Below, piece by piece: positions 1-64,000 of a stretch of DNA of 64,000 bases. The translations under genes were made by a program, and so were the position numbers. This DNA comes from Corynebacterium bovis DSM 20582 = CIP 54.80 (GTDB lineage: Bacteria; Actinomycetota; Actinomycetes; Mycobacteriales; Mycobacteriaceae). Below the pieces are notes generated by a model, which was given only the letters and a program-made list of their open reading frames with translations, was not told where the DNA came from and did not search any database. How positions within the stretch are numbered: the stretch's first letter is position 1; each line of letters begins with the position of its first letter. The stretch covers positions 1,922,001-1,986,000 of the forward strand of contig NZ_CP047187.1 of the NCBI RefSeq assembly GCF_030408615.1. The letters run 5' to 3'.

Positions 1-568
1 TGCGGCCGGGGGTGAGCTCCGCCGCGGACCGCCCGGGCTCCTCGTCCGGACCGAACAGCGGGTCGTAGCCGAAACCGTGCGTGCCCTGCGGTGCCCGGAG
101 GAGGGTCCCCCGCCACGTGCCGCGCACGGTCGTCTCGGCGGCGACGCCCTCCCCGCGCGCCCGGTCGGCGAGCTCCGGGGGCAGGACCAGCGCGCACACG
201 GAGACGAACTCCGCGCCCCGGCGGTCGTCCGGCACGTCGGCGGTCTGCGCGAGGAGCAGGCGGTTGTTCGCGTCGTCGTCCCCGTGGCCGCCGCTCCACC
301 GGGCGGAGAGCACCCCGGGCATCCCGTTGAGCGCGTCGACGCACAGCCCCGAGTCGTCCGCGACCGTCGGCAGCCCGCTGTGCCGGGCCCCGTCACGGGC
401 CTTGATGAGGGCGTTGTCCTCGAACGTCGCCCCGGTCTCCGGGGTCTCCGGGTACTCCGCCACGTCACGGAGGCCGACGAGCTCCACGCCGGCGACACCG
501 GCGGCGCCGAGCACCCGCTCCAGTTCGACGAGCTTCTTCGCGTTGCGTGAGGCGACGAGGAGTTTCAC
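1..568 (-). CDS. rdgB: RdgB/HAM1 non-canonical purine NTP pyrophosphatase (3' end cut by window)
   Basis: The protein hydrolyses dITP, XTP and ITP to monophosphates, cleaning the nucleotide pool. The visible 189 codons begin with a GTG that overlaps the rph stop in a GTGA. N-terminal SRNAKK (residues 7-12) is the substrate-binding motif. [11 protein letters not shown] (48-58), the catalytic-region ADDSGL (70-75) and GFGYDPLF (165-172) follow in the family order. Family members are about 200 residues, so only a short C-terminal piece is missing. It lies last in an rph-rdgB operon. Identity is clear from motifs and context. Confidence 0.95.
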
Positions 569-1395
569 CGCGCCTCCCCGTCGGTCGCGGAGGTGCCCGT
601 CGTCACCGACTCCCCCGGACCCGGCCGCGGGGCCGCGAGTGCCTCCCGCTGGACGTCGATGATCCGGCGGAGCCCGCCCTCGGCGAGGTCGAGGAGGGCG
701 GTGAGGTCCCCACGGCTGAACTCCGCGTGCTCGCCGGTGCCCTGGATCTCGACGAACCGGCCCGCGGCGGTCATGACGACGTTCATGTCGACGTCCGCGC
801 GGGAGTCCTCCTCGTACGGCAGGTCGAGGCACGGCACGCCGTCGATGACGCCGACGCTCACCGCCGCGACCGGCTCCCGCAGCGGCGTGCCGGGGACGAC
901 GCCCCGCTCCGCGAGGACGTCCAGCGCGTCGGCGAGGGCGACGTACGCCCCCGTGATCGCCGCGGTGCGCGTCCCGCCGTCCGCCTGGAGCACGTCGCAG
1001 TCGACCATCACCGTGTTCTCACCGAGTTCCCGCAGGTCGACGGCCGCGCGGAGGGCCCGGCCGACGAGCCGCGAGATCTCGTGCGTCCGGCCCTTGACCT
1101 TGCCGCGCATCGACTCCCGCGGCATCCGCTCGTGCGTGGACCCCGGGAGCATGGAGTACTCGGCGGTGAGCCAGCCCTCGCCGGAGTCCCGCTTGAACCG
1201 GGGCACGCCGACCTCGACGCTCGCCGTGCACATGACCTTCGTCGAGCCGAACTCGACGAGCACGCTGCCCGCCGGGTTGTCCGTGAACCCGCGGGTGATG
1301 CGGACGGGGCGCAGCTCGTCGGTCGCGCGGCCGTCGGCGCGGGTCACGGCGGGTGTCGCGGCGTGTGTCGCGGTGGTGGTTCCGGAATCAGTCAT
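565..1395 (-). CDS. rph: Ribonuclease PH
   Basis: This phosphorolytic 3'-5' exoribonuclease trims the 3' ends of tRNA precursors. The 276-aa product begins [15 protein letters not shown], a low-complexity leader of about 18 residues, then [13 protein letters not shown], the usual RNase PH opening. [18 protein letters not shown] and [18 protein letters not shown] are diagnostic core motifs of the phosphorolytic fold. The ATG at 1395 lies at the end of a promoter-sized gap facing the divergent MFS gene at 1572. Its stop overlaps the rdgB start, so the two are translationally coupled. Confidence 0.97.
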
Positions 1396-1571
1396 GGGGG
1401 CAGTCTACCGACGGGGTTGTCGACGCCGCCCCACGCGTCAGCCACCGGCGGCGCCGGACCACCCGCCGCGCGGTCCCCGCCCCCCGCACCGCGGGAATTC
1501 CGACGAACGGTGACGGCCCTGTAGCGTTGTGCGCGTCGGAAGTCCCGGACGAGACGGAGGAGCCCGACGTC

Positions 1572-2912
1572 ATGACCGCACCCCGTGGAATCGGACGCGA
1601 CATCTGGGCGCTGTCCGTCGCCACGTTCATCAACCGGGCGACCGGCTTCCTCGGCCTGTTCGCCGCGATCTTCTTCTCCGTCACGGGCATGGACCCGGGC
1701 ACGGTGGTCGTCGCGCTCGTCGTCGTGGGTGTCGCCGGCGTCGCGGGGTCGGTGATCGGCGGGCAGCTGGCCGACCACGTCGGGAAGGTCCCCGTTCTCG
1801 TCGGCAGCACGCTGGTCAACGTCGTCCTGTTCACCGCGCTCGCGCTCGTCGACCATGCGCTGACCGGGTGGGTGATCGCCCTGTCGGCGGTGAGCGTCCT
1901 CGTGTCGCAGGCGTTCGTCGGCCCGGCGTCGGCGCTGGTCGCGCAGTCGGCGGAGGGTCCGGAGCGGGTCACCCGCTTCGCGTTCTACCGCATCTTCATC
2001 AACGTCGGCAGCATCGTCGCCCCGGCGCTCGTGGGGCTCATCGGGCGCGACCACTTCCCCACCCTGTTCTGGCTCTCGGCCGTCGGGTCGCTCATCGTCC
2101 CCGCCGTGCTCGTCGCCGGCTCACGCGCCGGTGCCGGTGCCGGATCCCGGACAGCCGGGGACGGGGAGGGGACGACGGCCCCCTCCGCCCGCGACACCCC
2201 CACGACCGCGACCACCGCGCAGGGCGGCGTCGACCCCTCCCCCACCCCACGCCACCGCGCGACCCTCGCCCTGCCGCTGGTCTACGCGGCGATGGCCCTG
2301 ACGATGGTCGTCTACGCCCAGCACCAGAGCGCCGTGCCGCTGCGCCTCGACGACGAGCCGGGCGGCGTGGGCCTGTACTCGCTGCTGCTCATCATCAACC
2401 CCGTCATCGTCATCGCCGTGGAGTTCCCGCTGAGCATGGTGACGAAGCGGATCCCCGGGCACCTCGCACTCGCGCTCGGGGTGGTCGTCATGGGCACCGG
2501 CGTCACCGTCACCGGGGTCTTCGCCGGGACCGCCGCCCTCGCCGTCGCGGGCTGGGTGCTGTTCTCCGTCGGCGAGTGCGTCTTCGCGCCGATGTCCAAC
2601 AGCTACGTCGCGGAGCTCTCCGACGCGTCCGGGCAGGCCCGGGCGCAGGGCCGGCTCGCGGCGGTCCAGGCCGTGGGCTCCGCCCTCGGTCCGGGCATCG
2701 GCAGCTGGATGCTGCTCGTCCTCGCCGCGGGGGCGTGGGCCGGGTTCCTCGGGCTCACGGTCGCCGCCGCGGTGCTCGTCCTCGCGGCGGCCGCGCTCGC
2801 GGCGACCCGGCGCGGAGACCCCCGGCGCGCGGCCGCCGCCACCGGCACCGGCGCCGCCGACGCCGACGCCGCCTCCACCTGTACCGCCGACCCCCACCCC
2901 CGGGAGCAGTGA
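1572..2912 (+). CDS. MFS transporter, paired with an ATP-grasp ligase
   Basis: A 446-aa major facilitator with about 12 hydrophobic segments. The loop after the first half carries GGQLADHVGKVPVL, the cytoplasmic motif A region, and a charged, Ala/Pro-rich central loop lies at about residues 190-240. The C-terminus is a disordered Ala/Thr tail. The gene ends in TGATG, sharing bases with the start of the ATP-grasp gene, so the pair is co-translated. Known precedent: in bacilysin clusters an MFS protein (BacE) exports the product of an ATP-grasp ligase (BacD). Export of a small amide or dipeptide here is inference. The substrate is unknown. Confidence 0.85.
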   Translation: MTAPRGIGRDIWALSVATFINRATGFLGLFAAIFFSVTGMDPGTVVVALVVVGVAGVAGSVIGGQLADHVGKVPVLVGSTLVNVVLFTALALVDHALTGWVIALSAVSVLVSQAFVGPASALVAQSAEGPERVTRFAFYRIFINVGSIVAPALVGLIGRDHFPTLFWLSAVGSLIVPAVLVAGSRAGAGAGSRTAGDGEGTTAPSARDTPTTATTAQGGVDPSPTPRHRATLALPLVYAAMALTMVVYAQHQSAVPLRLDDEPGGVGLYSLLLIINPVIVIAVEFPLSMVTKRIPGHLALALGVVVMGTGVTVTGVFAGTAALAVAGWVLFSVGECVFAPMSNSYVAELSDASGQARAQGRLAAVQAVGSALGPGIGSWMLLVLAAGAWAGFLGLTVAAAVLVLAAAALAATRRGDPRRAAAATGTGAADADAASTCTADPHPREQ

Positions 2913-4159
2913 TGTCCGTCCTCCTCGTCGACCCGTTCAGCTCAGGAAGCCACTATCACGGTCTGCTGCGTGACCGTGGCCTGACGTACCACTGCGTGCG
3001 CACCCGCCGCGCCCTCGACAGCGGCCTGGCCGACGGCGCCACCGTGCCGCACCTCGCCGTCGACGACGCCACCGTCGACGACCTCGAGGCCCTCGTGCAG
3101 TTCAGCCGGGAACACGGCGTCGGGACCGTCGTCACCGGAGCCGAGTCCGGCGTGCCGGTGGCCGAGGCCCTCAAGGTCGAACTCGGCCTCGCCTCCCCCG
3201 ACTTCGGTGAGCACGGACGGCGGTTCTGGGACAAGGACCTGCTCTACTCGACGCTGCGGGACGCCGGGGTCCGCGTCCCCCGGCGGTTCGGCGTGCTCAC
3301 CGCCGGGGACGTCGCGGCGGGGCGCGACAGGGACGTCCTCGCCGGCGTCGACTACCCGGCCGTCACGAAACCCGACGTCGGGGCGGGCAGCGTCGGCGTG
3401 CGGATCGTCGACGACGCCGCCGGGGCGGCCGACGCCGTCCGGTCGATCGTCTCCGCGGCGGGGTTCTTCGGCGGCACCGTGCCGGCCGCGATCGTCCAGG
3501 AGTACGTCCGCGGCCGCGAGTACGTCGTCGACACCGTCTCCCACCGGGGCCGCCACCACGTCATCGCCGTGTGCACCTACGACAAGCACCCGTCGTCGAC
3601 CGGTGCGATGGTCTACGACCGGATCCGCTGGCTCGACGGCGACGCCCCGGACACCACCCGGCTCACCGCGTACGCCGGGCAGGTGCTCACCGCCCTCGAT
3701 CACCGGGAGGGGTCGGTGCACATGGAGGTCATCCTCGACGACCGTGGCCCCTGCCTCATCGACCTCGGCGTCCGCCCCCACGGCGCCGGGCACCCGGTGA
3801 AGACCCACGCGCTCACGGGGTCGTCGCAGCTCCACGCGGAGGTGGACATCGCCGCCGGGGCCGGCCTGCCGGACACGCCCGGCTACACCCTCACCGCGCC
3901 CGCGGCGATCGAGTTCCTCAGCCTCGACCGGCCCGGGACCGTCCGCGCGGACGCCCGGCCGGAGGAGCTGCTCGACCGGGACGTCGTCCGCGGCGGGAGC
4001 ATCGCCGCCCGGCCGGGGGCGAGCTACCCGGAGACGCAGTCCTTCCTCGACTCCGAGGCGCTGGGGCTGGTGTTCGTCGACAGTGTCGACGAGGCCACCC
4101 TCCTGGAGAACGCCGCGCGCCTCCGCGCGGACTTCGCCGCGATGGTCGACCCGGCCTGA
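2912..4159 (+). CDS. ATP-grasp domain protein (carboxylate-amine ligase family)
   Basis: The 415-aa protein has the ATP-grasp layout: N-terminal Rossmann-like part (residues 1-95), then WDKDLLYSTLRDAGVRVPRRFGV leading to the ATP-binding lobe with YPAVTKPDVGAGSVGV, the IVQEYVRGREYVVDTVS strand pair, and a metal-binding end with MEVILDDRGPCLIDLGVRPHGAGHP. This architecture is shared by amino-acid ligases (BacD, carnosine synthase-like) and related carboxylate ligases. Start ATG overlaps the MFS stop. Product and substrates cannot be read from sequence. It sits on the plus strand inside an otherwise minus-strand housekeeping block, which suggests a later insertion. Confidence 0.85.
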   Translation: MSVLLVDPFSSGSHYHGLLRDRGLTYHCVRTRRALDSGLADGATVPHLAVDDATVDDLEALVQFSREHGVGTVVTGAESGVPVAEALKVELGLASPDFGEHGRRFWDKDLLYSTLRDAGVRVPRRFGVLTAGDVAAGRDRDVLAGVDYPAVTKPDVGAGSVGVRIVDDAAGAADAVRSIVSAAGFFGGTVPAAIVQEYVRGREYVVDTVSHRGRHHVIAVCTYDKHPSSTGAMVYDRIRWLDGDAPDTTRLTAYAGQVLTALDHREGSVHMEVILDDRGPCLIDLGVRPHGAGHPVKTHALTGSSQLHAEVDIAAGAGLPDTPGYTLTAPAAIEFLSLDRPGTVRADARPEELLDRDVVRGGSIAARPGASYPETQSFLDSEALGLVFVDSVDEATLLENAARLRADFAAMVDPA

Positions 4160-4169
4160 GCCCCCGCCC

Positions 4170-4952
4170 CTACCCCTCCCCGACGGGCACGACGAGGTCC
4201 GGGCGGGCGAGCGTGATCCGCCCGTCGAACGTCCGGCGCGCCCCGCGCAGCGCGTCCTCCGGGTCGACCCACGGGGGGATGTGGGTGAGCACGAGGTGCC
4301 CCACGCCGGCGGCGGACGCGACCTCCCCCGCGTCCCGGCCGGACAGGTGCATGTCCGGCACCTTCCCGTCGGAGGTCTCCCCCCACGTCGCCTCGCAGAG
4401 AAGGACGTCGGCCCCCGTCGCGAGGTCGACGAGATCCGGCGTGGGCCCCGTGTCCCCGGAGTAGACCAGCCGGTTTCCGGCGGCGTCCTCGACGCGGAGG
4501 CAGTAGGACTCCGTGGGGTGGACGGCCGGGCACGCGCGGAGGGTCAGCCCGCCGACGGTGACGGTCGGGGTCTCGTCCCAGGTCGCGAGGTCGAAGGTGT
4601 CCGAGAAGTCGTCGCACTCGTCGGGGTGGTCGGCACCGGCCCGGCCGAGGTGGAGGGCGGTGGTCGAGGGGCCGACGAGGCGCTGGCGGCCCACCGCCGG
4701 TGCCGTGGGGTGGAACCGACGCCACACGAGCAGCGAGGGGAAGTCGAGGCAGTGGTCGGCGTGGAGGTGGCTCAACGCGACGTCGACCGAGCTCGGGTCG
4801 GCGTGCCGCTGGAGGGCGGCGAGGACCCCGGGGCCGATGTCCATGAGCACCCGGTGACCCCCCGCCGTGACGGTGTCACGGACGAGATAGCCGGACGCGG
4901 GTGAGCGTGGGCCGGCGAGGCTGCCCGAGCAGCCCAGGACAAGCAACTCCAT
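4170..4952 (-). CDS. MBL-fold metallohydrolase (RNase Z-like/phosphodiesterase family)
   Basis: The 260-aa protein starts MELLVLGCSGS, a typical strand of this fold. It carries SHLHADHCLD (the HxHxDH zinc motif), then VHPTESYCLRVE, YSGDTGPTPDL with the metal-bridging Asp, and LVLTHIPPW with the last metal His. The GCSGS start and the lack of an RNase J domain fit the cyclic-nucleotide phosphodiesterase/RNase Z-like group that neighbours rph and murI in actinobacteria. Convergent with the ATP-grasp gene, 10 nt apart. The precise substrate is unknown. Confidence 0.9.
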   Translation of the reverse strand: MELLVLGCSGSLAGPRSPASGYLVRDTVTAGGHRVLMDIGPGVLAALQRHADPSSVDVALSHLHADHCLDFPSLLVWRRFHPTAPAVGRQRLVGPSTTALHLGRAGADHPDECDDFSDTFDLATWDETPTVTVGGLTLRACPAVHPTESYCLRVEDAAGNRLVYSGDTGPTPDLVDLATGADVLLCEATWGETSDGKVPDMHLSGRDAGEVASAAGVGHLVLTHIPPWVDPEDALRGARRTFDGRITLARPDLVVPVGEG

Positions 4953-5097
4953 GCCCCGTATTCTTGCATGCCCGACCGGCCGGGGTCTGCCCCTGCGGCG
5001 GGGATCGGGGCGTGCTGGAGGCAAACTAACAACCCCCGTCACGGTGAGGTGTACGTCACACCGGGGGGCGGGGCGCCGCGGGTGCCCCCGGACGGGG

Positions 5098-6012
5098 TCA
5101 AAACCCGGGAATCCGGCTCACACCGGAGACGTCCGGCCCGAGGAACCGCTTCGCCAGCTGCGCGAACCGGTGGGGGTCCCCGGTGGACTCGAAGCTCAGC
5201 TCCGCGCGGTGCCCCGGCCCCTCGTCGGCGAGCAGCCCGTTCTCGGACAGCGTCCGGTAGGTCAGCTTCGCCGTCTCCTCGGCGGACGACACGAGCTGCA
5301 CCTCGTCGCCCATGACGAGCTGGATCACCGCCGAGAGCAGCGGGTAGTGCGTGCACCCCAGCACGAGCGTGTCCACGCCCGCGTCCTTCAGCGGCTCCAG
5401 GTACGTCTCCGCGAGGCCGAGCAGCTGCCGCCCGGAGGTGATGCCGCGCTCGATGAACGGGACGAACTGCGGGCACGCCGCCGCCGTGACCTCGATGCCG
5501 GGGGTGGCGGCGAACAGGTCCTGGTACGCCTGGGAGGTGATGGTGGCCGTCGTCCCGATGACCCCCACCCGGCCGTTCCGGGTGCTCGCGACCGCGCGCC
5601 GGACGGCCGGGAGGATGACCTCGACGACCGGCACCGGGTACCGCTCCCGGGCGTCCCGGATGAACGCCGAGCTCGCGGAGTTGCACGCGATGACGATCAT
5701 CTTGCAGCCGCGGTCCACGAGGTCGTCGGCGATGGCGGTGGACAGCGCGCGCACGCGGGCCAGCGGCTTGTCGCCGTAGGGGGAGTTCGCGGTGTCGCCG
5801 ATGTAGATCATCGACTCGTGCGGCAGCTGGTCGACGAGCGTCCGGCAGACCGTCAGGCCGCCGACACCGGAGTCGAACACGCCGATGGGGCGGTTGTCGC
5901 CGTCCCCGTCCCCGGCGGCCGCGCCGGGCACGGCCGCCACGGTCCCGGTCGCCACGGTCCCGGTCGCGACGGCCCCGGCGGCACCCGCCGCGTCGCCGTC
6001 CCCGTCGGTCAC
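5098..6012 (-). CDS. murI: Glutamate racemase
   Basis: MurI interconverts L- and D-glutamate for peptidoglycan. The core begins at about residue 41 with [15 protein letters not shown]. Both catalytic cysteines are present, in [11 protein letters not shown] and [11 protein letters not shown]. The 304-aa reading includes about 40 N-terminal residues of Ala/Gly/Asp/Thr repeats ([12 protein letters not shown]) not seen in typical family members. The GTG used here overlaps the DUF2017 stop (GTGA), which supports it, but initiation further in cannot be excluded. Part of the clpS-DUF2017-murI run. Confidence 0.95.
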
Positions 6013-6575
6013 GGCAGCTCACCCATCATCGCGGTGAGCAGGCTGTCCTGGTGGAACCCCAGCCACTCGAGGTAGTTGTCCGCCGCCTGGACCTGCTCGG
6101 AGTCCGGGCCGAGCTCCTCCCGGAACCGGTCGAGCTGCGCGGCGTGGTAGTTCCGCACGTCGTTGACGGCCCCGAGCCACACCCGCGCCTCCTCCGGCCC
6201 GAGGGTCACGGCCACCGACCCGTCCGGCCCGAGCCGGTCGCCGATGAGCCGCAGGTTCCGCAGCTTCTCCCGGATGATGTCCGTCTCGGTGAGCTGCCGG
6301 GTGAGGGCGGCCTCGCCCTCGACCTCCTCGTCCCCCTCCCGGAAGAACGACGGCAGCAGCCGCGCGAGGCCGGGGTCGGCGGGCGGTTCGGCGTGGCCGG
6401 GGGTCATGCCGGTGAGCTCGGAGAGCTCGTCCTTCGGCGCGGTCCGGACCCGCTCCATGAGGTGGTCGCTGATCGTCGCCGCGCTGTCACCGAGCATCTC
6501 CCGCTCCAACGGCTCGAGCACCGTCTGGAACCGGGTGCCGCGCATGATGCCGGACTTCCTCGTCCAGGGTTTCAT
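6009..6575 (-). CDS. DUF2017 family protein
   Basis: A 188-aa soluble protein of unknown function that in actinobacteria lies directly downstream of clpS, as here. It opens with [16 protein letters not shown] and has the conserved tail [19 protein letters not shown] ... [18 protein letters not shown]. The ATG at 6575 has an AAGGAG sequence about 10 nt upstream, which decides the start. Its stop overlaps the murI start. A role linked to ClpS/ClpCP proteolysis is suggested only by neighbourhood. Confidence 0.88.
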
Positions 6576-6627
6576 CTCTCGTGGTCTCCTTCGCTGTCGC
6601 CTGCCGTCACCCGGTGCGGTGCGTTGT

Positions 6628-6666
6628 GTGGTCCGGTGTCACCGTGGTGGTCCGGTGTCACCGTGG
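6628..6666. repeat. Two-copy 19-20 nt tandem repeat between clpS and DUF2017
   Basis: The unit GTGGTCCGGTGTCACCGTGG occurs at 6628-6647 and again at 6647-6666, sharing the boundary base. A partial GGTCCG copy follows. It lies in the 148-nt gap between two genes normally read together. No function is visible. It may be simple expansion. Confidence 0.6.
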
Positions 6667-6723
6667 TCCGTCACGGTCCGGTGCCACCCGCCGGGACCGG
6701 CGGTCACCGCGGTCCGGGCCGGC

Positions 6724-7038
6724 TCAGCCGTCGGTCCGCTGGATCGTCGCCCACAACCCGGCGACCTGGAGTTTCTTGGCGTCGGACTCCACCTTGTCCC
6801 GCGCCCCGGAGGTGACGACGGCCTTGCCCTCGGTGTGCACCTCCATCATGAGCTCCGTCGCCTTCTTCCGGGAGAATCCCAGCACCGTCTGGAAGACGTA
6901 GGTCACGTAACTCATGAGGTTGACCGGGTCGTCCCAGCAGATGCAGACCCACGGCAGGTCGGGCGACGACGCGGTCTCCGGGGTGGTCTCCGTCCCGGGG
7001 GTCGCGACCGGGGCTGCGGGTGCGGCTGGTGACGTCAT
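6724..7038 (-). CDS. clpS: ClpS adaptor for the Clp protease
   Basis: ClpS docks on the Clp ATPase N-domain and delivers N-degron substrates. The 104-aa reading from the ATG at 7038 has a disordered Ala/Pro/Thr leader of about 28 residues, then the folded core [15 protein letters not shown] and [22 protein letters not shown], where the Asp-Asp and MxxVHxxGxA features are diagnostic. A TTG three codons upstream (7047) is a possible alternative start. Divergent from pncB. Confidence 0.95.
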
Positions 7039-7121
7039 GGGGCCCAAGGATAGCGCCGGGACGCACCCCGGATGTCACGTCGGGGCTGGGCACCCGCAGG
7101 GCGGGGGTTTACGATGGCGGT

Positions 7122-8477
7122 GTGACTCACGCGACTGACCCGAGCCCCTCACCCGACAGCCGGTTCCACCACGGCCCCGGTCCGCGGTCGTCGGCCCTGC
7201 TCACCGACATGTACGAGCTGACGATGCTCGACGCCGCCCTGCGGGACGGCACCGCGCACCGCGCCTGCGCGTTCGAGGTGTTCACCCGCCGGCTGCCGAA
7301 CGAGCGCCGCTACGGCGTCGTCGCCGGCACCGCCCGGGTGCTCCGGGCCGTCCGTGACTTCGTCTTCACCCCCGAGCAGCTCGCCGAACTGGACTTCCTC
7401 TCCCCCGAGGCGCTGGAGTACCTGCGCGACTTCCGGTTCCGGGGGCGGATCGACGGCTACCGCGAGGGCGAGCTGTACTTCCCCCACTCCCCCATCCTCA
7501 CCGTGCGGGGCACGTTCGCCGAGTGCGTCATCCTCGAGACGGTCATCCTGTCGATCCTCAACCACGACTCGGCGGTGGCCTCCGCCGCCGCCCGCATGGT
7601 CACCGCCGCCGCCGGCCGGCCGATCATCGAGATGGGCTCGCGCCGCACCCACGAGTACGCGGCGGTGTCCGCCTCCCGCGCCGCGTACCTCGCCGGGTTC
7701 ACCGCGACGAGCAACCTCGAGGCCTCCGCCCGCTACGGCATCCCCGCCTCCGGGACGGCCGCCCACGCGTGGACGCTCCTGCACACGACGGAGGACGGCC
7801 CCGACGAGGCGGCGGCGTTCCGCGCCCAGGTCGAGGCCCACGGCACGGACACGACGCTGCTCGTCGACACCTACGACATCACCGACGGGGTCCGCACCGC
7901 CGTCGAGGTCGCCGGCACCGGCCTCGGCGCGGTGCGCATCGACTCGGGTGACCTCGGCGTCCTCGCCCGCCAGGTCCGCGAGCAACTCGACGCGCTGGGG
8001 GCGTACGACACCCGCATCGTCGTCTCCTCCGACCTGGACGAGTTCGCCATCGCCGCCCTGCGCAGCGAGCCGGTGGACTCGTTCGGCGTTGGGACGTCCG
8101 TCGTCACCGGGTCCGGTGCCCCGACCGCCGGGCTGGTCTACAAGCTCGTCGAGGTCGAGGGCGTGCCGGTGGCGAAGCGCTCCCGCAACAAGTCGAGCCA
8201 GGGCGGGGCGAAGCGCGCGGTCCGGGCCGTCCGGGCCACGGGCACGGCCGTCGAGGAGGTCGCCTTCCCCGTCGACGGTGACGTTCCCGACCTGGGGGTC
8301 CTCCGGGCCGTCGACCTCACCGTGCCGCTCATGGTCGACGGCGACCTCGTCGACGACCTCGGCACCCTCGACTCCTCCCGGGCGCTCCTCGCCGAGCGCC
8401 TCGTCTCCCTGCCCTGGGAGGGCCTCGCGCTCTCCCGTGACGAGCCGGTGCTGACCGTCCGTGTCACGGGGTTCTGA
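7122..8477 (+). CDS. pncB: Nicotinate phosphoribosyltransferase
   Basis: PncB converts nicotinate and PRPP to nicotinate mononucleotide in NAD salvage. The protein (451 aa from GTG 7122) begins its core with SSALLTDMYELTML and has the catalytic-region GSRRTHEYAA, TSNLEASARYGIPASGTAAH, VDTYD and the phosphate-binding IDSGDLG and FGVGTSVVTGSGAP. Upstream in-frame codons exist, but GTG 7122 sits just after a TACGAT-like -10 sequence and begins the conserved part. Divergent from clpS, as is common in corynebacteria. nadE lies further along the window. Confidence 0.95.
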   Translation: MTHATDPSPSPDSRFHHGPGPRSSALLTDMYELTMLDAALRDGTAHRACAFEVFTRRLPNERRYGVVAGTARVLRAVRDFVFTPEQLAELDFLSPEALEYLRDFRFRGRIDGYREGELYFPHSPILTVRGTFAECVILETVILSILNHDSAVASAAARMVTAAAGRPIIEMGSRRTHEYAAVSASRAAYLAGFTATSNLEASARYGIPASGTAAHAWTLLHTTEDGPDEAAAFRAQVEAHGTDTTLLVDTYDITDGVRTAVEVAGTGLGAVRIDSGDLGVLARQVREQLDALGAYDTRIVVSSDLDEFAIAALRSEPVDSFGVGTSVVTGSGAPTAGLVYKLVEVEGVPVAKRSRNKSSQGGAKRAVRAVRATGTAVEEVAFPVDGDVPDLGVLRAVDLTVPLMVDGDLVDDLGTLDSSRALLAERLVSLPWEGLALSRDEPVLTVRVTGF

Positions 8478-10614
8478 GACCGGCGGGGGCCGGTCGGGGG
8501 GTGGGGTCGTCGACCTGCTCGACCGGGCCGTCGCGGCCGTCGGCGGCGCCCCCCGGGAGGGCCAGCGGAGGATGACGACGGCCGTCGCCGCGGCCCTCGA
8601 GGGGGACAGTCACCTCGCCGTCCAGGCGGGGACGGGCACGGGCAAGTCCCTCGCCTACCTCGTGCCGTCGCTGCGGCACGCCGTGCAGGCCGGGGAGCGG
8701 GTCGTCGTGTCGACGGCGACGATCGCGCTCCAACGCCAGCTCGTCGAGCGCGACCTGCCCCGGGTGACCGACGCCCTCGCGGAGGGCCTCGGCCGGCGGC
8801 CGACGTTCGCGATCCTCAAGGGCCGGAACAACTACCTGTGCCTCAACAAGATCAACGGCATGCCGGACCCGGTCGACGACGCGGAGGCGCTGCTCGACCC
8901 GTCGGCGGTGTCGCGGGTCGGCTCCCAGGTCGCCCGGCTCCACGAGTGGGCGGAGGAGACCGAGGACGGCGACCGGGACTCCCTCGCCCGGGGCGTCGTC
9001 GACCAGGCGTGGCGCCAGGTCAGCGTGGCGTCCCGCGAGTGCGTCGGGGCGTCCCGCTGCCCGTTCGGGGACACGTGCTTCGCCGAGCGCGCGCGGGCCA
9101 CGGCGGCGGAGGCGGACGTCGTCGTGACCAACCACGCGCTGCTCGCCATCGACGCCCTCTCCGATCAGCCGGTGCTGCCGGAGCACGAGGTCGTGGTTGT
9201 CGACGAGGCCCATGAGCTGGAACGACGCATCACCTCCGTCGCGACGGCCGAGCTGTCCGGCGCGGCGGTCGCCGTGCTCGCCCGCCGGTGCGCGAAGGTC
9301 GGGCCCGAGGGGTGCTCCGACGCGCTCACCGAGGCCGGGGACACGTGGGTCAGCGCGGTCGAGCACGTCGGTGACGCGGCGGTCGGCCGGTGGACGTCCG
9401 TGCCGCCGGACCTCCACGCCCCCCTCGTGGCGCTGCAGGACGCCCTGTGGCGGACGCGGCTGTCCCTCACCGGGCGGGGCGGCGCGGGGGCCGCCGGCGG
9501 CGGGACCGGTTCCGGCGGCGACGCGGCAGACGCCTCGCGCACGGCGGAGATCCACGCCTGCACCGCCGCGCTGGAGGAGCTGCACGACACGGTCGTGCGG
9601 GTGCTCGACAGTTCCCCGGTCGCCGCCGGTGGTGCCGGGGCCGCCGGGGCCGCGACGACGGCCGGCTCCCCCGGGTCCGGGGCCGACACCACCTCCCCCG
9701 CCGCGACCCCCGGGGACGCGGACTCGCTGTGGGGCGAGGACGTCGTGTGGCTCTCCGGCGACGCCCACCGCCGGACCGTCCGCGTCGCCCCGCTGAGCGT
9801 CGCCGACGTGCTCCGCCGGCGGCTGTTCAGCCGGCGCAGCGTCGTCCTCACCTCCGCGACCCTCGCCCTCGGCGGCCGGTTCGCCGCGATGCTCGCCACG
9901 TGGGGCCTGTCCGCGGACGCCTGCCGCACGATGGACGTCGGCAGCCCCTTCGACCCCGCCCGCCACGGCATCCTCTACACCGCCCGGCACCTGCCCGCGC
10001 CCGGCCGGGGCGGCCCGACCCCCGAGGCGGTCGACGAACTCGCCCGCCTCGTCAACGCCGCCGGGGGCCGCACGCTCGGCCTGTTCTCCTCCCGCCGCGC
10101 GGCCGAGGAGATGGCCGCGCAGATCCGACAGGTCAGCCCGTACCCGGTGCTGTGCCAGGGCGACGACGCCCTCGGCGCGCTCATCGACCGCTTCCGCGAC
10201 GAGGAGCAGACGTGCCTGTTCGGCACCCTCAGCCTGTGGCAGGGCGTCGACGTGCCGGGCCCGTCGCTGTCCCTCGTCGTCATGGACCGCATCCCCTTCC
10301 CCCGCCCCGACGACCCGCTCATGCAGGCCCGCAAGGAGGCGGCGGACTCCGCCGGGCGCAACGGCTTCATGGAGGTCGCGGCGACGCACGCGGCGCTGCT
10401 CATGGCGCAGGGGGCGGGGCGACTGCTGCGCAGCGTGACGGACCGGGGTGTCGTCGCGGTCCTCGACCCCCGCCTGTCGACCGCCCGCTACGGCCGGTTC
10501 CTCCGCGCGTCGATGCCCCCGTTCTGGCCGACCGAGGACGCGGGGACGGTGCGGGGGGCACTCCGCCGGCTCGTCGGCCCCGAGTCGGGGACGGGCGGCC
10601 CCGCGGCGACGTAG
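8461..10614 (+). CDS. dinG: DinG/XPD-family ATP-dependent helicase with Fe-S cluster
   Basis: The 717-aa superfamily 2 helicase has Walker A AGTGTGKS (residues 56-63) and a DEAH box (248-251). Cysteines of a 4Fe-4S domain lie between them (YLCLNK ... ECVGASRCPFGDTCFAE), as in XPD/DinG. The C-terminal half holds VVLTSATLALGG and the RMxAxGAGRLLRS-type motif VI (LLMAQGAGRLLRS). Two Gly/Ala-rich low-complexity inserts occur near residues 340-360 and 385-420. The start GTG 8461 overlaps pncB by 17 nt. Probable role: unwinding of D-loops, R-loops or forks. Confidence 0.93.
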   Translation: MSRGSETGGGRSGGGVVDLLDRAVAAVGGAPREGQRRMTTAVAAALEGDSHLAVQAGTGTGKSLAYLVPSLRHAVQAGERVVVSTATIALQRQLVERDLPRVTDALAEGLGRRPTFAILKGRNNYLCLNKINGMPDPVDDAEALLDPSAVSRVGSQVARLHEWAEETEDGDRDSLARGVVDQAWRQVSVASRECVGASRCPFGDTCFAERARATAAEADVVVTNHALLAIDALSDQPVLPEHEVVVVDEAHELERRITSVATAELSGAAVAVLARRCAKVGPEGCSDALTEAGDTWVSAVEHVGDAAVGRWTSVPPDLHAPLVALQDALWRTRLSLTGRGGAGAAGGGTGSGGDAADASRTAEIHACTAALEELHDTVVRVLDSSPVAAGGAGAAGAATTAGSPGSGADTTSPAATPGDADSLWGEDVVWLSGDAHRRTVRVAPLSVADVLRRRLFSRRSVVLTSATLALGGRFAAMLATWGLSADACRTMDVGSPFDPARHGILYTARHLPAPGRGGPTPEAVDELARLVNAAGGRTLGLFSSRRAAEEMAAQIRQVSPYPVLCQGDDALGALIDRFRDEEQTCLFGTLSLWQGVDVPGPSLSLVVMDRIPFPRPDDPLMQARKEAADSAGRNGFMEVAATHAALLMAQGAGRLLRSVTDRGVVAVLDPRLSTARYGRFLRASMPPFWPTEDAGTVRGALRRLVGPESGTGGPAAT

Positions 10615-10844
10615 GCTGGCGGACGTAGGCTGGAGGACGTGACCGGGCCGTGACGGGCGACCGTGTCGCCCCGCAGCGGGACGGACCGCCGCACCGACCG
10701 CCGGACGTGCGGACGGACCGGCGGTGACGGCCGTCCCCCGGCCCCGGCCACCCCGGGTGACACCCGGGTCATGACCGACCACACGTACCCACCGACCCCG
10801 ACCCACCGACCCTTGTGGCCGACCCGACTGTGAGGAGACGCACC

Positions 10845-12422
10845 GTGCCAGTCCCCAGCCCGCGAGCAGACATCCGGATCCCCGACGTGGGGCTCCACGA
10901 GTTCCTCTACGGCGACCTCACCGCGGAGGACGAGGACCGCGTCGCGGTCGTCGATCTCGCCGAGGGCACCGAGACGACGTACGGGCAGCTCCGCCACTAC
11001 GTCGACGCCGTCGCCGGCGGGCTCGCCCACCGGGGCGTCGGCGTCGGTGACGTCGTGGCCCTCCACGTGCCGAACTCCGAGGCGTTCATCATCGCGACCC
11101 ACGCCCTGTGGCGCATCGGTGCCGTCGTGACCCCGGTGCCGCTCCTCGCCACCGCGGAGAGCGTCGCGAGCCAGGTGCAGGACTCCGGGGCCCGGATGCT
11201 CCTCACCCTCGCGGGGATGGGCGACGGCGACGAGGAGGCCGCGCGCATCGCGGGGCTGGACGACGACGCCGTCGTGCACATCGACCTCCCCCAGGGTTTC
11301 CGGCAGATGTACGCCGAACGCCGCCGGCCCCCGTCGGTCAACATCGACCCCGCGACGCACCTCGCCGCCCTGCCGTACTCCTCGGGGACGACGGGCCTGC
11401 CCAAGGGCGTGCGCCTCACCCACCGCAACCTCGTGGCGAACATCGCCCAGAGCGCGGACGCGGAGCTGTGCCTCCGCGACGACACGGTCTTCGGCGTCCT
11501 TCCCTTCTTCCACATCTACGGGCTGACGGTGCTGGCGAACCTCGTCATCCGCCAGCGGGCCCGGGTCATCGCCGCGCCCCGCTTCGAGCTCGGCACGTTC
11601 CTCCGCGCCCACCGGGACCACCGCGTGACGTTCACGTTCATCGCCCCTCCGGTCGCGGTGCTGCTCGCGAAGGACCCGGCGGTCGACGACGCCGACCTCT
11701 CCTCGGTGCGCGGGTTCTGCTCGGGTGCGGCCGTGCTGGACGGGGACCTCGCCCGCGCGGTCGAGTCCCGCCTCGGGGTGCCGGTGTACCAGGGGTACGG
11801 GCTCACGGAGACGAGCCCCGTCGCCCTGGCGAACTTCGACCCCGACCTCGACCGGGGCAGCATCGGCCTGCCCGTCGCGAACACCGAGTACATGCTCGTC
11901 GACCCGGGGACGGACACCGAGATCCCCCGGCCCGCCGCCGGTGAGACGAGCGCGGTCGGGGAACTCTGGATCCGCGGCCCGCAGGTCATGGCCGGGTACC
12001 TCGGTCACGACGACGAGACGGCGCAGGCGCTGCCGGGTGACGGGTGGCTGCGCACCGGGGACCTCGCGACGCGGACGGCCGACGGGGCCGTGACCGTCGT
12101 CGACCGGCTCAAGGAGGTCATCAAGTACAAGGGCTACCAGGTGCCCCCGGCCCAGCTCGAGGCCGTTCTGCTCGCCCACCCGGCGGTCGCGGACTGCGCG
12201 GTCGTCGCGGCGCCGGGTGAGGACGGCGGCGAGGTGCCGAAGGCGTTCGTCGTCCCCGTGCAGGGCCGGGAGATCTCCGGGCAGGAGCTCATGGACGCCG
12301 TCGCCGCGGTCGTCGAACCGTACAAGCGGATCCGGCAGGTCGAGTTCATCGACCGGATCCCGAAGTCCGCGACCGGCAAGATCCTCCGGCGGGAGCTGCG
12401 GGACCGGGCGAAGCAGGGCTAG
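10845..12422 (+). CDS. AMP-dependent acyl/aryl-CoA ligase (4-coumarate:CoA ligase-like)
   Basis: The 525-aa member of the ANL superfamily activates a carboxylate with ATP and then CoA. The P-loop SSGTTGLPKG (residues 179-188), YGLTETSP, GWLRTGDLA, the hinge KEVIKYKGYQV and the catalytic lysine motif PKSATGKILRREL are intact. GTG 10845 is preceded by GAGGAG at a good distance, which decides the start. It is monocistronic, with divergently oriented neighbours beyond. Substrate not determinable; medium-chain or aromatic acids are typical. Confidence 0.9.
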   Translation: MPVPSPRADIRIPDVGLHEFLYGDLTAEDEDRVAVVDLAEGTETTYGQLRHYVDAVAGGLAHRGVGVGDVVALHVPNSEAFIIATHALWRIGAVVTPVPLLATAESVASQVQDSGARMLLTLAGMGDGDEEAARIAGLDDDAVVHIDLPQGFRQMYAERRRPPSVNIDPATHLAALPYSSGTTGLPKGVRLTHRNLVANIAQSADAELCLRDDTVFGVLPFFHIYGLTVLANLVIRQRARVIAAPRFELGTFLRAHRDHRVTFTFIAPPVAVLLAKDPAVDDADLSSVRGFCSGAAVLDGDLARAVESRLGVPVYQGYGLTETSPVALANFDPDLDRGSIGLPVANTEYMLVDPGTDTEIPRPAAGETSAVGELWIRGPQVMAGYLGHDDETAQALPGDGWLRTGDLATRTADGAVTVVDRLKEVIKYKGYQVPPAQLEAVLLAHPAVADCAVVAAPGEDGGEVPKAFVVPVQGREISGQELMDAVAAVVEPYKRIRQVEFIDRIPKSATGKILRRELRDRAKQG

Positions 12423-12498
12423 GACCCCGGGCCGGTGCCCCTCCGGGCGGGCCGGGCGGGCCGGGCGGGCCGTGTGACCCCGGGGATCCGGGCCCCGC

Positions 12499-13320
12499 TC
12501 AGTCCCCCGGCCGGTCGGCGCACGCGGCGACCGTCACGGCCCCCGGGGCGACCTCGGTGAACCCGGCGTCGGCGACGACGGCCACCGCACCCCGGCGGGC
12601 GTCCGCGAACGTCGCCGCGTCGACCTCCGCCACGCGCAGCGGGAACCCGGCGGCCGCCCACCGCCGGGCCGCGTCCCGGCCCATCTCCGCGGCGAGCAGC
12701 ATCGACGCGTGGCCGACCTGCGCCGCCGCCTTCCCCACGGTCATCCCGAGCGTCCGGTCGACGTAGAGGACCGGCAGCCCCTCCCCCGCCCACCGGCGGG
12801 CCGACGCCGCGACCTCCGCGGCGTCACCGGGCGGCAGGTCCGTGCCCTCGATCTGCAGGCGGTCGACGAGCGGGTCCGTGCGGTACACCGGCCCGGGCAC
12901 GAACGCCCGGGCCCGCGCCCCACCGACCTCCGCCGTGACGCCGGGGAGGGCCTGCACGGCGTCCCACCGCGCGCCCCGGGCCCGGCGGGCGACCTTCCGG
13001 ATCCGCGCCCCGTACCAGCGCTGCAGCGCCGCCGCCCACTCGCCGTCGTCCCCCGCCGCCGGCGCGAGACAGCAGGCGACGGCGGCGGTCGCCGCGGCCT
13101 CGAGCAGCGCGCGCCGGTCCGGGCGCGGGGACTTCGGGACCTCGAGGACGACAGGCATGGCCTGCACGGTCTCCGGGTCGTCCGGGTTCTCCCCGTCGCG
13201 GGGGTCCGCGTCACGCCGCAGGACGCTGAGGCGGTCCCACGCGGCGTCGAACCCGCTCCCCGCGGCCGGATCCGTATCCCCAGGCTCCGCGGCCGGGTCC
13301 GCGCCCGCCGGGTCAGCCAT
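12499..13320 (-). CDS. PTH2-family (peptidyl-tRNA hydrolase II-like) protein
   Basis: A 273-aa protein. Residues 190-273 contain RTLGMTVGKAAAQVGHASMLLAAEM, the GKxAAQxxHA signature of PTH2, and a final strand AVVADAGFTEV typical of that fold. The N-terminal 180 residues are specific to actinobacterial members and are not informative. Overlaps the 3' end of serB by 8 nt, so the two are co-transcribed. Hydrolysis of peptidyl-tRNA is a family property and is not demonstrated for this long form. Confidence 0.75.
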   Translation of the reverse strand: MADPAGADPAAEPGDTDPAAGSGFDAAWDRLSVLRRDADPRDGENPDDPETVQAMPVVLEVPKSPRPDRRALLEAAATAAVACCLAPAAGDDGEWAAALQRWYGARIRKVARRARGARWDAVQALPGVTAEVGGARARAFVPGPVYRTDPLVDRLQIEGTDLPPGDAAEVAASARRWAGEGLPVLYVDRTLGMTVGKAAAQVGHASMLLAAEMGRDAARRWAAAGFPLRVAEVDAATFADARRGAVAVVADAGFTEVAPGAVTVAACADRPGD

Positions 13321-14590
13321 GCGGGAACTCCCCCCGGGGCACCCGGCGGTACGTGCCGTCCTCCCGGTCGGCCTCCTCGATCTCGTCGCGGGACACCCCG
13401 AGGATGAACAGCACCTCGTCGAGGAACGGGTGCGTCACCGACGCGTCGGCGACCTCCCGGAGCGCGGGCTTCGCGTTGAACGCGATGCCGAGCCCGGCGG
13501 TGGAGAGCATGGCGATGTCGTTCGCCCCGTCCCCGACGGCGACGGTCTGGTGGAGCTTGATGCCGTTGGACCAGGCGAACTCCTTGAGGCTCTCCGCCTT
13601 CGCCTCCCGGTCGATGACCGGGCCGATGACGCGCCCGGTGAGTTTGCCGTCGGCGATCTCCAGGGTGTTCGCCCGCGCGAAGTCCAGGTCGAGCTCGCGG
13701 GCGAGCGGCTCGATGACCTGGATGAACCCGCCGGACACGACGCCGCACCGGTAGCCCAGGCGCTTGAGGGTCCGGATGGTCGTCCGCGCACCGGGGGTGA
13801 GTTTCACGTCGGCGGCGACCTCCCGGATGACGGAGACGTCGAGCCCCTCGAGGGCACGGACGCGTTCGTGGAGGGACTGGGCGAAGTCCAGTTCGCCGCG
13901 CATGGCCCGCTCGGTGACCTCGGCGACCTCCTTCTCCCGGCCGGCGTGGGCGGCGAGCATCTCGATGACCTCGCCCTGGACGAGGGTGGAGTCCACGTCG
14001 AAGCAGATGAGCCGCTTCGAGCGCCGGGCGAGTCCGGCCCGTTCGACGGCGATGTCGACGGCGATCTCGTGGGCGAGGGCGGCGAGGTCCTTGCGCAGGG
14101 CGACGCCGCCGCCGGGGGCGGGGTTCGCGACGCGGATCTTCAGTTCCAGCCCGGTGACCGGGTAGTCGGCGACGCCGCGGATCGTGTCGATGTTCGCCCC
14201 GTGGTCGGCGAGGGTGCGGCCGATGCGGGAGATGTGCTCGGCGGTCACGGGGTTGCCGAGGACGACGACGGCGTGCGTCGACCGCGGGCGGGTCGCCGCG
14301 GGGTGCTCGTCGAGGTGGAGGTCGACGCGGACCCCGTGGGGGTCGAGCGCGTCGGTGAGGGCCGCCGTCAGTGCGGGGACGTCGTCGGCGGAGCAGCCGA
14401 TGAACGCAGCGAGGGACAGGCCGCCGCGGAAGAGGGACTGCTCGATGTCGAGCAGCTGCACGCCGTACGTGGACAGGACGTGGAAGAAGGCGGCGGAGAC
14501 ACCGGGTCGGTCGGGGCCGGTGACGGTGACGACCGCCGGGGAGAGCCCGTCCGGGAGGGTGTCGCTGAGATCAGTGGCAGAGGTGGTCAC
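13313..14590 (-). CDS. serB: Phosphoserine phosphatase with N-terminal ACT domains
   Basis: SerB removes phosphate from O-phospho-L-serine, the last step of serine synthesis. Two ACT-type regions (SPAVVTVTGPDRPGVSAAFFHVL and HAVVVLGNPVTAEHISRIGRTL) precede a HAD domain with LICFDVDSTLVQGE (nucleophile DxDxT), GVVSGGFIQ and AVGDGANDIAML. The start GTG 14590 leaves 425 aa. The open frame continues 16 codons upstream, but the gap there is promoter-sized. Downstream PTH2 gene overlaps its end. Confidence 0.95.
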   Translation of the reverse strand: MTTSATDLSDTLPDGLSPAVVTVTGPDRPGVSAAFFHVLSTYGVQLLDIEQSLFRGGLSLAAFIGCSADDVPALTAALTDALDPHGVRVDLHLDEHPAATRPRSTHAVVVLGNPVTAEHISRIGRTLADHGANIDTIRGVADYPVTGLELKIRVANPAPGGGVALRKDLAALAHEIAVDIAVERAGLARRSKRLICFDVDSTLVQGEVIEMLAAHAGREKEVAEVTERAMRGELDFAQSLHERVRALEGLDVSVIREVAADVKLTPGARTTIRTLKRLGYRCGVVSGGFIQVIEPLARELDLDFARANTLEIADGKLTGRVIGPVIDREAKAESLKEFAWSNGIKLHQTVAVGDGANDIAMLSTAGLGIAFNAKPALREVADASVTHPFLDEVLFILGVSRDEIEEADREDGTYRRVPRGEFPHG

Positions 14591-14761
14591 CGTGTCATTC
14601 TTACACCCGGGGTGGGACGGTGCGGACCCCGGGCTCACACGCTAGAGGGACGACGCCACGTCCCCCCGGGGTCACACGGTCGGGGGACGACGCCACGACC
14701 CCCCGGGCCGACGCCCCCGGGGAACGGCGGCGCGTCCCCGGGCCCACCCCCCGGAACGGCG

Positions 14762-14795
14762 GAGGCCGCACCCCACGTGTGCGGGGTGCGGCCTC
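14762..14795 (-). terminator. Rho-independent-like terminator after ctaD
   Basis: A perfect 13-bp stem, GAGGCCGCACCCC with GGGGTGCGGCCTC, and an 8-nt loop lie 24 nt beyond the ctaD stop. No clear U-tract follows, as is common in high-GC actinobacteria. Confidence 0.8.
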
Positions 14796-14818
14796 GGTCA
14801 GGAGGGACGACGGTCAGG

Positions 14819-16516
14819 TCAGAAGTGCGGACCGACGTGCGCCTCGTCGCGCATGCGCTTGACCATGTGCGGGTAGTGCAGCTCGAACGCGGGGCGCTCG
14901 GAGCGGATCCGCGGCAGCGACGTGAAGTTGTGGCGCGGCGGCGGGCAGCTGGTGGCCCACTCGAGGGAGTTGCCGTAGCCCCACGGGTCGTCGACGGTGA
15001 CGACCTCGCCGTAGCGCCAGGACTTGAAGACGTTCCAGATGAACGGCAGGACGGACAGGCCGAGGACCAGCGCACCGATCGTGGAGATCTGGTTGAAGAT
15101 CGTGAACCCGTCGGAGTCCAGGTAGTCGGCGTACCGGCGCGGGAAGCCGATGTTGCCGAGGTAGTGCTGGACGAGGAACGTGGCGTGGAAGCCGACGAAG
15201 GTGAGCCAGAAGTGGATCTTGCCCAGGCGCTCGTCGAGCATCCGGCCGGTCATCTTCGGGAACCAGAAGTACACACCGGCGAAGGACGCGAAGGCGATCG
15301 TGCCGTACAGCGTGTAGTGGAAGTGCGCGACGACGAAGTAGGAGTCCGAGACGTGGAAGTCCAGGGCCGGCGACGCGAGCATGACACCGGTGAGGCCACC
15401 GAAGAGGAAGGTGACGAAGAAGCCGAGGGAGAAGAGCATCGGCGTCTCGAAGGTGAGGTGCCCCTTCCACATGGTGCCGAGCCAGTTGAAGAACTTCAGG
15501 CCGGTCGGGACCGCGATGAGGAACGTCATGAAGGAGAAGAACGGCAGCAGCACGGCGCCGGTGACGAACATGTGGTGCGCCCACACGGCGGAGGACAGCG
15601 CGGCGATGGAGAGCGTCGCGAAGACCAGGCCGACGTAACCGAACATCGGCTTCCGGCTGAAGACCGGGAAGATCTCGGAGACGATGCCGAAGAACGGCAG
15701 CGCGAGGACGTACACCTCGGGGTGGCCGAAGAACCAGAACAGGTGCTGCCAGATGATGGCACCGCCGTTGGCCGGGTCGTAGATGTGGCCGCCGAGCTTG
15801 CGGTCGTAGATCACGGCGAGGGCCGCGGCCGCGAGGAGCGGGAAGATGAGCAGCGCCAGGATCGAGGTCACGAGGATGTTCCACGTGAAGATCGGCATGC
15901 GGAACATCGTCATGCCCGGGGCGCGGAGGCAGATGATCGTCGTCAGCATGTTGACGGCGGAGGCGATGGTCCCGACACCGCCGGCGCCGACGCCGATGAT
16001 CCAGAGGTCGGACCCGACACCCGGGGAGTGGATGGCGTCAGCCAGCGGCATGTACATCGTCCAGCCGAAGTCGGCCGCACCGCCCGGCGTGAGGAAGCCG
16101 GACAGCATGATGACGCCACCGCCGGCCGTCAGCCAGAAGCCGAAGGCGTTGAGGCGCGGGAACGCCACGTCCGGCGCACCGATCTGGAGCGGCATGATGT
16201 AGTTCGCGAAGCCCCACACCACCGGGGTGCCGTAGAGCAGGAGCATCACGGTGCCGTGCATGGTGAACAGCTGGTTGAACTGCTCGTTGGACACGAACTG
16301 GAGTCCCGGGTGGAACAGCTCCAGGCGCATGAGCAGGGCCATCAGACCGCCGATGAAGAAGAACGTGAAGGCGGTGATGATGTACATGATGCCCAGCTGC
16401 TTGTGGTCCGTCGTGGTGAGCATCTTCCACGCGAAACCACCCTTCGGCGTGCTTCCTGAGGGAGCAGGCCTCTCGGGGACGACCCTGTGGTCCTCCCGCG
16501 GCGCTACTGCGGTCAT
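14819..16516 (-). CDS. ctaD: Cytochrome c oxidase (aa3) subunit I
   Basis: The catalytic subunit of the terminal oxidase reduces oxygen and pumps protons in the cytoplasmic membrane. In the 565-aa protein, MHGTV holds the haem a ligand His87. HPEVY gives His265 with the cross-linked Tyr269 of the CuB site. HH (314-315) are CuB ligands. HFHY (398-401) holds the axial histidines of both haems. Twelve hydrophobic segments match the family. The ATG is preceded by AGGAGG, which fixes the start. Single-gene unit with its own terminator. Confidence 0.98.
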
Positions 16517-16849
16517 TCAATCCTCCTGACTACGCGGTGCCGGCCGTCGGTCCGGCACCCAAAGAATGATCTGCTCCGAGTGAGAGCGGGGTGAAGTCGT
16601 CGATCTCAACCCGCACAGACGCAGGCTGACGTTGATGTTATCGCTTATCGGCCCGAATGAGTAGGCGAGGGTGCGGCATCACCCCTGCGGCCACCCGAAT
16701 TGGGTGTGCTGGTCCCGCATGAGCCGAAGCCCCCCGGCCTCCCCCGCACCCACCCGGGCCGCCGCGGGCGGTCACGCACCCCCGCTCCCCCGGCCCGGTC
16801 CGGACCCGCCGGCCCGGGGGACCCCGCCGACCGGGACCGGGACGTCGGG
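16517..16849. other. Intergenic region, ctaD promoter side to nrdF end
   Basis: This 333-nt stretch lies upstream of ctaD and downstream of nrdF, both on the minus strand. The part nearest ctaD is relatively AT-rich (around 16555-16660) and should hold its promoter. The part next to nrdF is GC-rich with no convincing gene or terminator hairpin. Confidence 0.5.
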
Positions 16850-18411
<1,562 letters not shown>

Positions 18412-18906
18412 ATGAGCATCAACGAGAAGTTCCAGGAAGAACTCAACAACCAGGTCATCGCCGAGCACCAGGCGGCCCTCATCTACACGCAGCTCTCCTA
18501 CGAGCTGGACCGCCTGAGCTTCCCCGGCATGCGGGACTGGATGCAGGTCCAGGCCGAGGAGGAGCGGGAGCACGCCGCGAAGTTCTCCCAGCACATGCTG
18601 GACCGCGACGCCCGCGTCGAGCTCCGCGACATCGAGATCCCGCAGATCAAGATCGCGACCCCGCTCGACGCCTTCGAGCTCGCGTACAACCACGAGCAGA
18701 AGGTCTCCGGCATGATCCGCAACCTCGTCGCGGTCGCCGAGGAGACCGGTGACGTGGACTCCCGGTCCCTGCTCAACTGGTTCCTCGACGAGCAGATCGA
18801 GGAGGAGTCCACCGTCTCCGAGATCATCGACCGCATCAAGCTCGTCGGCAACGACGGCTCCGGGCTCCTGCGCATCGACGCCGAGCTCGGCACCCGCGAG
18901 GACTGA
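18412..18906 (+). CDS. ftn: Ferritin
   Basis: The 164-aa protein forms the iron-storage cage. It has the ferroxidase-centre residues in VIAEHQAALIYTQLSYE, QAEEEREHAAKF and LLNWFLDEQIEEESTV, in the order of bacterial non-haem ferritins, and full family length. No haem-binding Met of bacterioferritin was evident. It is monocistronic, with a strong hairpin downstream and an iron-box-like site upstream, which fits DtxR control. Confidence 0.95.
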   Translation: MSINEKFQEELNNQVIAEHQAALIYTQLSYELDRLSFPGMRDWMQVQAEEEREHAAKFSQHMLDRDARVELRDIEIPQIKIATPLDAFELAYNHEQKVSGMIRNLVAVAEETGDVDSRSLLNWFLDEQIEEESTVSEIIDRIKLVGNDGSGLLRIDAELGTRED

Positions 18907-19000
18907 CCTCCCCGCGGCCCGGGACGACCACCCGGACAGCCGCCCGCCGCACCCCCCGGCCCCGGCCGGGCACCGGTCCACACGCGGTGCATGAACGACG

Positions 19001-19040
19001 AACCGCCCGCCCCACGTCACCGACGTCGGGGCGGGCGGTT
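19001..19040. terminator. Bidirectional terminator between ftn and nrdE
   Basis: AACCGCCCGCCCC pairs perfectly with GGGGCGGGCGGTT across a loop that itself contains ACGT repeats. It sits between convergent ftn and nrdE. Confidence 0.8.
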
Positions 19041-19147
19041 TCCCGTGTTCGGGGGATCTCAGGCAGGACCGCGCTCCCCCGCGGCCGGAGGCGAACCTCA
19101 GGCAGGGCCGCGCTCCGCGCGGCCCCGGGCTCACGCGCCCCGGACCG

Positions 19148-21316
19148 TCACAGCATGCAGCTGACGCAGCCCTGGACCTCCGTGCCCGTGAGCGCGGTCT
19201 GGCGGAGCCGGATGTAGTAGATCGTCTTGATCCCCTTGCGCCAGGCGTAGATCTGCGCGCGGTTGATGTCGCGGGTCGTCGCCGTGTCCTTGAAGAACAG
19301 GGTGAGGGACAGGCCCTGGTCCACGTACTTCGTCGCGACGGCGTACGTGTCGATGATCTTCTCGAACCCGATCTCGTAGGCGTCCTCGTAGTACTCGAGG
19401 TTGTCGTTCGTCATGTACGGGGCCGGGTAGTACACGCGGCCGATCTTGCCCTCCTTGCGGATCTCGATCCGGGAGGCGATCGGGTGGATCGAGGATGTGG
19501 AGTTGTTGATGTAGGAGATGGACCCCGTCGGCGGGACGGCCTGGAGGTTCCGGTTGTACAGGCCGTGCTCGGCGACGTCCTTCTTCAGCGCCGCCCAGTC
19601 CTCGGCGGTCGGCACGTGGATCGTCGAGCCCTCGATGATCTCCCGCACCCGGTCGGTGCGCGGGGCGAAGTCCGCCGGGTCGTACCGGTCGAAGAACGCG
19701 CCGGAGGCGTAGTCGGACGTCTCGAAGCTCGTGAACCGGGTGCCGCGCTCGCGGGCGAGCGTCATCGACGCGCGGAGGCACTCGTACATCACCGCGGCGA
19801 AGTACACGTTGGTGAAGTCCAGCCCCTCCTCCGAGCCGTAGTGGATCCGCTCCCGGCCGAGGAAGCCGTGGAGGTTCATCTGGCCGAGGCCGATGGCGTG
19901 GGAGTGCTCGTTGCCCTGGCGCACCGACGGCACCGAGTCGATGGACGTCTGGTCGGCGACGGCGGTGAGCGCGCGGATGGCGGTCTCGATCGTCGCCGGG
20001 AAGTCGCCGGAGTCCACGGCCTCGGCGATGTTGAGCGACCCGAGGTTGCAGGAGATGTCGTCACCGATCCGCGAGTACGTGAGGTCCTCGTTGAACTCGC
20101 TCGGCGTGGAGACCTGGAGGATCTCCGAGCACAGGTTGGAGTGGGTGATCCGCCCCTCGATGGGGTTCGCGCGGTTCACCGTGTCCTCGAACATGATGTA
20201 CGGGTACCCGGACTCGAACTGGATCTCCGCGAGGGTCTGGAAGAAGTGGCGGGCGTTGATCTTGCGCTTGCGGATGCGCGGGTCCTCGACCATCTCCTCG
20301 TAGTGCTCGGTGACGGAGATGTCCGCGAAGGGCTTGCCGTAGATGCGCTCGACGTCGTACGGGGAGAACAGGTACATGTCGTCGTCGCGCTTGGCGAGCT
20401 CGAAGGTGATGTCCGGGATGACGACGCCGAGGGAGAGGGTCTTGATGCGGATCTTCTCGTCCGCGTTCTCCCGCTTCGTGTCGAGGAACCGCATGATGTC
20501 CGGGTGGTGCGCGTTGAGGTACACCGCGCCGGCGCCCTGCCGCGCCCCGAGCTGGTTGGCGTAGGAGAACGCGTCCTCGAGCAGCTTCATGACGGGGATG
20601 ACGCCGGAGGACTGGTTCTCGATGTGCTTGATCGGCGCGCCGTGCTCGCGGATGTTCGACAGCAGCAGGGCGACGCCGCCGCCGCGCTTCGACAGCTGGA
20701 GCGCGGAGTTGATCGACCGGCCGATGGACTCCATGTTGTCCTCGATGCGCAGGAGGAAGCAGGAGACCGGCTCGCCGCGCTGGGCCTTGCCGGAGTTGAG
20801 GAACGTCGGCGTCGCCGGCTGGAACCGGCCCTCGATGATCTCGTCGACGATCCGCTCGGCGAGGGCGGTGTCCCCGGCGGCGAGGGTGAGGGCGACCATG
20901 CACACGCGGTCCTCGTAGCGCTCGAGGTAGCGGCGGCCGTCGAAGGTCTTCAGCGTGTACGAGGTGTAGTACTTGTACGCCCCGAGGAAGGTCCGGAACC
21001 GGAACTTGTGGGCGTAGGCCCGCTTGAACAGGCTCTTGATGAACGCGAAGTCGTAGGGCTCGAGCACCTCGGGGTCGTAGTAGCGGTTCTCCACGAGGTA
21101 CTCGATCTTCTCCTCGAGGTCGTGGAAGAAGACCGTGTTCTGGTTGACGTGCTGGAGGAAGTACTGGTTCGCGGCCTCGCGGTCCTTGTCGAACTGGATC
21201 CTGCCGTTGTCGTCGTAGAGGTTGAGCAGGGCGTTGAGCGCGTGGAAGTCCAGCTGCTCGGTGGGCTGGACGGGCTCGGCGACGCTGCGGCCGACTCCCT
21301 GTGCGGTCTCGGTCAT
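19148..21316 (-). CDS. nrdE: Class Ib ribonucleotide reductase alpha subunit
   Basis: NrdE reduces ribonucleoside diphosphates in the cytoplasm. The 722-aa protein lacks an ATP-cone, as class Ib enzymes do. It contains [27 protein letters not shown], the loop [22 protein letters not shown], the radical-site Cys region and the C-terminal redox pair CVSC in [10 protein letters not shown]. The ATG (MTETAQGVG) was chosen as the first start that gives the family length. The upstream open frame runs into a repetitive GT-rich spacer. nrdI lies upstream. Confidence 0.98.
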
Positions 21317-21357
21317 GACGGGTCCTCTCCTGGGGGGCACTCTTCGTGTGCCGGTTG

Positions 21358-21489
21358 TCGGGTGGTCTGTGGTCTGGTCTCGGGTGGTCTGTGGTCCGGT
21401 CTCGGGTGGTCTGTGGTCCGGTGACCGGTGTCTGTCTGTCGGGTGGTCTGTGGTCTGTCGTCTGGTTGTCGGGTGGTCTGTCGTCGGGT
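21358..21489. repeat. GT-rich repeat array between nrdI and nrdE
   Basis: The core TCGGGTGGTCTGT starts at 21358, 21380, 21402, 21439 and 21469, with variable GGTCTG/GGTCCG linkers, filling most of the 193-nt nrdI-nrdE spacer. nrdI and nrdE are usually almost contiguous in class Ib operons. No coding potential is supported. Confidence 0.85.
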
Positions 21490-21509
21490 GGGCGCGGCGC
21501 CGGGCGGGG

Positions 21510-21956
21510 TCAGGCGGCGGTCGTCGTCCACCGCCCTTCCGCGCGGAGCGCGTCCTCGAACTCCCGGAGTCCCTCACGGACCCGCTCGACGTCGGTCGGC
21601 GTGCCGAGCAGCTCGAAGCGGTACAGGTACGGCACGCCGCACTTCGCGGCGATGACCTCCCCCGCCTTGCCGTAGTCCGCGCCGAAGTTCACGTTCCCGG
21701 AGGCGATGACCCCCCGGAGGAGACGCCGGTTGCCCTCGTCGTTGAGGAACCGGATCACCTGCTTCGGCACCGGGCGCGACAGGTCGCCGGAGATCGACGC
21801 CCCTCCCCCGTAGGTGGGGCAGACGAGCACGTACGGGCGGTCGACGGTCAGCGGGTCCTCCGTCCGGAGCAGGGGGATCCTGCTGGAGGGGAGACCGAGC
21901 TTCGCGACGAAGCGCGCGGTGTTGTTCGTTGTCGAGGAGAAGTAGACGACGTGCAT
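21510..21956 (-). CDS. nrdI: NrdI flavodoxin-like protein
   Basis: NrdI supplies the oxidant that activates the Mn2-tyrosyl centre of NrdF. The 148-aa protein has [15 protein letters not shown] (FMN phosphate loop), [10 protein letters not shown] and [17 protein letters not shown], the family's diagnostic loops. It follows the MFS gene with only a few nucleotides between, so it is probably co-transcribed with nrdH and the MFS gene. Confidence 0.97.
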
Positions 21957-21959
21957 CGG

Positions 21960-23507
21960 TCAGCTGTCCTTCCGCTCGGGGCCGGTCGACCCGGCACGGG
22001 TGGGTGTGGTGGGTGTGGCGGTGGTCTGCTCGGTGGTCTGCTCGGTGGTCCGGTCGGTGGTGGTGTCCGCCGCGCCGGACGGTGCCGGGTGCGCGGACGG
22101 TGCCGGGTGCCGGTCGTCGCCGTCGCCGGGGGCGGGACGGTCGCCGTCGCCGGGGGTGGGGGTCCCCGGGGAGGACGACGCCACCCTCCCCGCGGACGGC
22201 GCGCGGTGGCGGAGGAAGGCCGGGGCGAGGGCGACCGCCACGAGCGTGCCGACGATCGCGAGCACGCCGCCGGCCGCGGTCGTCGGCCCGGCCCCGAAGG
22301 TCGTGCCGCCCCACCCGTGGAGGATGTCCGCGAGCCGCGGCCCGCCGGCGACGACGACGATGAACACGCCCTGGAGCCGGCCCCGCAGTTCGTCGTCGGC
22401 GGTCTCCTGGACCATCGCCGAGCGGAGGACGGCGCTGACCATGTCGGCGGCGCCACCCGCGGCGAAGGCGACGAGGGCGACGGCCGCCCACACCCCCACC
22501 ACCCCGTCGGCGGCGGTGACGGCGAGCCCCATGACGACGATCGCCAGCCCCCACACGACGACGGAGACGGTGACGCCGAGACCCTGCCGCCGCATCCGCG
22601 TGATCCGCCCGGAGAACACGCCGCCGAGCACCGCGCCGACGGGCAGCGCCGCGAAGAGCAGGGCGTAGATGAGGCCGCCCCCGGCGGGCTCGCCGAAGTC
22701 GACGGTCGACATCTGCGGGATGAGGGCCCGGGGCATGCCGAAGACCATCGCGATGATGTCGACGACGAAGCTCACGAGGAGCACCGGGCGGGTCACGAGG
22801 TAGCGGGCCCCCTCGAGGACACTGCGGAGACCGGCGCGCCGCGGGGAGGCGGCGTCGTCCCCCTCCCGCCGGGACCCCGCGGCCCCCGCACCGTCCGGGC
22901 CCTCCCCCGGGCGCATCGGCGGCAGGGAGATCACCGCCCACAGGGTGGCGAACAGGGCGACGGCGTCACCGAGGTAGAGCCAGGCGAAGCCGACGAACGG
23001 GATGAGCGCGCCGCCGACGAGCGGGCCGACGATCGCGCCGGCCTGCTGCACGGTCATGGTGAGGGACGTCGCGGCGGCGATGTTCTCGACGCCGACGAGC
23101 CGGGGGATGACGGCCGTGCGCGCCGGCTGATTGACGGCGAAACACGCCTGCTGCACGGCGAAGATGCCGAGGATCAGCCACACGTTCCCCACCCCGGCGG
23201 CGGCCTGCGCCCAGAAGGCGACGGCGGTGAGGATGAGCCCGCTGGTGGTGAACAGCAGCAGCCGGCGGCGGTCCATGTGGTCCGCGAGCGACCCGCCGTA
23301 CAGGCCGAAGACGATGAGCGGCACGAGGCCGAACGCCCCGGCGAGGCCGACGTACGCCGAACTGCCGGTGATGACGTAGATCTGTGCGGGGACGGCGATG
23401 ATGGTGAGCTGCGCCCCGATGACGGTGATGATGTTCGCCGTCCAGAGGCGGCGGAACCTCGGGTACCGCAGGGGGGTCGTGTCCGCGAGGACGGACCTGA
23501 AGGCCAT
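21960..23507 (-). CDS. MFS transporter lying inside the nrd cluster
   Basis: A 515-aa major facilitator of the enterobactin-exporter/multidrug type. Its core is RSVLADTTPLRYPRFRRLW, GGSLADHMDRRRLL (motif A), and QQACFAVNQPARTAVIPRLV, with about 12 membrane segments. The C-terminus after about residue 430 is a disordered Thr/Pro/Gly tail with RTTEQTTEQTT repeats. ATG 23507 follows GAGGTG at normal spacing. Its stop is 3 nt before the nrdI start, so it is integrated into the nrd operon. Substrate unknown. The operon position suggests, but does not show, a link to metal supply. Confidence 0.85.
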   Translation of the reverse strand: MAFRSVLADTTPLRYPRFRRLWTANIITVIGAQLTIIAVPAQIYVITGSSAYVGLAGAFGLVPLIVFGLYGGSLADHMDRRRLLLFTTSGLILTAVAFWAQAAAGVGNVWLILGIFAVQQACFAVNQPARTAVIPRLVGVENIAAATSLTMTVQQAGAIVGPLVGGALIPFVGFAWLYLGDAVALFATLWAVISLPPMRPGEGPDGAGAAGSRREGDDAASPRRAGLRSVLEGARYLVTRPVLLVSFVVDIIAMVFGMPRALIPQMSTVDFGEPAGGGLIYALLFAALPVGAVLGGVFSGRITRMRRQGLGVTVSVVVWGLAIVVMGLAVTAADGVVGVWAAVALVAFAAGGAADMVSAVLRSAMVQETADDELRGRLQGVFIVVVAGGPRLADILHGWGGTTFGAGPTTAAGGVLAIVGTLVAVALAPAFLRHRAPSAGRVASSSPGTPTPGDGDRPAPGDGDDRHPAPSAHPAPSGAADTTTDRTTEQTTEQTTATPTTPTRAGSTGPERKDS

Positions 23508-23633
23508 GGCTGCACACCTCACGCAGGATGTCGGTGGAAGAAGGCGAAGGCACGGGGGACGGACGACGGGAGGGGCGCGCGATGGTGGGGCGCGGGGCCG
23601 GGGGCACGCCCCCGGCGGTGACGACGGGGCCGG

Positions 23634-23864
23634 TCAGGCCGCCGCGGCGCTGAGCTGCCGGATGCGGTCCGGGCGGAAACCGGACCAGTGCTCCTCCCCC
23701 GCGACGACGACCGGGGCCTGGAGGTGACCGAGGGCCATGACGTAGTCCCGGGCCTCGTCGTCCATGCTGATATCCACGAGCTCGTAGGAGAGACCGGCGC
23801 GGTCGAGGGCCTTCTTGGTGGCGTTGCACTGGACGCAGGCGGGCTTGGTGTACACGGTGATCAT
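23634..23864 (-). CDS. nrdH: NrdH glutaredoxin-like electron donor
   Basis: NrdH is a small redoxin that reduces NrdE and is itself reduced by thioredoxin reductase. The 76-aa protein has the active site C-V-Q-C at residues 10-13, the NrdH hallmark WSGFRPDRI near the C-terminus, and APVVV before it. It is the first gene of the nrdH-MFS-nrdI-nrdE run and is preceded by candidate NrdR boxes. Confidence 0.97.
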   Translation of the reverse strand: MITVYTKPACVQCNATKKALDRAGLSYELVDISMDDEARDYVMALGHLQAPVVVAGEEHWSGFRPDRIRQLSAAAA

Positions 23865-24128
23865 GGGGAGGACTCCTGGAGTGGGGCTGTGGGTGTCGGT
23901 GTCGGGGTGCAGGACCGCGCTCGACGCGACGGTACCCGTGGTGACGGTGGCTGATCGTGAAGCTGGTACGGACGCGTCCCGGCTGTTCCCTGAGATGGCG
24001 GTCGGGCCTGTTCCCCGGCCCGTCCGGCGACCCGTGCAGGACGCGCTGACCTGACCGAGACTACACAGTCAGACACCGTCCCGGCAAGCTCCGGGAACCC
24101 AACATTTTGGGGTGTGATCCTGGTCAAA

Positions 24129-24197
24129 ACACTATATGTAGTAGTTACATTACGGGAATTCGCTGGTGGCCGGGAAGCGTGGCACTACATCTAGGGA
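24129..24197 (-). promoter_or_regulatory. Candidate pair of NrdR boxes upstream of nrdH
   Basis: ACACTATATGTAGTAG (24129-24144) closely matches the NrdR consensus acaCwAtATaTwGtgt. GCACTACATCTAGGGA (24182-24197) is a weaker second copy. They are 53 nt apart, about five helical turns. NrdR represses nrd operons in actinobacteria. The second box is less certain. Confidence 0.65.
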
Positions 24198-24300
24198 CCG
24201 GGGGAACATGGATGTAATTCCAGGGATGTCCGTCGCGCCACACCCCCGGAAAGGTCGGCTGCACAGGCTGACCTCGACGTCTGCGCAGGACCCCGGCGGA

Positions 24301-24398
24301 CCCCGGCCGCGCCGCCTCCCCACCCCCCGCACCGACCCCCTCGCCGGGCCCGCGGCGGTCCCCGGCCGCGCCGCCTCCCCACCCCCCGCACCGACCCC
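24301..24398. repeat. Perfect 39-nt direct repeat
   Basis: Positions 24301-24339 and 24360-24398 are identical (CCCCGGCCGCGCC ... GCACCGACCCC) and start 59 nt apart. They lie in the non-coding tail beyond the rpmJ terminator. No protein or RNA structure is obvious. Confidence 0.85.
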
Positions 24399-24409
24399 GG
24401 ACAGACGAA

Positions 24410-24445
24410 ACCCTCCCGGCCGGGACGGAGATCCCGGGGGAGGGT
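24410..24445 (-). terminator. Terminator after rpmJ
   Basis: A stem of ACCCTCCC with GGGAGGGT, continued by CCGGGA/TCCCGG after a two-base bulge, with a 6-nt loop. On the minus strand it is followed by TTTCG. It lies 36 nt beyond the rpmJ stop. Confidence 0.75.
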
Positions 24446-24481
24446 CGGTCAGGGGCGGGGCCCCGGCGCGGCCTGGGCCGC

Positions 24482-24604
24482 TCAGCCCTGGCGGGCCTTG
24501 AAGCGCGGGTCGCGCTTGTTGATCACGTAGACCTTGCCGTGGCGGCGGACAACCTGAGCGCCCGGCTTGTTCTTCAGCGACCGAAGGGACTTGCGGACCT
24601 TCAT
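24482..24604 (-). CDS. rpmJ: 50S ribosomal protein L36 (zinc-independent type)
   Basis: A 40-aa basic protein, [15 protein letters not shown] to RFKARQG, with the [19 protein letters not shown] segment of L36. It lacks the four zinc-binding Cys/His of the C+ form, so it is the C- paralogue usually made under zinc limitation or as sole copy. A good GGAAGAAAGGAG sequence precedes the ATG. No convincing Zur box was seen in the 224 nt towards nadE. Confidence 0.95.
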
Positions 24605-24654
24605 CGGGCGCTCCTTTCTTCCTTCAGGTGGACAGGAGTTGCCTCACACGACTT

Positions 24655-24669
24655 GCCAGGCAACCTGGC
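24655..24669. promoter_or_regulatory. Short inverted repeat in the rpmJ-nadE divergent region
   Basis: GCCAGG-CAA-CCTGGC is a perfect palindrome with a 3-nt centre, in the non-coding gap between the divergent rpmJ and nadE. It could be an operator for either gene. No known regulator consensus matched. Confidence 0.35.
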
Positions 24670-24828
24670 GGCCACGTCCGGGACGCTCCGGGGGCATCGC
24701 GGGGCGACGTCCGGGCCGAACTGACCATGACACAAGCGGTCATCATAGCCCGCGACCACGGGCCTGACCAAAACGTGGCCGCAGCGCCCACGCCGGTCGG
24801 CGCCGCCGCGGCCGGTAGGATCGGCCGC

Positions 24829-25794
24829 ATGACGACGCCGCCGACCACCACGAACCCCTCCGACCCCTCCGACGACCGGGACTCCACCGGTACCACCGGC
24901 ACCACCGCCTCCCCCGGCGGCCCGGGAGCCGGCGCACCGGCCCGCCCCCTCCGCGAGACGATCATCGACGAGCTGGGCGTCGAACCCCACATCGACCCCG
25001 CCGCCGAGATCGAGCGCCGGGTGACCTTCCTCACCAACTACCTCCTCGCCTCCCACACGCGCGGGTTCGTCCTCGGCATCTCCGGGGGCCAGGACTCGAC
25101 GCTGGCCGGGCGCCTCTGCCAGCTCGCCGTCGAGAAGCTGCGCGGCACCGCCGACGCCGGGCACCCGGACGCGCGCGACGTGGAGTTCATCGCCGTGCGC
25201 CTGCCCTACGGGGAGCAGGCCGACGAGGACGACGCGCAGACCGCCCTCCGGTTCATCGCCCCGGACCGCACCGTGAGCGTGGACATCCGCCCCGCCGCCG
25301 ACGCCGCGGCGGCGGACGTCGCGGCCGCGCTCGGTGTGGACCGCCTGTCCGACCTCAACAAGGGCAACGTCAAGGCCCGGCAGCGGATGATCGCCCAGTA
25401 CGCGCTCGCGGGCGAGCGGGGGCTGCTCGTCGTCGGCACCGACCACGCCGCCGAGGCCGTGACCGGCTTCTACACGAAGTTCGGCGACGGCGGCGCGGAC
25501 GTGACCCCCCTGGCCGGTCTCACGAAGCGCCAGGGCGCGGCGCTGCTCCGCGAGCTCGGGGCCCCGGAGTCCACGTGGACGAAGGTTCCGACCGCCGACC
25601 TCGAGGACGACCGCCCGGCACTGCCCGACGAGGAGGCGCTCGGCGTGACGTACACGCAGATCGACGACTACCTCGAGGGCGCGGACATCGACGGCGGGAC
25701 CGCCGCCCGCATCGAGCACCTGTGGCGGGTCAGCCGCCACAAGCGCGCGATGCCCGTCGCCCCGCACGACACGTGGTGGGCGCACCAGGTCTGA
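24829..25794 (+). CDS. nadE: Ammonia-dependent NAD synthetase
   Basis: NadE adenylates nicotinate adenine dinucleotide and amidates it with ammonia to give NAD. The 321-aa protein has a disordered 40-residue Thr/Pro/Gly leader, then the PP-loop [39 protein letters not shown] and [22 protein letters not shown]. There is no glutaminase domain, so it is the short form. The start ATG follows the -10-like TAGGAT. Complements pncB in NAD salvage. Confidence 0.96.
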
Positions 25795-25905
25795 CGGGGG
25801 TCGCGGGGCCGACGGGGTCCGGGGTCGGGACGACTCACCCGGGGTCGGGACGACGCACCCGCTGAGCGGGGGCCCGGCACGACCGTCCCCCACCCCGGTC
25901 CGGGG

Positions 25906-26631
25906 TCAGGACGACGCGAAGAGGTCCGACCCGAACTGCTGGATGATGAGCGCGGCGAAGCCGAGGTACCAGACGAGGACGACGAGCGCGGGCAGGGCGT
26001 TGCGCCGCACCGGCTCCTCCCCCGCCGCCCGGCGCCGCTCGCGGGCCACGTGCACGAGCGTCGTGACGAACAGCGGCAGCGTCACCGCCCACACGATCAT
26101 GCACCAGGGGCACAGCGCGACGATCTCGTAGACCGCCTGGTAGGCCAGCCAGTGCACGAAGACCACCGCGAGGGTCAGGCCCGCGGTGAAGCCCCACCAG
26201 AACCACGGCCGGAACCGGGCGCCGGCGAGCAGCGCCATGCCGACGGTGATGACGACGGGGAAGCCGACGAGCCCGATGATCGGGTTGGGGAACCCGAAGG
26301 CGCTCGCCTGGTCCGAGGCCATGACGTCACCGCACGCGATGACGGAGTTGACGGTGCAGGACGGGACGAAGCCGCTGTCCTGCATCATGTGGATCTTCTC
26401 CACCATGATGACCGCGGAGAAGATGAGGCCGACGGCCCCGAGCAGCGTGATCCACACGCCGTAGAGGGCGCTGCCGCCCCACCGGCCGTCGGGGGCGGCG
26501 CCGGCCGCGGCGCCGGTCGCGGCGGTCCGGGCGGCGGACGGTGTCCCGGGGGCCGGTCCGCCCGACGCGGCGGTCACGGCGGTCACGGCGGTGTCACCGC
26601 CCGGGGTGCTGGCTGCGGTCATGCCCGACAT
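25906..26631 (-). CDS. Vitamin K epoxide reductase (VKOR) family membrane protein
   Basis: Bacterial VKOR reoxidises DsbA-type oxidases using menaquinone, driving disulfide formation in secreted proteins. The 241-aa protein has a 45-residue Ala/Thr/Gly leader and about four to five membrane segments. The loop cysteine pair sits in SCTVNSVIACGDVM and the quinone-side CxxC in ALCPWCMIVW. ATG 26631 has AAGGA at 7 nt. A DsbA-like protein with CPHC is encoded at 35383-36117 and is a plausible partner. Confidence 0.92.
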   Translation of the reverse strand: MSGMTAASTPGGDTAVTAVTAASGGPAPGTPSAARTAATGAAAGAAPDGRWGGSALYGVWITLLGAVGLIFSAVIMVEKIHMMQDSGFVPSCTVNSVIACGDVMASDQASAFGFPNPIIGLVGFPVVITVGMALLAGARFRPWFWWGFTAGLTLAVVFVHWLAYQAVYEIVALCPWCMIVWAVTLPLFVTTLVHVARERRRAAGEEPVRRNALPALVVLVWYLGFAALIIQQFGSDLFASS

Positions 26632-27113
26632 GGTGGAGTCCTTCACAGGGTGTGTGGGGAGGCGTCGTCCGCCGCGACCCGTGCGGGTCGCCGCGCCCGC
26701 GCCCCGCTGGTGTGTGTGGTCGTCGCGTGGCGTCGCCCGCGCGGCGCGGGGACCCGGCCGACCGGCCGGTGCCCGCGCCCGGGGGACGCCGCCCCACATT
26801 GTACGACCGGCCCGCCCGCACCGAAAGCTGACATGTCAACAATGTCGGTGCAGCAGAGTCCCCCTCCCCCGGCACCCCCGCCGCCGCAGCGGCGCGCCCC
26901 GGAGCGCCCGGCCGCACCGCCGCCGACCCCGCGCTGACCTGCGCCCGGACCGCGATCCGGCCGGGGCCGCCACCCCACCCGGACGCCGCCGGTATCGCGT
27001 CTGCGACCCCCGCCCGAAGCGTGCCGTCGTCTCCCCTCGGAAAACCGCATTTCATGACAGACGGCCGCAGAACCGCTATTGTCGTCACGGTTCCCGAACC
27101 GGAAGGAAATTCC
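26632..27113. other. Divergent intergenic region between VKOR and MHS transporter genes
   Basis: A 482-nt non-coding gap. It contains the 10-nt palindrome TGACATGTCA (26829-26838), followed at once by ACAATGT, with an inverted copy ACATTGT about 40 nt before. These could be operator sites for the transporter. Around 27010-27110 it becomes AT-richer, the likely promoter of the plus-strand gene. No gene is supported. Confidence 0.45.
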
Positions 27114-28598
27114 ATGCGACGAAGCCACAAAAGTGCTTCAGTCCTCCGCGAAGAGGACATCCATGTCGTCGACCAGGACGAAATGAAAAAAGCCCTCCGG
27201 GCAACCCTCCTGGGAAACTTCATGGAGTGGTTTGACATCGGCATTTTCGCCTACGTCATGACCTACATTTCACTCCTGTTCTTCCCGCTGCCGTCCCCGT
27301 GGGACCAGCTGGCCTCGTTCGCCACCCTCGCCGTGACCTTCCTGGTCCGGCCCCTCGGCGGACTGATCCTCGGCCCCCTCGGCGACCGCATCGGCCGCCG
27401 CCGGATCCTCGCCTTCACGATCGTGGCGATGTCCCTGGGCACGTTCCTCATCGGTGTGCTGCCGACGTACGCGCAGATCGGCATCGCCGCCCCGGTGCTG
27501 CTCATCCTGCTGAAGTTCATCCAGGGCTTCTCCACCGGCGGCGAGTACGCCGGCGCGGCGACGTTCATCGCGGAGTACTCCTCCGACCGGCGCCGCGGAT
27601 TCTGGGGCTCGTTCCTCGACTTCGGCTCCTACCTCGGGTTCGCGGCCGCCGCCGCGCTCGTCACCGTCGTCGAGCTGCTGACCGACGACGCCCAGATGGA
27701 GTCCTGGGGCTGGCGCATCCCCTTCCTCGTCGCCCTCCCCCTCGGCCTGGTCGGCGTGTACATGCGCTCCCACATCAAGGAGTCCCACACCTTCGAGGCC
27801 AACCAGGAGGACAAGGAGAAGAAGGCCCAGGCCGGCGGTGCCCCCGAGGAGGGCATGGTCGCCCAGGTCCGCTACCTCGTGAAGACCTTCTGGCCGCAGA
27901 TCCTCATGGGCTCCGGGCTCGTCATGTGCGCGCAGGTCGTCGGCTACGCCCTGACGACCTACATGCCGACCTACCTCACGGACTCCCTCGGCTACGACAC
28001 GCTCCACGGCAACGCGCTGCTCGTCCCGGTGCTCATCATCGTGTCCGTGGCGCTGCCGCTGTTCGGCGCGCTGTCCGACCGTGTCGGCCGGCGCCCGGTC
28101 ATGCTCACCGGCTGTGTCGCGGGTGTGATCCTGGCGATCCCGGCGTTCATGCTCATGATGATGGGCCACACGTGGTCCACCCTCGCCGGCCTCATGATCA
28201 TCGGCGTCATCATGATGTTCCAGGTGTCCGTCCAGGCGTCGGCCCTGCCGTCGCTGTTCCCGACGGAGAGCCGCTACACCGCGATGGGCCTGATGTTCAA
28301 CATCGCCGTGGCGCTGTTCGGCGGCACGACCGGCTTCGTCATCAGTGCCCTGCAGAGCATCATCGGCTCCGACATGGCCGGCGCGTACTACATCATCTTC
28401 GCGTGCATCGTCGGCGGCATCGGCGTGTACTGCATGAAGGAGTCCTCCGGCCGCAACCTCATCGGCTCCATGCCGGTCGTGGACCACGAGCACGAGGTCC
28501 GCGGGGTCGTGGAGAACGTCGAGGCGAACGAGAAGTACGACCTCGAGACGATGCCCGTCGACGGGCCCGTCGACATCGAGACGCTCCGCGGCAACTGA
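27114..28598 (+). CDS. MHS-family proton symporter (ProP-like)
   Basis: A 494-aa major facilitator of the metabolite:H+ symport family. NFMEWFDIGIFAYV, RPLGGLILGPLGDRIGRRRIL (motif A), GFSTGGEYAGAATFIAEY and GFWGSFLDFGSYLG are characteristic of ProP/ShiA members. Twelve membrane segments and a charged C-terminal tail of about 45 residues are seen; ProP osmosensors have a similar extension. GGAAGGAAA precedes the ATG at 27114 and fixes the start. Substrate is likely a compatible solute or carboxylate. Confidence 0.88.
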   Translation: MRRSHKSASVLREEDIHVVDQDEMKKALRATLLGNFMEWFDIGIFAYVMTYISLLFFPLPSPWDQLASFATLAVTFLVRPLGGLILGPLGDRIGRRRILAFTIVAMSLGTFLIGVLPTYAQIGIAAPVLLILLKFIQGFSTGGEYAGAATFIAEYSSDRRRGFWGSFLDFGSYLGFAAAAALVTVVELLTDDAQMESWGWRIPFLVALPLGLVGVYMRSHIKESHTFEANQEDKEKKAQAGGAPEEGMVAQVRYLVKTFWPQILMGSGLVMCAQVVGYALTTYMPTYLTDSLGYDTLHGNALLVPVLIIVSVALPLFGALSDRVGRRPVMLTGCVAGVILAIPAFMLMMMGHTWSTLAGLMIIGVIMMFQVSVQASALPSLFPTESRYTAMGLMFNIAVALFGGTTGFVISALQSIIGSDMAGAYYIIFACIVGGIGVYCMKESSGRNLIGSMPVVDHEHEVRGVVENVEANEKYDLETMPVDGPVDIETLRGN

Positions 28599-28943
28599 GT
28601 CGCGGAGGCTGAGCCGCTGACGCTGACCCGCGGGGGCCGGGGAAACCCGCGGGGGCCGGGGGACATTGGCGGGGATTCCGGGGGGCTCGACCCGCCGGGA
28701 CCGGGGGCGGGGCTGGGGGGCTTCGCCGGGGACCCGGGGTCGGGTTGAGGGGTGGGGCCCGGGGGCCGGCTCCGCGGGCAGGTGCCCGGGGGCCGGTCTC
28801 CGGGGAGAGAGACAACGTGACCCGGGGGATGAGTCACTCACGACGCCGCCTCTCCCCGCCTCCGCGCTCCCCCGGTCCCGCCCGCCGGCGCCGTCGGGCG
28901 CGCGGATGGTGAGAGTTCCCGGGGGCTGCTCCCCCGGGTTGGC
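28599..28943. other. G-rich intergenic DNA before the low-GC island
   Basis: Non-coding, extremely G-rich on the plus strand, with several copies of CGCGGGGGCCGGG and CCCGGGGGCCGG. It ends abruptly near 28940, where base composition falls. A gene terminator is not clearly visible. It marks the host side of the accessory-region boundary. Confidence 0.6.
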
Positions 28944-29198
28944 CTAGAAGGCTGAACAGCTACACAAGGCCTCAAGCCGCAATTGGCCCCCGAGGTAGAG
29001 AAATGCCCACAGGGCCGTAGATACATGGTCGCAGCAGAGGCTCAGATCAGAGCCTTGCGAAGACGCTCCGCTCGGCGCCCCTCGCCACGCGCGGAAGACC
29101 AGACAGGCGAACTCAGCTGACAGCGTGACGAGCCTCACTGTCAACACGCCCTCGACAAGCAGAAGGTGTTCGGCCAGGCGAGAAGCCCAGTGGCACAT
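28944..29198 (-). pseudogene. Truncated ORF at the low-GC boundary, possible McjB/transglutaminase-like fragment
   Basis: An 84-codon frame starts at an ATG preceded by a GAGGGGGGGG tract and stops exactly where GC-rich DNA begins. It reads MCHWASRLAEHLLLVEGV, a hydrophobic helix, then FRAWRGAPSGAS and LYLGGQLRLEALCSCSAF. By eye the RGAP segment and the Leu-Gly-Gly-Gln/Cys-Ser region loosely recall the N-terminal half of lasso-peptide B2 (McjB-type) peptidases, which are longer. The similarity is weak and needs a profile search. It could also be a chance frame. It is divergent from the peptide gene. Confidence 0.3.
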
Positions 29199-29559
29199 CC
29201 CCCCCCTCAAGCACTGCCCTGTATCGACAGGTCAGACAACCGAGTACAGCACGCCACCAACGATACACCCCCACATGGGGGCACATTTTTATAGGATCGG
29301 CACCCTCCCTTTTACGGGACACCCCACGCCGGCCCCACAAGAAAAGTCGAACCTAGGGACGAAAACAACTGGCCACAATGCCGAACGGAGAAGTACCAAT
29401 ATAGACATAGTGACACCTCTCTCTCTTTGAGCGACTGACGTTATAAGCATCTGGAAATAATCGCCCAAGACCCTAGACCGCGGGCTTCAGGTCCGCTATC
29501 CTGATCGCAGGGAATTCCCCCAACCCACCCCAGAACACCAACGACAGGAGGTGAAAAAG
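29199..29559. other. Low-GC leader region of the peptide operon
   Basis: A 361-nt AT-richer region between the truncated minus-strand frame and the short peptide gene. Open frames on both strands exist but show no start signals or recognisable products. It should hold the promoter(s) for the operon. The best candidate is listed separately. Confidence 0.55.
29474..29502 (+). promoter_or_regulatory. Candidate sigma-A promoter of the peptide operon
   Basis: TAGACC (29474-29479) and TATCCT (29497-29502) are separated by exactly 17 nt, about 58 nt before the short ORF. Both hexamers deviate from consensus, so this is tentative. Confidence 0.4.
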
Positions 29560-29625
29560 ATGAAGAACGTCACCGTTCGCCGAGCTGACAAGCTCGAGGC
29601 AACCGTCCACTGGATCGTCTTCTGA
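29560..29625 (+). CDS. Putative 21-aa RiPP precursor peptide
   Basis: The ORF has AGGAGG 8 nt before its ATG, the best ribosome-binding site in the region. It encodes a peptide with a basic N-terminal part (MKNVTVRR), a central ADKLEA and a hydrophobic C-terminus TVHWIVF. It has no Cys or Ser and two Thr, which argues against lanthipeptide or azole chemistry. It stands 106 nt before an MccB-like adenylating enzyme, with a hairpin between, as mccA does in microcin C operons. MccA peptides end in Asn; this one ends in Phe. Translation is well supported; the role as substrate is inference. It could instead be a regulatory leader peptide. Confidence 0.75.
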   Translation: MKNVTVRRADKLEATVHWIVF

Positions 29626-29648
29626 CGCACCAACAGAAGGTAGAGAGA

Positions 29649-29681
29649 CCCGGTGATCCATACTGCGTACGGATCACCGGG
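29649..29681 (+). terminator. Hairpin between peptide gene and MccB-like gene (attenuator-like)
   Basis: CCCGGTGATCC (29649-29659) pairs perfectly with GGATCACCGGG (29671-29681). TAC/GTA inside the loop can extend the stem. No U-run follows, so it may be a leaky terminator, a stabiliser of the upstream mRNA, or both. Such a site would set the peptide-to-enzyme ratio. In microcin C operons a hairpin lies at the same place. Confidence 0.7.
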
Positions 29682-29731
29682 ACTCCGTGACTTTCGAACC
29701 GTTTTAAGGCCAAGTTGAAAAAGGGTATCAA

Positions 29732-30862
29732 ATGTTTGAATCTTCCAGTCGCCCCACTATAAAACCAATCTATCCCGTATACAGGCTCGACAGCGAAACG
29801 TTCCGCATTGGCGCCCAGATCGGTATCACGGCGGAGTTCCACGACCCAGACGCAACCCTGTGGACTCTCGTCTCCATCATGGACGGACGGACAACAGCGG
29901 AGATCGTGCAGGAAATGACAGGTCGATTCCCGGACCTTGACGAAGGCGATGTCCTTGACGGGATCAACCTGCTTCACAACGAGGGCTTTGTTGAAGACGG
30001 CAGCGGACCTAGTCGAATCTTTGGCGCACGCCTACAGCCTAACATCAGCTATTTTAGCCATTTCTCCAGCCCGGAGAAGTCTAAATATGACGTTCAAAAT
30101 GCCATCAAAGACACAAATGTTCTTCTTTTGGGTCTCAGCGGAGGCGGATCCAATATCTTGACCCTGCTGGCCGGCATCGAACCCAAGTCGATCACCGCAG
30201 TCGATTACGATCGTGTCGAGGAAGGGAATCTTGGTCGTCAATTTATCTACCGCGAGCATGACATCGGGACACTCAAGACTACAGCCGCAGCAAACGCACT
30301 GGCGGAGATGAACTCAAACATTGCCTTTCACGCGGTGAACGAAAAAATCGAATCGCCGAGCCAAGTCACAGACCTCCTCCACGACAACGATATCGCGATT
30401 TGCGCAATCGACGAACCCCCCTTCAAGGCCCAACGCATCGTAAACAAGGCCTGCATCCTGGCCGGCAAGCCGTGCGTTTACGGCGCTTCGCAGGTGAGCC
30501 ACGGACGAGTATTCACAATCATTCCGGAAGAAACGGGATGCTTTGACTGCTTGAACATTCACTACAGTCAGCGCGACCCCCAGTTCCTGAGCCAGTTTGA
30601 GGGATTTGCGGAATCTAAGTTCGATCCGCCATCGATCGCCTACGGACCTGCGATGTTCACGCTAAGCGCTACGATCGTCGACGAAGTTGTGCGGACGATA
30701 ACAAGCTATGCTCCTCCGCGCTCACATGGACTCCAACTAGAGGTTGATTACGAAGACGGGTCGCAATCACAACACCCTTCCTGGCCCCGATTCGCCGACC
30801 TTTGCCCAACGTGCGGAGCCGGCGACGAGTCGCAGTGGCCGATTTTCTCACTTTATGGATAA
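29732..30862 (+). CDS. MccB/ThiF-type peptide-adenylating enzyme with N-terminal RRE-like domain
   Basis: The 376-aa protein has an N-terminal segment (about 15-92) resembling the PqqD/RRE winged helix that binds leader peptides: IGITAEFHDPDATLWTLVSI, then GRTTAEIVQEM, then DVLDGINLLHNEGFV. The E1-like domain follows: glycine loop GLSGGG (134-139), VDYDRVEEGNLGRQ with Asp158, Asp160 and Arg169, and AICAIDEPP with Asp227. Zinc ligands are C270xxC273 and C358xxC361. The FDPPSIAYGPAMFTLSATIV stretch parallels MccB of microcin C. No rhodanese or cyclodehydratase domain. Expected activity: ATP-dependent adenylation of a peptide C-terminal carboxylate. Codon use and GC differ from the chromosome. 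Starts at ATG after AAAAAGGG. Confidence 0.88.
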   Translation: MFESSSRPTIKPIYPVYRLDSETFRIGAQIGITAEFHDPDATLWTLVSIMDGRTTAEIVQEMTGRFPDLDEGDVLDGINLLHNEGFVEDGSGPSRIFGARLQPNISYFSHFSSPEKSKYDVQNAIKDTNVLLLGLSGGGSNILTLLAGIEPKSITAVDYDRVEEGNLGRQFIYREHDIGTLKTTAAANALAEMNSNIAFHAVNEKIESPSQVTDLLHDNDIAICAIDEPPFKAQRIVNKACILAGKPCVYGASQVSHGRVFTIIPEETGCFDCLNIHYSQRDPQFLSQFEGFAESKFDPPSIAYGPAMFTLSATIVDEVVRTITSYAPPRSHGLQLEVDYEDGSQSQHPSWPRFADLCPTCGAGDESQWPIFSLYG

Positions 30863-30887
30863 GGCACACAACGGAAGGAGGCGTATC

Positions 30888-31856
30888 GTGAATCTGAAAC
30901 CCGTGTCAGCACGAAAGCTGCGGTCGGGAAGTTGGGTAGTCGTGGCCGACGGATCAGCCCCGCTCGTAATGACTGAAGAATTAAAGGACGAGATGATCCA
31001 CGGCGAGATTGACTCCTGCGAGCTTTCTCTCGACTTACTACGGGAATCGGGCTTCATTGCGGATTCTGCGACCACCTGCCCGAGCATCCCGACAGCGGAC
31101 GACATCCCTCTCGGGACGATTTCAACTCCCGCTCTCTGGACCATCGGCAGGCTGTCCGTGCTGACGTTGACAAAGCACTTCATCACGTTACGGCGTAAAC
31201 CTCTTTCAGGTCCAGGAAAAGCGCCTGCATCAGTGGTTCGTTTTTTATTGTCTGCAGTCGCTAGCGGCGTGTTGGGATCTATCCCCCACGAGGCCTCCCA
31301 CATATATTTTGGTGCCGCATGGAGAAGCGGGAAAAACCCCCTTCACGTTTCCGTATTGAAGGGTACGGCAACAACGTCACTGACACATGTCTGGACCTGG
31401 GGAGTTCGTGAACGATTGACTGCCGTTAGTTCCGGGATTATTATCGATTTGGCCAGCTTGGCAGCCCTGGAGTTGTTGAACAAACGTAAACCATCCAGTC
31501 TGTTGTCAGTTGCGTCGTCGATGACTGCAGCACGCTTGTCACTCCAACTCCGCTTCCACCGGAACTGCGACGGACGGCATATTGCGATGTTACTCATTGA
31601 CAACCCGGATATCGCGGCCGAATGTAGGGACTTCGCTAAAACAAAGTCGCTGGCGTCAGCACCTCGCGAAGTTAAGCTATGGTTCACACTCGAGGCTATC
31701 GGTAGACTTATAGAGGTTTCCTCAATTTTCTACTGGATAGTTCGGCCCGCACTTAGAATGATCAATAGGAAAGCTGGCATCCGACATCGCGCCCCCTTAA
31801 TGCGACGCATGTTGGCACCGTATTCGCGGCTGGGATTCATGGAAGGGAAACCTTGA
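30888..31856 (+). CDS. M50-like membrane zinc metalloprotease with N-terminal extension
   Basis: GTG 30888 follows GGAAGGAGG closely and gives 322 aa. Residues 1-65 (RSGSWVVVADGSAPLVM ... LDLLRESGFIAD) are soluble and may be a degenerate PqqD-like peptide-binding domain. The IPHEASHIYFGAA motif gives HExxH at 134-138 next to a membrane helix. NCDGRHIAML (226-235) supplies the second M50 motif with Asp228. At least three hydrophobic segments are present. M50-like proteins occur in several RiPP clusters, cutting leaders or acting in immunity. Stop overlaps the ABC ATPase start (TGATG), so the operon continues. Exact function unknown. Confidence 0.75.
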   Translation: MNLKPVSARKLRSGSWVVVADGSAPLVMTEELKDEMIHGEIDSCELSLDLLRESGFIADSATTCPSIPTADDIPLGTISTPALWTIGRLSVLTLTKHFITLRRKPLSGPGKAPASVVRFLLSAVASGVLGSIPHEASHIYFGAAWRSGKNPLHVSVLKGTATTSLTHVWTWGVRERLTAVSSGIIIDLASLAALELLNKRKPSSLLSVASSMTAARLSLQLRFHRNCDGRHIAMLLIDNPDIAAECRDFAKTKSLASAPREVKLWFTLEAIGRLIEVSSIFYWIVRPALRMINRKAGIRHRAPLMRRMLAPYSRLGFMEGKP

Positions 31857-32803
31857 TGGCTATCACCAAAACTGCCAACGATGCAGTGTGCCTTAAGAAC
31901 ATCCGTAAGACCTACCGCGGGTCGACCACGCCGGCGAACGACGGCATCACCCTGACCTTCTCCCCCGGCGAGGTCATCGCGCTCATCGGCCACAACGGGG
32001 CGGGCAAGACCACCCTGCTCGGCCAGATGTCCGGCCTGGTCGCCCCCGACTCGGGCAGCATCCGGTACCGCGACCGTGACCTGACGCGGGACCCGTCCTT
32101 CGCCCGGACGGTGACCGCCATGATGCCGCAGGCCGGCACACCGCTGACCGGGGTGACCCCCCTCCAGGCGGTCACGTCCATCGGGCGGATCCGCGGGTAC
32201 GGCGGACCCGCGGCCCGGCGCGCGGCGGGGCAGCTCGTCGACGCGCTCGACATCGGGGACTGGGCCTCGACCCGCGGTGACCGGCTCTCCGGCGGCATCC
32301 GCCGCCTGACCTGCTTCGCGATGGCGACGATCGCCCCGCCGCCGGTGCTCCTCATCGACGAGCCGACGAACGACGTCGACCCCACCCGCCGGCCCCTGGT
32401 GTGGAGACACCTGCGGGCCCTCGCGGACGACGGACACGTCGTCATCGTCGTGACCCACAACCTCAACGAGGTCCAGGAGACGGCCGACCGTGCCGTCCTC
32501 CTCCACCACGGCCGGGTGCGCCTGGACACGACGTCGGCGGAGCTCGCCGCCGACAGCGACCCGCGGTCGGTGCGCATGACCGTCCGGACCCGCGACCCGA
32601 CGGTCCGGGCACCCGCGTCCTGGGGCGGCTCGTGCCACACCGACGACGGCGGGCTCGTCGTCGACGTCGAGCCCGCCGACCTCGGGACCGCGACCACCTG
32701 GGCCACCGCCCTCGTCCGCTCCGGGGAGGCGGACGGGTACAGCGTGTCCCCCGCGTCCACCTCGCTCGAATCGACCTACCGGAGGCTCACCGATGACCAC
32801 TGA
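31856..32803 (+). CDS. ABC transporter ATPase 1 of the peptide operon
   Basis: The 315-aa protein has Walker A GHNGAGKTT, Q-loop in MMPQAG, signature LSGGIRR, Walker B VLLIDEPTNDVDP and H-loop THN, so it should be active. It has a 75-residue C-terminal extension after the ATPase core. ATG 31856 overlaps the M50 stop. Codons up to about residue 20 share the AT-richer composition of the upstream genes, while the rest is at chromosomal GC, so the gene straddles the composition boundary. It overlaps the next permease gene by 11 nt. Confidence 0.9.
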   Translation: MAITKTANDAVCLKNIRKTYRGSTTPANDGITLTFSPGEVIALIGHNGAGKTTLLGQMSGLVAPDSGSIRYRDRDLTRDPSFARTVTAMMPQAGTPLTGVTPLQAVTSIGRIRGYGGPAARRAAGQLVDALDIGDWASTRGDRLSGGIRRLTCFAMATIAPPPVLLIDEPTNDVDPTRRPLVWRHLRALADDGHVVIVVTHNLNEVQETADRAVLLHHGRVRLDTTSAELAADSDPRSVRMTVRTRDPTVRAPASWGGSCHTDDGGLVVDVEPADLGTATTWATALVRSGEADGYSVSPASTSLESTYRRLTDDH

Positions 32804-33572
32804 CCCGGTGACCGTCGTCCCCGCGGACCCGCTCCCCCGGACCCGGTGGGTGACCAGCTGGCTGGCGCTCGTGCGGTGGAGTGTGATCCGGCACGCGTAC
32901 TTCCTCCCCGTCGTCGCGGCGGTCCAGGTCCTGTTCTCCGTGGCGGTGATCTACGGGATCCCCCTCATGCTCCCGGCCGTCGACGAGACGACCGCGCGGT
33001 ACGTCTCCACCGGGACGTGGACGCTGTGCACGCTCGCGGTGGGCTGCGTGCTGGCCCCGCAGCTGCTCAGCGTGTCCAAGGTGGAGGGGCTGCTCGACTA
33101 TCAGAGGACCCTGCCGGTCCCCCGGTCCGCGCTGCTCATGTCCGACGTCCTCGTCTGGCTCGTGATCGCCCTGCCCGGGATCGTGTCCGGCATCGTCGCC
33201 GCGCAACTCCGGTTCTCCGGGTACATCACGGTCACCCTCACCGTGGTTCCCGTCATCCTCGCCTGCCAGGTCACCGTGCTGCTCATCGGGTACGCCCTGA
33301 CGTTCTGGCTTCCCGCGGACGCGAGTTCCCTGGCGACCCAGGTCATCCTCATCGGGTCCCTGCTCTTCTCACCGATCGTCTACCCCTCCGACCGGCTGCC
33401 CGGGTGGCTCGTCACCGTGCACGGGTACCTGCCGTTCGTTCCGGTCAGCAGGGTGATCAGACACTTTTCCTTCCCCACCGACGGCGTCCCGCTCGCTCCG
33501 GTGTCGGTCATCGTCGTCTGGACCGTCGTCGCCTACGTTCTGTGCCTCGCGGCACTGTCAAGGAGAAAATAA
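32793..33572 (+). CDS. ABC-2 type permease 1
   Basis: A 259-aa integral membrane protein with six hydrophobic segments (about residues 30-50, 68-88, 112-140, 150-180, 187-205, 230-252), the layout of ABC-2 exporter permeases. It contains the conserved loop YQRTLPVPRSALLMSDVL. Its ATG overlaps the end of ATPase 1, so the two should form one exporter complex. Substrate presumably the modified peptide or an immunity target. This is inference. Confidence 0.85.
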   Translation: MTTDPVTVVPADPLPRTRWVTSWLALVRWSVIRHAYFLPVVAAVQVLFSVAVIYGIPLMLPAVDETTARYVSTGTWTLCTLAVGCVLAPQLLSVSKVEGLLDYQRTLPVPRSALLMSDVLVWLVIALPGIVSGIVAAQLRFSGYITVTLTVVPVILACQVTVLLIGYALTFWLPADASSLATQVILIGSLLFSPIVYPSDRLPGWLVTVHGYLPFVPVSRVIRHFSFPTDGVPLAPVSVIVVWTVVAYVLCLAALSRRK

Positions 33573-33575
33573 CCG

Positions 33576-34307
33576 ATGGATCGATACCCGATTCTCAGTA
33601 CGCAGAGCCTGGCGAAGAGCCACGGCAGAAAAGTTCTCGTCCACCCCACCACGATGGAGATCCTCCCCGGGGAGGTGTGCGCCCTCATCGGACCGAACGG
33701 CGCCGGAAAGACCACACTGCTCAAGACCGTGTGCGGGTTCGTGCAGCCGACGTCGGGGACCGTCCTGGTCGACGGCCAGCCCCTGACCACCGCCACCCGC
33801 ACCACACTGCTGCCCCGGATCGGCGTCGTCATCGGCCCGCTCGAGGTCCCGAAGCGCACGACCGCCCGGCAGGTGCTCGAGCGCCACCTGCGGCTCATGG
33901 GCCGGACCGGTGACGACCCGGTCGAGCCGATGCTGCGGCGCGTCGGCCTCGACTACGCCGCCGACCTCCCCGTGAACAGCTTCTCCCTCGGCATGAAGCA
34001 GCGACTGTCCATCGCCCGCGCCCTCGCCCACGGGCCGTCGCTGCTCATTCTCGACGAACCCACCAACGGCCTGGACCGGGACGCCGTCGACGGCCTGAAC
34101 GACATCCTCACCGAGATCGCCGCGCAGGGCCACGCCGTCATCCTGTCCACCCACGTCCGGTCGGACATCTCACTCATGGCCCGGACCGCCTACATCATGC
34201 ACCGGGGCCAGCTGGGCCGGAAGTTCGACCTCACCACCATGCCCGCTGAGGGTCCCGGCTCCCTCGACGACGCCTACCGGGCCGCCACCACAGGAGGACA
34301 CCAGTGA
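33576..34307 (+). CDS. ABC transporter ATPase 2 of the peptide operon
   Basis: A 243-aa ATPase with Walker A GPNGAGKTT, Q-loop region replaced by PRIGVVIGP, signature FSLGMKQRL, Walker B LLILDEPTNGLD and THVRSD as H-loop. The SLGM signature is typical of the BcrA/LanF group of drug-export and self-immunity ATPases. AAGGAGAAAATAACC precedes the ATG. It overlaps the following permease by 4 nt (GTGA). With the next gene it may serve self-immunity while pair 1 exports, or vice versa. Confidence 0.9.
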   Translation: MDRYPILSTQSLAKSHGRKVLVHPTTMEILPGEVCALIGPNGAGKTTLLKTVCGFVQPTSGTVLVDGQPLTTATRTTLLPRIGVVIGPLEVPKRTTARQVLERHLRLMGRTGDDPVEPMLRRVGLDYAADLPVNSFSLGMKQRLSIARALAHGPSLLILDEPTNGLDRDAVDGLNDILTEIAAQGHAVILSTHVRSDISLMARTAYIMHRGQLGRKFDLTTMPAEGPGSLDDAYRAATTGGHQ

Positions 34308-35009
34308 AAACCATGATCGCGACAGAGTTGAAGCAGTACCGGTCGACCCTGGTCTACCTCTTCCTCGCCGGCTTCGTCCCCGTCCTGCTGTTCCTCTACT
34401 TCTTCGGCGCCATCAGCAGGGCGGACTCCGACCCTGACGCCGCGGCGTTCCTCGACTACCACCTCGTCGTGAACCTGTCGCTGACCGTCACGCTCGGCGT
34501 CGTGTCGGTGACCGGCGCGGTGGTGTTCGCGCGGTCCGTCATCGCCGACTACGTCGGCGACCGGCGCATCGCGCTCTACATGTACCCGTACGGCCGCTCG
34601 CCCCTCTTCACCGCCAAGACACTCGCCGCCCTCATCGCGATGGGCATGGCGGCGGTCGGCACCGTCGCCGGCATCATCGTCTTCATCCTCGCGCAGCAGG
34701 CGTGGGCCGTCATCCCGGACATGCCGCTGGCCGAGGCGCTCGTCTACGCGTTCGGCGCCTCCGTCAGCACCGCCATCCTGTCGCTCGCGCTCACCGTCCT
34801 GTCCGGGTGCATCGGCATGTGGTGGCGCTCCCCCCCTGGGGTGCCTGATCACCGGCGTGATCCTCGTCTGCATCTGCGGCAACAGCGTCGGGATGTCCTC
34901 CTCCTCGTCGCTGGGCGTCTCCTGGTTGACGACGGGCGTCGCCGTGGTCCTCGCCCTCGTGGGGGTGTTCGTCATCCGTCGCCGGACGGACACCGACGAC
35001 ATCCTCTGA
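34304..35009 (+). pseudogene. ABC-2 permease 2, frameshifted at a C7 tract
   Basis: The frame opens well (MKTMIATELKQYRSTLVYLF) and gives six-segment permease sequence up to about residue 174. Seven Cs at 34830-34836 then throw translation out of frame into an unrelated Arg-rich tail. Dropping one C restores membrane sequence (LGCLITGVILVCICGN ... VVLALVGVFVIRRR) to a stop at 35009, giving 234 aa and a normal family end. It is either a real loss-of-function or phase-variable mutation, or a homopolymer sequencing error. Partner of ATPase 2. Confidence 0.85.
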
Positions 35010-35032
35010 CGCACTGCTCGTCGGACACGCGA

Positions 35033-35061
35033 AAACCCCCGGTCGCTGAGACCGGGGGTTT
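35033..35061. terminator. Bidirectional terminator at the end of the ABC operon and tRNA-Ala
   Basis: AAACCCCCGGTC pairs perfectly with GACCGGGGGTTT around the loop GCTGA. It lies 24 nt past the restored permease stop and 11 nt past the 3' end of the opposing tRNA gene. The minus-strand side is followed by TTTT. Confidence 0.9.
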
Positions 35062-35072
35062 GTCGTTGATGG

Positions 35073-35145
35073 TGGAGCTAACGGGACTCGAACCCGTGAC
35101 CCCCACACTGCCAGTGTGGTGCGCTACCAGCTGCGCCATAGCCCC
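35073..35145 (-). tRNA. tRNA-Ala (anticodon GGC)
   Basis: A 73-nt cloverleaf: acceptor GGGGCTA with TAGCTCC, D-arm GCGC/GCGC, anticodon arm CCACA-CTGGCAG-TGTGG with anticodon GGC, and T-arm ACGGG-TTCGAGT-CCCGT. CCA is not encoded. Its 3' end faces the accessory region. Confidence 0.97.
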
Positions 35146-35382
35146 GTTGCATGACCTTCCGGGAGCGTGTCCCGGCTGCCGTGCGAACGATCTACACCGT
35201 ACACCGCCGCCGGAACGGGGAACAAATCCCCAGGTCATTCACCAATTCGGCGGTTCCGGGGCGGTGGGCGGCGATTGCGGTCCGGGCCGGGTGAGGTCCG
35301 GGCCGGTCGAGGTCCGGGCCGGCGGAGGGCCCTCGGGGGACCGGGTGCCGGCGGCACCGGACCGGGTGCCGGCGGGGCGGGC

Positions 35383-36117
35383 TCAGCCCTTGACGACGTC
35401 GGAGACCCAGGAGGACGGCTTGCCGTTCTCCCCGCGCTTGAGCTGGACCTCCTTGCCGTCGGCGTACACGACCGGGGCGGAGACCTTGCCGGCCTTCTGC
35501 TTCAGCTCCTCGGTGTTCGCCGCGGCGACATCCTCGCCCTTCTTCTGGACGGAGCCGTCACGGATGGAGTTGATGACGGAGTCGTCGAGGTTGTAGTCCT
35601 TCAGCGAGTCGGCGAACTGCTCCCAGCCCCACTGGCGGGCGACCTCGTCCTGATCGAGGAAGGCCTTGGCGTGCATGTTCCAGAACGCCTTGGGGTTGTT
35701 CTCCGCGAGGACCGTGGCGACGGCGGCGGCACGGGTGGAGGACCCGGGCTTGCCACCGTCGAGGAAGTTGAGGAAGTGCAGGTTGACGGTCATCTTGCCG
35801 TCGGAGACAGCCTGCTTGATGTCCTCGTTGTCCGCGGTGACGAGGTCAGCGCAGTGCGGGCAGCTGAAGTCCTCGTAGATGTCGACGACCGGCGCGTCCT
35901 TGGCGACCTTGTCGCTCTTGAGGGTCACCTTGTTGTCCTGCGCGGTCACGGAGAAGTCGACGTCGTCCTGCCCGATCGCGAGGGCGTCGGCGTTCTTCGA
36001 GCTGCCCTTCCAGACGACGAACGCGATGACGACGGCCGCGATGACGATGATGGCGACGACGCCCCAGAGGAATCCGCCCGCCCCCTTCTCGTTCGGCGCC
36101 TTGATCTTCTGACTCAC
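35383..36117 (-). CDS. Membrane-anchored DsbA-like thiol-disulfide oxidoreductase
   Basis: GTG 36117, preceded by GGGAAGGA, gives 244 aa. One N-terminal membrane anchor (FLWGVVAIIVIAAVVIAFVVW, about 15-35) is followed by an extracytoplasmic thioredoxin fold with active site CPHC in YEDFSCPHCADL and a cis-Pro region near SAPVVYADG. This is the actinobacterial DsbA-like group that folds secreted proteins. A VKOR-family reoxidant is encoded at 25906-26631. Not a neighbour, so the link is functional inference. A frame extends upstream but lacks a start signal. Confidence 0.9.
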   Translation of the reverse strand: MSQKIKAPNEKGAGGFLWGVVAIIVIAAVVIAFVVWKGSSKNADALAIGQDDVDFSVTAQDNKVTLKSDKVAKDAPVVDIYEDFSCPHCADLVTADNEDIKQAVSDGKMTVNLHFLNFLDGGKPGSSTRAAAVATVLAENNPKAFWNMHAKAFLDQDEVARQWGWEQFADSLKDYNLDDSVINSIRDGSVQKKGEDVAAANTEELKQKAGKVSAPVVYADGKEVQLKRGENGKPSSWVSDVVKG

Positions 36118-36380
36118 TGCTGTGTTCCTTCCCGTCGCGTCGACACCCGACCGGTGGCGGTCGCCAGTCCGCCCGGGGGCGGACGTCGGCGGTCGACGAG
36201 TACAAAAGTCCGACAAAATCGTCTCTCAGACTAGTCTCATGCACGGTCCGGGGACCATCCCGGGGCCGGAGGAAACCGCAGATCGCCGGAGATTGGCGGG
36301 GCATTCGCGGCAGGCTCCCAGGAAACCTGAAGGTCCGTCCCGCCGGACACAGCGGACTGCCAGCCTCCCGGCCCGGGCGG

Positions 36381-38093
36381 TCACCCGCCGAGGACGCCGT
36401 CGACGATGCCCTGCGCCTGCTCCAGCACCTGCCGCAGATGCCCCTCACTGCGGAAGGACTCCGCGTAGATCTTGTACTTGTCCTCGGTCCCGGAGGGGCG
36501 GGCGGCGAACCACGCGTTCTCCGTCGTGACCTTGACACCGCCGATCGCCGCACCCGTGCCGGGGGCGTCCGTGAGCACCCCGGTGACGGTCTCCCCCGCC
36601 AGCTCGTCCGACCCGGCCGTCAGGCCCGTGTCCGCCGCGGACAGGGCGCGCAACCGGTCCCGGCGCTCCCGGTCGGCGGGCGCGTCCACCCGGTCGAGGT
36701 ACGCCCGGCCGTGCCGCTCCTCCAGCCGCGCGTACGCCGCCGACGGGCTCTCCCCCGTCACCGCGAGGATCTCCGAGGCGAGGAGGTCCGCGATGATGCC
36801 GTCCTTGTCCGTCGTCCACACCGACCCGTCCCGGCGCAGGAAACTCGCCCCCGCGGACTCCTCACCGCCGAAACCGACCGACCCGTCGACGAGCCCCGGC
36901 ACGAACCACTTGAACCCCACGGGCACCTCCGTGAGCCGGCGCCCCGCCGCCTCCGCGACCCGGTCGATCATCGACGAACTCACCACGGTCTTCCCCACGG
37001 CCGCGTCCGCCGGCCAGTCCGGGCGGTGACGGAACAGGTAGTCCACGCACACCGACAGGTAGTGGTTCGGGTTCATGAGCCCGCCGTCGGGGGTGACGAC
37101 GCCGTGCCGGTCCGAGTCCGCGTCATTGCCCGTCGCGATGTCGAACGAACCCCGGTTCTCCACGAGCGAGGCCATCGACCAGCGCGAGGAGCAGTCCATG
37201 CGGATCTCCCCGTCGGCGTCGAGCGTCATGAACCCGAACGCCGGGTCGACCTGCGGGTTGACGACCGTGAGGTCGAGCCCGTGGACCTCCGCGATGCGCC
37301 CCCAGTAGTCCACGCTCGCCCCGCCCATCGGGTCCGCGCCGATCCTCACCCCGGCCGACCGCACCGCGTCCAGGTCCACCACCTGCGGCAACGCGTCCAC
37401 GTAGGTGCCCAGGTAGTCGTGCGGGCGGATCCCGGCCCCCGAGCCGTCACCGTCCGCACCGGCGCCCGACGCCCGCCCCAGCGCCACGGCCTCCGGCACG
37501 GGTGCGCGTCGAACCCCCTCCAACCCCCGCTCCAGGTAGGCGTTCGCCCGGTCCGCGATCCGGGACGTCGCGTCCGACCCCGCCGGACCGCCCGTCGGCG
37601 GGTTGTACTTGAACCCCCCGTCGCGCGGCGGGTTGTGGGACGGCGTGACGACGATCCCGTCCGCCCGCCCCGCATCCGTGCCCGTCGGGCCGCCGGGGAG
37701 CCGCCGGTTGTACTCGAGGATCGCGAAGGACACCGCCGGGGTCGGGGTCCAGGACCCCCGGGAGTCGACGTACACCTCCACGCCGTTACCGGCCAGGACC
37801 TCCAGGGCCGTCATGTGCGCCGGCTCCGACAGCGCGTGCGTGTCCCGGCCGATGAACAACGGCCCGGTGATCCCCTGCTCCCGCCGGTGGTCCACGATCG
37901 CCTGCGTCGTCGCGAGGATGTGGTCCTCCGTGAACGCGCCCGTCAGCGACGACCCGCGGTGACCCGACGTACCGAAGACGACCCGCTGGTCCGGGTCCGA
38001 CGGGTCCGGGTGCCGGTCGGTGTAGGCGCGCAGGAGGGCGTCGATGTCGGTGAGATCGTCCGCGGTCGCGGGGGTTCCGGCCCTGGGGTGCAT
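36381..38093 (-). CDS. pgm: Phosphoglucomutase (alpha-D-glucose phosphate-specific)
   Basis: Pgm interconverts glucose 1- and 6-phosphate. The 570-aa protein has VVFGTSGHRGSSLTG near the N-terminus, the catalytic-Ser loop VVTPSHNPPRDGGFKYNPP, the metal-binding DADSDRHG and the sugar-binding GGEESAGASF. The phosphate-binding ASRPSGTE-type loop appears as FAARPSGTEDKYK. Length fits the long bacterial Pgm form. Preceded by a 113-nt gap to the DUF4442 gene on the same strand. Confidence 0.97.
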   Translation of the reverse strand: MHPRAGTPATADDLTDIDALLRAYTDRHPDPSDPDQRVVFGTSGHRGSSLTGAFTEDHILATTQAIVDHRREQGITGPLFIGRDTHALSEPAHMTALEVLAGNGVEVYVDSRGSWTPTPAVSFAILEYNRRLPGGPTGTDAGRADGIVVTPSHNPPRDGGFKYNPPTGGPAGSDATSRIADRANAYLERGLEGVRRAPVPEAVALGRASGAGADGDGSGAGIRPHDYLGTYVDALPQVVDLDAVRSAGVRIGADPMGGASVDYWGRIAEVHGLDLTVVNPQVDPAFGFMTLDADGEIRMDCSSRWSMASLVENRGSFDIATGNDADSDRHGVVTPDGGLMNPNHYLSVCVDYLFRHRPDWPADAAVGKTVVSSSMIDRVAEAAGRRLTEVPVGFKWFVPGLVDGSVGFGGEESAGASFLRRDGSVWTTDKDGIIADLLASEILAVTGESPSAAYARLEERHGRAYLDRVDAPADRERRDRLRALSAADTGLTAGSDELAGETVTGVLTDAPGTGAAIGGVKVTTENAWFAARPSGTEDKYKIYAESFRSEGHLRQVLEQAQGIVDGVLGG

Positions 38094-38206
38094 GGAGGTC
38101 TGGCCTTTCGTCGGGGCGGTCGGTACACCTCCAGGGTGCCCCAGAGTCGGCTGCCGCGCGAGGGAGGGGTGCGGGGGCTGTGGACAGTCGGGATGGGGTG
38201 GGGTGG

Positions 38207-38659
38207 TCAGCGGGTGCGGCGGCGGAAGTAGACCTGCTTGCGGAGGCGTGCGACGGTGGAGCCGTCGTCGTCGACAATGGACGACTCGAACCAGCGGAGG
38301 TACTTCTCACCCCCGGCGGTTTCGCGGCGCACCTCCTCGACGACCTCGTCCGGGAATTCCATCACAGCCGTGACACGGCCGCGGCCGGGCTTGACGAAGG
38401 CGATCTGCGTCTCCGTGTCCCAGATGCGATAGTCCGATCCGAGCCGCTGCATCCCCATGAGCACGTAGAACGGGTCGGTCATCGACAACATCGTGCCGCC
38501 GAACACCGTACCGAGCGCGTTCGCCGTGACACGGTTGAGCCGGTGCGTGACGACGACCCGCGAGCCGTCATCGGCGAACTCCCGGAGCCGGACCCCGGCG
38601 CCGAGGTACGGGGGCCAGATTCTCATGAGCACGCGTAACTGACGCGGAGTGAAAGCCAT
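38207..38659 (-). CDS. DUF4442 hotdog-fold protein (thioesterase-like)
   Basis: The 150-aa protein has the hotdog pattern of DUF4442: NRVTANALGTVFGGTMLSMTDPFYVLMGMQRLG, a helix with the substrate-pocket residues, then strands TQIAFVKPGRGRVTAVMEFP and IVDDDGSTVARLRKQVYFRR. It may hydrolyse acyl-CoA but no substrate is known. Short, monocistronic, on the pgm strand. Confidence 0.82.
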   Translation of the reverse strand: MAFTPRQLRVLMRIWPPYLGAGVRLREFADDGSRVVVTHRLNRVTANALGTVFGGTMLSMTDPFYVLMGMQRLGSDYRIWDTETQIAFVKPGRGRVTAVMEFPDEVVEEVRRETAGGEKYLRWFESSIVDDDGSTVARLRKQVYFRRRTR

Positions 38660-38787
38660 GTCACAACTGTAACGGGTGTGACGGGGGCAACGGGTGGCGT
38701 GGGGGCGGCGGGGTGGCGTGGGGCGATGGGAGCGGGCGGGCGTGACCGGCGGGGCACCCCTCCCCGCCTCCCCCTACCCCGGAACGT

Positions 38788-38822
38788 CGAAACCCCCCTG
38801 ACCTCGTGCCGGTCAGGGGGGC
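38788..38822 (-). terminator. Terminator of tmRNA
   Basis: A stem pairs AACCCCCCTGACC with GGTCAGGGGGGCT around TCGTGCC. It is followed on the minus strand by TTTCG and lies just beyond the tmRNA 3' end. Confidence 0.85.
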
Positions 38823-38828
38823 TGTCAG

Positions 38829-39197
38829 TGGAGCCGCCGGGAATTGAACCCGGGTCCTTCGCAACCTCGCCAGGGCTTCTCCGTGCGCAGTCCGCTCCAT
38901 CCCTGCTCGGCTCTCCGGGTCACGCGGACCAGCCCGGACGATGAGCCCAGCCGCCTGCAGATGTCCCGCGCGGCCCAGACGGCGCAGCCGCGCGGCGAGT
39001 CCCCTGAACGATGCCGGTGACCGGGTCGGGGACGTACCCGGGCCGACAGACACGCGTCGCTGCTTAGGCAGCGAGGGCGTAGTCGCGCTGAGTGTTCTCG
39101 GCGCTTATCAGGTTGCTGCGACGCTTACGGTGGTCTCCAGCCTGCACCGGCACGCTTCCCCTGGCTCAATCAACGAAGTCGAAACCATGTCGGCCCC
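38829..39197 (-). ncRNA. ssrA: tmRNA (SsrA)
   Basis: A 369-nt tmRNA that rescues stalled ribosomes together with SmpB. The 5' end GGGGCCG pairs with the 3' CGGCTCC to form the tRNA-like acceptor, and the TTCAATTCC T-loop is present near the 3' end. The reading frame at 39064-39102 encodes the degradation tag AENTQRDYALAA and a TAA stop, close to the corynebacterial tag type. CCA is not encoded. smpB is only 3.1 kb away. Confidence 0.97.
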
Positions 39198-39764
39198 GTC
39201 ACCTGCCGCGGAAAGCACTCGGCAGGATGAGTCAGTCTATTCCCTCCGGACGACGACACGCAACCGGCCCGGTGGGTGGCGGTAGACGGGCTTTTCGGGG
39301 GGTGGGCGCAGATCCCTGGCCGGCGGGCGCCTCCCCCTTCCCCGGCACCATCCCCGCCCGTCAGCTCCCTCCCGTCAGCACCCCCGCCCGTCAGCTCCCT
39401 CCCGTCAGCACCCCCGCCCGTCAACTCCCCGCCACCATCTCCGCCCGTCAGCTTCCCGCCACCATCCCCGACCGTCAGCTCCCCCACCACCATGCCCACC
39501 ACCATCCCCGCCCGTCAGGCCGGAATCCCCAGGTAATGATGTATATGATCGACATCACAATCCCTTCCTCACCCCCGAATTAACCCCTTCCACCTGCAAC
39601 AACAGCAGCATGAGCGAGCACGTGCCGGGCGATGGGCGTCGAACATATTTGCACATCCGGCGCGAGTGCAGTAGCATTGCAGCAGACCGACGGGAACGGG
39701 GACCCGGGGCCGGTAGAGGGCGGCGCCGCGGGGCACGAGGCGGGAACGGGGAAGGAGGGGCACG
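39198..39764. other. Intergenic region between ssrA and the HNH gene
   Basis: A 567-nt gap holding the upstream side of ssrA (a minus-strand TAGACT around 39233-39238 is a possible -10), a CT-rich tandem repeat block, and an AT-richer stretch near 39530-39600 that is the likely promoter of the HNH gene. No gene supported. Confidence 0.5.
39355..39516. repeat. CT-rich degenerate tandem repeats
   Basis: A 30-nt unit beginning CGCCCGTCAGCTCCC occurs perfectly at 39355-39384 and 39385-39414. Degenerate shorter units, all with CCGTCAGCT or CCGTCAACT, then run to about 39516. The strand bias is extreme, with hardly any G outside the GTCAG core. Confidence 0.8.
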
Positions 39765-41480
39765 ATGTCACAGCAGATCCGGCGGACACGCACGGAGCGG
39801 ACGGAACAGACGGTCGCGCCGGTGGACACGCCGACGACCACCACGCAACGGTTCGCCGAGGGCGTGGAGCTGGTCGCGACGGGACTACGGATGCTCGCCG
39901 ACCTCGGTGATCTGTCCGTCGCCGACGCCCCGGCGCTGCTGTCGCACATCATCCGCCTGGAACACGTGGTCACGGCGAAAGCGGTCGTGGACCTGCGGAC
40001 GACCGATCTCGTGGTGCGCGCCCGGGCCGCGGACCGGCAGGGCTCGTCGAAGCCGGTGGACTTCCTCGTGGAGTCGCTGGGGCTGTCCGTCCGGGAGGCG
40101 AACGAACGGCTGCGCGCCCGTGACCTGCTCATGAAGCCGGTCGACCCGCAACCGGTGGCCCTCCCCGAGGACGCGCCCGACGAGGACCTCCAGGCCGCGC
40201 GGGAGGCCGCACTCGAGCAGGCCCGGCAGGAGAACGCGCTCAGGGAGAGGAACACGGCCACGACCGTCCTCGCCAACAGGAGGGTTCTCGACGGAACCAG
40301 CCGGGCGGTCCCCGTGGGGATCGCCACCCTCGCCGGGGCGGCGGCGGAGACGTGTCGGCTCGTCCGCGGTGCGCGGCTCAGCACGCAGGACGTCGTATCC
40401 CGGGTGCTGAACAGCGCAACCGCCCCGGTGCCGCCCGGATCGGCGGCCCCGGGCGCGACCGGCAACCGCCGTACCGCGCGGGGACTTGTCGACGGAGCCA
40501 ACCGGGAGGCACCGCGCGATCTCATCGAGGCGACCCGGAAGCGCACCTGCAGCGTGAGCCGCACCGGGTCGGACGGCATGCAGCGGCTGACGCTCAGCCT
40601 GCCTGAACACCTCATGGCCGTCGTCACCGCGTTCCTGGCCACCGCCGGCGCACCCGGGTCCGGTATGGCGCCGGGGCCGGCGGCAGGCGGTGCGGGCGCG
40701 GGTGACGCGGGCGCGGGTGACGCGGGCGGTGCGGGCGCGGGTGACGCGGGGGCCGGCACCACGGCCCCGGCAGACGGGACCGGCACCCGTGGCCCCGGGA
40801 ACCACGGCCGCGACCACAACCGCGACCTGCGGAACCGTGGTCAGCGGTGGGCGGACGCGATCGTGCGGGCGTGCCGCGCGGGGGCGGCGGACACCACGGA
40901 GTCTCGACCCGTCGCCTCCCTGCTCGTGTCCACGACCCGCCGGGAACTCACCGAGGCCGTCACCGCGCCGACCCGGCCGCTGCTGCTGACCTCCACCGGT
41001 CACACGTTGAGCTGGGCGGAACTCGTGTCCGTCGGGCTGACCACGCAGTGGCTCGAGGCGATTCACGACGGGAACGGCCGGGTCGTCGAACTCCGGACCA
41101 ACGGGCGGCTGGCGACCGCGTGGCAACGCGCCGCACTGTTCGCCTACCAGGGCTGTTGCGCCCACCCGGGATGCGAGGAACCGGCCTCCCGGACCCAGGC
41201 GCACCACGTGAGGGCCTGGATCGCCGGCGGGCGGACGGACGTGGAGAACCTGCTCCTGCTCTGCCCCCGGCACCACGTCGACAACGACGACTCACGCTCG
41301 CGGGCGACCCGCGGATACGCCGACATCGGCCCCGGAGGGGAACCCGTCTGGATTCCCCCGGCCGGCCACGACCCGGGGAGACGACCACGGCCGAACACCT
41401 CGCCGACAGCCCTGGCTGCGGCCGGTGCCCGCATCCGCGCGGGCGAAGCGACCGAACCGGTGGGAGGTGGCGCACGATGA
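39765..41480 (+). CDS. DUF222 / HNH endonuclease domain protein (13E12 family)
   Basis: The 571-aa protein has an N-terminal DUF222 domain (about 20-290), a Gly/Ala/Asp low-complexity linker (about 305-345, repeats of GAGDA) and a C-terminal HNH nuclease domain with CCAHPGCEEP, QAHHVRAWIAGGRTDVENLLLLCPRHH. These are multi-copy in corynebacteria and mycobacteria and often vary between strains. Biological role unknown. Nuclease activity is a family inference. ATG follows GAAGGAGGGG. It sits between ssrA and smpB. Confidence 0.88.
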   Translation: MSQQIRRTRTERTEQTVAPVDTPTTTTQRFAEGVELVATGLRMLADLGDLSVADAPALLSHIIRLEHVVTAKAVVDLRTTDLVVRARAADRQGSSKPVDFLVESLGLSVREANERLRARDLLMKPVDPQPVALPEDAPDEDLQAAREAALEQARQENALRERNTATTVLANRRVLDGTSRAVPVGIATLAGAAAETCRLVRGARLSTQDVVSRVLNSATAPVPPGSAAPGATGNRRTARGLVDGANREAPRDLIEATRKRTCSVSRTGSDGMQRLTLSLPEHLMAVVTAFLATAGAPGSGMAPGPAAGGAGAGDAGAGDAGGAGAGDAGAGTTAPADGTGTRGPGNHGRDHNRDLRNRGQRWADAIVRACRAGAADTTESRPVASLLVSTTRRELTEAVTAPTRPLLLTSTGHTLSWAELVSVGLTTQWLEAIHDGNGRVVELRTNGRLATAWQRAALFAYQGCCAHPGCEEPASRTQAHHVRAWIAGGRTDVENLLLLCPRHHVDNDDSRSRATRGYADIGPGGEPVWIPPAGHDPGRRPRPNTSPTALAAAGARIRAGEATEPVGGGAR

Positions 41481-41493
41481 CGCCCGCGACCGG

Positions 41494-42297
41494 TCAGTCC
41501 TGCTCGCCCTCGATCACGTCCGGTCGGTGCTGCTCGCCGGCGCCCGCGTCCCACTCCCGCTTCCGCGCCTGGGACTGCCTGTGCCTGCGCAACGAGAGCA
41601 CACCGATGACGACGCCCACCACCACCGGGACCCACACCCGCTCGTACTCCACGAGCAGCTGCACCCAGCCCGGCGCCGTCCACTCCGGCCACGGGATGTC
41701 CGGCCAGGGAATGTGCGGCCACGGGATCGAGGGCCACGTGATGTGCGGCCACGGGATCGAAGGCCACCTGATCTGCGGCAACGTGACGTCGGGCACCAGC
41801 GGCGCCAGCCACCGGTGCACGGCCTCGGACACCACGCGGAGGACAGGCAGCACCACCAGAAGGAACAACGCCCACCCGCCCTTGCCCAGCCCGGCCGCCA
41901 ACGGGTACGCCACCCGCTTCCACGGCGACGCCTCCATCTCCCGGTACCGCGACCACGCCCTCGACCCCTCCGGGGGTTCGACGAGGACCACGCCGTCGTC
42001 GTCCCGCAACCGCACCTCCCGGACCCAGCGACCGAGGAAGCCCACCTCGATGTCGAGGAACGGCCGGCCGCGGCCCTGTTTGGCGAACCCCTTCGTGTCG
42101 ACCTCGGGGTCCAGGGGGACCTTCTGGTTGATGACGTGCTTGATGCGGGCAGTCACCTCACCGTCACGGAGGACGAGGATGTGGGTGTCCGATGCCTCCG
42201 GGAAGTCCGGATCGACGTCCCTGAGTTCGGCACTGGTGCCGACGTGCAGGTCGATACGTCCGAGGGTCGCGTGGTCGAGGCTCCAGGACTCCAACAC
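41494..42297 (-). CDS. Two-pass membrane protein with Trp-Pro repeat, coupled to smpB
   Basis: GTG 42297 lies one nucleotide past the smpB stop, so translation should be coupled. The 267-aa product has a soluble, mixed alpha/beta-looking part (1-135), a membrane segment (about 140-156), a repeat of WPSIPWPHI-type units at 178-206 in steps of five residues, a second membrane segment (about 222-238) and a charged tail. The repeat would form an extended Trp/Pro stretch between the two membrane spans. No family recognised. Confidence 0.75.
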   Translation of the reverse strand: MLESWSLDHATLGRIDLHVGTSAELRDVDPDFPEASDTHILVLRDGEVTARIKHVINQKVPLDPEVDTKGFAKQGRGRPFLDIEVGFLGRWVREVRLRDDDGVVLVEPPEGSRAWSRYREMEASPWKRVAYPLAAGLGKGGWALFLLVVLPVLRVVSEAVHRWLAPLVPDVTLPQIRWPSIPWPHITWPSIPWPHIPWPDIPWPEWTAPGWVQLLVEYERVWVPVVVGVVIGVLSLRRHRQSQARKREWDAGAGEQHRPDVIEGEQD

Positions 42298-42298
42298 G

Positions 42299-42787
42299 TC
42301 AGCCCGTGATGCCCTTGACGCGACGGCCCAGCTCGCGGGTGACCTCACGCTCCTCCGTGCGGCGCTTGATGTCCTGGCGCTTGTCGTACGCCTGCTTACC
42401 CCGCGCAAGTCCGAGCTCCACCTTGAGCCGGCCGTCGACGAAGTACAGCTCCAGCGGGATGAGCGTGTTGTTGCCGTCGCGGACCTTGCCCATGAGGGAG
42501 TCGATCTCCCGGCGGTGGAGCAGCAGCTTGCGCGTCCGGCGCGGCGCATGGTTCGTCCACGTCCCGTGGGAGTACTCCGGGATGTGCAGGTTCCTCAGCC
42601 ACACCTCGCCGTCGTCGATCGTCGCGTAGGCGTCGACGAGCGACGCCTTCCCCTCGCGCAACGACTTCACCTCGGTGCCGACGAGCGCGACGCCGCACTC
42701 GAGGGTGTCGAGGATCGTGTAATCATGACGAGCCTTCCGGTTCGTCGCGACGACGGGCCGGGTGTTCTTCTTCCGTGCCTTGGACAT
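42299..42787 (-). CDS. smpB: SsrA-binding protein SmpB
   Basis: SmpB delivers tmRNA to stalled ribosomes. The 162-aa protein has NRKARHDYTILDTLECGVALVGTEVKSLREG, PEYSHGTWTNHAPRRTRKLLLHRREI and LARGKQAYDKRQDIKRR, with the basic C-terminal tail that enters the mRNA channel. Encoded after ftsX on the same strand, the usual actinobacterial order, and 3.1 kb from ssrA. Confidence 0.98.
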   Translation of the reverse strand: MSKARKKNTRPVVATNRKARHDYTILDTLECGVALVGTEVKSLREGKASLVDAYATIDDGEVWLRNLHIPEYSHGTWTNHAPRRTRKLLLHRREIDSLMGKVRDGNNTLIPLELYFVDGRLKVELGLARGKQAYDKRQDIKRRTEEREVTRELGRRVKGITG

Positions 42788-42808
42788 GGGGACACGGTAC
42801 TACCGTCC

Positions 42809-43711
42809 CTACCGCTTGACGTACCAGCGGAGGGTGATCTGCGCCGTGACCGCCGCGACGACCGCGCCGACGACGACGATGACCGGGCTGACGAGCCAGA
42901 TGTCGGCACTGGTGATCCGCGCGATGAGGTTCGAGTCGTACAACGCCCGCAACGCCCGGTCGAGCACGAACACCTTGCCGAGGAACATGCCCGCCACCGC
43001 GATGACCGACCCGATGACCGAGGCGACGATCGCCTCGAGCACGAACGGGGCCTGCGTGTACCAGCGGGAGGCGCCGACCATCCGCATGATGCTGATCTCG
43101 TGCCGCCGCGTGAACGCCGCGATCTGGACCATGTTCATAATGAGGAAGATCGCCGCCACCGCCTGGATCGCGGCGACGATGAAGCTCGCGTTGCGGATCG
43201 CGTCGAGGTTGCGCGTCGCCCCACGCAGATCGTCACCCTGGTCCACGACCGTCGCGACACCCGGCATGTCCCGCACCGCGTCGACCGGGCCCGTCGTCAA
43301 CGGGTCGGCGAGGCGCACGTGCAGCGCCGCCGGGAGCGCGTCCGGCGACGTCTGGGCGACCAGCTGCGGGTCCGACTGGCCGAAGAGCTGGCGGAAACGG
43401 TCGAAGGACTGCTCACGGTTACGGAACGTCACCCGCTCCACGCCGCCGTCGGACTCGAGCTTCTCCTTGACGGCCCGGCACTCGTCCGAGCTGCAGTCGT
43501 GGTCGTTCGCCGACACGTCACCGTCGAACTGGATCATGACCTCGATGCGGTCGAGGTAGATGTCCTTCGTCTCATTCGTCATCGTCGTGATGAGGACACC
43601 CGTCGCGAGCAGCGCGAGCGAGATCGCGGTCGTGATGATCATCGCGACGGTCATCGTGGCGTTACGGCTGAGGCCGGCGACGGCCTCCCGGACGACAAAT
43701 CTCGTTTTCAT
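42809..43711 (-). CDS. ftsX: Cell-division ABC permease FtsX
   Basis: FtsX works with FtsE to control peptidoglycan hydrolases at the septum. The 300-aa protein starts MKTRFVVREAVAGLSRNATMT, has one membrane segment (about 22-45), a large external loop (to about 170) with CSSDEC, then three membrane segments, with SIMRMVGASRWY between the second and third, as in the family. nine nt after ftsE. Confidence 0.97.
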   Translation of the reverse strand: MKTRFVVREAVAGLSRNATMTVAMIITTAISLALLATGVLITTMTNETKDIYLDRIEVMIQFDGDVSANDHDCSSDECRAVKEKLESDGGVERVTFRNREQSFDRFRQLFGQSDPQLVAQTSPDALPAALHVRLADPLTTGPVDAVRDMPGVATVVDQGDDLRGATRNLDAIRNASFIVAAIQAVAAIFLIMNMVQIAAFTRRHEISIMRMVGASRWYTQAPFVLEAIVASVIGSVIAVAGMFLGKVFVLDRALRALYDSNLIARITSADIWLVSPVIVVVGAVVAAVTAQITLRWYVKR

Positions 43712-43720
43712 GCTCTCCCC

Positions 43721-44410
43721 TTACCGGCCGACGCCGTACACACCGTGGGAGTCGTCACGGACCACGCGCCCGTTCGACAACTCGATGACCCGCTTGCGCA
43801 TCGAATCCACGGCGACGTCGTCGTGCGTCGACATGACGACCGTCGTTCCCGTGGCGTTGATCCGGTTGAGCAGCAGCATGATCTCCGAGGACGTGTCTGG
43901 GTCGAGGTTGCCCGTCGGCTCGTCGGCCAGGAGGACCAGCGGCCGGTTCACACTCGCCCGGGCGATCGCCACCCGCTGCTGCTCGCCACCCGACAACTCG
44001 TGCGGCATCCGCGTCTCCTTGCCCTCCAGGCCCACGAGACGCAGCACCTCCGGCACCGTCTCGACGATGTCCGACCGGGACGACCCGATGACCTCGAGGG
44101 CGAAGGCGACGTTGTCGAAGACGTTCTTCTTCGGCAGCAGCCGGAAGTCCTGGAACACGTACCCGATGCGACGACGCAGGTGCGGGACCTTCCGACGCGG
44201 CATCGTGTTCACGTGGTAGCCGGCGACGTGGAGGTCGCCGGAGTCGACGTCCTCCTCGCGGAGCATGAGCTGCAGGAACGTCGACTTCCCCGAGCCCGAC
44301 GGGCCGATGAGGAAGACGAACTCGCCCTTGCCGATCTCCACACTGATGTCCGACAGCGCCGGGCGCGTCGACGTCCGGTAGCTCTTGGTGACGTGCTCGA
44401 ATGTGATCAC
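43721..44410 (-). CDS. ftsE: Cell-division ABC ATPase FtsE
   Basis: FtsE is the ATPase of the FtsEX complex. The 229-aa protein has Walker [11 protein letters not shown]-loop YVFQDFRLL, signature [14 protein letters not shown], Walker [13 protein letters not shown] and STHDD as H-loop. The [15 protein letters not shown] stretch is typical of FtsE. First gene of ftsE-ftsX-smpB, with a divergent gap to the AbgT gene. Confidence 0.97.
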
Positions 44411-44540
44411 GGCAGCTACTCTAGCGAAACAGTTGTGACAGGTGAAACCTTATGTGGCATTTGTTTCGACAGGGAATGTCCCGCCGACTGTGCTAGCGTG
44501 CACGATTACTGTCACTGGCGCCACACCACGGAGGACCCCC

Positions 44541-46163
44541 ATGACGAAGGACTCCCGCGAATCACGTCCCGCCCGGCCCTCAGGGTTCCTCGGCGTCGTC
44601 GAACGGGTGGGCAACGTCCTGCCCGACCCGTTCTGGCTGTTCGTCATCCTCGGCGGGGTGGTGCTCGTCCTGTCGTGGATCGGGTCCGTCGCCGGACTCT
44701 CCGCGGACGACCCGCAGTCCGGCAAGACCATCCACATCGAGAACCTGCTCTCGTCGGACGGGCTGTCCCGGATCGTCACCGAGACCGTGACGAACTACAC
44801 GTCGTTCCCGCCGCTCGGGCTCATCATCACGGTGATGCTCGGCGTCGCCGTCGCCGAACACTCCGGGCTCATCAGCGCGGTCGTCCGGGCGATGGTCGCC
44901 AGGGTCGGGCCCCGCACGCTCACCTTCGCCGTCGCCCTCGCCGGGGTCACCGGCTCCGTCGCGTCCGACGCGGTGTACGTCATCCTCATCCCGCTGGGCG
45001 CGATGTCCTTCCGGGCACTCGGCCGCTCCCCGATCGTCGGCGCGATGGTCGCCTTCGCGGCCTCCTCCGCCGGGTTCAACGCGAGCCTCGTGCTCAACGT
45101 CACCGACGTCCTCCTCGGCGGGATCTCCACCTCGGCGGCGCAGCTCGTCGACCCCGGCTACGCCGTCTCCCCGCTGGCGAACTACTTCTTCGTCGTCGTC
45201 TCGTCGTTCATCCTCGCGGGCATCATCACCGCCGTCACCGAGCTCTTCGTCGACCGGAAGGCCCACGAGCTCGTCGACCACGACCTGATCAGCTACGAGG
45301 AGGTGTCCATCGCCAACGCCCCGGGCAACACCGCGGGCAGCGGGGACAGCGCGGAGCGGGACAAGACCCGGGAGGACCTCCACGCCGACCTCGCGCTCGA
45401 CCGGACCGAGGTGCGGGGACTCGCGGCCACCGGCGTCGCGGCGCTGATCCTCGCCGCCGTGTACGCCGCGCTGCTCACGATCCCCGGCTCACCGCTGCGG
45501 GGGCCCGGCGGGTCGATCATGGACAGCCCGCTCATCTCGGACGTCGCGGTGCCGATCGCCATCGGGTTCTTCCTCCTCGGCCTCGTCTACGGGGCGGTGA
45601 CGGGGACGGTGCGGTCGGCGTCGGACCTGCCGGAGATGATGGCCCGGGGCATCCGCACGCTCCTGCCGATGCTCGTGCTGTTCTTCGCGATCTCGCAGTT
45701 CCTCGCATGGTTCCAGTGGTCGAACATCGGCTCGTGGCTCGCCGTCCGCGGCTCCGAGCTGCTGCAGAGCTGGCACCTCCCGACGGTCCTGCTCTTCGCC
45801 GGGTTCGTGCTGCTCGTGACCGTGCTCAACCTGCTCATCACGTCCGGCTCCGCGCAGTGGGCGCTCATGGCGCCCGTCATCGTGCCGATGATGATGTACC
45901 TCGGCGTCTCCCCCGAGGCCACGCAGATGCTCTACCGCATCGGGGACTCGCCGACGAACATCATCACGCCGATGAGCCCGTACTTCGCCCTCGCGCTGAC
46001 GTTCCTCCAGCGCTACTACCGGCCCGCCGGGGTCGGGACGCTCATGTCGCTGGCCATCCCGTTCTCGGTGAGCATGCTCGTCGGCTGGTTCATCGCGTTC
46101 GTCGTCTGGTGGGCGCTCGGCATCCCGCTCGGCCCCGGCTCCCCGATGAGCTACCCCGGCTAG
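44541..46163 (+). CDS. AbgT-family transporter
   Basis: The 540-aa protein matches the AbgT (p-aminobenzoyl-glutamate transporter) family: GNVLPDPFWLFVIL at the start, NYTSFPPLGLIITVMLGVAVAEHSGL, ASDAVYVILIPLGAM, AFAASSAGFNASLVLNVTDVLLGG and the C-terminal SGSAQWALMAPVIVPMMM, GDSPTNIITPMSPYF hairpins. These helical re-entrant motifs are diagnostic. Family members import p-aminobenzoyl-glutamate or export sulfonamides. ATG 44541 has GGAGG upstream. Plus strand, beside putA. Confidence 0.9.
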   Translation: MTKDSRESRPARPSGFLGVVERVGNVLPDPFWLFVILGGVVLVLSWIGSVAGLSADDPQSGKTIHIENLLSSDGLSRIVTETVTNYTSFPPLGLIITVMLGVAVAEHSGLISAVVRAMVARVGPRTLTFAVALAGVTGSVASDAVYVILIPLGAMSFRALGRSPIVGAMVAFAASSAGFNASLVLNVTDVLLGGISTSAAQLVDPGYAVSPLANYFFVVVSSFILAGIITAVTELFVDRKAHELVDHDLISYEEVSIANAPGNTAGSGDSAERDKTREDLHADLALDRTEVRGLAATGVAALILAAVYAALLTIPGSPLRGPGGSIMDSPLISDVAVPIAIGFFLLGLVYGAVTGTVRSASDLPEMMARGIRTLLPMLVLFFAISQFLAWFQWSNIGSWLAVRGSELLQSWHLPTVLLFAGFVLLVTVLNLLITSGSAQWALMAPVIVPMMMYLGVSPEATQMLYRIGDSPTNIITPMSPYFALALTFLQRYYRPAGVGTLMSLAIPFSVSMLVGWFIAFVVWWALGIPLGPGSPMSYPG

Positions 46164-46266
46164 CGAGCGCCAAAAAAAACAAGCACTGCGCGTACCGGAA
46201 AGGCCGGTAGGGTGAAATGAAGGACCATCACGGTCATCACCACCACCCCACGAAACCGGAGCGCAC

Positions 46267-49200
46267 GTGACCACCTTCGACCTGGACGCACACACACCAC
46301 CACCGGACACCACCGACGTCGAGGCGTCGGTCCAGAAGGCCATCCACCGGGCCGAGAAATGGCTCGCCGTCGAGGAGACCTCGTCGTCGACGAAGCAACT
46401 CGCCGCCATGGTCCACGACCCCGACGGCGTCGAGTTCACCTTCGCCTTCGTCGACCGCGTCGCCCGCCCCGAGGACAACCGGGTCGCCGCCCGCGAGTTC
46501 GCGAAGATCGCCCACCCGCTCACCGGCTCCCGCACCCCGGCGTTCCTCGGGCTGCTCGACACGGTCCTCGTCACCGTCGGCGCCGTCGCCGCCCCCCTCC
46601 TCCCGAACATCGTCATGCCCGTCGCCCGGCGCTACCTCCGCGCCGTCGTCGGGCACCTCGTCCTCGACGCCGAGTCCGCCGCCCTCGACCGGATGCTCGA
46701 CGACGCCCGGAACCGGGGCTTCCGCCTCAACCTCAACATGCTCGGCGAAGCCGTCCTCGGCGAGGCCGAGGCGCAGAAACGGCTCGACGACATCACCGAC
46801 CTCCTCCGCAACCCGCGCGTCGACTACGTGTCGGTGAAGGCCTCCGCCGTCGTGTCCCAGCTCAACCACTGGGACCTCGACGGGTCGACGGAGCGCCTCA
46901 AGGACCGGCTGCGCCCCCTCTACCGGCAGGCCCTCCGCCGCGACCCCCACCCGTTCATCAACATGGACATGGAGGAGTACAAGGACCTCGAACTCACCCT
47001 CCGCCTGTTCACCGAACTGCTCGACGAGGAGGAGTTCCGCGGCCTCGAGGCCGGCATCGTCCTCCAGGCGTACCTCCCCGACACCTTCGACGCCCTCACC
47101 CACCTCGCCGCCTTCGCCCGCGACCGGGTCGCCCGCGGCGGGGCGCCGATCAAGGTGCGCATCGTCAAGGGCGCGAACCTCTCGATGGAGCGCGTCGACT
47201 CCGAACTCCACGACTGGCCCCAGGCCCCCTACCTCACGAAGGCCGAGGTCGACGCGAACTACGTGCGCCTCCTCGACTGGGTCCTCCGCCCCGAGCACGC
47301 CGACCACATCCGCATCGGCGTCGCGTCGCACAACCTCTACCACGTCGCCCTCGCCCACGAACTCAGCGTCGCGCGGAACGTCGAGCACCAGATCGACGTC
47401 GAGATGCTCCAGGGCATGGCCCCCGCCCAGGCCGAGGCCGTCCGCGAGGTCACCGGCGACCTCATCCTCTACACCCCCGTCGTGCGCAGGGAGAGCTTCG
47501 ACGTCGCCGTCAGCTACCTCGTCCGCCGGCTCGAGGAGAACGGCGCGAAACAGAACTTCCTCTACGCCCTGTTCACCCCCGAGGACGACGACGACACCGG
47601 CCAGACCCCGATGCAGGCCCAGGAGCAGCGCTTCCTCAACTCCGTCCGCGACCGGTGGACGACCTTCGCCGGGCCCCGGCGCGACCAGGACCGGACCGCC
47701 GAGGCCCGGGACCACCGCGGCGTCCGCTCCGACGGCATCCCCGGCAACTTCGTCAACGAACCGGACACCGACCCCTCCCTCCCCGCGAACCGGGCCTGGG
47801 CCCGTGGCATCGTCGACCCGGCCAGCGACCCCGGCCCCGCGCAGACCCCCGTCGTCACCGACCCCGACCGGATCGACGCCCACGTCGCCCGCTGCGTCGC
47901 CGCCGGCGAGGAGTGGGCCCGCCGCAGCGGCGCCGAGCGCGCCGCCCTCCTCGACCGGGCCGCCGACGCCCTCGCCGACAACCGCGGGCGTCTCATCGCC
48001 GCCGCCGTCGCCGAGGCCGGCAAGACCGTCGGCGAGACCGACGCCGAGGTCTCCGAGGCCATCGACTTCGCCCGCTACTACGCCGAGTCCGCGCGCGCCC
48101 TCGACCACGTCACCGGCAGCGAGTTCCACCCGTACCGGTGCGTCGTCGTCACCCCGCCGTGGAACTTCCCGCTCGCGATCCCGATGGGCGGCTGCTTCGC
48201 CGCCCTCGCCGCCGGCGGCTGCGTCATCCTCAAGCCCGCGCCGCAGGTCCTCCGCATCGCCGAGGAGTTCACCGACGTGCTCCGCGGGGCGGGGGTCACC
48301 GAAGACATGCTCCAGCTCGTCAACGCCGACGAGGGCGACGCGGGCCGCCGCCTCATCTCCCACCCGGACGTCGGGAGCGTCATCCTCACTGGCGCCTCCG
48401 AGACGGCGAAGCTCTTCCGCGGCTGGCGGCCCCGCATGGTCGTCAACGCCGAGACGTCGGGCAAGAACGCGATCATCGTCACGCCCGCCGCCGACCCGGA
48501 CCTCGCCGTCGCGGACATCTACCGCTCGGCCTTCAGCCACGCCGGGCAGAAGTGCTCCGCCGCGTCGCTCATCATCACCGTCGGGTCCATGGGCGAGTCC
48601 GAGCGGTTCATGAACCAGCTCGTCGACGCGGTGCGCAGCATCCACGTCGGCCGCGGCAACGACCTGTCGACGTGGATGAACGGGCTCATCGAACCGCCCG
48701 GGGAGAAGCTCCTGCGCGGCCTCACCCGCCTCGACAAGGGCGAACGGTGGCTCGTCACCCCGCGGAAGCTCTCCGCGGACGGCACCCTGTGGAGCCCCGG
48801 CCTGCGCGACGGGGTGAAGCCGGGGTCGTGGTTCCACACCCACGAGTGCTTCGGCCCGGTCGCCGGGATCATGCACGCCCGTGACCTCGACGAGGCGATC
48901 GAGTGGCAGAACTCCACCGGGTTCGGCCTCACCGGCGGCATCCACACGATCGACCGCGACGAGGCCGCGTACTGGCGGGAACGCGTCGAGGTCGGGAACG
49001 CCTACGTCGAACGCGGCATCACCGGCGCGATCGTGCAGCGGCAGTCCTTCGGCGGGTGGAAGAACAGCTCCATCGGCGGCGGGGCGAAGGCCGGCGGCCC
49101 GAACTACGTCGCCCAGCAGGGCGTGTGGCGGGAGGGGGACGTCAACTCCCTCGTCCCCGGGACGCTGCCGACGACCATCACCCAGCTGCTCCGTGAGTTC

Positions 49201-49743
49201 CGCGGGCTCGGCAGCCCCGTGCTGTCGACGGCGGACACCCAGTGGCTGCGCCGCGCCGCCGAGTCGGACGCCCACGCCTGGTCGACGGAGTTCGGCGTCG
49301 AGCACGACAACACCGCCCTCGTCACCGAGTCGAACGTCTTCCGCTACCGGCCGCTGCTCACCCCCCTGCGCATCCGCGTCCACGCCGACGCCGCGCCCCG
49401 GGACGTCCTGCGGCTCCACCTCGCCGCCGCGATCACCGGGACGGAGATCGACGTCTCCTCGACGGTCGAGACCGCCGCGTCGATGGGCGAGCTGGGGATG
49501 CGGTTCCGCACGTGCACCGACGAGGAGTTCGCCGCCGCGGTCGCCGTCTCCCCGTCGACACGGGTCCGGGCCGTGGGCACCGCCCCGGACGGGCTGTACG
49601 AGGCCGCCGTCGAGTCAGGCAGCGTCATCCTCGACCAGGACGTCCTGCCGGACGGCCGCCGCGAGCTCCTGCCGTTCCTGCTGGAACAGGCCGTGTCGAC
49701 GACGGAGCACCGCTTCGGCTACATCCACGGGCTCACTCCGTAG
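46267..49743 (+). CDS. putA: Bifunctional proline dehydrogenase / P5C dehydrogenase
   Basis: PutA oxidises proline to glutamate. The 1158-aa protein has the FAD-linked PRODH barrel first (about 100-440, with [53 protein letters not shown]) and the P5C dehydrogenase second (about 500-1000, with [23 protein letters not shown], and nucleophile Cys763 in [10 protein letters not shown]). A C-terminal extension of about 120 residues follows. No N-terminal DNA-binding domain. GTG 46267 is used. A TACCGG/CCGGTA palindrome lies upstream. Overlaps prfB by 11 nt at their 3' ends. Confidence 0.96.
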
Positions 49744-50854
49744 CCTGGCTCTGGGCCATGCGCCACCGGATGCCGGCCTCGAGCAGGCCGTCGATGTCCC
49801 CGTCGAGAACCTTCGACGGGTCGTTGACCTCGTAGTTCGTCCGCAGGTCCTTGACCATCTGGTAGGGGTGCAGGACGTAGGAGCGCATCTGGTTGCCCCA
49901 CGAGTTCGAGCCGTCGCCGCGGAGGGCGTCGAGCTCGGCCTCCTCCTCCCGGCGCTTGCGCTCGAGGAGCTTCGCCTGGAGCACCCGCATGGCGGAGGCC
50001 TTGTTCTGGATCTGGGACTTCTCGTTCTGGCAGGTCACGACGATGCCCGTGGGGACGTGCGTGAGCCGCACCGCCGAGTCGGTCGTGTTGACCGACTGCC
50101 CGCCGGGGCCCGACGACCGGTAGACGTCGACGCGCACCTCGTTCTCGTCGATGTCGATGTGGTCCGTCTGCTCGACGACGGGCAGGACCTCGACCTCGGC
50201 GAAGGACGTCTGCCGCCGGCCCTGGTTGTCGAACGGGCTGATCCGCACGAGGCGGTGCGTGCCCTGCTCGACGGACAGCTCGCCGTACATGTACTCCCCG
50301 TGGACGACGAACGTGCCGGACTTGATGCCGGCCTCCTCCGCGTAGGAGATGTCGTAGACCTCGACCTTGTGGCCGTGCTTCTCCGCCCAGCGGGTGTACA
50401 TCCGCATGAGCATCTCCGCCCAATCGGCGGCGTCGACCCCGCCGGCGGCGGAGCGGATCGTGACGACGGCCTCGCGGGAGTCGTACTCCCCGGAGAGCAT
50501 CGTCGTCACCTCGAGGGACTCGATCTCCGCGCGGAGTTCCGCCCGCTCGGCGTCGGCGAGCTCGGTCGCCTCCTGCGCCTCCTCGGCGTCGGCCTCCTCC
50601 GCCATGTCGTACATGACCGGCAGGTCGTCGAGGCGTTGCCGCAGGCCCGTGACCTTCCGGAGGGTCGCCTGGGTGTGGCTCAGCCGGCTCGTCACGGTCT
50701 GGGCGTGGTCGGGGTCGTCCCACAGGGTGGGGTCGGCCGCCTGATCCTCCAGCTCACGGACGCGGCTGGACAGCTCATCGAGGTCGAGGACCTTCTCGAT
50801 GGTCGTGAGCGTGGAGTCGAGGTCGGCCAGGTCTGAGCTAACGTCCGGGTGCAT
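49733..50854 (-). CDS. prfB: Peptide chain release factor 2
   Basis: RF2 recognises UGA and UAA stops. The 373-aa protein has the SPF recognition tripeptide in [13 protein letters not shown] and the GGQ catalytic motif in [19 protein letters not shown]. The frame is continuous, so the programmed +1 frameshift seen in many bacteria near codon 26 is absent. ATG 50854 gives the normal N-terminus. In many actinobacteria it stands next to ftsE; here 5.3 kb separate them. Confidence 0.98.
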
Positions 50855-50917
50855 GGTGGACGAGTTTACCCGGAGGTCCGGACTGCATCCCGGGCAGACC
50901 CGGTGCACAATGGTGGC

Positions 50918-51784
50918 ATGAGCGAACCCCACGAGCCGATCCCGCAGGAGATGATCGACGCGATCACGAAGACCTTCGTCATCTCCCACGCGGACGACCC
51001 GGACGACCGGCTGGCCCGCGCCCTGGTCTACAACGCGGGCCGCCTCGCCTGGCGCATGCGGGAGGCCGGCCTCACCACCGAGTACAAGACCAGCGTCTCG
51101 GACGTGGTGACCGCCGCGGACCGGGCGGCCGAGGGGTTCGTCGCCGGGGCGTTGCGCGCGCTGCGCCCGGACGACGGCCTCCTCGGGGAGGAGGGGGCGG
51201 CCTCCCCGTCCGCCTCGGGCCGGGTGTGGGTCATCGACCCCGTCGACGGGACGTACAACTTCACGACGGGGTCGGACTACTGGTGCTCGGCCCTCGCCCT
51301 CGTCGACGGGGACCCGGACGAGGTCGCCGACGACCGCGGCGGCCGGCTCCTCCTCGGGGCCGTCCACCGCCCGGCGATGGGCTACACGTGGTTCGGCGGG
51401 CCCGACCACCCCACGACCCGCGACGACCGGCGGTTGACCGTGCCCGACGTCGCCGCCGGGGAGACGTGCCTCGGCGGGTACCTCCGCCCCGCCGACATGA
51501 CCGTGCCCGCGGTCCGCGACCCCTGGGTCGCCTGCGTGGAGCAGTTCGCGACGTGGCGGATGCTCGGCGCGGCGTCCGTCGACCTCGGTGACGTCGCCGA
51601 CGGGCACACCGGCTGCTGGCTCCAGGCCTCCGTGAAGTCGTGGGACTGGCTGCCCGGCAAGGCCCTCGTCGAGGGGGCCGGGGGTGTGTGCCGCCGCGTC
51701 ACCGCCGCCGGCCGGCAGTGGTCCGTCGCCGGCGCCCCGACCGCCGTCGACGCCGTCGTCGACACCCTCACCCGGCACTCCTGA
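50918..51784 (+). CDS. Inositol monophosphatase-family protein
   Basis: The 288-aa protein has the metal-dependent phosphatase motifs: [21 protein letters not shown] (motif DPxDGTxNF) and [19 protein letters not shown]. Compared with the neighbouring 271-aa paralogue, it has an N-terminal helix extension. Candidate substrates are inositol phosphate, histidinol phosphate or PAP. It is directly followed by hisN and probably co-transcribed. Confidence 0.88.
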
Positions 51785-51842
51785 CCCCCACCCCCTCCCC
51801 TCACCCTCCGCACCACCCTCCGCATCACCGAAGGAGACAACC

Positions 51843-52658
51843 GTGACCAACACCATCCCGGTGTCCGACGACCTCACCCTCGCGCTGTCGCTCGCGTCGA
51901 CGGCGGACACCATCACGATGAACCGCTTCGAGGCGGCCGACCTGAAGGTGGAGACGAAGCCGGACCTCTCCCCCGTCTCCGACGCGGACACCGCGACCGA
52001 GCGGGAACTGCGCCGGCTCCTCGAGGCCCACCGCCCGGACGACGCGATCCTCGGCGAGGAGTTCGGCGGCGACGTCGAGAAGGTCGGCCGCCAGTGGGTC
52101 ATCGACCCCATCGACGGCACGAAGAACTTCGTCCGGGGCGTGCCCGTGTGGGCGACGCTCATCGGCCTGCTCGTCGACGGGGTCGCCACCGTGGGCGTCG
52201 TCTCCGCCCCGGCCCTCGGCCGCCGCTGGTGGGCCGCCGCCGGGATGGGCGCGTGGCGGGACACGTCCGTCGGCTCGCTCGACTCCGGCCCGTCGCGGCT
52301 CGAGGTCTCCGGCGTGAAGGACGTCGCGGACGCCTCGCTGAGCATCTCCAGCCTCCTCGGCTGGGAGAAGATCGGCCGCCGGGAGCAGCTCGTCGCCCTC
52401 GGCGACCGGACGTGGCGGCTGCGCGGCTTCGGGGACTTCTGGTCCTACTGCATGGTCGCCGAGGGGGCCGTGGACATCGCCGCCGAGCCGGAGGTCTCCC
52501 TGTGGGACCTCGCGGCGCTCGACGTGCTCGTCCGCGAGGCCGGCGGCCGGTTCACCTCGGTCGACGGGGAGGACGGCCCCGGGCACGGCTCGGCCGTCGC
52601 GACGAACGGGCTCCTCCACGACGCCGTGCTCGGCGCCCTCGGTCAGAGCGCCAGGTAG
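51843..52658 (+). CDS. hisN: Histidinol-phosphatase, inositol monophosphatase type
   Basis: The 271-aa protein matches the HisN group of actinobacteria: [65 protein letters not shown] and [21 protein letters not shown]. The reaction would be histidinol phosphate to histidinol. GTG 51843 is preceded by AAGGAGA. It overlaps gabD by 16 nt at their 3' ends. Paralogy with the upstream gene makes the exact substrate slightly uncertain. Confidence 0.9.
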
Positions 52659-54130
52659 ACCGTCTCGAGGTACTCGTCGATCCCCTCGAAGCCGCCCTCG
52701 CGGCCGATCCCGGACTGCTTGACCCCGCCGAAGGGGGCCGCCGCGTCGGAGATCACCCCGCGGTTCACGCCGACCATCCCGGCCTGCACGGACTCGGCGA
52801 CGTCGAGGGTCTCGGGGAAGCGCTCACCGAAGACGTACGCGGCGAGGCCGAAGGGGGTGTCGTTGGCGACGCGGACGGCCTCCTCGTCGCTCGCGACCGT
52901 CTGGACGGGCAGGACGGGGCCGAAGATCTCCGTGTTCGCGATCGTCGAGTCCGGCTCCACCCCGGTGAGGACCGTCGCCGGGTAGTAGAACCCGGCGGGG
53001 TCGACGGCCCCCTCCGCGGTGGTCACCCGCTCCCCGCCGAGGACGGCCGTGGCCCCCTCGTCGAGGGCGGTGTCGACGAGGTCGGCGATGCCGTCACGCT
53101 GCTCGGCCGACACCATGGGCCCGAGCGTGGTCGCCGGGTCCGTGCCGGGGCCCATGACGTAGCCCGCCATCCGCTCCGTCACCGCGCGGGTGAACGCCGG
53201 GGCGAGGGCCTCGTGGACGATGAACCGGTTCGAGGCGATGCACACCTCGCCGCCGTTGCGCATCTTCGACGCCACCGCCGCCTCCGCGGCGGCCGTGACG
53301 TCCGCGTGGGACAGGACGATGAACGGCGCGTTGCCGCCGAGTTCGAGGGACGTGCGGACCGTCGTCTCCGCGGCGGTCTTCGCGAGCGCCTGGCCGACGG
53401 CGGTCGACCCGGTGAACGTGAGCTTGCGCAGCCACGGGTCGCCGAGCAGCGACGACACGCGCCGGGCCTCGTGGGTGGGCAGGACCTGGAGGACCCCGTC
53501 CGGCACGCCGGCCTCCCGGGCGAGGTCCGCGAGGTAGAGCATCGTCAGGGGCGTGAGCTGGGCGGGCTTGAGGATGATCGGGCAGCCCGCGGCGAGGGCC
53601 GGGGCGATCTTCCGGGTCGCCATCGCCAGCGGGAAGTTCCACGGGGTGATGGCGAGGACCGGGCCGACGGGGCGGTGGTGGGTGATGATGCGGCCGGAGC
53701 CGGAGGGGGCGTGGCGGTAGTCGCCGCGGACCGACGCCGCGCGCTCGGAGAACCAGCGGAAGAACTCCGCGCCGTACGCGACCTCGGACCGGGAGTCCGG
53801 CAGGGCCCGGCCCATCTCGAGGGACTGGAGGACGGTGAGGTCGTCGCCGTGGGCGGTGACGGACTCGAAGAGGCGGCGGAGGATCTCCGCGCGGTCGCGG
53901 GCGGGGGTCGCGGCCCAGTCGTCGGCGACGTCGCAGGCGACGTCGAGGGCCTCGCGGGCGTCGGCCTCCGTCGCGGAGGCGACGTCGACGAGGGGGCGGG
54001 CGGTGGCGGGGTCGGTGACGGTGAACGTCTCGCCGTCCGAGCCCGCCCGGAACGAGCCCCCGAGGAACAGGCCCGTGGGGACGGTGACCGTGCGGTCGGC
54101 GGCGGTGAGGGTGGTGGTGAAGGTCGTCAT
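52643..54130 (-). CDS. gabD: NAD(P)-dependent aldehyde dehydrogenase, succinate-semialdehyde type
   Basis: The 495-aa protein has ALDH motifs [22 protein letters not shown], the glycine motif [21 protein letters not shown] with the general-base Glu and the nucleophile Cys297 in [11 protein letters not shown]. The ending [26 protein letters not shown] matches the succinate-semialdehyde dehydrogenase group. It is convergent with hisN. No aminotransferase neighbour, so the physiological aldehyde is inferred from family only. Confidence 0.88.
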
Positions 54131-54400
54131 GGGTCCACTCTGCCACCGGCCGGCCGCCCGCCGCCGGCGCCGGACGCCGCGGGGTCCGTCGACCCCCTCC
54201 CCGGCCCCCGCCCGTCCCTGCCCCGGCCCCCGGCCGCCGTGCAGCCCACCCACCCCGGTGGTCACCGGCCGTCCCCCCTGCCCCGGGGCACGGTTTTCCG
54301 TTACCGTGGTGTGCACAACCGCGGCCGTCCCACGGCCGGAACGGACCGGACAGACCGGACAGACCAACGAGAGACGCCGTCGGAAGGTGAGTGAGGGCCA

Positions 54401-56179
54401 GTGAGCGAGAATCCAGGACAGGCCGGGCAGGACGCAGGAGCGGTCACCGCGGCGGACGCCCTCGCGTTCGAGGTGCCGAACCCCTCCCCCGTGACCCGCA
54501 CCCCCGAGTGGCACGCCCTCCTGGAGTACGCCACGAAGTTCAAGGGCACGGACCTGCGCACCCTCTTCGCCGAGCAGCCGGGCCGGGCGGGCGACCTCAC
54601 GTTCGACGTCGGCCCGCTCCACGTCGACCTGTCGAAGAACCTCATCGACGAGCACGCCGTCCAGCTCCTCATCGACGTCGCGCGCGCGAAGGGGCTGGAG
54701 GACTACCGGCAGGCGATGTTCTCCGGCCGCCGGATCAACGTCACCGAGGACCGCTCGGTGCTGCACACCGCGTTGCGGCTGCCCGTCGAGCGGGACTTCC
54801 GGCTGCCGGGGGACGACGGCACGCCGGGCGCGGGCCAGGACGTCGCCGAGGACGTGCACGCCGTGCTCGGCCGGATGCGGGACGTCGCGACGGCCGTGCG
54901 GTCCGGGTCGTGGCTCGGGGCGACGGGCGAGACGATCACCGACGTCGTGAACATCGGCATCGGCGGCTCCGACCTCGGGCCGAAGATGGTCTGCCAGGCG
55001 CTGCGGGCGTACCGGACCGCCGGCATCACCCCGCACTTCATCTCGAACGTCGACCCGGCGGACCTCGTCGGCACCCTCGACGGGCTCGACCCGCGGACGA
55101 CCCTGTTCATCATCGCGTCGAAGACGTTCACGACGTCCGAGACGCTCGCGAACGCCCACGCGGCCCGCCGCTGGCTCCTCGACGGCCTCGGCCTCACCGA
55201 CGCGGGGGACGACGCCGTCCGGGACGCGACGGCGAAGCACTTCGTCGCCGTGTCCACCGCGACGGAGAAGGTCGCGGAGTTCGGCATCGACACCCGGAAC
55301 ATGTTCGGGTTCTGGGACTGGGTCGGGGGCCGCTACTCCGTGGACTCGGCGATCGGCCTGTCGATCATGATCGCGGTCGGCCCGCAGAACTTCATGGACT
55401 TCGTCGACGGGTTCCACGACGTGGACAACCACTTCTACTCCGAGCCGATGGAGTTCAACGTCCCGACCCTTATGGGCCTGTTCGGCGTGTGGTACACGGA
55501 CATCCTCGGCGCGCAGACCCACGCCGTCCTCCCGTACTCCGACGACCTCGCCCGGTTCCCCGCGTACCTCCAGCAGCTGACGATGGAGTCCAACGGCAAG
55601 TCGGTCATGGTCGACGGCACGCCGGTGCAGACGACGACGGGCGAGATCTACTGGGGTGAGCCGGGCACGAACGGCCAGCACGCGTTCTACCAGCTCATGC
55701 ACCAGGGCACGCACCTCATCCCCGCCGACTTCATCGGGTTCGTCAACCCGGTCGAGGACGTCGCCGCCCCCGACGGGGAGACGGGGATGCACGACATGCT
55801 CATGTCGAACTTCTTCGCCCAGACCCGCGTCCTCGCCTTCGGCCGCACCGCCGACGAGCTGCGCGAGGCCGGGGTGCCGGAGTCGCTCGTGCCGCACAAG
55901 GTCATGCCGGGCAACCGGCCGAGCACGACGATCCTCGCCGACCGGCTGACCCCCCGCACGGTCGGGGCGCTCATCGCCCTCTACGAGCACGTCGTCTTCG
56001 TCCAGGGCGTCGTGTGGGGCATCAACAGCTTCGACCAGTGGGGTGTGGAGCTGGGCAAGCAGCAGGCCAGTGACCTGCTGCCCGCGGTGACCGGACGCAC
56101 GCACGCGGACTCCGGGGACGGGTCGACGGACGCGCTGGTGAGCTTCTACCGGTCGCGCCGGGAGAAGTCCGGCAGGTAA
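54401..56179 (+). CDS. pgi: Glucose-6-phosphate isomerase
   Basis: Pgi interconverts glucose 6- and fructose 6-phosphate. The 592-aa protein has [42 protein letters not shown] and the C-terminal [14 protein letters not shown] plus QWGVELGKQ signature motifs. The GTG at 54401 is preceded by GGAAGGTGAGTGAGG. It is followed after 2 nt by nagA, so sugar-phosphate genes are clustered. Confidence 0.96.
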
Positions 56180-56181
56180 CC

Positions 56182-57336
56182 GTGCGGCGGTACCGGGGGC
56201 GCGCGCACGACGGCGCCCGCGATCTCGGCGCGGTGACCGTCACGGTCGTCGACGGGCGGGTGACGTCCGTCGACCCCGACCCCGACCCGCCGGCGGAGGG
56301 GGACCTCATCCTCCCGGGGTTCACCGACCTGCACTGCCACGGCGCGGCCGGGGGCGCGTTCCCCACCGGGGACGAGGCCGCGGTGCGCCGGGCCGCCCGC
56401 CACCACCGGGACCGGGGGACGACGACCCTGCTCGCCTCGACCGTCTCCGCCGCGGAGGGGCCGCTGCTGTCGCAGGTCGCGCTCCTCGCCGACGCGACCG
56501 CGGAGGGGCTCGTCGCCGGGGTGCACCTCGAGGGGCCGTTCCTCGCCGCCGCCCGGTGCGGGGCCCAGGACCCGGCGTGGGTCAGGGAGGGGGACCCGAC
56601 GCTGCTCCGGCGGCTCCTCCGGGCCGGGCGCGGGACGGTCCGGCAGCTCACCCTCGCCCCGGAGACCGCCCACCTCGACGACCTGCTGGACCTCTGCGCG
56701 GAGCACCACGTCATCGCCGGGTTCGGCCACACCGACGCCGACGCCGCGCGGACGGCCGCCGCCGTCGCCGCCGCCCACGCCCGGGGCGTGACCGTCACCG
56801 CGACGCACCTGTTCAACGCCATGCCCCCGCTCCACCACCGGGACCCCGGCCCGGTCGCCGCCCTGCTCACGGCCGGGGTGGCGGGCCTGGAGCTCATCGG
56901 CGACGGGGTGCACCTCGCCGACGCGACCGTCGACCTCGTCCTCGCCGCCTCCGACCGGGCGTACCTCGTCAGCGACGCGATGGAGGCCGCGGGCCGCCCG
57001 GACGGCCGGTACGTCCTCGGGTCGCTCGACGTCACCGTCACCGGGGGTGTCGCCCGGGTGCCGGGCGGGGCCCTCGCCGGGGGGACGACGACGCTCGCCG
57101 ACCAGGCCCGCCGGCACCTCCACCGGGGGCGCCCGCCGGGTGAGGTGGCGGCGGTGACGTCCACGCGGGCGCCGGAGGTGCTCGCCCGGGCGACCGGCCG
57201 CCCGGCCCGGGGCGGCCTCGGCGTGGGGGACGCGGCGGCCTTCGTCGTCCTCCGACCCGACCTCACCGTGCGGTGCACCGTCGACGGCGACCACGAACAC
57301 ACCCCCGTCGACCCCGGTCGCGGGGAGGAGGGGTGA
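56182..57336 (+). CDS. nagA: N-acetylglucosamine-6-phosphate deacetylase
   Basis: NagA removes acetate from GlcNAc-6-phosphate. The 384-aa amidohydrolase has [10 protein letters not shown] (metal-binding HxH), HLEGPFL with catalytic-site Glu, [25 protein letters not shown] and [10 protein letters not shown] with the proton-acceptor Asp. The GTG start lies 2 nt after the pgi stop, so it is coupled to pgi. nagB follows after 4 nt. Together they feed amino sugars into glycolysis. Confidence 0.94.
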
Positions 57337-57340
57337 CGGC

Positions 57341-58066
57341 ATGGAGATCATCGTGGAACGGACCCCGGCGGACGTCGCGGTGACCGCGGCGGACATCGTC
57401 GCCGCGCACGTCACCGGGGCGGAGCGGCCGGTGCTGGGCCTCGCGACGGGGTCGACGCCGCTGCCGACCTACCGGGAGCTCATCCGCCGCCACCGGGAGG
57501 AGGGGCTGCGCTTCGCCCGGTGCCGGGCGTACCTCCTCGACGAGTACGTCGGCCTGCCGGCCGCGCACCCGCAGTCCTACCACGCGACGATCCGCCGGGA
57601 GTTCACCGCGCACGTCGACATCCCCGACGCCGCCGTCCACTCCCCCGACGGCACCGCCGCCGACCTCGACGCCGAGTGCGCCCGCTACGACCGGGAGGTC
57701 ACCGCGCAGGGCGTGGACGTGCAGCTCCTCGGCGTCGGCACCGACGGGCACATCGGCTTCAACGAACCCGGCAGCGCGCTGGACTCCCCCACCCGGCCGA
57801 CGACCCTCCACCCGCAGACCGTCCGCGACAACGCCCGGTTCTTCGGCAGCGAGGACGCCGTCCCCCGCCACGTGCTCACCCAGGGGCTGGGGACGATCCT
57901 CCGCGCCGGGCACCTGCTGCTCCTCGCGACGGGGGCGGCGAAGGCGGGGCCGGTCGCCGCGCTCGTCGGGGGGCCGGTGACGACGACGTGCCCGGCGTCG
58001 GTGCTCCAGCTCCACCCGCGGGCGACGGTCGTCCTCGACGCGGAGGCGGCCGCCGGGCTGGGGTGA
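57341..58066 (+). CDS. nagB: Glucosamine-6-phosphate deaminase
   Basis: NagB converts glucosamine 6-phosphate to fructose 6-phosphate and ammonia. The 241-aa protein has [15 protein letters not shown] (phosphate loop), [17 protein letters not shown] with catalytic Asp-Glu, [21 protein letters not shown] and the closing [17 protein letters not shown]. It lies in the nagA-nagB pair just downstream of pgi. Confidence 0.95.
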
Positions 58067-58086
58067 GCGCCGGAGCGGGCGCCGGG

Positions 58087-59466
58087 CTACCAGTCGGCGG
58101 TGGCGTCCCGGAGGCGGGCGTAGGCCCGGACCGTCGCGGTGTCGTGGGGCGCGGAGACCGGCTCGCTGCCGGGGACCTCCCAGGCGGGCAGGTCGCCGCG
58201 CAGGGCCCACGCCGCCTGGCGGGCCGCACCGAGGGCGACGTACTCCGCGGGGGCGGGGACCGTGACGTCCGTGCCGAACACGGCGGGGGCGAGCGCCTGC
58301 ACGGCCGCCGACCGGGCACCGCCGCCGATGAGGAGGATCCGCCGGGCCGGGACGCCGGTGGCGTCGACGACCGCGCGGACGGCGTCGCCGAGGGAGCACA
58401 ACAGCCCCTCGACCGTCGCGCGCGCGAGGTCCTCCCGCGACGTCGCGGTCGTCAGGCCGTGGAGCAGCCCGGTGGCGTCGGGCCGGTTCGGGGTGCGTTC
58501 CCCGTCGAGGTACGGCTGGAGGACGAGCCCGCCCGCGCCCGGCGGGGCGGCGAGGGCGAGCCGGTCGAACTCCTCCCACCCGACGCCGAGGAGGCGCCGG
58601 CCGAGGTCGAGGACGCGGGCGGCGTTGAGCGTGGCGACGAGGGGCAGGTGCCGCCCGGTGGCGTCGGCGAAGCCGGCGACGACGCCCGTCGGGTCGTGCA
58701 CGCTCGTCGGGGCCACGGCGGAGGCGACCCCGGAGGTGCCGACGGAGACGCACACGTCACCGACGTCGAGCCCGAGGCCGAGCGCCGCGCCCTGGTTGTC
58801 GCCGGTGCCCGGCGCGATGACCGCCCCGCCGGGGGTGACCCCGACGCGTTCGTCCGGCCCGGCCAGGCGGGGCAGGGCGACGTCGTGACCGAGGGCCAGC
58901 CGGACGACGTCGGGCAGCCAGCACCGGTCCCGGGTGCTGTAGTAGCCGGTGCCGGAGGCTTCACCGTGGTCGGTCGTCACGGGCGCGGACCCCCGGCCGG
59001 CGAGGTGCCAGGTGAGGAAGTCGTGGGGCAGGAGGACGCTCGCCGTGCGGGCGGCGTTGTCCGGCTCGTGATCCCGCATCCACCGCAGCTTGGTGACGGT
59101 GAAGGAGGCCACGTACCGGCTGCCGGTGAGCTCCGCGCAGGCCCGGACGCCGCCGAGTTCGTCGACGAGGGTGTCGGCCGCCCGGGCCGACCGGGTGTCG
59201 TTCCACAGCAGTGCCGGCCGGACGACGTCGCCCGCGGCGTCGAGGGCGACCATGCCGTGCTGCTGCCCGGCGACGGCGACGGCCTCCGCCCGGTCGAGGA
59301 GCCCGGCGGTCGCGGTGTCGAGGGCGGTGGCCCAGGCCTCGGGGTCGACCTCGGTGCCGTCGGGGTGGGGGGCGCGTCCCTCGTCGACGACCCGGCCGGT
59401 GTCGGCGTCGACGAGGAGGGCCTTGCAGGACTGGGTCGAACTGTCGACGCCGAGGACGAGGGTCAC
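58087..59466 (-). CDS. xylB: Xylulokinase
   Basis: The 459-aa FGGY-family kinase has [15 protein letters not shown] at the N-terminus, [47 protein letters not shown] and [21 protein letters not shown]. These match xylulokinase more closely than glycerol kinase. GTG start overlaps the DeoR gene stop (GTGA), so the two form an operon. It would phosphorylate the xylulose made from arabitol. Confidence 0.92.
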
Positions 59467-60323
59467 GACGCCTCCCCCTCCGCCGGGCGGGCGGTCCCGT
59501 CGGCCCCGACGACGTGGACCGTCGCGCCGGACGCGGCGAGGAGTTCCCGCTGGTCCGGGGTGGTGTCCGCGTCGGTGACGATGTGGTGGAACTCCGCGAG
59601 GTCGGCGACGTGGAACACCCCGGGGGCGTCGACCTTCGTCGCGTCGACGACGAGGACCCGCACGCGGCCGACGTCGATGACCGCGCGTTTCGTCTCGGCG
59701 GCCTCGCCGTCGGGGTGGAACAGGGCGGCGCCGCCGGGCGTGGGGCGCACGGAGGTCGTCGAGACGAAGGAGACGTCGGCGGAGAGGTGGCGGAGCTGAC
59801 GGACGGTGTCCGCGCCGAGGAAGGAGTCCGTCTCCGGGAAGTAGCGGCCGCCGCAGCCGATGAGCCTGATGGTGGCCGCCCCGGTGCGGTCGCGGTGCGC
59901 GGCCATCGCCGCGAGGGAGTGGGTGATGAGGGTCGACGGGTCGCGGTCCTGGAGCGGGCCGATGATCGGTTCGAGGGTCGTCGAGTCGTCGACGGCGACG
60001 ACGGCCCCCGCGTCGACGAGGGTCGCGGCGTAGGCGCAGAGGGCGGCCTTCGTCTCCCGGCGGAGGCGGCGGCGTTGGCCGACGCCGAGTTCGCTCATGG
60101 AGGGGCTGACCGCCGCCGCGCCGCCGCGGATGCGTTCGAGGAGGTGGTCGGCGGCGAGGACGTCGAGGTCGCGGTGGACCGTCATGTGGCTGACGTCGAG
60201 GAGGCGGGCGAGGTCCTCGACGCGGGCGGTGCCGTGCCGGGTGACGTAGGCGACGATCTGCTCGCGGCGCTTCTCCGGCCGCCGCTCGGGGCGCGGGTCG
60301 GTGTGCCCGCCGGTGCGTGACAT
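59463..60323 (-). CDS. DeoR-family regulator of polyol use (AtlR-like)
   Basis: The 286-aa protein begins with a winged helix: [39 protein letters not shown]. The sugar-phosphate-sensing domain follows, with [12 protein letters not shown] and [32 protein letters not shown]. In C. glutamicum the DeoR-type AtlR represses arabitol genes with the same neighbours (xylB, rbtT, mtlD). ATG 60323 was preferred over an upstream frame because an inverted repeat and promoter region lie just before it. Confidence 0.88.
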
Positions 60324-60344
60324 GGGCTCACGGTAGCACAACGG

Positions 60345-60373
60345 GGTGTGAATCCCCGGCCGTTCATCACACC
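60345..60373. promoter_or_regulatory. Inverted repeat operator in the DeoR-transporter divergent region
   Basis: GGTGTGA (60345-60351) and TCACACC (60367-60373) form an inverted repeat with 15 nt between. It stands between the divergent regulator and permease genes, the natural place for a DeoR-type operator. A TATATT (60412-60417) is a possible -10 for the permease. The regulator's consensus is unknown to me. Confidence 0.55.
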
Positions 60374-60510
60374 TGTCTGTCAGAAACGGTGACTTTCTCA
60401 CATTCCGGCGTTATATTGACACGGTCACTGTCCCGTACCGGCTCTCCCCGACCACCGACCTCCCGCCCCGACCCCCACGGGTCCCGGCCCCACCACGAAG
60501 GACCCGCCCC

Positions 60511-61917
60511 ATGACCGACCGGCCCTCCGACGCACCGGCGTCCGCAGCGACGTCCGCACCGTCGTCCCCCGGCATCCTCCGCCGCCTGGGGATCCCCCGC
60601 CCGCTCATCTGGGGTTTCGTCGGGCTCACCCTGTTCATGATCGGCGACGGCGTCGAGACCAACATCCTCGAACCCTTCCTCAGCGGCGAGCACGGCATGG
60701 ACGTCGCCGTCGTCGGACGCCTCGTCACCGTCTACGGCGTCGCGGTCGCCGTCGCCGCGTTCATCGCCGCCGCCCTGTCCGACCTGTGGGGGCCGCGCCG
60801 CGTGATGGTCCTCGGCGCGACCGTGTGGATCGTCCTCGAGCTGCTGTTCCTGGGCCTGGCCCTCACGACGGACACCGGCTGGCTCATCGTCCTCACCTAC
60901 GGCCTCCGCGGTTTCGGGTACCCGCTGTTCGCCTACGGGTTCCTCGTCTGGATCAGCGCCGTCGCCCCGCCGGAGGACCGGGCGACCGGCGTGGGATGGT
61001 TCTACGTCGCCTTCTCCGCCGGGCTGCCGACCCTCGGCGCGCTCGTCGCGACCGTCTCCCTGTCCGTGCTGGACCTCACGTTCTACGGGACGCTGTGGAT
61101 CTCCCTCGGGCTCGTCGTCCTCGGGTCGCTCACCGCCCTCGTCGGCGTGCGCGAACGCCGGGGCCGCCGGCCGCTCGTCGACAACCCCGGTGACGTCCTC
61201 GCCACCGTCACCCGCGGGCTGCGCCTGCTGCGCGACGACCGCCGGGCCCGGTACGTCACGTACATCCGCACCATCAACTCGGTGCCGACGTACGCGATGG
61301 CGGTGTACTTCCCCGCGCACGTCACCGGGACCCTGCACTGGCCGCTCGGCCGCTTCCTCATCCTCACGACGGTCATCTACGCCGTGAACCTCCCGTTCAA
61401 CCCCTTCTACGGCCGGCTCGGCGACCGCCTGGGCTGGGCGCGGACGATGTTCTGGGCCGGCGCCGTCGCCTGCGCCGTGACCCTCGCGCTGCTCTACGCC
61501 GCCCCGTTGGCCGGCCGGTCGCTCGGCCTCCCGGACGGTCTGGTCTTCGGCGTGACCCTGGTGTGCGGCGCGCTCTTCGGCGTCTCGCTGGCGGGCTACG
61601 TCCCGCTGTCCGCCATCGCGGTGTCCCTCGACCCGGGCCACCCGGGGGCGGCGATGTCGACGTACAACCTCGGCGTCGGTGCGGCCGTCGCCGTGGGGCC
61701 GTTGCTCGTCGCCGTCCTCCACCCGCTCATCGGGGCGACGGGTCTCACCGTCGTCATGGTGGGCCTGTACCTCGTCGCCGCGGTGCTGTGCCTGGCACTC
61801 CGCGGGACGCAGCCGGGGTTCGACGGCGTCCCCGCCGCCGACGCCCCGGCCTCCGCCGCACCGGACGGCGCGACCGGGCCGGGGACGCGCAGCGCGGCGT
61901 CGTCCCCCACCCCCTGA
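60511..61917 (+). CDS. rbtT: Polyol permease, MFS (RbtT-like)
   Basis: The 468-aa transporter has about 12 membrane segments. GVETNILEPFLSGEHG near the first span, YGVAVAVAAFIAAALSDLWGPRRVMV (motif A) and GLRGFGYPLFAYGFLVWISAVAPPEDRATGVGWFYVAFSAGLP are typical of the polyol permease family. It heads the operon with mtlD, divergent from the DeoR regulator, and should import arabitol, ribitol or mannitol. Which polyol is preferred is unknown. Confidence 0.9.
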   Translation: MTDRPSDAPASAATSAPSSPGILRRLGIPRPLIWGFVGLTLFMIGDGVETNILEPFLSGEHGMDVAVVGRLVTVYGVAVAVAAFIAAALSDLWGPRRVMVLGATVWIVLELLFLGLALTTDTGWLIVLTYGLRGFGYPLFAYGFLVWISAVAPPEDRATGVGWFYVAFSAGLPTLGALVATVSLSVLDLTFYGTLWISLGLVVLGSLTALVGVRERRGRRPLVDNPGDVLATVTRGLRLLRDDRRARYVTYIRTINSVPTYAMAVYFPAHVTGTLHWPLGRFLILTTVIYAVNLPFNPFYGRLGDRLGWARTMFWAGAVACAVTLALLYAAPLAGRSLGLPDGLVFGVTLVCGALFGVSLAGYVPLSAIAVSLDPGHPGAAMSTYNLGVGAAVAVGPLLVAVLHPLIGATGLTVVMVGLYLVAAVLCLALRGTQPGFDGVPAADAPASAAPDGATGPGTRSAASSPTP

Positions 61918-61977
61918 CACCCCGACCCTGACCCCTCACCCACCCGCCCCCGACCCCCGACCCCCGAGGACCACACC

Positions 61978-63552
61978 ATGACCGACCTGACCAGCACCGA
62001 CCCCACCGGCACCGACCTCCCCCGGCTCAGCACCGCCGCCCTGCCCCGGATCGCGTCCGACACCTCCGCCACGACCCCGACGGCCGTGCCCTCCTACGAC
62101 CGCGCGGCGACCCGCCCCGGCATCGTGCACATCGGCGTCGGCGGGTTCCACCGCGCCCACCAGGCGATGTACCTCGACCGGCTCATGACCCGCGGCCGGG
62201 CACTCGACTGGGCCGTGACCGGCCTCGGCGTCATGCCCTCCGACGTGCGGATGCGCGACGCCCTCACCGGCCAGGACCACCTGTACACCCTGACGACGAA
62301 GGCACCGGACGGCACCGAGGACCGGCGGGTCATCGGCAGCATCACCGGCTACGTCTTCGCCCCGGACGACCCGGGCGCCGCCGTCCGCCTGCTGACGGAC
62401 CCGTCGACCCGGATCGTCAGCCTCACCGTCACCGAGGGCGGCTACAACACGGACCACGTCACCGGCGGGTTCCTCACCGGGCAGGAGCACGTCGCCCACG
62501 ACACCGCCGAACTGCGGGCCGGGCGCACCGGCGACCTGCGGACCTTCTTCGGGCTCGTCACCGCCGCCCTCGCCGGGCGCAGGGCGGCCGGGGCGACCCC
62601 GTTCACGGTCATGAGCTGCGACAACATCCAGGGCAACGGGGACGTCGCCCGGCGGGCGTTCACCGCCTTCGCCGAGGGGGTCGACGCGGACCTCGCCGCG
62701 TGGGTGCGCGACCACGTCGCGTTCCCCAACTCGATGGTCGACCGGATCACCCCGGAGACGACCGACGACGACCGCGCGGACATCCGCCGGCGCGGCTACG
62801 TCGACGCCTGGCCCGTCGTCGCCGAGGACTACACGCAGTGGGTCCTCGAGGACTCCTTCACCGACGGCCGGCCGCCGCTCGAGGAGGTCGGCGTCGAGGT
62901 CGTCGCGGACGTGGTGCCCTACGAGCTCATGAAGCTGCGGCTCCTCAACGCCTCCCACCAGGCGCTGTGCTACCTCGGGTACCTCGCCGGCCACCGGATG
63001 GTCCACGACGTCATGGCCGACCCCCGCTTCCGGCGGTTCCTCCTGGCGTACATGGAACGGGAGGCCACGCCGACGCTCCGCCCGCTGCCCGGCGTCGACC
63101 TCGACCGGTACCGCCACACGCTCATCGAGCGGTTCGGCAACACCGCGGTGAAGGACACCGTCGCCCGGCTGTGCGCGGAGAGTTCCGACCGCATCCCGAA
63201 GTGGCTGCTCCCGGTCGTGCGCGAGAACCTCGCGGCCGGCCGGCCGGTGCTCCTCGCGGCCGCGGTCGTCGCCGCCTGGGCGCGGTACGCCGAGGGCACC
63301 GACGAGCAGGGCCGCCCGATCCGCGTCGTCGACCGGATGGCCGACCGGCTCACCGCCGCCGCGCAGGGGTACCGGACCGACCCGCTGTCCTTCCTCCGCG
63401 ACCGCGAGGTCTTCGGCGACCTCGTCGACGAGCCCAGGTTCACCGCCGCGTACGCCCGCGTCCTGGAGTCCCTGCACACCCGGGGTGCGGACGCGACGCT
63501 GGACCTGCTCCTCGCCGAGCTCGACGCGGAGGCGGCCGCCGGGTCGGAGTGA
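61978..63552 (+). CDS. mtlD: Mannitol/arabitol 2-dehydrogenase
   Basis: A 524-aa long-chain polyol dehydrogenase. IVHIGVGGFHRAHQAMYLDRLM is the N-terminal nucleotide-binding start, and SLTVTEGGYN, SCDNIQGNGDVAR, FPNSMVDRITPET and the catalytic KLRLLNASHQALCYLGYLAGH (Lys, Asn and His) follow in the right order. It oxidises D-arabitol to D-xylulose or mannitol to fructose with NAD. Co-transcribed with the upstream permease. XylB would then phosphorylate xylulose. Confidence 0.95.
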   Translation: MTDLTSTDPTGTDLPRLSTAALPRIASDTSATTPTAVPSYDRAATRPGIVHIGVGGFHRAHQAMYLDRLMTRGRALDWAVTGLGVMPSDVRMRDALTGQDHLYTLTTKAPDGTEDRRVIGSITGYVFAPDDPGAAVRLLTDPSTRIVSLTVTEGGYNTDHVTGGFLTGQEHVAHDTAELRAGRTGDLRTFFGLVTAALAGRRAAGATPFTVMSCDNIQGNGDVARRAFTAFAEGVDADLAAWVRDHVAFPNSMVDRITPETTDDDRADIRRRGYVDAWPVVAEDYTQWVLEDSFTDGRPPLEEVGVEVVADVVPYELMKLRLLNASHQALCYLGYLAGHRMVHDVMADPRFRRFLLAYMEREATPTLRPLPGVDLDRYRHTLIERFGNTAVKDTVARLCAESSDRIPKWLLPVVRENLAAGRPVLLAAAVVAAWARYAEGTDEQGRPIRVVDRMADRLTAAAQGYRTDPLSFLRDREVFGDLVDEPRFTAAYARVLESLHTRGADATLDLLLAELDAEAAAGSE

Positions 63553-63663
63553 GCGCCGGAGCGGGCGCCGGGGTGCGCGCCGCAGCCTAGTATCGGTGGA
63601 CGTGACGCCCGGGACCGCGGCCGCACGCCGTCGTCCCCGTCCCCGCCGAGACCAGGAGGCACC

Positions 63664-64000
63664 ATGTCCCCCACCCCGAACCCCCGGCCGACCATCACCG
63701 ACGTCGCCGCCGCCGCGGGGGTGTCGACGTCGACGGTCTCCCGGGTGCTCCGCGGGGACGGGCGGGTGGCGGACGCGACCCGGACCCGGGTCACGGAGGT
63801 CGTGCGTGACCTCGGGTACGTGCCGACGGCGGCGGCGCGGTCGATGCGCGGCGGGTCCCTGCGCACGGGCGGGGGCGAGTCCCTGGGCCTGCTCATCCGC
63901 AACATCGACTCGCCGTACTACGCGCGGTTGAACCTGCTGCTCCAGAAGCGGTTGCGCGCCCGGGGGTTCCACGTCGTCCAGGAGACGGTCGTCGGCCCGC
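63664..64000 (+). CDS. LacI-family regulator, N-terminal part (cut by window end)
   Basis: The visible 112 codons start MSPTPNPRPTITDVAAAAGVSTSTVSRVLRGDGRVADATRTRV, a LacI helix-turn-helix. The linker helix AAARSMRGG and the start of the sugar-binding domain, LGLLIRNIDSPYYARLNLLLQ, follow. It stands beyond mtlD and could regulate polyol or another sugar operon to the right. Confidence 0.9.
   Translation, partial: MSPTPNPRPTITDVAAAAGVSTSTVSRVLRGDGRVADATRTRVTEVVRDLGYVPTAAARSMRGGSLRTGGGESLGLLIRNIDSPYYARLNLLLQKRLRARGFHVVQETVVGP

Follow-up and report, generated by a model that had tools for sequence, protein, structure and literature searches.

The gene cluster at 29560–35009 of the window (the whole stretch of 64,000 nucleotides analysed here, from Corynebacterium bovis DSM 20582, contig NZ_CP047187.1) is probably an enterofaecin-type ThiF RiPP system. 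Its ThiF enzyme likely activates the carboxylate of Phe21 by adenylation, after which the indole nitrogen of Trp18 would attack it to close a four-residue indolylamide ring, W-I-V-F. The preliminary description had proposed an undescribed class, but enterofaecin (EnfA/EnfB), as outlined in a review, and the related IndA/IndF indolylamide peptides are already in print (PMC12250964, PMC12150305); the former come from Enterococcus faecalis FDAARGOS_397 (PMC12250964) and the latter from Streptococcus pneumoniae (PMC12150305). We assign the cluster to the enterofaecin type and not to the MccB type because its VRRA leader motif, precursor length, WIVF core and gene order match enterofaecin as the review outlines it.

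Organization of the cluster

A single plus-strand run (29560–35009) comprises a 21-codon ORF, a hairpin, and the genes for a ThiF enzyme, an HExxH membrane protease and two ABC pairs; all parts named in the preliminary description are present, with slightly refined coordinates. The ORF (29560–29625, +) encodes the 21-residue precursor MKNVTVRRADKLEATVHWIVF and is preceded by the RBS AGGAGG (29546–29551, +), 8 nt 5′ of the ATG, while a consensus search returned no promoter. The gap between precursor and enzyme genes holds the hairpin (29645–29685, +), whose 19-nt arms (29645–29663 and 29667–29685) are 89% complementary, so that it is near-perfect and not perfect as once described. Its 15-pair stem with one mismatch was better than all 60 mononucleotide shuffles, and folding of 29540–29745 gave a z of −3.45, with 1 of 200 shuffles equally good. 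In 27 of 32 loci the hairpin outperforms every one of the 60 shuffles; a T-rich tail follows it in 18 of the 32, whereas the window has none (4 T in 12 nt). It is likely an attenuator or a partial terminator.

The downstream end of the run carries four transporter genes, as expected of enterofaecin-type systems. ABC ATPase 1 (31856–32803, +), a predicted exporter component from Pfam/NCBIfam profiles and locus comparison, is paired with permease 1 (32793–33572, +; ABC2_membrane_3, E 1.3e-7, slightly below its cut-off). ATPase 2 (33576–34307, +), predicted to act in self-protection, has as its nearest model the lantibiotic-protection ATPase TIGR03740 (156 bits, cut-off 310), and permease 2 runs from 34304 to about 34837 (+), leaving its frame at a C-run near 34830, with a tail in another reading frame (34857–35009, +). 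This frame change may indicate that the cluster is decaying. That it is already a remnant, lacking self-protection and producing nothing, is decidedly improbable: the lost frame and the patchy presence of the enzyme (3 of 201 same-genus genomes) would fit such a remnant, but all genes apart from permease 2 have open frames (precursor, enzyme, protease and three transporter genes), and an assembly error of one base in the C-run would give an identical picture.

The cluster is inserted beside a tRNA-Ala gene (35070–35145, −): the interval 26800–35069, which contains an MFS gene (27021–28598) and the cluster, is absent between the VKOR-like gene and tRNA-Ala in one relative (G010). Another relative (G015, locus L087) has no VKOR-like gene within 8.7 kb beyond the tRNA and is uninformative on insertion. 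No second copy of the tRNA end was found in the window at up to three mismatches, and a repeat search gave nothing useful.

Precursor peptides

A contig scan with the single enzyme protein retrieved no relative, and an alignment-based scan retrieved 30. The short ORF is real: of 33 loci from Actinomycetota and Bacillota, 31 have a matching precursor ahead of the same enzyme. Homologous runs thus keep this ORF, a point on which the preliminary description had made its reading depend. The exceptions are L038, with only 133 bp of upstream sequence, and L052, in which no Trp-ended precursor was found. Trp occupies position −4 in all 31 distinct precursors, with a Trp at −5 in just 18 and I, G or V at −3. 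Of the 31 loci with a precursor, 28 had theirs chosen by eye from lists passed through an RBS filter without a Trp requirement; the other three of the 33-locus set, like L059, had theirs from a pattern requiring Trp near the end. The same −4 spacing is seen in 4/4 IndA-like precursors found here; the IndA core gave no matches in viral contigs.

The window precursor shows the VRRA leader motif, EAT ahead of the core, Trp at −4 and a C-terminal Phe, the residue already noted as a departure from microcin C; peculiar to the window are a His in place of the first Trp (position 17) and the frame change in permease 2. It agrees with the enterofaecin-type pattern (21 residues, VRRA, HWIVF, directly upstream of the ThiF gene) and with the IndA-type pattern (Trp at −4, hydrophobic C-terminal residue). 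The review account gives EnfA 21 residues, a (V/I)RKA leader motif and a WWIVI end (PMC12250964), a description fitted by the precursors of L032 and L092, which are identical to the window precursor at 14 of 21 residues. As far as that account goes, the two systems share a 21-residue precursor with a (V/I)R(K/R)A leader and a WI-V-hydrophobic end, an RRE-ThiF enzyme, four transporter proteins, the ATP-site residues and gene order. The window differs in its phylum, in the replacement of the first Trp by His, in its C-terminal Phe, in the absence of a kinase/regulator pair and in its protease, which the review account does not mention (PMC12250964).

These precursors also bear on a microcin C type of pathway, in which the enzyme would join the C-terminus to AMP via a phosphoramidate, yielding a Trojan-horse aminoacyl-tRNA mimic. 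The small precursor followed by a hairpin and the ThiF fold with an N-terminal domain are features shared with microcin C, and MccB structures are the best solved relatives of the enzyme both by sequence (E 6e-19) and by fold (TM 0.72, predicted model), at about 20% identity. However, the C-terminal Asn needed by the MccB product occurs in none of the 31 distinct precursors, these are 19–23 residues long and not heptapeptides, and profile searches recognised no MccC/MccF-like gene among the cluster genes of the window, in line with the preliminary description. The MccB-type pathway was rejected for the family on C-terminal Asn and length, and for the window we consider it extremely improbable; of the MccB-type RiPP originally proposed, the ThiF RiPP stands and the MccB type does not.

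The ThiF-type enzyme

The EnfB-like enzyme (29732–30862, +), a predicted peptide cyclase, matches PF00899 with E 2.4e-46. Its N-terminal region fits MccB and PaaA in the model, with a weak Pfam RRE signal (PqqD 14 bits, below cut-off), supporting the earlier view of a ThiF/E1-like enzyme that modifies a peptide and starts with an RRE-like region. PaaA (pantocin A) is likewise a ThiF enzyme with an RRE region (E 1.2e-13 over residues 5–220; TM 0.70) but differs in core chemistry, with 18% identity in the fold alignment. A non-peptide ThiF/MoeB function was rejected: the top NCBIfam matches are ThiF/MoeB models at 106.8 of 275 bits, far under cut-offs, the precursor is conserved, and the enzyme does not fall in that family. 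An anti-phage E1-E2 system was also set aside, the common E1 fold being the sole match.

Residues R169, K182 and D227 are invariant in 37 alignment rows and correspond within one position to R167, K180 and D225 of EnfB in its published outline. An IndF-like enzyme (L103), in which the five residues that PMC12150305 names for IndF are all present, matches the family profile with E 4.2e-35 and 25% identity; its Q167 and K179 correspond to Q170 and K182 of the window enzyme. The indole-side residues of IndF, Y228, K256 and T298, are replaced in the window enzyme by Phe231, Arg259 and Ser301, the first two of which are invariant in the 37 rows. Cys248 is also invariant in these rows but is Ser in two IndF-like proteins, and was not taken as catalytic. 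The IndA/IndF system thus resembles ours in its RRE-ThiF enzyme, Trp at −4, hydrophobic C-terminus and ATP-site Gln and Lys, and differs in its indole-side residues, its identity of about 25%, its longer, unrelated leader and its M16 protease IndP (PMC12150305).

Which bond EnfB makes is debated in print. NMR showed a Trp-to-C-terminus bond in IndA, which also has Trp at −4, and Y228 and K256 are the proposed indole activators of IndF (PMC12150305). For EnfB, the review account reports an imide from MS and NMR, with Trp17 and Trp18 of EnfA both mattering (PMC12250964). An imide in the window product is less likely but has points in its favour: EnfB is the closest studied enzyme, the Phe231 and Arg259 replacements speak against an indolylamide, and so does His17 in view of the reported need for both Trp residues. 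An imide would, however, leave unexplained why Trp is constant at −4 while −5 and −3 vary, and the IndF authors call the enterofaecin structure unsettled (PMC12150305). The constant Trp −4, as in IndA, makes a ring from Trp to the C-terminus likelier than the imide.

Protease and leader motif

The HExxH protein (30888–31856, +) is a putative intramembrane-type metalloprotease, distantly YydH/EpeP-like, and a predicted leader protease. The window copy has no Pfam or NCBIfam match at E 1; PF02163 (M50) matches just 4 of 23 relatives (best E 0.18), and NF058609 (YydH/LiaK epipeptide protease) weakly matches 6 of 23, its cut-off of 225 bits not being reached (25.7 bits for the best of nine relatives scanned singly). 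A sequence search found no significant solved relatives. HExxH and D228 are invariant, with HExxH within or beside a hydrophobic stretch in 23/23. For the epipeptide of Bacillus subtilis, too, an HExxH protease of the membrane (YydH/EpeP) is encoded next to a RiPP precursor and ABC genes, but scores lie far under the curated cut-off and the partner here is ThiF, not radical SAM.

The preliminary description had regarded an M50 protease as a special addition, yet 21 of 33 loci have the protease. An E/D/N-A-T leader motif was present in 20/20 loci with the protease vs 0/12 without it, counts that ignore kinship among loci. In L046 the first residue of the motif is Asn, and an acidic-Ala-Thr motif is absent from 12 loci.

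Proposed pathway and biological role

We infer the chemical steps, cut site, transport roles and biological role as follows. The precursor would be made from its strong RBS, the downstream hairpin keeping enzyme output below precursor output, and the RRE-like N-terminus of the enzyme would hold the VRRA leader. During ring closure ATP would be spent, AMP would leave and the peptide would lose one water. The HExxH protease may then cleave the peptide at the E-A-T motif, or close to it, to give a core of about 5–7 residues, e.g. (T)VHWIVF, with ABC pair 1 exporting the product and ABC pair 2 protecting the cell.

Enterofaecin has been suggested to be a quorum-sensing signal in the review account (PMC12250964), and the same chemistry could serve that role here. 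By tblastn, 10 of 18 Bacillota loci are flanked by a histidine kinase/response-regulator pair resembling the one at L023, and the pairs of L023 and L047 are a GHKL kinase and a LytTR regulator (Pfam). The pair was found in 0/15 actinobacterial loci within the stretches examined, however, and no LytTR gene in this genome, with matches in Bacillus subtilis and four other control genomes. A signal is rather improbable, and a competition peptide more likely in this host.

Distribution and relationships

For a housekeeping gene near the cluster, many of the named close relatives among the best 120 of 7999 matches listed are Corynebacterium, 65–72% identical, with Brachybacterium and others also represented; this supports the corynebacterial host of the preliminary description. 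Named loci come from Actinomyces, Tessaracoccus, Bifidobacterium, Nonomuraea and Microbacterium, and also from Bacillaceae and clostridia. The class is known from lactic acid bacteria, and the loci here extend its range to Actinomycetota genera, Bacillaceae and clostridia; a search of open-licence papers found none on actinobacterial members. In the enzyme tree, one change is enough to part the Actinomycetota rows from those of Bacillota, with weak support (71% of bootstraps), and no well-supported set includes the window enzyme or points to a source for the low-GC part.

We tentatively propose, as a possibility short of probable, that enterofaecin-type and IndA-type systems form one cross-phylum class, whose members, VHWIVF included, would all close a W-x-x-C-terminus indolylamide, the published imide being misassigned. 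One branch would have paired with an epipeptide-like intramembrane protease reading an E/D-A-T cut site, and EnfB-like enzymes would use Arg/Phe, in place of the Lys/Tyr of IndF, to activate the indole. The comparison bears on the debated EnfB bond, and it places a distantly YydH-like protease, together with a predicted cut motif, alongside a ThiF cyclase. Natural core variants among the loci (HWIVF, RWIII, SWGVF, KWGAI and NWVFF) offer material for enzyme work.

The gene cluster and its insertion site

The plus-strand run of genes claimed in the preliminary description exists: a 21-codon ORF (29560-29625) with AGGAGG eight bases 5' of its ATG, a hairpin (29645-29685) whose 19-nt arms are 89% complementary, genes for a 376-aa ThiF protein (29732-30862) and a 322-aa HExxH membrane protein (30888-31856) and, 3' of the latter, two ABC ATPase/permease pairs ending at 35009. 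The frame of permease 2 (34304-35009) is lost at a C-run near 34830 and the tail is read in another frame, which may reflect a real lesion or an assembly error. GC content is 53-58% from about 29000 to 31850, against 63-81% on both flanks (500-base windows).

The cluster lies between a VKOR-like gene and tRNA-Ala. This site next to a tRNA gene varies among genomes: the interval spans about 300 bp in genome G010 versus 8.3 kb in the window (26800-35069), and in genome G017 it consists of about 4.2 kb in which the cluster genes have no match. Genome G015 does not bear on the comparison, as the 8.7 kb available beyond its tRNA contains no VKOR-like gene. The tmRNA gene at 38828-39197 of the window is ordinary. 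The enzyme was found in 3 of 201 same-genus genomes (the window's own included), with precursors that differ among all three, in 2 of 396 genomes sampled from the phylum (again including the window's own, the other match being weaker), and in 12 of 395 genomes belonging to the same order as a Streptococcus genome, where some of the enzymes are IndF-like.

Precursor peptides upstream of the enzyme

The ThiF protein has 216 relatives at E 1e-10 or better, the best 120 of which were listed. Thirty-three loci were inspected 5' of the enzyme (the window, plasmid locus L023, L024 from a same-genus genome, and 30 genome-contig loci), and because a matching precursor is seen there in 31 of them, sequence comparison identifies the 21-codon ORF of the window as a gene. 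Twenty-eight of these precursors were chosen by eye from ribosome-binding-site filter lists in which Trp was no criterion, and three were found with a pattern demanding Trp. No precursor was found in the 133 bp upstream of the enzyme in L038, nor one with a Trp end in L052 (7880-9130), where the upstream ORF heads in frame into the ThiF gene.

Addition of five precursors (a second copy in L044, and those of L059, L092, L094 and L097) gives 36, of which 31 are distinct. Counted from the C-terminus, position -4 is Trp in all 31 distinct precursors; at position -5, 18 have Trp, 7 have Ser and the window precursor alone has His; position -3 is I, G or V; and the peptides end in F, I, V, L or A, none of them in Asn.

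Several loci show further variation. L044 (7655-7833) holds tandem precursor copies, ending in KWVIF and SWIIF, ahead of a single ThiF gene. In L059 (genome G669, same genus), 7466-7534 encodes the distinct precursor MKGVKVRPLNERGKVKVKWGAI; the locus also has ThiF plus the first ATPase and permease, and no protease or second ABC pair was found there. In L056 (genome G371), a 35-residue ORF ending in TTGWRVIGAGG lies ahead of a gene whose product is distantly related to ThiF (E 4.6e-43), and could be another kind of precursor.

Class assignment and ring chemistry

The review PMC12250964 describes EnfA, the enterofaecin precursor, as a 21-residue peptide with WWIVI and a (V/I)RKA leader, EnfB as a ThiF enzyme with an RRE and residues R167, K180 and D225, and the system as having four transporter proteins. 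The marks of enterofaecin are present in the window peptide, and the precursors of L032 and L092, which have 14 of 21 residues in common with it, agree with this description of EnfA. From these likenesses we infer that the window cluster belongs to the enterofaecin group, as a new member from an actinobacterium; the preliminary description, which read it as a candidate undescribed MccB-like RiPP pathway at 28944..35009, was sound as an observation and right in part as an interpretation.

By sequence, the enzyme finds its best relatives among solved structures in MccB, at E 6e-19 over residues 107-342, and in PaaA, at E 1e-13 over residues 5-220; the predicted structure of the enzyme (mean pLDDT 91.5) superposes on them at TM 0.72 and 0.70, respectively, at about 20% identity. 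R169, K182 and D227 are invariant across the 37 rows of the alignment.

According to PMC12150305, IndF closes NWYFI by a bond, shown by NMR, between the Trp at -4 and the carboxylate of the C-terminal Ile. A ring closed through the indole nitrogen of Trp at -4, an indolylamide, is the probable product of the window enzyme too, since Trp at -4 is invariant, -5 is free, -3 is I/G/V and the spacing is the same in the proven IndA. An imide seems rather unlikely. The review PMC12250964 reports one for EnfB, with the backbone nitrogen of Ile19 as the attacking atom, a reaction in which the side chain at -4 has no obvious use; the IndF authors state in PMC12150305 that the enterofaecin structure needs further NMR. 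What speaks most strongly against carrying the IndF chemistry over unchanged is the enzyme itself, in which the ATP contacts of IndF are kept but the two residues proposed for indole activation, Y228 and K256, are replaced in all 37 rows (IndF Q167, K179, Y228, K256 and T298 align with window Q170, K182, F231, R259 and S301). All five IndF residues, as named in PMC12150305, are carried by the IndF-like enzyme of L103, which adjoins an NWYFI precursor.

An IndA-like NWYFI coding end and a family member occur together in two of eight genomes searched, G680 (L047/L091) and G677 (L041/L090), and in G680 an IndF-like gene lies 3' of the NWYFI coding end. Some copies are interrupted: ThiF has an in-frame stop, near its end in L024 and close to the start of the matched part in L046, is split in L053, and carries a stop in L095, where the precursor is also truncated.

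The HExxH protease and the leader motif

The protease adjoins the enzyme in 21 of 33 loci. H134, E135, H138 and D228 are invariant, and HExxH lies inside or beside a hydrophobic stretch in all 23 protease members. YydH/EpeP is described in PMC7026026 and PMC10885120 as the likely maturation protease of epipeptides; the NCBIfam YydH/LiaK epipeptide-protease model matches 6 of the 23 members far under its cut-off (best 1.3e-6) and leaves the window protease unmatched. The motif [EDN]-A-T stands directly N-terminal to the core in 20/20 precursors from loci with the protease versus 0/12 from loci without it (Fisher 4e-9, uncorrected for kinship), and because it tracks with the presence of the protease we read it as a predicted recognition or cut site. 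The worth of the window cluster lies in its comparison with the related loci, which gives pointers to how the ring is closed and where the protease would cut.

Hairpin, regulators and transporters

In 27 of 32 loci the hairpin 3' of the precursor outscores every one of 60 shuffled sequences; the exceptions are L023, L029, L041, L042 and L054. Ten of the 18 Bacillota loci have a kinase/regulator pair alongside, with the regulator only in L029; within the stretches examined, none of the 15 actinobacterial loci has one. The Pfam check of these pairs covered L023 and L047. No LytTR gene was found in the window's genome. An antisense TetR gene sits between protease and ATPase 1 in L024, with a similar ORF at the same spot in L033, and neither has a match in the window (best E 0.44).

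ATPase 1 and permease 1 occur together in 25 of 33 loci and both ABC pairs in 17 of 33, a count in which permease 2 of two Bifidobacterium loci was taken from a separate search; the second pair lies upstream in L025 and L030. In L052, the gene after ThiF encodes an MFS transporter in place of the ABC genes.
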